A DNA stretch of 35,420 bases from a virus. The stretch is from IMG/VR virus record IMGVR_UViG_3300037189_009350, positions 1 to 35,420 of that record; one strand, 5' to 3'. Numbering within the stretch: position 1 is the stretch's first letter; every line of letters starts with the position of its first letter. The notes below the pieces were generated by a model. That model was not told where the DNA came from. It made no database searches and saw only the letters and a program-made list of their open reading frames with translations. This document shows positions 1 to 35,420 of this stretch, in pieces. The translations under genes were made by a program, and so were the position numbers.

Positions 1-21
1 TAACTATTATATGTACAAAAC

Positions 22-29
22 TATATTTG
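22..29 (+). promoter_or_regulatory. Candidate Bacteroidota promoter for the integrase operon
   Basis: TATATTTG matches the TAnnTTTG -7 element of Bacteroidota sigma factors. It lies 27 bases before the integrase start. The matching TTG element would fall at or just beyond the left edge, so only half of the promoter can be judged. Confidence 0.5.
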
Positions 30-56
30 TAACCAATAAAATTAATACCTAAGCCA

Positions 57-860
57 ATGAATATTCCTAAATATCTATGTTTATATCGGAAAGATTTAGT
101 CTTAAAAAACTATTCTGAAAACACAATTAAAAACTATTGTTGTCAAGTTGAAATATTTTTAAGAAGTCAAGAAAAAAGTTTTACAGAGCCGTCAAAAGTA
201 AATGAAAAAGCCATTAAAGATTGGTTATTACAGTTTAATACAAGAAACTCAATGTGTCATAGCATTTCTTCTTTAAAGTTGTTTTATAAAACTACAATTA
301 AGCAACCTATGAAGTTTAAACACATTGAATATCCGAGAAGTGAAAAAAAACTTCCAAGAATTATTGAAAAACAGTTTTTATTAAATCAGATTGAAAAAAT
401 AACAAATACAAAACACAAGGCTATAATATCATTAGCATTTAGTACTGGAATGAGAGTTAGCGAGGTTTGTAATTTAAAAATTTCAGATATTGACAGTAAA
501 AGAATGATAATTACAATTAGACAATCAAAAGGCAAAAAAGACAGAATTGTTGCTTTGTCGGTAAAAATACTTCAAATATTAAGAATTTATTTTACGGAAT
601 ATAAGCCTAAAGAATATTTGTTTAATGGTCAATTTGAGTTGCAATATTCATCAAGAAGCTGTAATCAAATAGTAAAAAAGTATTTAGGAAAAGAATATCA
701 TTTTCACTTACTTAGGCATTCTAATGCAACGGCATTATTGGAAGCAGGCACTGATTTAAGAATCATTCAAAAACATTTAGGTCATTCGAGTAGTAAAACA
801 ACAGAAATTTATACACACGTTAGCACGAATATTTTACAATCAATGGCTTTGCCAATATAG
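57..860 (+). CDS. Tyrosine recombinase / phage integrase (XerC/D-like)
   Basis: 267 residues, a normal size for a short XerC/D-type tyrosine recombinase. Residues 1-90 look like the SAM-like core-binding domain, with YSENTIKNY typical of the first helix. The catalytic domain follows, with the expected series: Arg in STGMRVSEVCNL, Lys in QSKGKKDR, HLLRH, LGH, and the nucleophile Tyr in TEIYTHVS. All catalytic residues appear present, so it should be active. It probably integrates or excises the phage genome, or resolves multimers; a XerD-type role cannot be excluded because no att site was recognised. It ends in UAG three bases before the next gene and appears to head the early operon. Confidence 0.9.
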   Translation: MNIPKYLCLYRKDLVLKNYSENTIKNYCCQVEIFLRSQEKSFTEPSKVNEKAIKDWLLQFNTRNSMCHSISSLKLFYKTTIKQPMKFKHIEYPRSEKKLPRIIEKQFLLNQIEKITNTKHKAIISLAFSTGMRVSEVCNLKISDIDSKRMIITIRQSKGKKDRIVALSVKILQILRIYFTEYKPKEYLFNGQFELQYSSRSCNQIVKKYLGKEYHFHLLRHSNATALLEAGTDLRIIQKHLGHSSSKTTEIYTHVSTNILQSMALPI

Positions 861-863
861 GTC

Positions 864-1298
864 ATGAGAATTATAGAAATAGACTTAGATATAGACTTTA
901 TCTTTGGAATAAAATCAAAAGACTTATTAAGATTATCAGAAATAGTAAAAAATTCAATTTCAGAAAATGATAAAAAAGTTTCTGCTAATAAACTTGACTT
1001 TGATGCTTTGAAAAGTTACTACAATATAGTATTTACAAAAGCAATGCGTATAGTTACAGATAAGACAAAGACAAATTTTAATCAACGAATTAAAGAGGGT
1101 TATACCAAAGCTGACATCCAAAAAGTAATTGATAATGCTTCTAATGATAAGTTTCACGAACCAAATGATTTTAAACACGTAACGTTGGAGTTTCTTTCAC
1201 GTTCAGATATATTTAGTCGTTATGTTTCTGAAATAGAACATCAAATTCCGAGAAACAAAAAATTAGCACAAAAACAACAAGGACATACTAATTACTAA
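864..1298 (+). CDS. Replisome-organiser-like protein (phage conserved C-terminal domain)
   Basis: 144 residues. The C-terminal half resembles the conserved C-terminal domain of phage replisome organisers and DnaD-like proteins: a segment around NQRIKEGYTKADIQKVIDNA matches the family pattern of a short helix, a Gly-Tyr and an I..VI/VD motif, followed by an aromatic stretch where TLF-type residues usually occur. The N-terminus (about 1-50) is acidic and unlike a classical winged helix. In related phages such proteins bind the origin and recruit helicase, which fits the ATPase encoded nine bases downstream. The family assignment rests on pattern memory rather than a search. Confidence 0.55.
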   Translation: MRIIEIDLDIDFIFGIKSKDLLRLSEIVKNSISENDKKVSANKLDFDALKSYYNIVFTKAMRIVTDKTKTNFNQRIKEGYTKADIQKVIDNASNDKFHEPNDFKHVTLEFLSRSDIFSRYVSEIEHQIPRNKKLAQKQQGHTNY

Positions 1299-1306
1299 AA
1301 GCCAAA

Positions 1307-2263
1307 ATGATAAACGGATTTCAAATTTTAGAAAATAAAGATTGCTACGAGGATATTTTAAAGTATCGTGAACAAGGGGCAATTCGAGGTTGTTATTTAG
1401 GTTTTCCTATACTTCATGAGCTTTTTACAATCAGTTTACCGGGAGTTACAGATTTTACGGGATTTCCTCAATCTGGAAAAAGTGAAATACTATTAGAGTT
1501 ACTTTTAAATACTTCTTTGTTTTACGGATGGAAGCATTTACTTTATGTTCCTGATGTTGGAGATAAAAATGAAATTATTGCAATTCTAATTCATAAGATA
1601 ACAGGAAAGACATTTGACAAACGTTTTGTTAACTCAAATTACATTTCAGAACAAGAAGTTACAAGAGAATTAGATTGGGTGCTTTCTCATTTTAAGATAT
1701 TGCACAAAAACGATATGGGAGCTAAGATTACACCTTATGAATTTTGGAATTTGGCAGTAACAATGGATGTGCAAACTGCAACCATTGACAGTTGGAAAGA
1801 TATGAAACATGGAGTAGGATTAAATGGAGAAACTTTTCAAAGGGACGATAAGTATTTAGAGGATGTTTTGAGTTACCGAAATGCAATGGCTGAAAAATAT
1901 AAAAAGCATTTCTTTACAGTTATTCATCCAAAATCGGGAACAGAAAAAGACAAAGATGGTAATCGTAAAGCACCAAAGCCAGATGATTTAAAAGGTGGTT
2001 CTGAATGGTGGAATAATGGTAAAACAATGATTACTGTTCATAGAGTTGAAGGTCATAAAAATAAGGTTCAATTTATTGTTACAAAAGCAAAACCTAAAAC
2101 AGTTGCCAAGCAAGGAATGTGCGAAATGTATTTTGACTTTAAATTGAATAAGTTCTACTGGGATTACAATGGTGTAGATACCTACGCTAAAAAAGAATAT
2201 TTTAAACCAACAGGAATAGCAATATCTGAACAGTTTGATGATGATTACCAAATACCTTTTTAA
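1307..2263 (+). CDS. RecA/DnaB-type P-loop ATPase, probable phage replicative helicase
   Basis: 318 residues. Walker A is GFPQSGKSE at about 52-60. A Walker-B-like strand ending in Asp (ATIDSWKD) lies near residue 160. The later KGGSEWWNNGKTMITVHR segment resembles the sensor/arginine region of DnaB C-terminal-domain ATPases. There is no DnaB N-terminal domain, as is common for short phage helicases. It probably unwinds or loads onto phage DNA with the upstream replisome-organiser-like protein. The last residues, FDDDYQIPF, closely resemble the acidic C-terminal tip of single-stranded DNA binding protein, suggesting it may dock on the same partners. A RecA-like recombination ATPase is the main alternative. 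Confidence 0.7.
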   Translation: MINGFQILENKDCYEDILKYREQGAIRGCYLGFPILHELFTISLPGVTDFTGFPQSGKSEILLELLLNTSLFYGWKHLLYVPDVGDKNEIIAILIHKITGKTFDKRFVNSNYISEQEVTRELDWVLSHFKILHKNDMGAKITPYEFWNLAVTMDVQTATIDSWKDMKHGVGLNGETFQRDDKYLEDVLSYRNAMAEKYKKHFFTVIHPKSGTEKDKDGNRKAPKPDDLKGGSEWWNNGKTMITVHRVEGHKNKVQFIVTKAKPKTVAKQGMCEMYFDFKLNKFYWDYNGVDTYAKKEYFKPTGIAISEQFDDDYQIPF

Positions 2264-2266
2264 TAA

Positions 2267-2707
2267 ATGGAAAACCTAAAAGACGAAAGACAAGAATATA
2301 AGAAAAAAGAAATGCAACAACTTTCTTTATTGAGTAAATTTTTACAGCAAGAACGAGAAAGATTTGATTACGCTGATACGGCACAATGGATTGCAGATGA
2401 AAAGTTTGATACTGATTTGATACTTATCCAAGACAAAGTATTTGAGTGGCTTAAAACGGCTAAAAATGACAATCAGAAAAAAGTGCTTAATGAAATTATT
2501 TTAGCTTGTTTTCGTATAAATTCATATACTGACCAAATGCGAACATTAAACAAAGCTACGGTTGCCAAGTATGTAACGGTAGAAAAAAGACTTACAGCGT
2601 TACATTCAGAAATGAGATTAGCATTATACGATAAAGAGCAGGAAATTGAAAAATTAAAAAAAGACTATGAAACAGCCAAAAAAGAAATCGAGTTCTTATC
2701 AAAATAA
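2267..2707 (+). CDS. Hypothetical helical protein with C-terminal coiled coil
   Basis: 146 residues, starting four bases after the ATPase and so translationally linked to it. The sequence is charged and mostly helical. The last 35 residues (DKEQEIEKLKKDYETAKKEI) show a clear heptad pattern of a coiled coil. No catalytic motif or zinc site is visible. Its place in the replication block suggests an accessory role such as helicase loading or DNA binding, but this is inference from position only. Confidence 0.7.
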   Translation: MENLKDERQEYKKKEMQQLSLLSKFLQQERERFDYADTAQWIADEKFDTDLILIQDKVFEWLKTAKNDNQKKVLNEIILACFRINSYTDQMRTLNKATVAKYVTVEKRLTALHSEMRLALYDKEQEIEKLKKDYETAKKEIEFLSK

Positions 2708-2921
2708 ACTAACTCCTGATGAATTTAATTTTCTACTAAAAAATGAAGTAAAAGTTTATCCAGTAACTGATATAAAAAAAATAGGATGGTTTATTGAAGT
2801 TTCAATTCATGGAAAAGTAAAGAGGTTTAATAAACCATTAAAGCAAGATGAAATTCAAGAAGCGATTGACAAAACGTTATTGCATTATTACAAAGAATTA
2901 AAAAGCAAAGTCGATGAATAA
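2667..2921 (+). CDS. Small hypothetical protein
   Basis: 84 residues, overlapping the end of the preceding gene by 41 bases. No other in-frame start lies near the overlap, so the long overlap seems real or the N-terminus is uncertain. The N-terminus is basic (KQPKKKSSS). The rest alternates strand-like (GWFIEVSIHGKVKRF) and helical (QDEIQEAIDKTLLHYYKEL) segments. It overlaps the next gene by 8 bases. Function unknown. Confidence 0.65.
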   Translation: MKQPKKKSSSYQNKLTPDEFNFLLKNEVKVYPVTDIKKIGWFIEVSIHGKVKRFNKPLKQDEIQEAIDKTLLHYYKELKSKVDE

Positions 2922-3138
2922 ATATTTTACAAAACGTGATATAATGGAATTAATTTGTGTTTCTGCTGCACAATTTGAATGGACTATAAAGAAGATTAAA
3001 ATAAAAGCATTTGTTGATTGTGAAAGATTATATTTTTACACTATACAAGATATGATTAATATTTACAATTTTGTTTATAATAGGAAGCGAATAATAATTA
3101 GAGATAGCAAGATTAATTATAAAACAATGAAATTATGA
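2914..3138 (+). CDS. Small winged-helix-like protein, possible excisionase/MerR-type DNA binder
   Basis: 74 residues, rich in Lys, Ile and Tyr. The opening, YFTKRDIMELICVSAAQFEWTI, has the length and hydrophobic spacing of a helix-turn-helix in which the protein's first lines choose a target, as in excisionases and MerR-type domains; a basic tail follows. It overlaps the next start codon (ATGA). A DNA-binding role in excision or early regulation is possible, but the fold assignment is weak. Confidence 0.6.
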   Translation: MNKYFTKRDIMELICVSAAQFEWTIKKIKIKAFVDCERLYFYTIQDMINIYNFVYNRKRIIIRDSKINYKTMKL

Positions 3139-3746
3139 ATGATGATTTACTAGATAAGGTTGCTAACTTATCAGATGATAAAAAAATAGAACTTAATCGG
3201 TATCTTGAATATTTAACCAAGACAGATTTAGTTTTGCTGAAAGAGGTTATCATTGAATCACCTCCAACCTTTTATCAGATAAAAAAAGTAAAAAAGAGCA
3301 AGGAAGCTGGAGAAGATATTTATGACAAGTACTATTTGACATTAAATCTTTTTTTCAATAACAATATTTCATATCACGTTACAATGAAAATAACGCAAGA
3401 TTGTAAAAAAATGCTACGAGATAAAATTGGTTATTTGCCTTCTCTTGAAAAAATGAGAGTTGAAATTGAGATTCACGCTTCAAAAGATATAGATTTAGAT
3501 GGCAGAGCTGCTTATTGGAGAAAGCTGGTACACGACGTTTTAAAATGTCCTACTGATAAACAACTTAAAAATTCAATAGATAGGGGTAAAGAAATAGTAA
3601 CTTTAAATGCGGTTTATGATGATAGCACAAAATACGGATTTGATAGAAATTTAGATACATTTCAGTTAGGAGGTAATTTGCTTATTTTTAGAATTTATGG
3701 TAGAATTAAAAACGAACAGAAGTCACTCGACTTGCATTTTATATAA
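3135..3746 (+). CDS. Possible RusA-like Holliday junction resolvase
   Basis: 203 residues, overlapping the previous stop codon. The central part has features of RusA-type endodeoxyribonucleases: a DIDLDG acidic pair, a helix with Lys leading to HDVL, and NAVYDDS, which resembles the family's V.DDS motif that provides metal-binding aspartates. These nucleases resolve branched DNA during phage recombination and packaging. The protein is longer than typical RusA (about 120-140 residues), with an extra N-terminal 70 residues rich in Lys and Glu. Placement in the replication/recombination block agrees. A structure prediction would be needed to confirm the fold. Confidence 0.6.
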   Translation: MNDDLLDKVANLSDDKKIELNRYLEYLTKTDLVLLKEVIIESPPTFYQIKKVKKSKEAGEDIYDKYYLTLNLFFNNNISYHVTMKITQDCKKMLRDKIGYLPSLEKMRVEIEIHASKDIDLDGRAAYWRKLVHDVLKCPTDKQLKNSIDRGKEIVTLNAVYDDSTKYGFDRNLDTFQLGGNLLIFRIYGRIKNEQKSLDLHFI

Positions 3747-3761
3747 AATTTTGTATATTTG
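3732..3761 (+). promoter_or_regulatory. Bacteroidota-type promoter before the homing endonuclease
   Basis: TTG at 3732-3734 and TATATTTG at 3754-3761, separated by 19 bases, the classical Bacteroidota spacing. The promoter overlaps the end of the RusA-like gene, so the following endonuclease and downstream genes can be transcribed independently of the upstream operon. Confidence 0.6.
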
Positions 3762-3774
3762 CTATTCAGTTACA

Positions 3775-3838
3775 GCATCTCAATTTAAGTAACATTAAAA
3801 ATATAATAGCCAATTATACAAAGAACGAGTTGAGATGC
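3775..3838 (+). promoter_or_regulatory. Long inverted repeat in the leader of the homing endonuclease
   Basis: GCATCTCAA (3775-3783) and TTGAGATGC (3830-3838) are perfect 9-base inverted arms around a 46-base AT-rich loop. A second pair, ACAAAGAA (3818-3825) and TTCTTTGT (3857-3864), could form an alternative stem ending just before the ATG at 3870. The leader could therefore fold in two ways. Confidence 0.45.
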
Positions 3839-3869
3839 GTTTGGAGTATGGTTGGCTTCTTTGTTTATT

Positions 3870-4541
3870 ATGAATCAAGAAATTGAAATTTGGAAAGACG
3901 TATTTGGTTACGAAGGAATTTACCAAGTAAGTAGTTTTGGTAGAATTAAAAGTTTTAAATATAAAAGAGTTAGAATTTTAAAACAAAATAAAAATTTAAA
4001 GGGGCATTGTTTTGTTTATTTATGTAATAAACAAAAACCAATTAAAAAATATGTTCATTTTTTAGTTTATACAACATTTAGCGAATCCAATCCCTATGAG
4101 TTAAATTTAGTAATTGATCATATTGATGGAAATCCATGTAACAATGATTTTATTAATTTACAAGCAATTTCTCATAGAGAAAACATTTCAAAGTCATTAA
4201 GTTTTAATCATACTGAAACAGGAGTTAGTTTTACTGGAAAAAAATATAGTGCAAACATACAAATAAACAAAATTTTATATCCTTTGGGTAGTTTTGATAC
4301 AAAAAAATCAGCTTCTTTGTCATATAAAAAAGCTCTGAATGATTATATAATAAAAAATGAACTTCCAACATATAAATTCAGACAGCATTCAGATTTTGAT
4401 GGAGTTTCTTTTAATATATTAAGAAAAAAGTGGATATGTTATTTTATTGATAAAAATAAAAAAAGAACTCATATAGGCACATTTGTTACTGAACTGGAAG
4501 CTATTTTAGCTAGAAAAAAATATTTAGAAAATAATCTTTAA
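3870..4541 (+). CDS. NUMOD4/HNH homing endonuclease with AP2-like repeats
   Basis: 223 residues from the ATG at 3870; an upstream in-frame TTG at 3852 is possible but would start inside the leader structure. Residues 6-30 are a NUMOD4 motif (WKDVFGYEGIYQVSSFGRIKS). An HNH core follows at about 81-105: VIDHIDGNPCNND and NLQAISHREN, with the His and Asn residues expected for metal binding and catalysis. Two AP2-like DNA-binding segments follow (SFTGKKYSANIQINK..YPLGSF and a second ending HIGTF). Such free-standing enzymes nick or cut DNA near their own insertion site and spread between phages. It separates two otherwise tightly packed genes, as expected for a selfish insertion. Confidence 0.85.
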   Translation: MNQEIEIWKDVFGYEGIYQVSSFGRIKSFKYKRVRILKQNKNLKGHCFVYLCNKQKPIKKYVHFLVYTTFSESNPYELNLVIDHIDGNPCNNDFINLQAISHRENISKSLSFNHTETGVSFTGKKYSANIQINKILYPLGSFDTKKSASLSYKKALNDYIIKNELPTYKFRQHSDFDGVSFNILRKKWICYFIDKNKKRTHIGTFVTELEAILARKKYLENNL

Positions 4542-4553
4542 ACAATAAATACA

Positions 4554-5117
4554 ATGAACAAGAAGCTAGAGTTAAAAAACTTTCAGTTGCGACACTTAAA
4601 GTTAAGTAGTAAAGGTTGTCCTCAAATCGATTGGTTTGACTTGACACAAACAAATGAGTTATTTTCAGTAGAGAGTGATTCGCAACCACACGAAGATTTA
4701 GTTGAAAAACTAAACGAATTGAAATCAGTATTTTCGGAATCATTAGGATTACTTGCTGGATGGAATTTTGCAAGAGAAAACAATCGTAAGAACGAAGAAA
4801 AATTGCAAGAGGCAGTTAGGTTCTACAACGAAGAAATTATGCGTTGTAAAGTATCTGGAGTAACAATTACTGATAAAGGAATTAAGATTAGTGGTTCTTT
4901 GATTTGCGATGAAGGAACGGTAGGATTATCATCACCATTAGTTAAGTTTGTAAATGAAGATGATGAAATTACTATTGGGGAAACTGCCAAAGTAATTGTA
5001 GAAGAATTGCAAGTTGAGGTTTGGAAGTTTATTTATGGAGGCAAACGTGCAGATGATTTGTTTACGGAGCAACCAGACCAAAGTGGATTAAATAACAAGG
5101 ATTTGAAAATTGCTTAA
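4554..5117 (+). CDS. Conserved-type phage hypothetical protein
   Basis: 187 residues. The N-terminal third is mixed; the centre is helical and charged (EEKLQEAVRFYNEEIM), then a strand-rich stretch (GVTITDKGIKISGSLI) and an acidic helical tail. No catalytic motif is recognised. The next gene begins at its last base, so the two are translationally coupled. Position suggests a DNA metabolism accessory. It may have adjoined the RusA-like gene before the homing endonuclease inserted. Confidence 0.65.
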   Translation: MNKKLELKNFQLRHLKLSSKGCPQIDWFDLTQTNELFSVESDSQPHEDLVEKLNELKSVFSESLGLLAGWNFARENNRKNEEKLQEAVRFYNEEIMRCKVSGVTITDKGIKISGSLICDEGTVGLSSPLVKFVNEDDEITIGETAKVIVEELQVEVWKFIYGGKRADDLFTEQPDQSGLNNKDLKIA

Positions 5118-5500
5118 TGGCACAATTCAATCTGAAAATTTGCAAAAGTTGTGGCAATGAATTTAGGCAATACACTTCTTTAGATAAGTGTAAATGTCGC
5201 AGTTCAAAGCCACAACCAAAGCAAAAAAAAGCATACGTTATTCCACAAGTTTCCAAAAAGCGAAAAGTAGAAATGTTGCAATATTCTGTTTTGAGAACAG
5301 AGTTTTTGGCAAATAAAAAAAATCAAGTTTGTCCTATTACAAAACAACCAACTACTGATATACATCATAAAAAAGGGCGTGTTGGCAGTTTATTATTAGA
5401 CACAAGATATTGGGTGGCTTTAAGTAGAGAAGCGCACAAATTTGTTGAGGAAAATCCTGAATGGGCAAAAGAAAATGGTTATTCATTAAATAGATTATAA
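5117..5500 (+). CDS. NinG/HNH-like zinc-binding nuclease
   Basis: 127 residues. The N-terminus has a zinc-ribbon half (CKSCGNEF) and a nearby CKC that could complete the site. The second half carries CPITKQPTTDIHHKKGR, YWVALSREAHKFVEENPEWA and a closing ENGYS, a pattern seen in NinG/Rap-like and HNH-type proteins of Bacteroidota phages: Cys/His pair, an IHHKKGR motif, and a final H..VEENP.WA. Rap-type proteins cut branched recombination intermediates. The order of a RusA-like protein, a NinG-like protein and then a methyltransferase is consistent with a recombination block. It could equally be a different HNH subfamily. Confidence 0.65.
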   Translation: MAQFNLKICKSCGNEFRQYTSLDKCKCRSSKPQPKQKKAYVIPQVSKKRKVEMLQYSVLRTEFLANKKNQVCPITKQPTTDIHHKKGRVGSLLLDTRYWVALSREAHKFVEENPEWAKENGYSLNRL

Positions 5501-5501
5501 A

Positions 5502-6041
5502 ATGACTAAAATAAAAATAGGTTCAGATTTTAGTGGCGTAGGTGCATTTAATCAAGCGTTAATTCGATTAGGAATTGAATATGATGAAGTTTTTGCCTGT
5601 GATATGGATAAATATTCTAGACAAACATTTGAATTAAATTATGGTATTCCAAAAGATTTTCCAAAAGATGTTTACGAGCGTGAAATCCCAAAAGAAAGTT
5701 TGGATATTTACATGACTTCTCCTCCTTGTCAAGCATTTAGTTTAGCCGGAAAAAGGTTAGGAAAAGAAGATAAACGAGGTATATTATTTTTCAATTCATT
5801 AGAATTTATTCAACAAAATAAACCTAGATACTTCATTTTTGAAAATGTAAAAGGATTGCTTTCACACGACAAAGTTGATAAAAATTCTATTTACGGAAGA
5901 ACTTTTCAAGAATGGATTAATTATCTAGGGGGGGGGGTCTGTAAATGGAGTTCATACTTTTTTCCCAATAGAGGATTCAGTGCCATATCATATTTACTTT
6001 CAAGTATTAAATGCAAAGCATTATGGTATTCCGCAAAATAG
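5502..6041 (+). CDS. DNA (cytosine-5) methyltransferase, N-terminal catalytic part (frameshifted)
   Basis: Encodes the SAM-binding and catalytic half of a C5 methyltransferase. Motif I is SDFSGVGAFNQAL, motif IV is SPPCQAFS with the nucleophile Cys at residue 76, and motif VI is FIFENVKG at about 111-118. The frame runs into a ten-G run (5928-5937) at about residue 143. Beyond it this frame yields unrelated sequence and stops at 6041, while the remaining methyltransferase motifs continue in the +1 frame. With nine or twelve G the frames join, giving a complete enzyme of about 541 residues (nine-G case). As written the product is a truncated protein lacking motifs VIII-X and so presumably inactive. 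The enzyme would protect phage DNA from host restriction. Confidence 0.9.
   Translation: MTKIKIGSDFSGVGAFNQALIRLGIEYDEVFACDMDKYSRQTFELNYGIPKDFPKDVYEREIPKESLDIYMTSPPCQAFSLAGKRLGKEDKRGILFFNSLEFIQQNKPRYFIFENVKGLLSHDKVDKNSIYGRTFQEWINYLGGGVCKWSSYFFPNRGFSAISYLLSSIKCKALWYSAK
5928..5937 (+). repeat. Poly-G tract (ten G) inside the methyltransferase
   Basis: Ten consecutive G in a genome that otherwise avoids G runs. Removing one G keeps the frame open from motif VI to motif VIII (reading L-G-G-G-S-V-N-G-V-H). This makes the tract a plausible slipped-strand switch, or a sequencing length error. Confidence 0.9.
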
Positions 6042-7128
6042 AGAACGCATTTTTATAATTGGTATTCGTGATGACTCAGATAATGACTTTCAATTTCCAA
6101 AGTCGTTTCCATTAGAAAAAAGATTGAAAGATGTTCTTGAAAATGAAGTTGATGAAAAGTATTTTTTAGGAGAAAAAACATTAGATTATTTTAAAAGACA
6201 TTTAGAAATTCATAAAGAACAAGGTAATGGATTTGGATTTAAACCGCAATCTGAGGAAGATACTCATTCTAACTCTTTAACTACAAAATATGGAACACGT
6301 CAAAGTGATACTTATTTAAAGATTCAAATAGCAGATTATAGAGCTGATGAAGGTTTAAGAATAAGGGAAGATGGTAATAGCCCTTGTATTACTTCAAGTA
6401 TTAGACATACTGATGAATTTAAGCCAAAAGCAGGAACAAGAAACCCTCCGTTGGTGAATATCACCAACGGAGCTAAAATTAAATCAACAAAAGTTTCAAA
6501 AGAAGTTAGAACAGAAGAGTCAAAATTAATAAGAAAAGATACAGGCACAAATTCTTTTAGAGGCAAAGAAATTGAATTTAGAGAACAAGAATTTATGAAT
6601 ACAATTACCACTTCTTTAACTAATGACCATTTTATTATTTCAACAAACAACTCAAAAGGTTTTGATGAAGCAGAAGAAGAAGAAGATTCAATAAATTTCA
6701 GTAATCCTAATTCAGAAACAAGAAGAGGTAGAGTTGGTAAAAAAGTAAGTCAAACTTTAGATACTCAATGTAATCAAGGTATAGCAACAAAACAATTATC
6801 AAAACAACAACTTGAAAAATTACAGAATTTAGAAGTTGATGAAAATGTTGCTGGTTGTATTACAGAAGCAATAGGCAGAGCAGGTTCAAGTGACGAGTAT
6901 ATTTCAAGTGTAAAAAGAAATGCAATTATAACACAAAGAATTAGACGATTATCTCCAACAGAATGTTTTAGATTAATGGATTTTAACCAAGATATGATTG
7001 AACGAACAATAAGTTCAAAGTTAATATCAGATTCTCAACTTTACAAACAAGCTGGAAATTCAATTTGCGTTGGAGTTTTAGCAGCAATAATAAATAAATT
7101 AAACATTAACATTAACATTAACAATTAA
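5980..7128 (+). CDS. DNA (cytosine-5) methyltransferase, C-terminal part with target recognition region
   Basis: This frame continues the methyltransferase after the G run; coding sequence is open from about 5938, and the GTG at 5980 is only the first start-like codon, not a convincing true start. It begins with motif VIII (LNAKHYGIPQNRERIFIIG). An unusually long target-recognition region follows with several short units each ending in an IT/T-L-type turn, for example NSPCITSSI, MNTITTSL, SQTLDTQCNQG and AGCITEAIG. It ends with motif IX (RRLSPTECFRLMDF) and motif X (QLYKQAGNSICVGVLAAII). The repetition suggests several recognition modules, as in multispecific phage enzymes. It closes in a (CATTAA)n-like repeat and UAA. 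Confidence 0.85.
   Translation: MPYHIYFQVLNAKHYGIPQNRERIFIIGIRDDSDNDFQFPKSFPLEKRLKDVLENEVDEKYFLGEKTLDYFKRHLEIHKEQGNGFGFKPQSEEDTHSNSLTTKYGTRQSDTYLKIQIADYRADEGLRIREDGNSPCITSSIRHTDEFKPKAGTRNPPLVNITNGAKIKSTKVSKEVRTEESKLIRKDTGTNSFRGKEIEFREQEFMNTITTSLTNDHFIISTNNSKGFDEAEEEEDSINFSNPNSETRRGRVGKKVSQTLDTQCNQGIATKQLSKQQLEKLQNLEVDENVAGCITEAIGRAGSSDEYISSVKRNAIITQRIRRLSPTECFRLMDFNQDMIERTISSKLISDSQLYKQAGNSICVGVLAAIINKLNINININN
6446..6472 (+). repeat. Perfect 12-bp hairpin inside the methyltransferase
   Basis: CTCCGTTGGTGA (6446-6457) and TCACCAACGGAG (6461-6472) are perfect inverted arms with a three-base loop. It is locally GC-rich for this genome and lies in the recognition region between two modules. It is not followed by a T run, so it does not look like a terminator. 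Confidence 0.85.
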
Positions 7129-7135
7129 CAATTAA
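7104..7135 (+). repeat. CATTAA/CAATTAA tandem repeat at the methyltransferase end
   Basis: Three CATTAA units followed by two CAATTAA units. They encode the Asn-Ile repeats at the C-terminus, and the stop codon falls inside the repeat, so copy changes would alter only the last residues. Confidence 0.8.
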
Positions 7136-7147
7136 AAACAAAAAGCA

Positions 7148-7468
7148 ATGGCAAAACAAGGCAAAAGAAGAACGTTCTCAATCTGTTTAACAGATATTCC
7201 TAAAGAAAGAATTTTAATTCACGAGAATGGCAAAAAGTATTTGAATTTAGAAAGCTGGGATAATGACGAGCCCGATAAATATGACAACGACTTCTCTGTT
7301 AGAATATCATTAAACAAAGATGAAGTTGAGCGTAAGAAAGCGGGAGAAGAAATCAAAAGCATTTATTTAGGCAATGGTAGAATTTGGGAGCCGGTAAATA
7401 AAATGCACGAAGCTACTCCAGAAGAAGTTGCTCAAATGGAAGAAGATGATTCGGATTTACCATACTGA
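7148..7468 (+). CDS. Hypothetical phage protein with SSB-like acidic tip
   Basis: 106 residues. The N-terminus is basic (KQGKRRTF). The middle looks strand-rich, for example KKYLNLESW, SVRISL and EEIKSIYLGNGRIWEPV. The last residues, EEDDSDLPY, resemble the DDD-I-P-F tip of SSB proteins. It could be a small single-stranded DNA or replication accessory protein, but no OB-fold signature is certain. It is the last gene before a promoter-bearing gap. Confidence 0.7.
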   Translation: MAKQGKRRTFSICLTDIPKERILIHENGKKYLNLESWDNDEPDKYDNDFSVRISLNKDEVERKKAGEEIKSIYLGNGRIWEPVNKMHEATPEEVAQMEEDDSDLPY

Positions 7469-7513
7469 TGTAAATTTATAACATTTGCAAAATAAACTAA
7501 AAAAAGTTTGTTA

Positions 7514-7550
7514 TAAATTTGCACCAAAAGAATTAAATGTTATATATTTG
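7514..7550 (+). promoter_or_regulatory. Tandem TAnnTTTG promoters before the HTH/recombination operon
   Basis: TAAATTTG (7514-7521) and TATATTTG (7543-7550). The TTG at 7519-7521, which is the end of the first box, lies 21 bases before the second box, giving a well-spaced promoter for the gene at 7574. The surrounding AATGTTATATATTTG-CACAA sequence recurs at 34830-34850, suggesting a shared regulator. Confidence 0.6.
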
Positions 7551-7573
7551 ACACAACTTAAAAATCAAATATT

Positions 7574-7801
7574 ATGGCAGAAAATGTAAGGCGAGAAGTC
7601 TATTTGGATATAGACAACACGATGAAAATTATTAGAAGTCGAGGTCGCAAGATTTCGGTAAAGGAAACTGCAAATGAGTTAGGATATTCCACAGTAGGAA
7701 TGATGAACTTACGCAAGAAAGCACCAAAGCAGATTGAGGCTTTATATTGGTATTTAAAAGACAATATGTTGACTTTTGAGGATTTGGTAAAAGAACGATA
7801 A
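7574..7801 (+). CDS. Small helix-turn-helix protein, possible phage transcription regulator
   Basis: 75 residues. Residues 25-62 hold a helix-turn-helix type pattern, VKETANELGYSTVGMMNLRKK, in which Glu-Leu-Gly-Tyr-Ser spans the turn, followed by a helical region. The N-terminus is basic. It is the first gene behind a strong promoter and precedes the recombination genes, as a Cro-like or autoregulatory switch protein might. The palindrome-like sequences near its promoter could be its targets. Assignment of a DNA-binding role is reasonable; the specific function is inferred. Confidence 0.65.
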   Translation: MAENVRREVYLDIDNTMKIIRSRGRKISVKETANELGYSTVGMMNLRKKAPKQIEALYWYLKDNMLTFEDLVKER

Positions 7802-7829
7802 TAAGTAAAAACAAAAAACAGCAAAAAAA

Positions 7830-9176
7830 ATGAGTGCAGAAACACAAGTAGAAGTATTTGGAACAAAAGAAGTTTCAGTAAAAGAGTTCATGGGTTCAAG
7901 CGATAAAAGTTTAGTGCTTTTATCTGACTATGAGAAAGCCAAAGAAAATTTGGAGCAATTAAAAGACAAGCATCAATCAAGGGTTGAAGAACTTGTAAGT
8001 ATTGAAAAGCTTTCTCCAGAGGAAAACAAAGAATTAAATAGTATTCGTGCTGAACTTAGAGAGCCGAGATACTTAATTCAGAACATTGAGAAAAACAACA
8101 TTTCAGTATTTGAGGCTTACAAAAAAACAGACAAGGCAAATTTAAAAGGCTTGATTGAAATTAATGTTGATTTGGAGGATAAGGCTACCGAGAAACTTCA
8201 AGCAGAGGACAAGCGTAAAAAAGAGGAAAAGGAAGCGGAAGCAAAGGCAGATGAATTGCGTATTGCCAAAATTAAAAATGTTATTGATACTATTGAAACT
8301 TATTGCTATGAAGTAATTCAGAAAATGACTTTTGAAAACCTTGAAATTTCTACGGCTTTAGTTGAAAAAAGTTTAAATGAAGAATATGATTTTGAGGAAT
8401 TTTATTTGCTTTTAGACCAAGTAAAAGAGCGAGTAGTAAAACAGTTACTTGAAAAAACAAATGACATTACTCAAAGGGAAAATCAAAGATTGGAAAATGA
8501 GGCAATGAAAATAGAGATTTTTGAAGTTCGTTTGAATCGTTTGAAAGAAGTTGGATATTTTGCGGATGGTTTAGGAAATTTTGTTCATCCTGATTTTTCT
8601 ACATTTTTGGAAAAAGATGGTGTTTATAATTGCACTTCCGAAGTGTTTGAAAAAATATTGTCAGATACTAAATTAGCTTTAGGGCAAATTGAACAAGCTA
8701 AGCGTGATGCTGAACTTAAAAAGCAAAAAGACCAGCAGTTTGAAATTCGTAAAAATAGACTTGCTGAAATTGGATTTATTTACAACGGAGGAATGTATTT
8801 TTATTTTAAACTTGAAGGCAACACCACAAATGTTTCTGATGCTACCATAGAAGCAATTTTAATTCAGGAAGCGGATGTTATAAATTTTGAGCAAAGATTA
8901 TCTAATGCAAAGTTATTGATTGCTGATATTAAAAAGCAAAAAGCAATTGATTTAAAATTAGCCGAAGAAGATGCTGAACGTTTAAAAAAGGAAAACAAAG
9001 CAAGAGTAAAGCGTTTGGCAAAAGACAAAGAAATAATTGCAAAATCATTTGAGGTTTACTTTGCAGACTTGCATTTGGAAACGGAAAACCAAGAAACAAA
9101 GGATTTTATTTCTTTTGCTAATTTACAAATTGAAGAACTAAAATCAGATTTACTAACTAAATTAAACGAATTGTAA
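7830..9176 (+). CDS. Coiled-coil protein upstream of RecT (recombination-associated)
   Basis: 448 residues. The first half is highly charged and helical with long coiled coils (KRKKEEKEAEAKADELRIAKI). The second half contains two related units, RLNRLKEVGYFADGLGNFVH and RKNRLAEIGFIYNGGMYFYF, each followed by a linker and a charged helix, so an internal duplication. It stops one base before the RecT-like gene and is probably co-translated with it. Coiled-coil proteins often sit next to RecT-type annealing proteins in phages, but no nuclease motif is visible here. Exact function unknown. Confidence 0.7.
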   Translation: MSAETQVEVFGTKEVSVKEFMGSSDKSLVLLSDYEKAKENLEQLKDKHQSRVEELVSIEKLSPEENKELNSIRAELREPRYLIQNIEKNNISVFEAYKKTDKANLKGLIEINVDLEDKATEKLQAEDKRKKEEKEAEAKADELRIAKIKNVIDTIETYCYEVIQKMTFENLEISTALVEKSLNEEYDFEEFYLLLDQVKERVVKQLLEKTNDITQRENQRLENEAMKIEIFEVRLNRLKEVGYFADGLGNFVHPDFSTFLEKDGVYNCTSEVFEKILSDTKLALGQIEQAKRDAELKKQKDQQFEIRKNRLAEIGFIYNGGMYFYFKLEGNTTNVSDATIEAILIQEADVINFEQRLSNAKLLIADIKKQKAIDLKLAEEDAERLKKENKARVKRLAKDKEIIAKSFEVYFADLHLETENQETKDFISFANLQIEELKSDLLTKLNEL

Positions 9177-9177
9177 G

Positions 9178-9900
9178 ATGTCAAATATAGTAAAAACAGA
9201 TACCTCAATTTTTAGCACAATAGCGTCATTTGAAGATGGTCAAAGAATTGCAAAAGGATTATGTAGTTCGGATTTAGTTCCACAAGCATACAAGGGTAAT
9301 ATTCCAAACACAATGATTGCTTTGGAAATGGCAACACGTATTGGGGTAAGTCCATTTATGGTTATGCAAAACCTTGATATTATTCAAGGGAAACCAAGTT
9401 GGAGAAGTTCATTCATTATTGCAGCTTTAAACTCTTGCGGTAGATTTAAACCATTAAAATTTGAGTTTGTTGGTACAGATGTAAACGCAGATACTTATGG
9501 TTGTCGTGCTTATACAGATGATTTTGATGGCAATAGAATTACTGGTCCATTAGTAACTTGGTTAATGGTAAAAACAGAAGGTTGGTTAAGCAAGACTGGT
9601 TCAAAATGGAAAACAATGCCAGAGTTAATGTTTCAATATAGAGCGGCATCATTCTTTGGTAGATTATATGCTCCAGACATTCTTAATGGAATGCAGTCAG
9701 TAGAAGAAGTAAAAGATGTATTTTCTACTATTGATACAGATTATGAAGATGTATCAAAACACGAGAAAGTTGTAGAGTTATTTAAAGAGTTGGAAGATAA
9801 AATAGATGGTTCTACAGCAATGTTTATTCAATCTGTAATTGATAATAAAAAAAGTGCTGAATACGACAAAGTAATTTACCAACTTAATAAATTGAAATAA
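9178..9900 (+). CDS. RecT-like single-strand annealing protein
   Basis: 240 residues. The sequence pattern fits RecT-family annealing proteins: ALEMATRIGVSPFMVMQNL, then QGKPSWRSSFIIAALN, then a strand-rich core and ELMFQYRAASFFGRLYAPD. These match the family's helix, GKP-W-S loop and final helix in order. RecT-type proteins coat single strands left by an exonuclease and anneal them, giving phage recombination. The PD-(D/E)XK exonuclease partner lies about 250 bases downstream, separated by a broken small gene. It is shorter than RecT of E. coli prophage Rac (about 270). Confidence 0.85.
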   Translation: MSNIVKTDTSIFSTIASFEDGQRIAKGLCSSDLVPQAYKGNIPNTMIALEMATRIGVSPFMVMQNLDIIQGKPSWRSSFIIAALNSCGRFKPLKFEFVGTDVNADTYGCRAYTDDFDGNRITGPLVTWLMVKTEGWLSKTGSKWKTMPELMFQYRAASFFGRLYAPDILNGMQSVEEVKDVFSTIDTDYEDVSKHEKVVELFKELEDKIDGSTAMFIQSVIDNKKSAEYDKVIYQLNKLK

Positions 9901-10145
9901 TGGATATAATTTTAAAAACAAGATAGGTTAATATAACTAATTCAAGAATAAATGGATGCATTGATGTAAGCTTAATTGATGTTGATAAATCAGACATACT
10001 TGAAAAATTTACAGACAAAGAAGTTCTTGATACTTTTGATACACATACAATTTGCAAACATTTTGACCATTCAGAATTACTTGATGAAATGAATATTGAT
10101 GTTATTAAAGAATATTTAAAAATTAACGAAGAAACAGAGCTTTAA
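9900..10145 (+). pseudogene. Small gene interrupted by an amber codon at position 9
   Basis: Starting at the ATG overlapping the RecT stop (9900), the frame reads eight codons, then TAG (9924-9926), and then stays open for 72 more codons to TAA at 10143-10145, just before the exonuclease gene. The post-stop peptide (RINGCIDVSLIDVDKSDILE...) looks like a real acidic protein with no good alternative start. TAG serves as a stop elsewhere (for example 860 and 19670), so recoding is unlikely. The simplest view is a recent nonsense mutation in an 81-residue gene; readthrough or a sequencing error would also explain it. Confidence 0.65.
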
Positions 10146-10146
10146 T

Positions 10147-10884
10147 ATGAACAACAAAGCAAATAGGGTAGCAAGGTTTACATCAAGTAAGATTTCAGCT
10201 TTAATGGTTGATGGGAAAGGTCAGTATGGTTTTGGTGCAGGAGCTATCACCTACATTAATCAGAAGTTAATGGAGCTTGAATTGGGTAGAGGAATATCAC
10301 TTCCTGTAAACAAGTGGGAAATGAATTGGGGTCATCTCTGGGAAGTTTGGGTTCATTGGCAGTTGGGTAATGATTATGAATTAGTAATTGACAAAACAAC
10401 TATTAATCCTAAAATGGAGTGGCATAGTGGTTCGGAAGATTTTCAAGTTAAAATTGAAGGAGGTTGTATTTCGGAATTGAAGTGTTACCAAATGGAAAAT
10501 CACTACAAATATTCAAAGTGCCTAAAGAAACAAGATATTGAATTGTTCAAAAAAGAATTTCCAGCTGAATTTTGGCAAATTATATCGAACAGTCTTATTC
10601 ACAACACAAAGTTTGGAGAAGCTATTGCATTTATGCCTACGGAAGAAAACTTAATTGAAATGCGAAAATTAGTTGAAGAAACTGACTACATAGAAAAGCA
10701 TATTAAAGATGATCCGTTCAAGTATAAATTTGTTGTTGATAGAGATTTATGGGATTTACCATTTATTCCAAGTCATTCAGATTTTCCAAGTATGACCAAG
10801 TTTAGATTTGAAGTTCCTCTTAATGATAAGATTAAACTCATAGAGCGTTTGAATAAGGCAAACAAACTTTTAAACGAAATGTAA
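10147..10884 (+). CDS. YqaJ/lambda-Exo-like PD-(D/E)XK exonuclease
   Basis: 245 residues. The catalytic site is GCISELKC, where Glu-x-Lys in SELK matches the (D/E)XK of phage alkaline exonucleases; upstream there is SGSEDF as the probable acidic residue of the same site. An opening segment with TSSKISALM and GAGAITYINQKLMEL matches the N-terminal helices of YqaJ-like recombinases, and a Gln-rich segment after the motif (EFWQIISNSLI) is also typical. The enzyme would resect DNA 5' to 3' and pass the single strand to the RecT-like protein. Starts one base after the broken small gene. Confidence 0.8.
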   Translation: MNNKANRVARFTSSKISALMVDGKGQYGFGAGAITYINQKLMELELGRGISLPVNKWEMNWGHLWEVWVHWQLGNDYELVIDKTTINPKMEWHSGSEDFQVKIEGGCISELKCYQMENHYKYSKCLKKQDIELFKKEFPAEFWQIISNSLIHNTKFGEAIAFMPTEENLIEMRKLVEETDYIEKHIKDDPFKYKFVVDRDLWDLPFIPSHSDFPSMTKFRFEVPLNDKIKLIERLNKANKLLNEM

Positions 10885-10886
10885 TT

Positions 10887-11258
10887 ATGGAAAAAGAAAT
10901 TCAATCAAAAGAAGAAGCTATTGAAAGTGTAATGTATGGAAACAAACACGATTTTAATAAAATATTTAGTTTTGCTGAAATATGGATTAAAAATCAATTT
11001 AAGTGGTTTAGTGCTGATGATTTAAAAGAAGCATATTATTTAGCTGGAAATTTACCTCCGCAACAACCAAATGTATTTGGAGCAGTATTCAGTAATCTTG
11101 CAAAATCAAAACTTATATTTCATTTTGGATTTACAAAGTCAAAGCATAAAATTGCTCATGGACGAGATTTAAAAACTTGGATTTCTTTGGAATATAAAAT
11201 GCGACAAGCTAACAACGCAAGTAACAAGTCAACAACAAAAATAGAATTTCCAGAATAA
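10887..11258 (+). CDS. Winged-helix-like hypothetical phage protein
   Basis: 123 residues. The second half, NVFGAVFSNLAKSKLIFHFG followed by KSKHKIAHGRDLKTW, resembles small phage proteins where a winged-helix fold reads DNA: a helix with W/F-GAVF, a turn with a Lys, and a hairpin of basic residues. The N-terminus is acidic helical. It closes the early operon and is followed by a strong terminator. DNA binding is plausible, the exact role unknown. Confidence 0.65.
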   Translation: MEKEIQSKEEAIESVMYGNKHDFNKIFSFAEIWIKNQFKWFSADDLKEAYYLAGNLPPQQPNVFGAVFSNLAKSKLIFHFGFTKSKHKIAHGRDLKTWISLEYKMRQANNASNKSTTKIEFPE

Positions 11259-11278
11259 TATCGTTTAATTAAGTAGTG

Positions 11279-11320
11279 AAAAATCCATTCCCGATAAAAA
11301 GGAGAAATGGATTTTTTTTT
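11279..11320 (+). terminator. Rho-independent terminator ending the early operon
   Basis: AAAAATCCATT (11279-11289) and AATGGATTTTT (11306-11316) are 11-base perfect arms around a 16-base loop, running into a T run that ends at 11320. It closes the early operon. Confidence 0.85.
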
Positions 11321-11360
11321 GAAAATATTTTAAAAAAATAGTTTGTATTATAAAAATATA

Positions 11361-11368
11361 TATATTTG
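11361..11368 (+). promoter_or_regulatory. Candidate late promoter
   Basis: TATATTTG fits the Bacteroidota -7 box. The nearest TTG (11343-11345) is only 15 bases upstream, shorter than usual, so the -33 element is weak, as would fit a promoter needing an activator. The predicted start is near 11375, between the early terminator and the late head genes. Confidence 0.5.
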
Positions 11369-11386
11369 TATCGAATTAAACGTTTA

Positions 11387-11400
11387 TTGTTGTGAAACAA
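11387..11400 (+). other. Small GNRA-type hairpin in the late leader
   Basis: TTGTT (11387-11391) and AACAA (11396-11400) enclose a GTGA tetraloop, which is a GNRA loop. The stem is only five AT-rich pairs. It is the first of two hairpins in the leader. Confidence 0.45.
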
Positions 11401-11428
11401 AGAATGATTTTATTGGGTAAAAATTTAC

Positions 11429-11467
11429 AAAATTGTGTTTCTGCATAAGGCGGAAACACAATTTTTT
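11429..11467 (+). terminator. Strong leader hairpin with T run, terminator/attenuator before late genes
   Basis: AAAATTGTGTTTC (11429-11441) and GAAACACAATTTT (11453-11465) form a perfect 13-bp stem with an 11-base loop, followed by T to 11467. It lies between the late promoter candidate and the protease start at 11489, so it would end transcripts unless antiterminated. Confidence 0.8.
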
Positions 11468-11488
11468 GTTTAAAAACCAAGTCAAAAT

Positions 11489-12736
11489 ATGAATTTCGCA
11501 TTAGCAAGAGAAGTATATGGTATAGGAACGTGGAGTATAGATTCTAAATCTTTACCTGCAATGCTTCAAATATTAGCAAATTCAAAAAATGGTCAAACAT
11601 TAGAGTTGCCAGAAGTAAAGTATAATTCGATTTCCGTTCTTAAATTTAAAAGTGATGATTTAGATGATGCTGAGGACTATGTAGAAGAAGAATATGAGCC
11701 AACAAGTGATGATATTCAAGGTATTGCAATAATAAACTTGAATGGAGTTATTACAGTTGATGGAGGAATGTCAAGCTATGGAATGACTGACTTATCAGAA
11801 ATGATGTTGAGTTTAAGTAAAAATGATAATATCAAAGGATTTATTGTTTATGCTAATTCTGGAGGAGGTTCTACAAGCGCTGTTGAAATAATGACTGATG
11901 CGATTACCGAAGTAAGAAAGACAAAGCCAGTTTACGGTTTGGTTAAAAAAGGAGGAATGGCTTGTAGTGCTTGTTTTGCAATCTTATCATCTTGCGAAGA
12001 AATTTATTCTGAAAATGAAATGAGCATTGTTGGAAGTTGTGGTACAATGATTCAGTTTGAAGGTAGAGCAGCTAATACTGAGGATGGAGAAGGAGAGAAA
12101 TATATTAGACTTTATGCAAGTAAGTCTACTAAAAAGAATGAAGAAGTCGAAGAAGCGTTAAACAACAACAACTATAAAGTAATTACTGATAAACTGTTAA
12201 ATCCTATAAACGAAAGATTTTTAAGTGTAATTGAAGGTAACAGACCAGTATTAAAAGGAACAGATTTTGATGACGGTCACACCGAATTTGCAAAAGATTC
12301 AATTGGAAAATTTGTAGATGGAATTGCAAGTAAGTCAGAAGTAATAAAAAAAGTAGTAAATAAAACTAGAACAAATAATATAAATACTAATCCAAATTCT
12401 AATTCAAAAATGAACAGAACAGAATTAAATCAAGCGCATCCAGAACTGGTACAAAGTATCATTCAAGAGGGTGTTACTGCCGAAAGAGAGCGAGTAGCTT
12501 CTTGGGAGGCATACAGAGAAGCAGATAGTAAAGCTGTTTCTGAAGGAATTGCTAGTGGTAATGAAATATCAAAAGCACAATCACACGCTTTTTTAGTTGC
12601 AATGGCTAACAAAGGAAAAGTCGATGCTTTAAAATCAGACAATCCAGCAGAAATTGTAACTCCACAAACTACTACTGTTGCAAATGCAGATGTAAAAAAC
12701 ACTGAAGCCGAAGCGGCTTTTGACTTTAAACTTTAA
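11489..12736 (+). CDS. Head maturation protease (S49 family) with scaffold-like C-terminus
   Basis: 415 residues. Residues 76-290 are an S49/SppA-like serine protease: GIAIINLNGVIT, then YANSGGGSTSAVEIMTDAI, then GGMACSACFAILSSCEEI with the probable nucleophile Ser160; a catalytic Lys is likely in the 206-216 segment (LYASKSTKK). The C-terminal 108 residues are charged and Ala/Glu-rich, resembling a scaffold. An in-frame ATG at 12410 (residue 308, MNRTELNQ) could give a free scaffold, as lambda C and Nu3. Such proteases trim the scaffold after capsid assembly. It is the first late gene, preceding the decoration protein and capsid as in lambda. Confidence 0.88.
   Translation: MNFALAREVYGIGTWSIDSKSLPAMLQILANSKNGQTLELPEVKYNSISVLKFKSDDLDDAEDYVEEEYEPTSDDIQGIAIINLNGVITVDGGMSSYGMTDLSEMMLSLSKNDNIKGFIVYANSGGGSTSAVEIMTDAITEVRKTKPVYGLVKKGGMACSACFAILSSCEEIYSENEMSIVGSCGTMIQFEGRAANTEDGEGEKYIRLYASKSTKKNEEVEEALNNNNYKVITDKLLNPINERFLSVIEGNRPVLKGTDFDDGHTEFAKDSIGKFVDGIASKSEVIKKVVNKTRTNNINTNPNSNSKMNRTELNQAHPELVQSIIQEGVTAERERVASWEAYREADSKAVSEGIASGNEISKAQSHAFLVAMANKGKVDALKSDNPAEIVTPQTTTVANADVKNTEAEAAFDFKL
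12410..12736 (+). CDS. Possible internally initiated scaffold protein
   Basis: Same frame as the protease, from the ATG at 12410, giving 108 residues. The region is helical and charged (TAERERVASWEAYREADS) and typical of scaffolds. No strong ribosome-binding site is visible, but such sites are generally absent in this phage. Comparison with lambda C/Nu3 makes it plausible; there is no direct evidence. Confidence 0.35.
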   Translation: MNRTELNQAHPELVQSIIQEGVTAERERVASWEAYREADSKAVSEGIASGNEISKAQSHAFLVAMANKGKVDALKSDNPAEIVTPQTTTVANADVKNTEAEAAFDFKL

Positions 12737-12747
12737 ATTTTAAAAAG

Positions 12748-13518
12748 ATGCCAATATACGCAATACAACGTAACGCTGATAGAAATCAATCAACTGTTGA
12801 TTTCACATCGCAAAATATCTTTACTTATGGTAATAGATATGCTACTGGAGTTTTTATTAACAATATCGGAGAAACGCTAGAAGCGCAAGATGGTATTTTA
12901 GTAGTAAGAAACTCTGGAACATTTGAAACTGCAACTGCGGTTTTCGGAACTGCATTAACTGCTGGTCAAACAATGATTATTGCAGGTTTAACTTATACTT
13001 CTACAAGTGCAACAAGTGCTGTTGAATTAGCTGCTGCATTTGCAAATTTAGCTGTAGGAGCTACAACTGGAGCTGGTACTGCAACTGGAACTTATTCTGG
13101 TGCTTTAACTGGTTATGCAACTGGTCCAGCAACTACTTCTAATTTAGATACTGTAGTGTTTACGGCTTCTACTGTTGGAAACAAAACAAATTTATCTGCA
13201 ACCGGAACTGGTACAACTCCAACTTTTACAATTATTGGTGGTACTTCTGGAGTAGATGAAGGATTTAGTCCAGCTACTTCTGCTACTTTGGCTAATGTAA
13301 TTGGAATCCTTAAAATTGAAGGAATCAATACAATGGCTGATGCAGCAAGTTTAAAAGCAAATTATTGCATCTCTGGAGATATTGATGCAGGAATGTTGAT
13401 TTTACCAGCAGGAGTTACGCTTGATACCATTGTAGGTAGCAAAGCATTAAAAGATATATTAACCGCACAAGGTTTCGTTTTAAATAACGTAACTGAATTG
13501 TCTAAATTTGATAACTAA
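12748..13518 (+). CDS. Head decoration protein (lambda gpD-like) with an inserted domain
   Basis: 256 residues, about twice the size of gpD. Residues 30-60 and 172-256 read as two halves of a gpD-like fold, the second half being ANVIGILKIEGI, LILPAGVTL and a helix ending at the C-terminus. Between them about 62-171 is a Thr/Ala/Gly-rich, strand-like insertion (TAGQTMIIAGLTYTSTSATS then SNLDTVVFTAS, NKTNLSATGT). gpD trimers stabilise the expanded capsid, and extra domains there project outwards, so the insert may decorate the virion surface. The gene follows the protease by 11 bases and precedes the capsid gene by two bases, matching the lambda order. Confidence 0.7.
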   Translation: MPIYAIQRNADRNQSTVDFTSQNIFTYGNRYATGVFINNIGETLEAQDGILVVRNSGTFETATAVFGTALTAGQTMIIAGLTYTSTSATSAVELAAAFANLAVGATTGAGTATGTYSGALTGYATGPATTSNLDTVVFTASTVGNKTNLSATGTGTTPTFTIIGGTSGVDEGFSPATSATLANVIGILKIEGINTMADAASLKANYCISGDIDAGMLILPAGVTLDTIVGSKALKDILTAQGFVLNNVTELSKFDN

Positions 13519-13520
13519 AA

Positions 13521-14606
13521 ATGGCACTATCAATTCAAGAACATAGTAGATTACTTACTCACAAAGTTGTAGGTAAATTTGAGGAAATGATTCCAGTAAG
13601 AACTGGTTTCGCTGGTTGGTTTCCAGAAGAAACTACACCATCTCTTTTAGTAGATGTAGAAGTACAACGTGATAACGATTTAATCGCTGTAGATGTTGTT
13701 CGTTTTACTGAAGGAAACAAAAACAAATCTTCTCGTTTTACGGAGCACGTTTATCAACCTCCTTACTTTAAAGAGGATTATGATTTCCAAAGAGATCAAG
13801 TTTACATGAACACTATTGCATTAGGAGTAGGTTTAGAAAACTCAAATGTTAACCGATTAATTGCTGAAAGTGCAGTTAAAGGTGTTTCAAAAAATAGAGA
13901 TAAAATTATCCGTTCAATTCGTAAGCAACAAGCAGATGTATTGCAAACTGGAATTGTATCTTTAGTAAACGGAGATAACATTGATTTCAGAAGAAAAGCT
14001 ACATCAATGGTAAATGTTTCTACAGGTGGAAATTATTGGTCAGTTGCTGCTTCTGCTACACCAATGACTGATATTCGTAAAGGAATGGACTTTTTACGTG
14101 ATGTAGGTAATTCTGGTGGTTCTTCTGTAAACGTTGTAATGCGTTCACAAGCGTATGAAGCACTTATTAATTCTGCCGAAGTAAAATCACAAGGAGTAAA
14201 TACTCTTATCAGACGAGTTGATATTGGTATGCCACAATTTTCAGAATCAACTGGATTCTCATTTAAAGGTCAAATTGATGGTGGAGATTTTGCTGTAAAC
14301 TTATGGACTTACAACGAAAAGTACACAGATGCAAATGGTGCTACACAGTATTATTTAGCAAATAACTTAGTAGTTATGATGCCAGATGATTTTCAAGGTA
14401 AAACAGTATTTGGCGGATTGCCAACATTGAATGAAACTACTGTTGCTGGTGTTACTACTGCTATTCCTGGAATTGTAGAAGCTAACTTCTTAATTCGTGC
14501 TTACAGCGATAAGAAAACAATGTCTAGTACATTAGAACTTACTTCTGCACCATTAGTAGTTCCATTTACAATTGACAAGATTTACACAATGCAAGTATTT
14601 GCATAA
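13521..14606 (+). CDS. Major capsid protein (lambda gpE-like)
   Basis: 361 residues. It fits the lambda gpE (phage capsid E) family in length and order: an N-terminal region with RTGFAGWFPEETT, then YQPPYFKEDYDFQ, where proline-rich loops occur, then a helical region with RLIAESAVKGVSKNRDKI and a late MPDDFQGKTVFGGLP. It forms the icosahedral shell. It sits immediately after the decoration gene. Codon use is like its neighbours. Confidence 0.9.
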   Translation: MALSIQEHSRLLTHKVVGKFEEMIPVRTGFAGWFPEETTPSLLVDVEVQRDNDLIAVDVVRFTEGNKNKSSRFTEHVYQPPYFKEDYDFQRDQVYMNTIALGVGLENSNVNRLIAESAVKGVSKNRDKIIRSIRKQQADVLQTGIVSLVNGDNIDFRRKATSMVNVSTGGNYWSVAASATPMTDIRKGMDFLRDVGNSGGSSVNVVMRSQAYEALINSAEVKSQGVNTLIRRVDIGMPQFSESTGFSFKGQIDGGDFAVNLWTYNEKYTDANGATQYYLANNLVVMMPDDFQGKTVFGGLPTLNETTVAGVTTAIPGIVEANFLIRAYSDKKTMSSTLELTSAPLVVPFTIDKIYTMQVFA

Positions 14607-14624
14607 TCTTAAATAAAAGAATTT

Positions 14625-14927
14625 ATGGCAAAGTATGAAGTAATAACAATTGCAATTTCTACAAAAAATAATAGAATAGCAAAGTTTGGAGAAACTGTAG
14701 ACGATTCAGAATTAACTATAAATGCAAATGCTTTAGTTGAAGCTGGTTGTTTAAAGTTAATTGAAGCTGATAAAGTTGCAGAAAAAACAATTAATAAAGA
14801 AACTGATTTAGAAGTTGTTACTGAAGTAGCAGTTGATGAAACTGTTGTTGAAGATGCTCCAGCTACAGAAGAAGTTGCTGAGGTAAAAAAAGCTAAAACT
14901 GCTGCTGAAAAAGCAAGTAAAAAATAA
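14625..14927 (+). CDS. Small head-associated hypothetical protein
   Basis: 100 residues. The first 50 look folded, with KYEVITIAISTK and ALVEAGCLKLIEADKV. The last 45 are an acidic then basic Ala/Glu/Lys/Val-rich tail, probably disordered. Its position directly after the capsid gene is where lambda has gpFI, and where head completion factors are common, but there is no sequence match I recognise. Confidence 0.65.
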   Translation: MAKYEVITIAISTKNNRIAKFGETVDDSELTINANALVEAGCLKLIEADKVAEKTINKETDLEVVTEVAVDETVVEDAPATEEVAEVKKAKTAAEKASKK

Positions 14928-14929
14928 TA

Positions 14930-15322
14930 ATGCCTAGCTTATTCGATATTATTAAGCGTGATGCAAAATTTATAGTCAATTCTGGAGGTTATCATATCGA
15001 TATTGAAATGATAACTCCAGATGGCTACAAAAAAGCTAATATTACTGGATGGGCAGTCAAAACATCAGGTTCATTTGATTCGGATGGAAATCAAGTAAAC
15101 ACCAAAAACGTTCATTGTACTATTGATGAAAATGCTTTAATAGCTTTAGGTTATCCAGTTAGAACTAACAAAAAAGGTATTTCTGAGGTTGATTTAATTC
15201 AGCATAAAGTAAATTTTAAAGATAGTACCGGAGTAATTAAAAACTATCAAGTCAGAGAAAATATGCCAGATGAAAATCTTGGTTTAATTACAATTTGGCT
15301 TGGCGATTATAAACCTTCATAA
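14930..15322 (+). CDS. Putative head-tail connector/stopper protein
   Basis: 130 residues. Mostly strand-like, with a Gly-Tyr-rich N-terminus (FIVNSGGYHIDIEMITPDG) and an extended C-terminus ending in GDYKPS. Small beta-rich proteins of this size between the capsid and tail-terminator genes usually form the neck. No definitive motif, so the role is inferred from position. Confidence 0.5.
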   Translation: MPSLFDIIKRDAKFIVNSGGYHIDIEMITPDGYKKANITGWAVKTSGSFDSDGNQVNTKNVHCTIDENALIALGYPVRTNKKGISEVDLIQHKVNFKDSTGVIKNYQVRENMPDENLGLITIWLGDYKPS

Positions 15323-15324
15323 AT

Positions 15325-15945
15325 ATGGCTTCTATTCTAAGTGAAATTATTGGAGTTCAAAATTTTGAAGTAGTTGCAAATCGTATTGGTTCAATATTGT
15401 TAGAAGAAATTCACAATCAAAAAACTATTCAGGGCTTTGATGATGAAATAGAAATTTTTAACGAAAGAATTGAACCATTTAGTAAAGAGCAAGATGTAAT
15501 GATTACAATTGCTTTTAGAGAAGCAGAATACGCTGGACAAAATACTAGAGATATACAAGGAGAGTATATTTATTTCATTGATATATTTACTTCTGGTTGG
15601 GGAGAAGAAGAAGTTAGTCCAAGTATAGTTTCAAAAAATAAATTGTTTCGTTATGTTGGATTAGTACGTTACATTTTAAGTACTGGAAAATATTTAACAT
15701 TAGGTTTTCCTCCGGGATTTATAGGAGGCAAATACATTGAAAAAATAACACTTGATACGGATTACTCTAATTTTGGTAATCACTCAAATTATGATGGTTC
15801 TTACATTAGATTTGCAAGGATTATGTATAAGGTAAGAGTTCAAGAGAATCAAGAATTATGGCAAGGAATTGAATTGCAAGGAAATACAACTAATGTCACT
15901 TTAGACGATACTGAACAGGGCACAAAATTCATATTTAACAATTAA
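15325..15945 (+). CDS. Putative tail terminator / neck protein
   Basis: 206 residues. The N-terminal helix (GVQNFEVVANRIGSILLEEI) and the later strand-rich core (VMITIAFREAEYAGQ, YIYFIDIFTSGW) match the general shape of tail-terminator proteins, which cap the tail tube and join it to the head. It lies just before the tail sheath gene. The length is a little large for the family, so another neck role is possible. Confidence 0.5.
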   Translation: MASILSEIIGVQNFEVVANRIGSILLEEIHNQKTIQGFDDEIEIFNERIEPFSKEQDVMITIAFREAEYAGQNTRDIQGEYIYFIDIFTSGWGEEEVSPSIVSKNKLFRYVGLVRYILSTGKYLTLGFPPGFIGGKYIEKITLDTDYSNFGNHSNYDGSYIRFARIMYKVRVQENQELWQGIELQGNTTNVTLDDTEQGTKFIFNN

Positions 15946-15956
15946 AAAAAATACAA

Positions 15957-17531
15957 ATGAGTACAATATCTACAGCCGTTGGACTTGACCGAATTTCAAG
16001 AGTAAGCGGTTATAATGTAAAACGAGGAGTGTTTACCACAGACACACAAAATTTACCTCAAATTATAGCTGTTTTTGGTGAAGCCAATATGGCTAATCAA
16101 ATGGGACTTTCAACTGCAAAAACAGAGGTTACAAGTGCTGAAGAAGCTGCGGAGTTGTATGGTTATGGTTCGCCAATTCATAGTCAAATGCGTATTCTTA
16201 GACCTTCATCTGGTGATGGTGTTGGTGGAATACCAACAATCGTTTTTCCACAGATTACAGATGACCAAGCAACTCCTTCTATGAGAGAATGGACTGTAAG
16301 TGGTACTGCTAATGCAAATACAACTCATTACATAGTTGTAAATGGAAGAACAAGTCTTGACTTTAGACCATATACTTTTGATGTTAAAATTGGAGATACT
16401 GCTTCACAAATTGCTAATAAAATAGTTGATGCAGTCAATTCAGTTATATCTGCACCATGTACTGCTTCAAATGATGATGAAGTAATTACATTTACTACAA
16501 AGTGGGCAGGTTTAACAAGTTCTGAATTTAATATCACAATACTTTATGGCGAACCGGGATTTAATAGTTCACTTTCTGCTGGAATATCTTATTCATTTAC
16601 AGATTCAATAGATGGAGCTGGCGGTGTTGATTTAGCAGATTCATTAGAACAATTTGGTGATGATTGGTACACAATAGTAACTAATCCTTACGGTTCATCT
16701 CAATTAAGTATTTTAGAGCAATTTAATGGACTTCCAAATGATATTAATCCAACTGGGCGTTATTCTGGATTAACATTCAAACCGTTTTGTGCTTATTTTG
16801 GAAGCACTTTAAGTGACAAAGATGATTTGATTAATATTACAAACAATGTTGCTAGAATTGGGCAAGTTACTAATGTATTATGTCCAGCTCCAGAATCATT
16901 AGGATTTACTTGGGAGGCAGCTGCTAATGTGGTTTCTTTGGCATCAGTTGTTTATCAAAATAATCCAAACTTAGATGTTAATAATTTGTCTTATCCAGAT
17001 ATGCCAACACCTATTAGTGGAAATATTGGGGATATGAAAGACTATAACAACAGAGATTTTCTTGTTAAAAAAGGATGTTCAACTGTTATGCTTAAAAATG
17101 GTTCTTATGTAGTTCAAGATTTAGTTACTACATATCATCCAGATGGAGAAATTCCTTTACAATATGCGTATCCAAGAAATTTAAATATTGATTGGAATGT
17201 GGCTGATTCATACAGAACTTTTGAAAGACTGTATTTACAAGACAAAACATTGGTTGCTGATGGCCAGATTGTTGACGTAGATGGTTGTATTAAGCCTAAA
17301 GAATGGAAAGGATTAGTTTATGAATTGTTTGATAATATTGCTCAAAAAGCATTAATCAATGACCCAGAGTTTTCAAAATCTAGTATGGTTGTTCAGATTA
17401 GCACATTAAATCCTAACAGATTTGAAACTACATTTAAGTACAAGCGAACTGGAATAGCTAGAATCCAAAGCACAACTGCAACAGCAGGATTTGGAGGTGC
17501 TGGAAATACATTTAATTCGGGAAACGTATAA
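15957..17531 (+). CDS. Contractile tail sheath protein (Mu gpL-like)
   Basis: 524 residues, within the size range of phage sheath proteins. It shows the N-terminal region with a hydrophobic propeller-like stretch (LPQIIAVFGEANMANQ), and an inserted domain at about 108-200 with YIVVNGRT, IANKIVDAVNS and VITFTTKWAG, typical of Mu-like gpL. The C-terminus is rich in extended and Gly/Ala/Asn residues (GIARIQSTTATAGFGGAGNT) as expected for donor strands. This protein forms the contracting outer tube. The gene ends at the base of a hairpin and possible pseudoknot. Confidence 0.88.
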   Translation: MSTISTAVGLDRISRVSGYNVKRGVFTTDTQNLPQIIAVFGEANMANQMGLSTAKTEVTSAEEAAELYGYGSPIHSQMRILRPSSGDGVGGIPTIVFPQITDDQATPSMREWTVSGTANANTTHYIVVNGRTSLDFRPYTFDVKIGDTASQIANKIVDAVNSVISAPCTASNDDEVITFTTKWAGLTSSEFNITILYGEPGFNSSLSAGISYSFTDSIDGAGGVDLADSLEQFGDDWYTIVTNPYGSSQLSILEQFNGLPNDINPTGRYSGLTFKPFCAYFGSTLSDKDDLINITNNVARIGQVTNVLCPAPESLGFTWEAAANVVSLASVVYQNNPNLDVNNLSYPDMPTPISGNIGDMKDYNNRDFLVKKGCSTVMLKNGSYVVQDLVTTYHPDGEIPLQYAYPRNLNIDWNVADSYRTFERLYLQDKTLVADGQIVDVDGCIKPKEWKGLVYELFDNIAQKALINDPEFSKSSMVVQISTLNPNRFETTFKYKRTGIARIQSTTATAGFGGAGNTFNSGNV

Positions 17532-17570
17532 TCCCTACTGTAAAGGGGATTTTTAGTTTAGAGTTTACAG
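17530..17570 (+). other. Possible H-type pseudoknot overlapping a terminator-like hairpin
   Basis: Stem 1 pairs AATCCC (17530-17535) with GGGATT (17546-17551), followed by T to 17554, which alone looks like a weak terminator. Stem 2 pairs CTGTAAA (17538-17544), lying in the loop of stem 1, with TTTACAG (17564-17570). The connecting lengths are 2, 1 and 12 bases, a textbook H-type geometry. It starts inside the sheath stop codon. Confidence 0.5.
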
Positions 17571-17603
17571 AGGAGTTTGTATAATAAAAAAAAATAATTT
17601 AAA

Positions 17604-18812
17604 ATGACAAATACTGAAATTAAAGATTTTGTTAACGATAATATTCGCCAAAAAACAACTCCTAGCAGTATAACAAAGGAAAATGTTGCTAGTGCTTTTG
17701 ATCAAGTAGTTGATTATGTTGATGAGTCTACACAAGGCATTACACAAGGACCAGCAGGACCACAAGGTGTTGAAGGGCCAGCAGGACCTCCCGGTCCAGT
17801 TGGACCAGCAGGATTAGAATGGCAAGGTACGTGGGTATCAGGAACTTCTTATGTAGCTGATGATGCGGTAGGGTACGACGGAGCTTCATGGTTTTGTATT
17901 TTAGCAACTTCGGGAACAACTGCTCCTGATGTTGATAATACGCATTGGGCGTTATTAGCTTCTCAAGGTGCAATAGGACCACAAGGTGCTCAAGGGCCAG
18001 CAGGACCAGCAGGACCAGCAGGTTCGCAAGGACCAAGAGGTTTTACAGGAGATGATGGATTGCAAGGAGAACAAGGACCACAAGGAGAACAAGGACCTCC
18101 GGGAAGCAGTGTATCTTTAACAAACGCAACAATTGCTGGTGGAACTTTTAATGCGCCAGTAGCTATAACAGTAGATGTTCTTACTACAAATATTGCTGAC
18201 AGTCAAAACAATTATTATTCAGTTCCAAATTATACAAATGACCAAAGTAAAATAGGAAAAAAAATATTTATTAGAAACTCAAGCGTTTATCGTGCAGAGA
18301 TAAAAGGAGAAACTGGTGTAAACACAACATTTTACATAAACACTACAGTTTTGCCTAATGGAAATGAAAATTTTCAAAATCCTTTAGCATTAGATTCAAA
18401 GAGGTCTACTGAATTAACATATTTAGGTAATATTGGTGGATTTGAAAGATGGTCATCTCATTTATTATTTGCTCCAAGAACAGCAACTACAGGAAGTTAT
18501 GGAACAGTATCATTGGCGCTTATTAATTCATCTAATGTCAATAGCGATATTAGCGAAGTAACACCCAATAACGCTACTGATAATTACATAAGATTATTTA
18601 CAGGTTTTACTAATGTTGGAGAGTCAGTTATAGTTACAAATAATTCTGCCACAATAGACATTAGATTATTGGGAACTCCATTATGGCATTATTTAATATT
18701 GGGATTAAATTATCAGACAGTTCCTTATGTTTTACCTGCTGGAAAAAGTGTAAGGTTTACAAAAGGACCAAGTTCTTTTTACTTTATCGCAGAGATAATA
18801 AGTTATAATTAA
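17604..18812 (+). CDS. Collagen-like repeat protein with inserted carbohydrate-binding-like domain
   Basis: 402 residues. N-terminus 1-45 ([20 protein letters not shown] and VVDYVD) resembles anchoring segments common to Bacteroidota phage fibres. Residues 49-72 form about eight Gly-X-Y triplets ([20 protein letters not shown]). Residues 73-121 ([20 protein letters not shown], then HWALLA) resemble a small chitin/carbohydrate-binding module. Residues 122-169 hold sixteen more Gly-X-Y triplets. The remaining 230 residues are strand-rich and unrecognised. It may be a fibre or whisker attached to the tail for host-polysaccharide contact. It lies between the sheath and tube genes, an unusual position for a fibre. 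Confidence 0.75.
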
Positions 18813-18829
18813 TAATAAAATAAAATAAA

Positions 18830-19237
18830 ATGGCAAATTTTGTATTCGGGGATTGTGTAAATATTACTTGTTCCCACTTAGGTCAAACATATCGATTTTA
18901 TCCAAAAGCCAATGAATCATTTAATGTTGACAAAGGCGGCATTCGTGGAAACGATGATATGAATCAGATTACTTCAAATGGACAAATGATGTCGCAATTG
19001 AATAGAGCAAGATGGGCTGTTGATGGTCCAATAGCAGTTGACCAAATGTCAGATGCTGAATTATCATCATTAAATTTGATGGCTGGTTCACCTTCTTTGG
19101 GAAGATGGCAATTTGATATGATTTCTGGAGCAATCTACGTTGGAACAGGCAGACCAGTTGGAGATATTGCAACAGATTCAAACGCTGGAACTTTGACATT
19201 AAAAGTTTCTGGTGGAGGGTTTCTACAAAAAATATAA
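18830..19237 (+). CDS. Tail tube protein (Mu gpM-like)
   Basis: 135 residues. The N-terminus (FVFGDCVNITCSHLGQTYRFYPKANESF) and a Gly-rich, strand-rich interior fit the Mu-like tail tube family, in which two sheets build the inner tube under the sheath. The segment SQLNRARWAVDGPIAVD is typical of the tube's later strands. It comes after the collagen-like gene and directly precedes the tail assembly chaperone, as in Mu. Confidence 0.75.
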   Translation: MANFVFGDCVNITCSHLGQTYRFYPKANESFNVDKGGIRGNDDMNQITSNGQMMSQLNRARWAVDGPIAVDQMSDAELSSLNLMAGSPSLGRWQFDMISGAIYVGTGRPVGDIATDSNAGTLTLKVSGGGFLQKI

Positions 19238-19253
19238 ATTTTAAATAAGTAAA

Positions 19254-19670
19254 ATGAAAACAGCAGCAATAAGTAAAGAAGTAGCATTGGATGAATTAGA
19301 GAACTTTGTAAATAAGTTTGTAAAGAAGCCAGTTGTTAAAAATGAATTAGAAGAAACATATCCAGATGTATTAGAAGCTATAATTGATGGTTATTTGTCA
19401 TTTGATGCAGAAGGATTGCCAAAGTTAAAATTGAAGTTTCCAGTCTTAGACGAAGATAAAAACCCAGTTTTGACAGAAATAACGTTTAAGACTAGAATCA
19501 AGCCTACAACGTTAGCAAATTTGGCAAAAGGATTACATCCTCAAAAGGAAGTTTTCCAATTGCAATTGAATATGACATCTTATATTATCGGACAATCAGT
19601 AGCAATGCTAGATAAGTTTGAGCGATATGATTACGATGTTATAAATCAAGTTTCTTCTGTTTTTACGTAG
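19254..19670 (+). CDS. Tail assembly chaperone (Mu gp41-like), upstream frame
   Basis: 138 residues. The acidic N-terminus and a beta-rich middle (KLKLKFPVLDEDKNPVLTEI) followed by helical C-terminus (SYIIGQSVAMLDKFE) fit the Mu gp41 chaperone family. It binds the tape measure protein during tail assembly. The stop is UAG at 19670, but a second frame continues immediately after in -1 with no start codon of its own, so part of the translation is probably shifted to give a longer protein, as in lambda G/GT and Mu-like phages. Confidence 0.7.
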   Translation: MKTAAISKEVALDELENFVNKFVKKPVVKNELEETYPDVLEAIIDGYLSFDAEGLPKLKLKFPVLDEDKNPVLTEITFKTRIKPTTLANLAKGLHPQKEVFQLQLNMTSYIIGQSVAMLDKFERYDYDVINQVSSVFT

Positions 19671-19834
19671 TCTGGTGTTACGATGGTTTAGACAACATTT
19701 TAAAAAGTCTAGTCGATTATCATCATTGGAATATCAGCGAAGTAAAACAAATGTATTGTGACAATTTTGATTTTCAAGGCTTGTCATATTGGTACGATGA
19801 ACTTATAAGATTGGAGAAAATCCGAAATAAATAA
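19631..19834 (+). CDS. Downstream frame of the tail assembly chaperone, expressed by frameshift
   Basis: The -1 frame relative to the chaperone is open from 19631 to UAA at 19832-19834. It has no ATG, GTG or TTG before the internal ATG far into the protein. The peptide after the overlap (LDNILKSLVDYHHWNISEVK, then YWYDELIRL) looks like a genuine helical second domain, as in Mu-like chaperones. The most likely slip point is the T run at 19660-19664 (GTT TTT ACG TAG in the zero frame). The canonical X-XXY-YYZ heptamer is not in the right frame, so the slip mechanism is unclear. Confidence 0.6.
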   Translation, partial: LRCYKSSFFCFYVVWCYDGLDNILKSLVDYHHWNISEVKQMYCDNFDFQGLSYWYDELIRLEKIRNK

Positions 19835-19836
19835 TT

Positions 19837-19879
19837 AAAATCCTCTTAGTTAGTTGTAGAACGGCTAAGAGGATTTTTT
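19837..19879 (+). terminator. Terminator after the tail assembly chaperone
   Basis: AAAATCCTCTTAG (19837-19849) and CTAAGAGGATTTT (19865-19877) form a 13-bp perfect stem followed by a T run to 19879. It sits between the chaperone and the endonuclease, so it may limit readthrough into the tape measure gene or be tied to the endonuclease insertion. Confidence 0.85.
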
Positions 19880-19895
19880 ACTAAAAACAAATATT

Positions 19896-20612
19896 ATGGC
19901 AGAAAAAATTGATAGAACTGGAGAAGTCATAAATGAGGTAAAAATATACGCTTATCGAACGGCTAAAGACTTGGATGTTATATTTCCAGATGGAACTATT
20001 GTTTTAAATAAAAAATATTGTCATTTTAAAAACTCAAATATTAAAAACCCAAATAGTCCAATAGTTTTTGGAGTAGGATATTTTGGAGTTGGAAAATATA
20101 ACCATAAGGACAATAAAAAACTATCTCAAACTTGGTTAGGAATGATGCAAAGATGTTATAGTTTAGAATTTAAAAAAAATAGACCTACCTATAAAGATTG
20201 CACTGTACATTCAGATTGGCATAACTTTCAGAATTTTGCAGAATGGTTTGAAGAAAATTATATTGAAGGATATTGTTTAGATAAAGATTTTACTATAATG
20301 GATAATAAAGAGTATTCTGAAAAAACATGTAAATTTATACCGAATGAAATTAATGTTATTTTAACCAATGTATCTAGTTCTAATAAAAAGTATTTAGTTG
20401 GAGTTAATTTACATAAAACAGGTAAGTTTCAAGCAACATTAAGTATTAAAAACAAACGTGTTTATTTAGGTTTGTTTGATAAAGAAATAGATGCTTTTAT
20501 TGCTTATAAAAAATCAAAAGAAGCCTATGTAAGGGAGCAATTAATTGTTTTTAGAAATGAAATTGGGGAAGTTATTTTTAATAATTTAATCAATTATAGT
20601 ATTAACCAATAA
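19896..20612 (+). CDS. HNH-like homing endonuclease with AP2-like C-terminus
   Basis: 238 residues. The centre shows the pattern WLGMMQRCYSLEF, YKDCTVHSDWHNFQNFAEWF and LDKDFTIMDNKEYSEKTCKF followed by IPNEINVIL, seen in a family of phage HNH-like endonucleases. The C-terminus (GVNLHKTGKFQATLSIKN, then RVYLGLFDKEIDAFIAYKKS) is an AP2-type DNA-binding domain. It resembles the AP2-like segments of the endonuclease at 3870. It separates the chaperone and tape measure genes, which are adjacent in relatives. A selfish element is the likely reading. Confidence 0.75.
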   Translation: MAEKIDRTGEVINEVKIYAYRTAKDLDVIFPDGTIVLNKKYCHFKNSNIKNPNSPIVFGVGYFGVGKYNHKDNKKLSQTWLGMMQRCYSLEFKKNRPTYKDCTVHSDWHNFQNFAEWFEENYIEGYCLDKDFTIMDNKEYSEKTCKFIPNEINVILTNVSSSNKKYLVGVNLHKTGKFQATLSIKNKRVYLGLFDKEIDAFIAYKKSKEAYVREQLIVFRNEIGEVIFNNLINYSINQ

Positions 20613-20623
20613 ATTTATAAGAT

Positions 20624-22594
20624 ATGGCAATAGCTGCTATGCGTGTGCCAACAGTGTTCACAGCAATTGACAGGTTTAGCGATGTTGTTACTAGAATGAC
20701 GGCTAAAACTTCTGCGTTTGGAGCATCTGCTGAAGCTGCTGCAATGAGAACTTCAAGGTCATTTAACAGAGCGGGAACAAATATGCTTACTGCTGGTGTT
20801 GGAATGGCTGTAGGTATAGGATATGCGGTTAATGAGGCGGTTAAGTATGAGGCGGCATTAGCAAGTTTAGCGGCAGTTACTGGAACACAAGTTGGAGCAA
20901 TGAATTTACAAATAGAAAGTTTAGGTAGAGAAACTAAACGAAATGTTATTGACATTGCAAAATCTTTTGAAATTGTCGGTTCAAAGATGTCACAATACTT
21001 AGACAATCCCGAAGCTTTAAAAGGAATTACTAAAGCAAGTATTTTAATGGCTGATGCTTCAAAAATGGAGTTAGAACCAGCAATTGAATCTTTGACAGGT
21101 GTTCTTAATATTTTTGGAAAATCCGCTTCTGATGCTAATTACATTGTAAACAAATTATCTGCTGGGGAAATTGTAGGTAGTATATCTATTGCGGAAACAG
21201 CTGATGTTTTGCGACAATTTGGTGGAACTGCAAGGTTAGCAAATGTACAAGTTGACGAATCTATTGCATTAATACAAACATTAACTAAATCACTTGGTAT
21301 AGAAGGTGTTGGCAGAGGTATTCGTAACTTAATGGTTGATTTCAACATGGTTGGTGTATTTGATAAAAATAAAACTAGAGCTTTGCAAAAAGCTGGTGTT
21401 GATATGGATGTTTTAGGAAATAAGTCTTTAGATTTAGTAACTAGGATGCGTGAATTGAAAAAGCTAGAAGGTAATAGTGCTGCAATGGGAATGTTCTTTA
21501 AGAAAACTGGTATTCAAACTGGAGCAACATTATTCCAAAATTTTGATGATTACATACGTTTTTTAGACTTAATTAAAAAGACAAATGCAGCACAAGAACA
21601 AGCGGACAAGAATAATGCTACTATGGCTAAAAAAATGAAAGATTTAAAAGCACAAGTATCATTTTTAGCAATTACAATCGGAACTGCTTTATTGCCTAGA
21701 ATAAAAGATTTTGTAGATTCTATAATGCCAGTTATTCAAAGCATAAGTGATTGGGGTCAAAGAAATAAAGGACTAGCAAATACATTGTTGACAGCAACTA
21801 AATGGTTGTTAATTTTAGGAGTAGCATCAAAAGTAACGGCATTTTTATTTTATGGCTTAGCAAAGGCAATAGCATTTGTAAAATGGGCACAAATAGCATA
21901 TACTACAGTTGTTGAACTTTGTACTGTGGCAACTTATTTAGCGGCTGGAGGACAAGCGACATTTGCGGCAAGTTTAATGGCTGTTGCAGGAGGATTATTA
22001 GCAGCATATTGGCCAGTACTTTTAGTAGTTGCTGCATTAGGTGGATTAGCTTATGCTTTTTCTGATACTGGTGACGCTACAACAAGTATGGTTGATAGTC
22101 AAATAGCTTCTTTGTCAAAAGGAAATATGGCTTGGAATAACTCTACTAAGGTTTTAAAAGATAATTTGAATAAACAAAGTAATGCTATTAAGCAGTCTGA
22201 AAATATTAAAATTCCAAAATCAAATGTAATAAGTCCTTCGGCTGTTAGTGGATTACAGAATTATTTAAACAAAAATGGTGCTGATATTACTAAAGCCAAA
22301 TTTGACCAATATCAATATGAGCAAAGTTTAATTAATAAGCCTGAATATATGAGTGTAAAAGCTCAAAATGTAAATGCAAATAAATTAAATCCAAATGCAA
22401 TTTCAACAAATACGCCTCAAAATTTAGCAGGAAGAAATAAATCAGATTTACAAGAAATGAAACAGTTTATGCAATCAAAGTCAGGTAAATTAGACTTAAA
22501 TGTTTTTTCTACAAAAGGCTTAGGTGTTGATGTAGTTGGAACAGCTCCAAGTGGTATTCAAGTTAATACAAAACAAAATCAAGGACAACGATAA
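20624..22594 (+). CDS. Tape measure protein (TP901-like core)
   Basis: 656 residues. The first 370 are helical and match the TP901-type tape measure core, with TAGVGMAVGIGYAV, YEAALASLAAVTGTQVG and KGITKASILMADASKMELE. Residues 390-485 are hydrophobic and glycine/alanine-rich (LLILGVASKVTAFLF, YWPVLLVVAALGGLAYAF), likely several membrane-spanning segments used for genome injection. Residues 490-656 are an Asn/Lys-rich, low-complexity tail. At 656 residues it would set a fairly short tail, about 100 nm by the usual 1.5 angstrom per residue. The next gene begins at its last base. Confidence 0.85.
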   Translation: MAIAAMRVPTVFTAIDRFSDVVTRMTAKTSAFGASAEAAAMRTSRSFNRAGTNMLTAGVGMAVGIGYAVNEAVKYEAALASLAAVTGTQVGAMNLQIESLGRETKRNVIDIAKSFEIVGSKMSQYLDNPEALKGITKASILMADASKMELEPAIESLTGVLNIFGKSASDANYIVNKLSAGEIVGSISIAETADVLRQFGGTARLANVQVDESIALIQTLTKSLGIEGVGRGIRNLMVDFNMVGVFDKNKTRALQKAGVDMDVLGNKSLDLVTRMRELKKLEGNSAAMGMFFKKTGIQTGATLFQNFDDYIRFLDLIKKTNAAQEQADKNNATMAKKMKDLKAQVSFLAITIGTALLPRIKDFVDSIMPVIQSISDWGQRNKGLANTLLTATKWLLILGVASKVTAFLFYGLAKAIAFVKWAQIAYTTVVELCTVATYLAAGGQATFAASLMAVAGGLLAAYWPVLLVVAALGGLAYAFSDTGDATTSMVDSQIASLSKGNMAWNNSTKVLKDNLNKQSNAIKQSENIKIPKSNVISPSAVSGLQNYLNKNGADITKAKFDQYQYEQSLINKPEYMSVKAQNVNANKLNPNAISTNTPQNLAGRNKSDLQEMKQFMQSKSGKLDLNVFSTKGLGVDVVGTAPSGIQVNTKQNQGQR

Positions 22595-23073
22595 TGAACA
22601 CAACTGACATATTATTATACGAAACTGGTCAAGGAGGTGATTTCGCTATTATAAACGATGATTTAGTGATGGGTGAATCTTTATACCAACAAATATTTTT
22701 AGCGTTATTTGGAGGCAATATTGAAGCAAGTACAAAGATAAATTACTTACCTACTGAAGAACGATTTGACTATTGGGGAAATGGATTAGTGTGGAAAGAT
22801 GAAAAGACAAAACAATTTAATTCTGAAACCGAAAGAGCAATTCAAAATAATGCTTTAAATAGTTCGGGAAGATTGTTAATTCTACAAGCAGTTGACATTG
22901 ATTTGACTTACTTAAAATCTACTTTAGACTATACAATTGATGTTCAAATAACGGGAAGGGATAATTTAAGAATAATAGTTAACTTTACCCAAAAAACAAA
23001 CCAGCAAGACAGGTCTCTGCAAATGGTTTATGATAATGCAAGAAACGAAGTAATAATTGAAAAAATAATCTAA
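22594..23073 (+). CDS. Baseplate protein, Mu gp46-like
   Basis: 159 residues. The first half has the gp46 pattern of an acidic strand with GGDFAIINDDLVM, then LFGGNIEAST and WGNGLVWKDEKTK, followed by an aromatic LLILQAVDI and a strand-rich end. It is an early baseplate component in Mu-like phages. It overlaps the tape measure stop (22594), and its own stop is shared with the next start codon, so a tightly packed baseplate block follows. Confidence 0.7.
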   Translation: MNTTDILLYETGQGGDFAIINDDLVMGESLYQQIFLALFGGNIEASTKINYLPTEERFDYWGNGLVWKDEKTKQFNSETERAIQNNALNSSGRLLILQAVDIDLTYLKSTLDYTIDVQITGRDNLRIIVNFTQKTNQQDRSLQMVYDNARNEVIIEKII

Positions 23074-24251
23074 TGAAGCCAATTCCAAAAATACAGCAGT
23101 TAAACGCTAATATCGCAGCGGATTTTAAGAATAAACTAAATTTGGCAAATGATAGTTTAAAGAAAGTTCTTAATGCAATGTCATTAGTTTTTGCTGCTCA
23201 ATTTCATTTAGCATATTTGTATTTGCGAGATATTCAAGATAATATATTTCCAGATACTGCCAATACGGAAAGCGTTGGAGGAACACTTGAAAGGCAAGGA
23301 AGAATATACTTAAACAGAGATAGATTTCCAGATTCTATTGGTTCGTTTAAAGTTTCAGTAGATTCAGTTGCTGGTTCAGTTTTAAGAAAAAACCTTACTT
23401 TTAAATCTAATGAAGGAACATTAAATCCCGGACAACTTTATGTTTTAGATGCTGAATACATTTGCACAGGAACAGATGATGAAATTACTATACGTTCATT
23501 AGGAGCTGGTTCAACTTTTAATTTAGCAGTCGGAAATAATTTAACGATTACAGAACCAGTAATAGGCGTTGAGAAAACAGTAAGTGTTATTCAAGTTATT
23601 ACACAACCAAGAGCAGGGGAAACAGTAGAATTATATCGCCAAGCTATTTTAAATGCAATACAGTTAGAACCACAAGGAGGTTCAAGAGCAGATTATCGCC
23701 AATGGGCTACGGATGCACAAGGAGTAAGATTAATTTATCCTTATATTGCAGATGTTACAACTGGAGTAGTTAGTATTTACGTTGAGGCGGTGTTAATTGA
23801 TAGTACTGATAATTTAGGAACTCCAACATTAGCTATTTTAAATGATGTTGAGGACGTAATTAACTTTGACCCAGATGTAACAAAACCAACTTATGAAAGA
23901 GGTAGAAAACCAGCACAAGCATTTTTAGATATGCAACCTATAACATTAGTTCCAGTTGATATTACTATAACTGGTTTAAATACAAATACTATTGATATTC
24001 AAAACACAATTCAAGGGAGTGTTGAATCGTTGCTTTATAAAATTAGACCATTTATTGCTGGAGCTGATTTGCTAAGAAATAAAAACGATATTTTGTATTA
24101 TGGTAGAATGCAGTCAACAGTTACAGAATCTTTGACAAATGGAAACTTTTTTGATAATTTAGATTTATTTGTTGATGGAAATTCAATTGTATCATACGAA
24201 TTTAACTTAGGAAACGTTCCATATTTACGTAACTTAATTTTTCAACCATAA
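23073..24251 (+). CDS. Baseplate J-like protein (Mu gp47-like)
   Basis: 392 residues, usual for baseplate J/gp47. It shows the helical N-terminus, a beta-rich region with GGTLERQGRIYLNRDRF, then GSTFNLAVGNNLTIT, and PRAGETVELYRQAILNAIQ and EPQGGSRADYRQWATDAQGV, the family's hallmark. This protein forms wedges of the baseplate. It starts at the previous gene's last base and shares its own last base with the next gene. Confidence 0.88.
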   Translation: MKPIPKIQQLNANIAADFKNKLNLANDSLKKVLNAMSLVFAAQFHLAYLYLRDIQDNIFPDTANTESVGGTLERQGRIYLNRDRFPDSIGSFKVSVDSVAGSVLRKNLTFKSNEGTLNPGQLYVLDAEYICTGTDDEITIRSLGAGSTFNLAVGNNLTITEPVIGVEKTVSVIQVITQPRAGETVELYRQAILNAIQLEPQGGSRADYRQWATDAQGVRLIYPYIADVTTGVVSIYVEAVLIDSTDNLGTPTLAILNDVEDVINFDPDVTKPTYERGRKPAQAFLDMQPITLVPVDITITGLNTNTIDIQNTIQGSVESLLYKIRPFIAGADLLRNKNDILYYGRMQSTVTESLTNGNFFDNLDLFVDGNSIVSYEFNLGNVPYLRNLIFQP

Positions 24252-25045
24252 TGTATCAAGTAACAGAAAAAAGTACTGTATTTGGCTTTAAAACACCTTT
24301 TGGTTTAAAAACACCATTTAAGCTTCCAACTTCTAGTGGGGTAGCATTTAGTGATTTGTTTTATAGTTTGGCATTACAACTTTATCCTACTGGTAGAGCT
24401 TGGAATATGTTTAAGTATAGTATGATGGAAAAGTTTCATTCTGCTATAAATGTAAGTTTTGTTAGGCTTTTAAACGATGCTAAATTCACAATAGATTCTT
24501 GTTTTCCAGATAATGATAATTTCGATGTTAATGATTGTGCTTTGTGGGAATATAGATATGGTATAACAACAAATGTTTTACTTGATTTACCTACTAGAAG
24601 ATTAGCAATTTATCGTAGGATGTCAAGAGGTAGAAATGTTCTTGCTAGACAACACATAAGCTATATAGAATATCAATTACAATTAGCAGGATTTAATGTA
24701 TATCTTTATGAAAATGGATTTATAGAAGGTGGCGTATTGATTCATAAAAGACCAGATGAAATATTGGCTCTTATTCCTCCAACAACACAACATGGCGGAA
24801 CAACACAACATGGAATTGGAACACAACATGGAGGAGTAAGCGTAGATATAATTGCTAATTCATATATGCCAAATGAATTATATGGAGTTGGAGATGATTA
24901 CTTATCAAAAACATTTTTTATTGGAGGACCAACGTTGGGAGCTACAGCTGTTGTTCCAGAAAATAGAGAAAAAGAATTTAGAGAACTTGTCTTAAAATTG
25001 AAACCAGCACATTTAGTTGCTTTCACATTTATAGATTATTTGTAA
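24251..25045 (+). CDS. Baseplate wedge protein, Mu gp48-like
   Basis: 264 residues. The core, LFYSLALQLYPTGRAWNMFK then helical segments with SFVRLLNDAKF and YRRMSRGRNVLARQHISYIE, fits the Mu gp48/YmfQ family. A low-complexity stretch near residue 180 holds three TQHG units (TQHGGTTQHGIGTQHG). Usually this protein connects the baseplate to tail fibres, and here two fibre-like genes follow directly. Confidence 0.75.
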   Translation: MYQVTEKSTVFGFKTPFGLKTPFKLPTSSGVAFSDLFYSLALQLYPTGRAWNMFKYSMMEKFHSAINVSFVRLLNDAKFTIDSCFPDNDNFDVNDCALWEYRYGITTNVLLDLPTRRLAIYRRMSRGRNVLARQHISYIEYQLQLAGFNVYLYENGFIEGGVLIHKRPDEILALIPPTTQHGGTTQHGIGTQHGGVSVDIIANSYMPNELYGVGDDYLSKTFFIGGPTLGATAVVPENREKEFRELVLKLKPAHLVAFTFIDYL

Positions 25046-25066
25046 TATTGTAATAAATAAAAAGAA

Positions 25067-26110
25067 ATGAGAGCATTAAACACAAATCCTAATGTAGATA
25101 ATTCAGATTTAGTAAATTATCCTCTGGGAAGAATAAAAAACAATACTGGTAGCGGTAATGGTACACCAGTAAATGAAAGAGTTTACGGAGATATTCATCA
25201 AACAATCGCAAAAATGATGCGATTGTACAATATTTTACCTAATAATTTGCCGGACAATGAAACAAATGGATTTCAAATAATTGAATCTATTGTTGCATTA
25301 GCTTCAAAAAACGATTTTATTTTACCATTAAGTTTAAACTCTGGAATATTAAGCATACCTATTAAATTAGGATTTATGTTAACTGGAGAACAATTAGTTT
25401 GTAAAGCATTATTTGATTTAGGAACTGAAACTCAAATAAAAGGTTCTGACAACGTAACTTTTGCTTTCTCCGCAAATGGTTCATTTCAAACAAATGAGTA
25501 CGTTAGGCTTATTAAAACAAGCGGTGGAGTAGAATTAATACGATTAGTTGACAATGTTTCTTTAGATTCGATGGTAACGGATTTAACTTTTTTGAAAAAA
25601 GCAACACAAGCACAAGAAAATGCTGGAGTAATAGATACAAAAGCAACTACACCTTTAACAAATTTAGTTGCATTTACCAAAAGAGTAATTGGACTTGATT
25701 CAGGCAGTTATTTAGCCACATTAATTAGAAACGGTCTTTACAATACAGAACATTTTGCTTTGGTAGAAGAATTGAAAAAAAATAAAAACAATGGCTGGTT
25801 TGGTAGCGTAAATGTAGGCGACCCAATAGGTACTACATATTCAGTAAATGGAAATTGCGTTTCAGCGGTTTCAGTTGACAGCGGTCAGCCCAACAATTCA
25901 CAAATTGAAATAACAATGCAAAACGCAATGCCGAATTTGAACTATTATGTAAGATTACATATTCAATCAATGGGCTCAATAAATTTAGACAACGACATAT
26001 ATTCTCCAGTTTTTTCGCCAATTTCAACAACAAAATTTCAAATAGCCATAGCCGAACCAATTGACACAAGCAAAGCATTAAGATTTCATTTTGAAGCAAT
26101 ACAAATATAA
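25067..26110 (+). CDS. Fibre-like protein 1 (receptor-binding candidate)
   Basis: 347 residues. The N-terminal 160 residues (MRALNTNPNVDNSDLVNYPL, then GRIKNNTGSGNGTPVNERV, then GDIHQTIAKMMRLYNILP) match the start of the next gene in order and composition, so the pair is duplicated. The C-terminal half differs and is strand-rich (SAVSVDSGQPNNSQIEI, SPISTTKFQIAIAEPI), a likely receptor-contact domain. It follows the gp48-like gene, as a tail fibre or spike would. No enzymatic motif is seen. Confidence 0.65.
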   Translation: MRALNTNPNVDNSDLVNYPLGRIKNNTGSGNGTPVNERVYGDIHQTIAKMMRLYNILPNNLPDNETNGFQIIESIVALASKNDFILPLSLNSGILSIPIKLGFMLTGEQLVCKALFDLGTETQIKGSDNVTFAFSANGSFQTNEYVRLIKTSGGVELIRLVDNVSLDSMVTDLTFLKKATQAQENAGVIDTKATTPLTNLVAFTKRVIGLDSGSYLATLIRNGLYNTEHFALVEELKKNKNNGWFGSVNVGDPIGTTYSVNGNCVSAVSVDSGQPNNSQIEITMQNAMPNLNYYVRLHIQSMGSINLDNDIYSPVFSPISTTKFQIAIAEPIDTSKALRFHFEAIQI

Positions 26111-26122
26111 CAAACGTTAATT

Positions 26123-27289
26123 ATGAGAACATTAAATCAACTAGAAATAGTTCAAGATACAAATGAAAAATACCCATTTGGTTCAACTGTAAAAAATGAA
26201 ACAGAAATAAACGAAGGAACTCCTATTGTATCTGAATACATAGGTGATATTATTCAAAATCTTTATAAATTAGTTTCATTAGCTGAAATTACACCAACAG
26301 GAACAGAAGATTCAAATGTTACTCAATATCAAATTGTAGAGGCATTAAAAAAACTGCCTAACGATTTAAATGATATTGAACAAGTTTTGTCTTTGAATGA
26401 AGATGTTTGGAGTATTCCGTTCAATTTATTAACATTGCCAAATAAATATTTTCTTTTTGCAAAAGCATCCGAAGATTATAATAACTCAGCAACATACACT
26501 TTTAAAGGAACTGGAGAAACAGAATATGCTTTTGCAAGTCAAGGATTTGTAACTGGCGATGAACTTTTAATTATAATTAACACTTCAGGAGTAATTGCAT
26601 ATAGCCTAACAAAAGCATCTTCTGTTGCACAAGATATTTCAACAACATTAGGAGCTCCATTGGCTTACAATGGTTCTAATAAAATGTGGTATCAAGACAA
26701 CGGAAAAATATTTAGCGATACACCTGATATTTATGATTTACAAAGTGTAATAAGAACAGATGTTGAGGATTCTACTGTTATTGTAAATGATATTTTTATT
26801 ATGGACTCAAATATTGTATGTTTTTGTTTTATACCTATTGCAAATACATATTTTTTCAGAAAATTTGAACTTACTGATTTAAGCACTTCAACAGCAGTTA
26901 CTATTGTTGGAGGGTCTTTTGATGATAGCGCAGACTTTAGTCCTTATATTTTTGCTAGTAATAGGTTTTTATATGTAACAAACAATATGAACTCTAGTGC
27001 TGACGATTTTTTAATTGTAAGATTAAATTTTAATTCTTTTGCTTCAACAATGACTTTTGTATCTTCAACAGAATTAGATGAAACTTTTATTAAAACAACA
27101 AACGGTGTTGTTGTTGGAAATTTTATATATACAATGATTTCTGGAGAACTTAACAAGTTTAATGTTATTACTGGAACAAAAACTACCATAGGTACTTTTC
27201 CAAGTGTTGCAGGGCAATTATTTGGATTTGATAATTCTGTATTTTTTGGTAGTGGTGAAATTGCGAAAAAATGGAATTTAATAAATTAA
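26123..27289 (+). CDS. Fibre-like protein 2, paralogue of fibre 1 with a propeller-like C-terminus
   Basis: 388 residues. The N-terminus (MRTLNQLEIVQDTNEKYPFG, with NEGTPIVSEYIGDIIQNLYK) is related to fibre 1. Residues 200-388 are made of repeating beta-type segments, for example VIVNDIFIMDSNIV, ASNRFLYVTNNMNS, KTTNGVVVGNFIYT and GQLFGFDNSVFFG, suggesting a propeller or repeated-sheet fold. Such domains commonly bind surface glycans. The two tandem fibres with a shared anchor and divergent tips suggest switching of host receptor. Confidence 0.65.
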   Translation: MRTLNQLEIVQDTNEKYPFGSTVKNETEINEGTPIVSEYIGDIIQNLYKLVSLAEITPTGTEDSNVTQYQIVEALKKLPNDLNDIEQVLSLNEDVWSIPFNLLTLPNKYFLFAKASEDYNNSATYTFKGTGETEYAFASQGFVTGDELLIIINTSGVIAYSLTKASSVAQDISTTLGAPLAYNGSNKMWYQDNGKIFSDTPDIYDLQSVIRTDVEDSTVIVNDIFIMDSNIVCFCFIPIANTYFFRKFELTDLSTSTAVTIVGGSFDDSADFSPYIFASNRFLYVTNNMNSSADDFLIVRLNFNSFASTMTFVSSTELDETFIKTTNGVVVGNFIYTMISGELNKFNVITGTKTTIGTFPSVAGQLFGFDNSVFFGSGEIAKKWNLIN

Positions 27290-27295
27290 GTTGTT

Positions 27296-28051
27296 ATGGC
27301 ACGACAAATGTTAAACGTAAATACTAATGCTAACATTATTTTAACCAATAAGTTAGAGCGTTTAAATAAAAGTGCGTTTCCTATCGCTGTAAGAGCAACT
27401 TTAAACGATGCTGCGTTTGTATCTAAGAAAACCAATATCCTAGAAAGTGCAAAAAGGAATATGACAGTCAGAAATCCCAGTTTTTTTAGAAAGTTTACTG
27501 GAGTAAATCGAGCTAAAGGATTTGATGTAAAATCAATGCAATCAGAAGTTGGATTTGTCAATACAGACCCTAACAAACTTAAAGGCAGAAAAGCTATTCA
27601 AGGTATGGAGCATAATGAGGTTGGAGGAAGTGACAATACTGGAGCAATGTACCTTCCAAAAGCAAGAACTTCTAATAGTGCATCACGTTTGGTTAAAAAG
27701 AAATCAAGATTTAATAAAGCCAATATTGTAAAAGGTGGAGGCAGTAAATCCAGAAGTAAAAAAGCACAATTTACAGCTAATGCTTATGAATCTGCCAAGC
27801 AAAAGAAACCTACATTTATTGAAACATCGAAAGGCAACTTTTTAGTTCAAGTAACTAAATTTAGTTCAGACCATAAGAAGTTAAAAATAAAAATGGATTT
27901 CTTAATGAGAAGCAGAAAACAAAATGTAGCAAAAGCAAAAGCAACATATTTTAACAAGGAAGCTGCATTAAAAACACAAACAGAAATAGATGGTTTTTAC
28001 AATACCAACGCAAATTATCAATTCAATAGAGTTTTAAAAGGAACAAGATAA
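27296..28051 (+). CDS. Possible minor tail protein Z-like
   Basis: 251 residues, strongly basic (many Lys/Arg). The early segment (AFPIAVRATLNDAAFVSKKT, then ILESAKRNMTVRNPSFFRKF) resembles minor tail protein Z family members, which have a conserved A..A.LN..A...K motif. The rest is low in hydrophobic cores and includes a Lys-Ser-rich stretch (KKSRFNKANIVKGGG). Its place between fibre and baseplate genes fits a tail-completion role. The family call is tentative. Confidence 0.5.
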   Translation: MARQMLNVNTNANIILTNKLERLNKSAFPIAVRATLNDAAFVSKKTNILESAKRNMTVRNPSFFRKFTGVNRAKGFDVKSMQSEVGFVNTDPNKLKGRKAIQGMEHNEVGGSDNTGAMYLPKARTSNSASRLVKKKSRFNKANIVKGGGSKSRSKKAQFTANAYESAKQKKPTFIETSKGNFLVQVTKFSSDHKKLKIKMDFLMRSRKQNVAKAKATYFNKEAALKTQTEIDGFYNTNANYQFNRVLKGTR

Positions 28052-28061
28052 AAAAGTAGTT

Positions 28062-29273
28062 ATGATTTGGGAGCAAAGAATTGAAACAAGATTTAGCATC
28101 AAAACTGGAGATGGAAATATTTATTATCCTTTACAAAAAGGAGGTGATAAAGAGCGTGAATTTAATACCTCTACTTTTGAATTTATAAAAGTTTATGGAA
28201 CTTTGGTTGATAGAAAGAAGCCACAAGGAGCAAGATACAATTTGGTTTTTTACTTTGAGGGTGCTAATAATATAGACCAAGCTGATGAATTTGAAATATC
28301 TTGTGAAGACCCAAGACAATGGACTGTAACGCATCCTTTTTACGGAACAATTGTAGGTCAACCTTTAAGCATTAGAAGGGATGATAGTTCATTAAATATT
28401 ACTGAAATTACAGTGCCATTTTTTGAAAGCATTAGTCCAGACTATCCATTTAGTAATTTTTCCAAAAAAGACAATACTAGGGATTTGCAAAGAAGAACTG
28501 CAACAGCATTAGCAAGTGCTGCTACTGATGTTTCTTATGAACCAGTTGATATACAAAAGCAAAATGCAACACTTCAAATCATGAGTTCTGAATTAAGCAA
28601 TTTGGCTGACAATAGTACTTATGCAGATTTTCAAAATGCTTTAAATGGCGGATTAGCAGCAATCGATAGTTTGCTCGATAGTCCTTTAAATGCTATTGGT
28701 GAAGTGCAAAACTTTTTAGATTTACCTGCAACATATATTAGAGCCGTTGAAGCTCGTGTTGCAAGTTATGAGGCTATTTTACTTAGGCTAAAAGAATCAG
28801 TTGAAACTGTTGCGGATAAAAAGTATTATGAAGCAATGGCGGGAACAGTTTTGTCATTAATTAGTGTTGTTTTGCTTTCGCCAATTACAGGCGATTATGT
28901 TTTGACTTCTGATGTAGAATATTACTATAATAGACTAACTAGTCTTTATGATGATTATCTAAAAACTCTTGATAGTTTTGAGGTTTCTGTTTATGATGTA
29001 AGTAATGCTTATATTCCAGATGCTACTGCACAACAAGAATTATCTACATTAATGAATTATTCAATAGCGAATTTATACGAATTTACTTTTGGAACAAAAC
29101 GACAAAGAATAGTTGTTTTAACTAAAGATAGTAATGTAATTTTGCTTACTCATAAGTATTTAGGATTGGATGATTTAGATGAAAATATCGATATTTTTAT
29201 TCAAACAAATAATATTAAATTTAATGAGTTGTTTGCATTAAAAAAAGGCAGAGAAATAAAGTACATTAAATAA
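28062..29273 (+). CDS. DNA circulation / baseplate hub-like protein (Mu gpN-like)
   Basis: 403 residues. The N-terminus (TRFSIKTGDGNIYYPLQKGG, then KEREFNTSTFEFI, GTLVDRKKPQGARYNLVFYF, DPRQWTVTHPFYGTIVGQPL) matches the DNA circulation N-terminal family found in Mu-like phages. The middle and C-terminal part is helical, then a beta-rich LysM-like end (NVILLTHKYLGLDD). In Mu-like phages this protein belongs to the baseplate hub. It precedes the gpP-like hub gene. Confidence 0.75.
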   Translation: MIWEQRIETRFSIKTGDGNIYYPLQKGGDKEREFNTSTFEFIKVYGTLVDRKKPQGARYNLVFYFEGANNIDQADEFEISCEDPRQWTVTHPFYGTIVGQPLSIRRDDSSLNITEITVPFFESISPDYPFSNFSKKDNTRDLQRRTATALASAATDVSYEPVDIQKQNATLQIMSSELSNLADNSTYADFQNALNGGLAAIDSLLDSPLNAIGEVQNFLDLPATYIRAVEARVASYEAILLRLKESVETVADKKYYEAMAGTVLSLISVVLLSPITGDYVLTSDVEYYYNRLTSLYDDYLKTLDSFEVSVYDVSNAYIPDATAQQELSTLMNYSIANLYEFTFGTKRQRIVVLTKDSNVILLTHKYLGLDDLDENIDIFIQTNNIKFNELFALKKGREIKYIK

Positions 29274-29300
29274 ATTTTTTTTACGTAAAACTATAATATT

Positions 29301-30479
29301 TTGGAAATAGTCATCAATGGCAAATCTATTGCCTATTTTAATTCTGGCACAATAAATTTAAAGTTAGATTCCATAGCTTCTACTTTTGAGTTTGCAGCGT
29401 ATTTTAAGCCACAAGAAATAGATTTTCAAGAGATTTTTAAGCCTTTGCAATATTTACCAGTTGAGATTTATAATAGCAAAAAGAATTTAATTTTTACGGG
29501 CACAATATTAAATCATCGATTTACAAGTAATAGTGGGCGAGAATTAGTTATTATATCTGGTTACAGTAAGTGTGGCATATTGGAAGATGTTTGCATACCT
29601 CCTTCAGAAAATTATTCTTTAGAAAGCAATAACAAATCATTAAAGGATATTGCTACACAACTATGCAGACTTTTTGGAATTAATGTTGTAGTATCTGACC
29701 AAGCCAAAAGCATTTCAGAAACAAATATAAAAACTACTGCAAAAACTACTAAAGAAAAATCTGATTATGCATCTATTAAAGCAAAAGCAAATAGCGTATT
29801 TGGACGAACCTCTGCAAGTCCATCAGAAAGCATTCGTGATTATTTGGCTAAATTAGCTAGTCAAAAAAATATTATTTTATCACATAATGAAAAGGGAGAA
29901 GTTTTGTTGTTTCAGCCAAACTACAATCAACTACCAAGATATTTTTTTACAAAAGGAAATACTATTTCTATGAGTGCCGATTACAATGGTCAAGCGTTGC
30001 ATAGCGATATATTCATAGTCAGACAGCCTAGCGATGAAAATCAAGGCGTTTCTACCTTTGACCGAGCAAAGAATACATTAGTAGCAAAATATCGTCCTAC
30101 AACGAAGATTATGAGTTCTGGAGAAGATGCTCAAACTAAAGATGCTGCCAAAAATGAATTAGCATCAGAATTAAAAGCTATTCAATTAACATTGGAACTT
30201 CAAGGTTTGTTTGATGAAATATATCCCGGAGAAATTGTAAACGTACACAATCACCACATATATTGTTACGCATACAATAGATTTATGGTTGATTCAATAA
30301 CATTAAAATTTGATTCTAAATCAGATACAACAACTTTAAATTTAGTAGTGCCAGAAACCTTTACTGGAGGAGAACTAATAAGAGATATTTTTTATAATCA
30401 CACAGACGACAATTTCCATATTGACGACACTTTAAATGAGTTAGAGCATCAATATGTAGATGATAGGAATATAGAATAA
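29301..30479 (+). CDS. Baseplate hub protein, Mu gpP (gp44)-like
   Basis: 392 residues. The start is a TTG; no in-frame ATG lies near the conserved beginning (EIVINGKSIAYFNSGTINLK). Features typical of the gp27/gpP family are the N-terminal beta region with FEFAAYF and ILNHRFTSNSGRELVIISGY, then KDIATQLCRLFGINVVVSDQ, a linker, and a second domain with IRDYLAKLASQKNIILSHNE and DEIYPGEIVNVHNHHIYCYA. It forms the central ring under the tube. It follows the gpN-like gene by 27 bases. Confidence 0.75.
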   Translation: MEIVINGKSIAYFNSGTINLKLDSIASTFEFAAYFKPQEIDFQEIFKPLQYLPVEIYNSKKNLIFTGTILNHRFTSNSGRELVIISGYSKCGILEDVCIPPSENYSLESNNKSLKDIATQLCRLFGINVVVSDQAKSISETNIKTTAKTTKEKSDYASIKAKANSVFGRTSASPSESIRDYLAKLASQKNIILSHNEKGEVLLFQPNYNQLPRYFFTKGNTISMSADYNGQALHSDIFIVRQPSDENQGVSTFDRAKNTLVAKYRPTTKIMSSGEDAQTKDAAKNELASELKAIQLTLELQGLFDEIYPGEIVNVHNHHIYCYAYNRFMVDSITLKFDSKSDTTTLNLVVPETFTGGELIRDIFYNHTDDNFHIDDTLNELEHQYVDDRNIE

Positions 30480-30488
30480 ATAAAATAA

Positions 30489-30598
30489 TTTTTTTTTGGG
30501 GGAAATTCTAAAAAAGAAAAAAATTTACCACAGAAAAATAAATTTTTTTTGCACAGATTTTAAAAATAAATAAATTTTTTTTCTACAAAAACACAGCT
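30489..30598 (+). repeat. T-run and CACAG-containing direct repeats before the spike gene
   Basis: A 110-base gap with three long T runs. CACAG-AAAAATAAATTTTTTTT at 30530-30550 and CACAG-ATTTTAAAAATAAATAAATTTTTTTT at 30552-30582 form a degenerate direct repeat, with a third CACAG just before the ATG. This resembles the CACAGA-type intergenic repeats found in Bacteroidota genomes. Confidence 0.5.
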
Positions 30599-31090
30599 AT
30601 GATAACATTCTCAAAATATTCAAGTGCATTAATTACAGGTGCAAAACGAATTTTAAAAATCAAACAATTTGGAGTAAAAACTGCAAAAGAGTGTGGACCA
30701 TTTGGATTTGACAGCGTTCCATTCGAGGGCATGACAGCCATATACGCGGAAACAAGCAACAAAGACGAGGCAGTTGTCATTGGCTACATCAACATCGGGC
30801 AGTTTGTAGGGGCAGGTGAAAGCCGTATGTACTCGGTGGACAGCTCTGGACAGCTCTTGGGGTATGTGTATAACCGCAACGATGGGGCATTAGGACTTAA
30901 CGGCTTTGATTTTAGTGCGGTTAGGTTCTTACCATTAGATCAGGCGATTCAAGCCCAAAATATATTGATAAATGCGGAACTTGCAAAAATTGCTACAGCC
31001 ATAAACGCTATAGTCCCCGGATCTTATATAGTTGATCCAGTTTCGACAAATTTAGCACCAGCAGAAAGCCCAACGGTTAAAATAAAATAG
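30599..31090 (+). CDS. Baseplate spike-like protein (Mu gp45-like)
   Basis: 163 residues. The middle, GMTAIYAETSNKDEAVVIGY, INIGQFVGAGESRMYSVDSS and GYVYNRNDGALGLNGFDFSA, fits the gp45 spike family: a short beta domain with an aromatic GYIN strand, the glycine-rich AGE turn and the LY/MYS strand. The tip would pierce the host membrane. The central 180 bases (30721-30900) are about half GC, unlike the AT-rich surroundings, suggesting recent acquisition from another source. Confidence 0.65.
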   Translation: MITFSKYSSALITGAKRILKIKQFGVKTAKECGPFGFDSVPFEGMTAIYAETSNKDEAVVIGYINIGQFVGAGESRMYSVDSSGQLLGYVYNRNDGALGLNGFDFSAVRFLPLDQAIQAQNILINAELAKIATAINAIVPGSYIVDPVSTNLAPAESPTVKIK

Positions 31091-31135
31091 ACTATTATAA
31101 AATAGTTCTTACAAAATACAGATTTATATATTTAC

Positions 31136-31171
31136 GTCAATACCAATAAAATAAGGTATTGACTTTTTTTT
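31136..31171 (+). terminator. Terminator after the spike gene (end of the tail operon)
   Basis: GTCAATACC (31136-31144) and GGTATTGAC (31155-31163) form a perfect 9-bp stem with a 10-base loop, followed by eight T. It closes the late operon. Confidence 0.85.
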
Positions 31172-31194
31172 ATGTAAAAAAAGCAAAAAAATGT

Positions 31195-31226
31195 TTGTTT
31201 ATTAAATTTAAAGTGTTGTATATTTG
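31195..31226 (+). promoter_or_regulatory. Promoter of the small-gene cluster
   Basis: TTG (31195-31197) and TATATTTG (31219-31226), 21 bases apart, match the Bacteroidota consensus. It lies just after the late terminator and 43 bases before the first small ORF, so it drives the cluster independently. Confidence 0.65.
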
Positions 31227-31268
31227 TCCCAACAAAAACAAATCAATATTAATTTAAACTTTATTATT

Positions 31269-31388
31269 ATGAATACAATAAAATTTCCACAACCTAAAAA
31301 AATTGATTACAGAAAATTTATAGAACCTAAAAAACAAATTTTTGTAACTAAAAACGGTTTAACAACAGCGTTACTAATTAATAGATAA
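31269..31388 (+). CDS. 39-residue hypothetical peptide
   Basis: ATG at 31269 to TAA at 31386-31388. The sequence is basic and proline-lysine-containing (KFPQPKKIDYRKFIEPKKQI) with a hydrophobic end (TTALLIN). It is the first gene behind the cluster promoter. No domain is recognised. Confidence 0.5.
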   Translation: MNTIKFPQPKKIDYRKFIEPKKQIFVTKNGLTTALLINR

Positions 31389-31413
31389 AAACAACTTTAA
31401 AAACTTAGAAAAC

Positions 31414-31749
31414 ATGAAAACAAAAATTTCAAAAAAAGACATCAACAACAGATTTAAAAACGTTTTACGTATTCATGCAGATGAATTGTATAATTTGCTT
31501 TATTTTAAAAATGCTTTTGCCTATTCAATAAGGTTTGAAGGTTGGGCGTGTGACTATTACGAAATTGGTAATGTTTGTTTTTGCTCTGGCTATTCTCCAA
31601 TTGGACAAAAAGCGAATAGAGATTTAGAAAAACATTTTGAAGCGAAAGCCAAAAAAATAAGAGAAAGTAATTTTTTCAAAAGAGAAACAAAAATAAAAAA
31701 AATAGATTCTTTATTATTAGAATTTGCAAACCAATTAATTAACAACTAA
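31414..31749 (+). CDS. Hypothetical protein
   Basis: 111 residues, basic. The centre contains SIRFEGWACDYYEIGNVCFC with several aromatic and Cys residues, perhaps a small folded domain. The C-terminus is helical and charged. Nothing links it to a known family. It starts 25 bases after the 39-residue peptide. Confidence 0.6.
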   Translation: MKTKISKKDINNRFKNVLRIHADELYNLLYFKNAFAYSIRFEGWACDYYEIGNVCFCSGYSPIGQKANRDLEKHFEAKAKKIRESNFFKRETKIKKIDSLLLEFANQLINN

Positions 31750-31760
31750 AATATAAAAAA

Positions 31761-31985
31761 ATGATAACAACTATTAACAATGATTTGAGAGTTTACCAAG
31801 TTTTAACGAGTACAGGTAAACAATATTTTTGCAATATAACAGACTTAAACGAAATTTGTAAAGATATGAATCAGGGCTATTTTAAAATATTTCATTTCTG
31901 GAATAATAAAGCGCAAAGAGTAAGCAAAAAAGACTTAAAAGCTTTTTTTGAGGGCTCAGAACTTAAACAAGAATTTTTCTATTAA
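31761..31985 (+). CDS. Small hypothetical protein
   Basis: 74 residues. Alternating strand and helix segments (YQVLTSTGKQYFCNITDLNE, then YFKIFHFWNNKAQRVSKKDL). It begins 11 bases after the previous stop. No motif recognised. Confidence 0.6.
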   Translation: MITTINNDLRVYQVLTSTGKQYFCNITDLNEICKDMNQGYFKIFHFWNNKAQRVSKKDLKAFFEGSELKQEFFY

Positions 31986-32006
31986 TAAATACAAAAAATC
32001 AAAACT

Positions 32007-32201
32007 ATGAAAAAATACACTTTTACAATTTTAGCCTTAAAAATCGGATCAATTGGAAAACGTAAAAATTTTACGATTACAATTGAATCAAATAATTTTG
32101 AAAATGCAAAGTTAAAATTATACGATACCCACGAGCATATACAAATAATAAGCGTTAACCGAATTAAACCAGATCAAAACTATAACTTTAATATTAATTA
32201 A
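32007..32201 (+). CDS. Small hypothetical protein
   Basis: 64 residues, basic, strand-rich (YTFTILALKIGSIGKRKNFT, then ISVNRIKPDQNYNFN). It ends 8 bases before the next start. Its rightward, tight packing argues for a real gene; no function is recognised. Confidence 0.55.
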   Translation: MKKYTFTILALKIGSIGKRKNFTITIESNNFENAKLKLYDTHEHIQIISVNRIKPDQNYNFNIN

Positions 32202-32209
32202 TCTAAAAA

Positions 32210-32323
32210 ATGAAAGCAAAAATAAAAATCGTTAAATTTTGGGTTACTGCAAATTATAATCAAATATTTATAATATTGTTTTTACTCTATTTTGTGGGTC
32301 AAATTATTAGAATATTAATTTAA
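32210..32323 (+). CDS. 37-residue single-TM peptide
   Basis: ATG at 32210 to TAA at 32321-32323. Basic start (MKAKIKIVKF) followed by an uncharged stretch (NQIFIILFLLYFVGQIIRIL) that could cross the membrane once, a 37-residue peptide. It is one of three adjacent candidates with a membrane segment. Confidence 0.45.
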   Translation: MKAKIKIVKFWVTANYNQIFIILFLLYFVGQIIRILI

Positions 32324-32336
32324 AAATCAATTAACC

Positions 32337-32438
32337 ATGAGAACCAAACCAAGAAAAAAAAATGAAATTCAAAAAATCATCCCAGTAGTTAACCTTTTAA
32401 TTTTATCAATAATAATTTTAACCATAGCAATAAATTAA
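32337..32438 (+). CDS. 33-residue single-TM peptide
   Basis: ATG at 32337 to TAA at 32436-32438. A strongly basic N-terminus (RTKPRKKNEIQK) precedes a hydrophobic segment (IIPVVNLLILSIIILTIAIN). This is the second of three small membrane peptides in a row, and its end is only 4 bases before the next start. Confidence 0.45.
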   Translation: MRTKPRKKNEIQKIIPVVNLLILSIIILTIAIN

Positions 32439-32442
32439 AACC

Positions 32443-32655
32443 ATGAAAAAACCATTTAGAAAAATTTTATTAATTATTACAGTTTTGGCGCTTATATTTT
32501 TAACTATGTTAATAATGGCGCCAAGTAACAACAATACAAATTTAACGCCGGTTTCATTACCTGAAGAAATAAGCGAAGCAAAGCCGGGCGATCAATTACA
32601 AATTATATCTGTTTCAGATAGTATATATGTTGGTTTTAACAATTCAAAAAATTAA
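32443..32655 (+). CDS. 70-residue membrane-anchored protein
   Basis: 70 residues. A basic N-terminus (KKPFRK) and a strong hydrophobic segment (ILLIITVLALIFLTMLIMAP) are followed by a hydrophilic domain of about 40 residues. It probably anchors in the inner membrane with the C-terminus outside. No Cys-type lipobox is seen. It is the third of three adjacent membrane peptides, possibly lysis, exclusion or envelope-related. Confidence 0.6.
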   Translation: MKKPFRKILLIITVLALIFLTMLIMAPSNNNTNLTPVSLPEEISEAKPGDQLQIISVSDSIYVGFNNSKN

Positions 32656-32659
32656 TAAA

Positions 32660-32983
32660 ATGAAAATACCTTTAAAAAATCAAAAAATCTTCATTGATAA
32701 AATGAAAGCGGAACTTATCAAAATCAACGCAGAACCTTTTATTTCTGATCCTTTACAGTTTGATTTAAAAACTAAATACGGGATTTATTGGATTCGCATT
32801 GATTACGATCAAAGCCTAGTTTATTCAGTTTTTGGGCGTTTTGTTAATCCAGATTTAGCGCCTTTAGATTTTGACGGTATAAACTATTTTTCGGGCAAAT
32901 GGAATCACCATTTAAGCGGGGAAGGTAAACCAGAAAAGAAAGCCGAAATAATAATGGAAAGAATCAAATATTTATTAAAATAA
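32660..32983 (+). CDS. Hypothetical protein
   Basis: 107 residues from the ATG at 32660; an in-frame ATG at 32627 inside the previous gene is possible but less likely, as 32660 follows the previous stop by four bases. The sequence is mixed (SDPLQFDLKTKYGIYWIRID, then GINYFSGKWNHHLSGEGKPE). It may be a small folded accessory protein. No family recognised. Confidence 0.6.
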   Translation: MKIPLKNQKIFIDKMKAELIKINAEPFISDPLQFDLKTKYGIYWIRIDYDQSLVYSVFGRFVNPDLAPLDFDGINYFSGKWNHHLSGEGKPEKKAEIIMERIKYLLK

Positions 32984-32989
32984 AAAAGT

Positions 32990-33160
32990 ATGGAAGAAAT
33001 AACAAAAATAAATATTGAATTAATACAAATTTGTAAAGCTTTTAATTTAGGCGATTTAATCGATAGCATAATGTTAAACGAAAATAACGGATTTATAGAA
33101 ACTCAATTTATAACTAATAAAGGAATATTTATACACTATTTTAAAACATCATCAATATAA
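32990..33160 (+). CDS. 56-residue hypothetical protein
   Basis: ATG at 32990 to TAA at 33158-33160. Helical start (EEITKINIELIQICKAFNLG), then a mixed, strand-like end. It starts seven bases after the previous stop. No motif recognised. Confidence 0.5.
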   Translation: MEEITKINIELIQICKAFNLGDLIDSIMLNENNGFIETQFITNKGIFIHYFKTSSI

Positions 33161-33215
33161 CATCTCAAAAAATCAAATACCTATTAAATTAAAACTAACT
33201 TAAAAGATAAAAACA

Positions 33216-33377
33216 ATGTCAAAAATTAAAAAAGAAATAGTCTACATAATGCCGTATATTACAGAAACAGACATAAAAAAAGCAAATCAAAAAAGATCAA
33301 AACTTTATGAAAAATTTAATAGTGTACAGGTTTACCCAAATGGATTACATGAAGTGCGAATAATAGCAACAAATTAA
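33216..33377 (+). CDS. 53-residue hypothetical protein
   Basis: ATG at 33216 to TAA at 33375-33377. The N-terminus is IKKEIVYIMPYITETD, followed by a helix with KKANQKRSKLYEKF and a strand-like VYPNGLHEVRII. The order strand-helix-strand suggests a small folded protein. It closes the cluster before two terminators. Confidence 0.5.
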   Translation: MSKIKKEIVYIMPYITETDIKKANQKRSKLYEKFNSVQVYPNGLHEVRIIATN

Positions 33378-33395
33378 AATAAACTAACAACTAAC

Positions 33396-33422
33396 AACCC
33401 GCTAACATAAGCGGGTTTTTTT
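33396..33422 (+). terminator. Terminator of the small-gene cluster
   Basis: AACCCGC (33396-33402) and GCGGGTT (33411-33417) with an 8-base loop, followed by a T run to 33422. The first of two hairpins in a row. Confidence 0.85.
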
Positions 33423-33435
33423 ATGCTCAATAATT

Positions 33436-33460
33436 AGCCGCTATAAATGCGGCTTTTTTT
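33436..33460 (+). terminator. Second tandem terminator
   Basis: AGCCGC (33436-33441) and GCGGCT (33449-33454) with a 7-base loop and T run to 33460. Together with the previous hairpin this insulates the following region from upstream transcription. Confidence 0.75.
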
Positions 33461-33950
33461 GTTTGGGTATTTCCTGCAGCAAATGAACCGGAACCAGTAA
33501 ACCAATAAAGCGAATCCACGTAAACAAATAACAAAAGTAATAATGCTATACTATACAGGACCGGGAAGCAAAGCGGAGTAACTAACAAACCACACAACCA
33601 GAACCAGCATAACAATAACAAATGTAAACCAGTTACAACATAGATAGCAATGCAATGTAAAGGATAAAAGCATGGAGGGGATAACAACATACCACAGAAA
33701 CACGTTAATCGATTACAAGCTTTTAAAATAAGTTTAAACGCTATATCAAAACGTTAGTTTTAAGGCTTTGTTTTAGTTCGTTGGAGTATGAACTACTTTT
33801 AAATTTTTTAAGTTAAAATAGGGGCTTATATGCACGTTGTATAGGGGTAAAAAGGTACTGTAAAGGATTCAGAAACGCCATCGCAATGGGTTGCGCACTC
33901 CTTTTCATTGTGGTTTATACCATTTTTAACAGATGCAACACTTCCTCTTG
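33461..33950. other. Long non-coding stretch, A-rich and T-poor in its first half
   Basis: No convincing gene. In 33481-33660 I count 26 T in 180 bases, while A makes up about half, very different from the rest. AACCAG recurs at about 33493, 33586 and 33634. The minus strand is open at 33427-33690, but would encode a Leu/Cys-rich peptide that runs through the terminator. The second half holds the short inverted pair TAGTTC/GAACTA (33774-33779, 33790-33795). A 31-codon ORF at 33886-33981 (MGCALLFIVV...) is possible but overlaps a palindromic promoter. This may be an untranslated RNA, origin or packaging site; none is recognised. Confidence 0.45.
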
Positions 33951-33981
33951 TTATTTTGTTATATTTGTTGCAACAAAATAA
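33951..33981 (+). promoter_or_regulatory. Palindromic operator overlapping a promoter
   Basis: Arms TTATTTTGTT (33951-33960) and AACAAAATAA (33972-33981) are perfect inverted repeats; TTTGTTG/CAACAAA (33964-33977) is a second 14-base palindrome. Both overlap the TATATTTG box at 33960-33967. Binding here would directly occlude the promoter of the gene at 33991. Confidence 0.6.
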
Positions 33982-33990
33982 GAGAAAAAT

Positions 33991-34794
33991 ATGGCTTTAG
34001 TAAGTAAAAAAGATTTTGGATTGGCTTTAAACATAGCGTATGGAACAATCCGAAGTAAAATAAGTAGAAAGCAATTATGTTGCAACAGGAAAGGATTAAT
34101 TGATACCGAGCATCCGTTGAACTATATGTACTTGGTTGAAGTGAATGGAGGAGAACAAAGCGTGTTTGATAATTATCACATCAACGGAACAAATCTAAGT
34201 AAAAAAATAGTTACTTCGACAAAAAGCGTTAAAAATGTTGTAAATTTATCACAAAAGGTATCTGAAAAAGAAAATCAAATTTTAGAAAAACCTAGTAAAG
34301 TCAAGGCATCAGTCAAGGTTGTTCCTACGGCAGAGCCAATAGAAAAAAAACAAGTTACTAGTGTAAAAGAATCGGTTTTATCTGCTCAGGAACGAAAAGA
34401 AGCAAGGGAGAACAAAATTAAAAACGCATCTTTCCTGCAATATGAGCTTCGTAAAAAAGAAGCTGAGGTAACTTTAGTTGAAAGAAATGCGGAGTTAAAG
34501 CAGATGGAGTTGGAAAAGAAAGCTGGAAATACTCTGCCTTTAGATTTAATTAGGAAAATTGAAGTAATAAATTTCCAGTCTTTACTGAATACTTTTTTAT
34601 TGGAAACAAAGAACATGGCTACAGTTATAGTTGAGAAGTTTGGAGGTACAAGAACAGATGTAGTTGAAATAGAAAACAAGTTAAACCATATTTTCAAGCG
34701 TACTGTGGAAACTACAAAAAAAAATGTTGACATTGAAATAGAAAATGCAGTATCGGAATACACAGAAGTTCGTTCACGTGGTGAAAGAAAATAA
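33991..34794 (+). CDS. Putative terminase small subunit (Nu1-like)
   Basis: 267 residues. The N-terminus (MALVSKKDFGLALNIAYGTI, then RSKISRKQL and GLIDTEHPLN) resembles the DNA-binding N-terminus of small terminase subunits of Bacteroidota phages, where a short HTH is followed by an 'IDT...N' signature. The middle is Lys/Glu-rich and likely disordered. Residues 150-265 form the charged, coiled-coil-like (LQYELRKKEAEVTLVERNAE) and helical (DLIRKIEVINFQSLLNTFLL) assembly part typical of Nu1. It would recognise the phage DNA end for packaging. A transcription regulator is the alternative. Confidence 0.5.
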   Translation: MALVSKKDFGLALNIAYGTIRSKISRKQLCCNRKGLIDTEHPLNYMYLVEVNGGEQSVFDNYHINGTNLSKKIVTSTKSVKNVVNLSQKVSEKENQILEKPSKVKASVKVVPTAEPIEKKQVTSVKESVLSAQERKEARENKIKNASFLQYELRKKEAEVTLVERNAELKQMELEKKAGNTLPLDLIRKIEVINFQSLLNTFLLETKNMATVIVEKFGGTRTDVVEIENKLNHIFKRTVETTKKNVDIEIENAVSEYTEVRSRGERK

Positions 34795-34800
34795 AAATAG

Positions 34801-34851
34801 TTTGTGATATATTTGCAACATTTAAATGTAATGTTATATATTTGTCACAAA
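34801..34851 (+). promoter_or_regulatory. Double promoter with nested inverted repeats
   Basis: TATATTTG occurs twice (34808-34815, 34837-34844). The TTG ending the first lies 21 bases before the second. Arms TTTGTGA (34801-34807) and TCACAAA (34845-34851) flank both, and ACATTTAAATGT (34818-34829) is a perfect palindrome between them. The region resembles the control region at 7514-7550. Confidence 0.6.
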
Positions 34852-34870
34852 CAATTTAAAAATAAAAAAA

Positions 34871-35149
34871 ATGGAATTTAAAGGAACAAAAGGAAAGTGG
34901 GAAGTTAGTATTGACAATAACAAAATAATATTAACGGATTCTGGAGCATACGCACCAAACGCAATGCATAAGACTATTTCAACTGATACAGAATTAATAG
35001 CTAATGCATTGTTAATATCAAAAGCACCTGAAATGCTGGAGATGTTGCAAAAAGTAAATGACTCTTTATTAAACGATTATGCAACATTAGAACAAATTAA
35101 ACTAAGAAGGGAAATAGAAAAACTAATCAAAGAAGTAACTGAAATATGA
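34871..35149 (+). CDS. Small phage protein with an 'NA-LI-KAPEMLE' motif
   Basis: 92 residues. The later segment TELIANALLISKAPEMLEML matches a motif common in small early-region phage proteins (NAKLIAAAPELLE), whose function is unknown. The C-terminus is helical and charged. Its own promoter lies directly upstream. It shares its stop codon region with the next start (ATGA). Confidence 0.65.
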   Translation: MEFKGTKGKWEVSIDNNKIILTDSGAYAPNAMHKTISTDTELIANALLISKAPEMLEMLQKVNDSLLNDYATLEQIKLRREIEKLIKEVTEI

Positions 35150-35301
35150 AAAATATACAAGTAAATAGTTTTTGGAGTTGGAATGAATTTGGATTTTGTT
35201 TTAAAATTGCAAGAGTGCCAAATCATCCAGATTATTGGTATCAATTAGATATTCACTTTTTATTCTTTGATTGTTGGATAAACTTTATTAGTAAAATTTA
35301 A
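35146..35301 (+). CDS. 51-residue hypothetical protein
   Basis: ATG at 35146 overlaps the previous stop, TAA at 35299-35301. Rich in aromatic residues (NSFWSWNEFGFCFKIARVPN, then YWYQLDIHFLFFDCWINFI). The coupling to the previous gene supports expression. No function recognised. Confidence 0.5.
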   Translation: MKNIQVNSFWSWNEFGFCFKIARVPNHPDYWYQLDIHFLFFDCWINFISKI

Positions 35302-35312
35302 AAATAAATAAT

Positions 35313-35420
35313 ATGAAACAAACAGCAGTAGAATGGTTAGCAGAAAATATAGATAATTTAATTCCTTATGTAAATGATGAAAGTGCTAAAAAATTTAACG
35401 AATTAGTTGAACAAGCCAAA
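35313..35420 (+). CDS. Partial small phage gene, cut by the window edge
   Basis: ATG at 35313 with 36 codons open to the end of the window. The beginning MKQTAVEWLAENIDNLIPYV resembles a common small phage early protein opening (KQTAVEWL). The C-terminus lies outside the window, so size and function are unknown. Confidence 0.5.
   Translation, partial: MKQTAVEWLAENIDNLIPYVNDESAKKFNELVEQAK

Follow-up and report, generated by a model that had tools for sequence, protein, structure and literature searches.

A ten-G tract splits a C5-cytosine methyltransferase gene in a temperate phage and is a candidate phase-variation switch

The stretch of DNA analysed here, a 35,420-nt virus record (IMG/VR IMGVR_UViG_3300037189_009350) with a GC content of 30.8%, is referred to below as the window. 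Its gene content includes a tyrosine integrase (57–860, + strand; PF00589, E 7e-38), major capsid protein E, a tail sheath, a tape measure and a baseplate hub, and the presence of an integrase together with capsid and tail genes identifies a temperate contractile-tailed phage. Within this genome, a gene for a C5-cytosine DNA methyltransferase (MTase) is flanked by two conserved neighbours on the + strand. The upstream neighbour (5117–5500; phrog_7108) is a small protein that reads by eye as HNH-like, and the downstream neighbour (7148–7468; phrog_24909) forms the right edge of an exchangeable MTase slot. Elsewhere in the window, the ORFs at 3852–4541 and 19896–20612 have the look, by eye, of HNH/AP2-type homing endonucleases, and 17604–18812, which adjoins the tail genes, encodes a 402-aa protein with collagen-like GPxGPx repeats.

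The MTase gene is distributed over two reading frames of the + strand. The first ORF (5502–6041, 179 aa) encodes the N-terminal half (5502–5927), crosses a run of exactly ten G at 5928–5937 and ends in a short tail (5938–6041, stop codon 6039–6041) that is out of frame when compared with relatives. The C-terminal half follows in the +1 frame (5941–7128), which is free of stops for 382 codons 3' of the tract. Both halves match Pfam DNA_methylase (PF00145) and TIGR00675. The PF00145 profile is covered from position 5 to 130 by the first half (E 5.9e-30) and from 131 to 248 by the second (E 2e-26); since the two ranges abut, the tract is exactly where the profile is interrupted. The first half holds motif I (DFSGVG, 5526–5543), the catalytic PPCQ of motif IV (5721–5732) and ENV of motif VI (5841–5849). 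The second half holds motif VIII (QNRER, 6034–6048), a variable target-recognition region (approximately 6200–6760) and a motif IX/X tail with QAGNSI of motif X at 7048–7065. The motif set I, IV, VI, VIII, IX and X is present and ordered but lies across two frames, and the assembled sequence, broken at 5928–5937, provides no single ORF for the enzyme. One G less or two G more rejoin the frames, and a run of nine (G9) yields a single frame some 541 codons long. The first-pass annotation, made from the sequence alone, had described a ten-G run in an AT-rich genome, placed between motifs VI and VIII of a C5 MTase whose halves would be rejoined by removal of one G, and this description is borne out in each particular.

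The tract is bordered by CTA on its 5' side and by TCTGTAAATGG on its 3' side. It is the sole G or C run of at least six bases in the window, where the second-longest G run is five and all C runs are shorter than five. A first-order Markov model predicts 0.002 G runs of ten or more for the window, so that the occurrence of G10 inside an ORF is beyond chance, as for the homopolymers of simple-repeat phase-variable genes. The tract stands where relatives have GGN GGN AAR (Gly-Gly-Lys) and shifts the frame by +1. GGG is the rarest glycine codon of the window genome (18 of 414), and three consecutive GGG codons are therefore not due to codon preference. By frame arithmetic, a change in tract length would toggle the gene between intact and broken while both of its parts, judged by selection, are otherwise kept, as expected of a phase-variable gene.

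Both halves of the MTase carry the signature of purifying selection. Measured against the relatives L089, L003, L004 and L090, dN/dS is 0.07–0.10 before the tract, 0.05–0.13 from the tract to the variable region and 0.10–0.22 in the tail, and the changes on the window branch are alike on both sides of the tract. The equally low values indicate that the two halves were kept together until recently. The gene contains no further stop or frameshift and does not have the appearance of a pseudogene, although a very recent death would look identical. Of the genes compared with their counterparts in the syntenic L091 and L003, only the MTase changes frame. From these comparisons, the break is recent relative to the divergences considered, or not permanent.

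IMG/VR contains hundreds of relatives, and the protein of the first half is 88–91% identical to those of L089, L003 and L004. The gene is intact in 113 of approximately 121 relative loci checked. Across 100 relatives, the tract site reads Leu-Gly-Gly-Lys; the longest G run that any of them has at this position is five, and even the one closest to G9 is four substitutions away from it. A variable G run at the same place in close relatives had been proposed as a sign of switching, and a fixed ten-G run in all of them as a sign of a dead gene; neither pattern is present, as none of the 100 has a poly-G run at the site. All 91 relatives that have the motif carry the lysine after Gly-Gly, which is also invariant in an alignment of 24 sequences. 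The G9 form of the window MTase has glycine in this position.

Further scans place the tract on a single record. A pattern scan for poly-G before TCN-GTN-AAY found no other MTase record, only six unrelated loci, and a scan of the collection for the same flanks with any insert length found no record. The collection, in which very near records may be hidden from a search, yielded no second record of the window's phage, and G runs of at least eight are absent from MTases of the window-type family besides the window's own. As far as these sequences go, the tract is private to the window's phage and young, and its origin probably took several mutations. The phage has Flavobacteriales-type relatives. 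Four relatives of the MTase occur in host genomes (Chishuiella, Flavobacterium and two other MAGs), all intact, and among 396 genomes from the same order just two contain a close copy. Among annotated phage records, the best match to the first half has 44% amino acid identity. An AlphaFold model of the MTase of L089, a relative, has low overall confidence (mean pLDDT 54), though blocks around the tract site reach approximately 83–90, and predicts the Gly-Gly-Lys site to lie in a loop after a helix.

The slot occupied by the MTase was compared in sister phages, using eleven relatives retrieved via the protein encoded at 10147–10881 of the window. The closest syntenic phage, L244, shares 76–90% DNA identity with the window in most syntenic blocks (some 17 kb); its slot holds an SSB gene (L244:4163–4588) and no MTase. 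L004 and L005, which are the same contigs as L239 and L240, carry a window-type MTase with a GAA to TAA nonsense change in the target-recognition region (near L004 position 6721). Outside the slot, L238 and L239 share 99.97% identity over 7.6 kb, but in L238 a different C5 MTase has been swapped into the slot (L238:374–1442). This MTase is frameshifted by a 3.4-copy array of the 10-bp unit ATATTAAATC, of which the third copy was gained. Judging from these contigs, the slot exchanges MTases that are often disabled, two (counting that of the window) by repeat-length change and one by point mutation, in a sample that is small and in which the window itself is part of the reason for choosing the slot.

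G and C tracts are abundant in a related MTase family, here termed family B, whose first matches (L113, L114 and L131) are approximately 39–47% identical to the window MTase and to which the loci L143–L222 and L227–L234 were added. At 78 family B loci, 46 tracts of at least eight G lie in 106 kb of MTase sequence (1.2 expected) versus 39 in 612 kb of flanks, and 25 tracts of at least nine G lie in the MTases versus 0.3 expected, counts that do not represent independent events because the loci are mutually related. Part of the flank tracts sit, by eye, in pieces of MTases, including adenine-type enzymes. In both family B phages tested, GGG is again the rarest glycine codon. Of the 15 family B contigs tested, 4 have a portal match and 8 a terminase match, so that tailed phages make up at least some of them. 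The record of L176/L227 has an apparently isolate-type IMG number, and so perhaps not all family B records come from metagenome assembly. Annotated phage records gave no useful match to the family B gene. L114 was considered as a case of an MTase broken by a G tract and rejected: its frame shift lies just upstream of its G9 and is not counted here.

The family B tracts differ in length between phages that are otherwise nearly identical, and in pairs of such phages nearly all indels lie in the tracts. L229 and L231 have 181 mismatches over 8,693 aligned bases and two indels, both in G/C tracts; L229 and L227 have 137 mismatches over 8,696 bases and two indels, both in MTase tracts. The single indel between L169 and L172 (6,911 bases, 69 mismatches) is in a C tract, and two of the three between L182 and L185 (6,196 bases, 15 mismatches) are in G tracts. 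More diverged blocks of these contigs also carry ordinary indels. The length changes alter the frame: tract 1 (near locus position 4715) is G8 and in frame in L227 and L229, and out of frame as G9 in L231 and G10 in L234, while tract 2 of the same group alternates between G8 and G7. Close relatives in family B thus show the tract-length variation of phase-variable genes, as differences between consensus sequences rather than within one sample. Hardly any other kind of indel accumulates as fast as these length changes, so the phages probably exploit or tolerate a flickering of the enzyme between on and off. We infer with solid support from these alignments that G tracts slip in family B phage MTases, and by analogy with them the G10 of the window is a credible single-tract case.

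Our preferred reading, to which we assign an even chance, is that the window carries a slippage-prone OFF allele of an otherwise well-kept phage MTase and that the allele acts as a switch. The tract would be real and recently formed, and the assembled genome would represent the OFF state. As the phage or prophage replicates, slippage of the polymerase would add or remove one or two G: a run of 9 or 12 would give back a single reading frame, whereas 10 stops the protein about 34 codons past the tract and 11 would also leave it broken. If the restored enzyme is active, the phage population would comprise methylating and non-methylating members, a mixture that may be useful where restriction and methyl-dependent restriction vary from host to host. 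As the integrase marks the phage as temperate, the MTase could act both on virion DNA and in the prophage.

A slippage-switched phage MTase is also what the first-pass annotation had proposed, and the proposal stands in part. It gains from the tracts of family B, which vary in length and frame between near-identical phages; it does not gain from the window's own tract, which is found in no relative, or from the G9 form, in which the invariant lysine is gone, or from the sister phages, whose MTases are disabled in other ways. These latter observations fit plain gene loss as well. In that case the MTase would be exchangeable cargo that is repeatedly inactivated, and the G run would be one such change, not kept as a switch, alongside the broken or empty sister slots (GAA to TAA in L004/L005/L239/L240, the 10-bp repeat gain in L238, an SSB gene instead in L244). 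However, both halves of the window gene still look selected and are without further damage, two of the three broken copies arose by repeat-length change, which is of a reversible kind, and MTases of the window-type family are intact in most relatives. We consider loss unlikely, if well worth bearing in mind.

The G10 state could also be a homopolymer miscount or assembly error, with a true run of nine and a gene that is always on, as the first-pass annotation had allowed. Homopolymers are the commonest site of error, and the rest of the contig is without frame change. Yet G9 would itself be unusual and slippage-prone, and as even G9 requires at least four substitutions from any relative, the site is not an ordinary one with a single miscounted base. 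Poly-G tails of two-colour Illumina sequencing sit at read ends, and a join made through them would be expected to give poly-C on the right-hand side; the divergence from relatives is equal on both sides of the tract and there is no obvious chimera. For the same reasons, we rejected a poly-G artefact that fused two contigs. We consider a length error improbable, above all a pure one-base error in an ordinary gene. Some full-length enzyme could in principle also come from G10 itself, through programmed ribosomal frameshifting (+1) or through slippage in transcription along the run, because a glycine tRNA that has slipped by +1 on G10 can pair again and the frame is restored by such a shift. The slippery site is nevertheless found in no relative and the gene is continuous in 113 of them, so that the arrangement is not conserved, and we regard this explanation as very improbable.

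An OFF allele of a slippage-switched MTase, as we propose it, would join two documented phenomena, poly-G switching of phage receptor-binding proteins and of bacterial MTases, and the new element here is the phage MTase candidate. According to a passage in a 2025 review (PMC11868660), phages phase-vary receptor-binding proteins by simple repeats, for which it cites a study of hypermutable polyG tracts in phages of Campylobacter (Sorensen et al. 2021, Cell Rep 35:109214), work that is also cited in a passage of PMC8713573. As portrayed in these passages, the Campylobacter Fletchervirus phages likewise carry a poly-G tract that switches a gene, with slippage giving rise to phage variants. They differ from the window in that the genes encode receptor-binding proteins and switching is seen by plaque morphology, whereas the window has a candidate tract, known from sequence, in a DNA MTase. 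Poly-G switching of bacterial MTases is well known (e.g. PMC12003011). In the Mod enzymes of Helicobacter and the Mod phasevarions of Moraxella, poly-G or another simple repeat in the MTase ORF sets by its frame whether full-length enzyme is made (PMC12003011, PMC5700931, PMC6902483). However, these are bacterial Type III m6A enzymes fixed in the host lineage, while the window has a phage C5 enzyme with a tract on one contig only. Orphan phage C5 MTases (PF00145, TIGR00675, phrog_116) share the catalytic motifs and include the enzyme of Bacillus phage SPR, which is among the tblastn relatives (38%); a G tract is not reported for them, and family B adds tract-laden target-recognition regions. 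Searches of the open-licence PMC literature turned up no description of phage MTases with poly-G tracts, and the terms phase variation, frameshift and homopolymer are absent from a long-read study of methylation in gut phages (PMC10477858). If the switch is true, a single phage population would contain modified and unmodified genomes, a hedge between restriction and methyl-dependent restriction.

The broader pattern is one of phage C5 MTases rich in G/C tracts, the lengths of which vary among phages that are nearly identical in other respects. In L148, approximately 14 tracts lie at 5478–8182 with modules in all three frames, and L161:5571–7437, L147:5583–6550 and L113:6447–7639 contain similar target-recognition arrays, in which the G/C tracts number up to about 14 and modules again occupy three frames. 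These four arrays may serve to switch specificity in a combinatorial manner, or may store modules silently. An excerpt of a study on Helicobacter canadensis (PMC2823697) describes C-terminal sequence switching, in which homopolymer length likewise selects the reading frame at the protein end; these are bacterial genes, and a possible analogue of the many-tract family B MTases rather than of the single-tract window gene. Slippage tracts could even serve phages in general as a means to diversify cytosine methylation. Frame changes would then pick among target-recognition modules separated by up to about 14 tracts, which would yield methylation specificities in many combinations, and the window gene would be a one-tract ON/OFF version, a generalization that we put forward tentatively and consider rather doubtful. 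Two family B loci also have tracts in frame inside adenine-type (DPPY) MTases, a G9 at L114:2563 and a G8 at L165:7202, and tracts may therefore not be limited to C5 enzymes.
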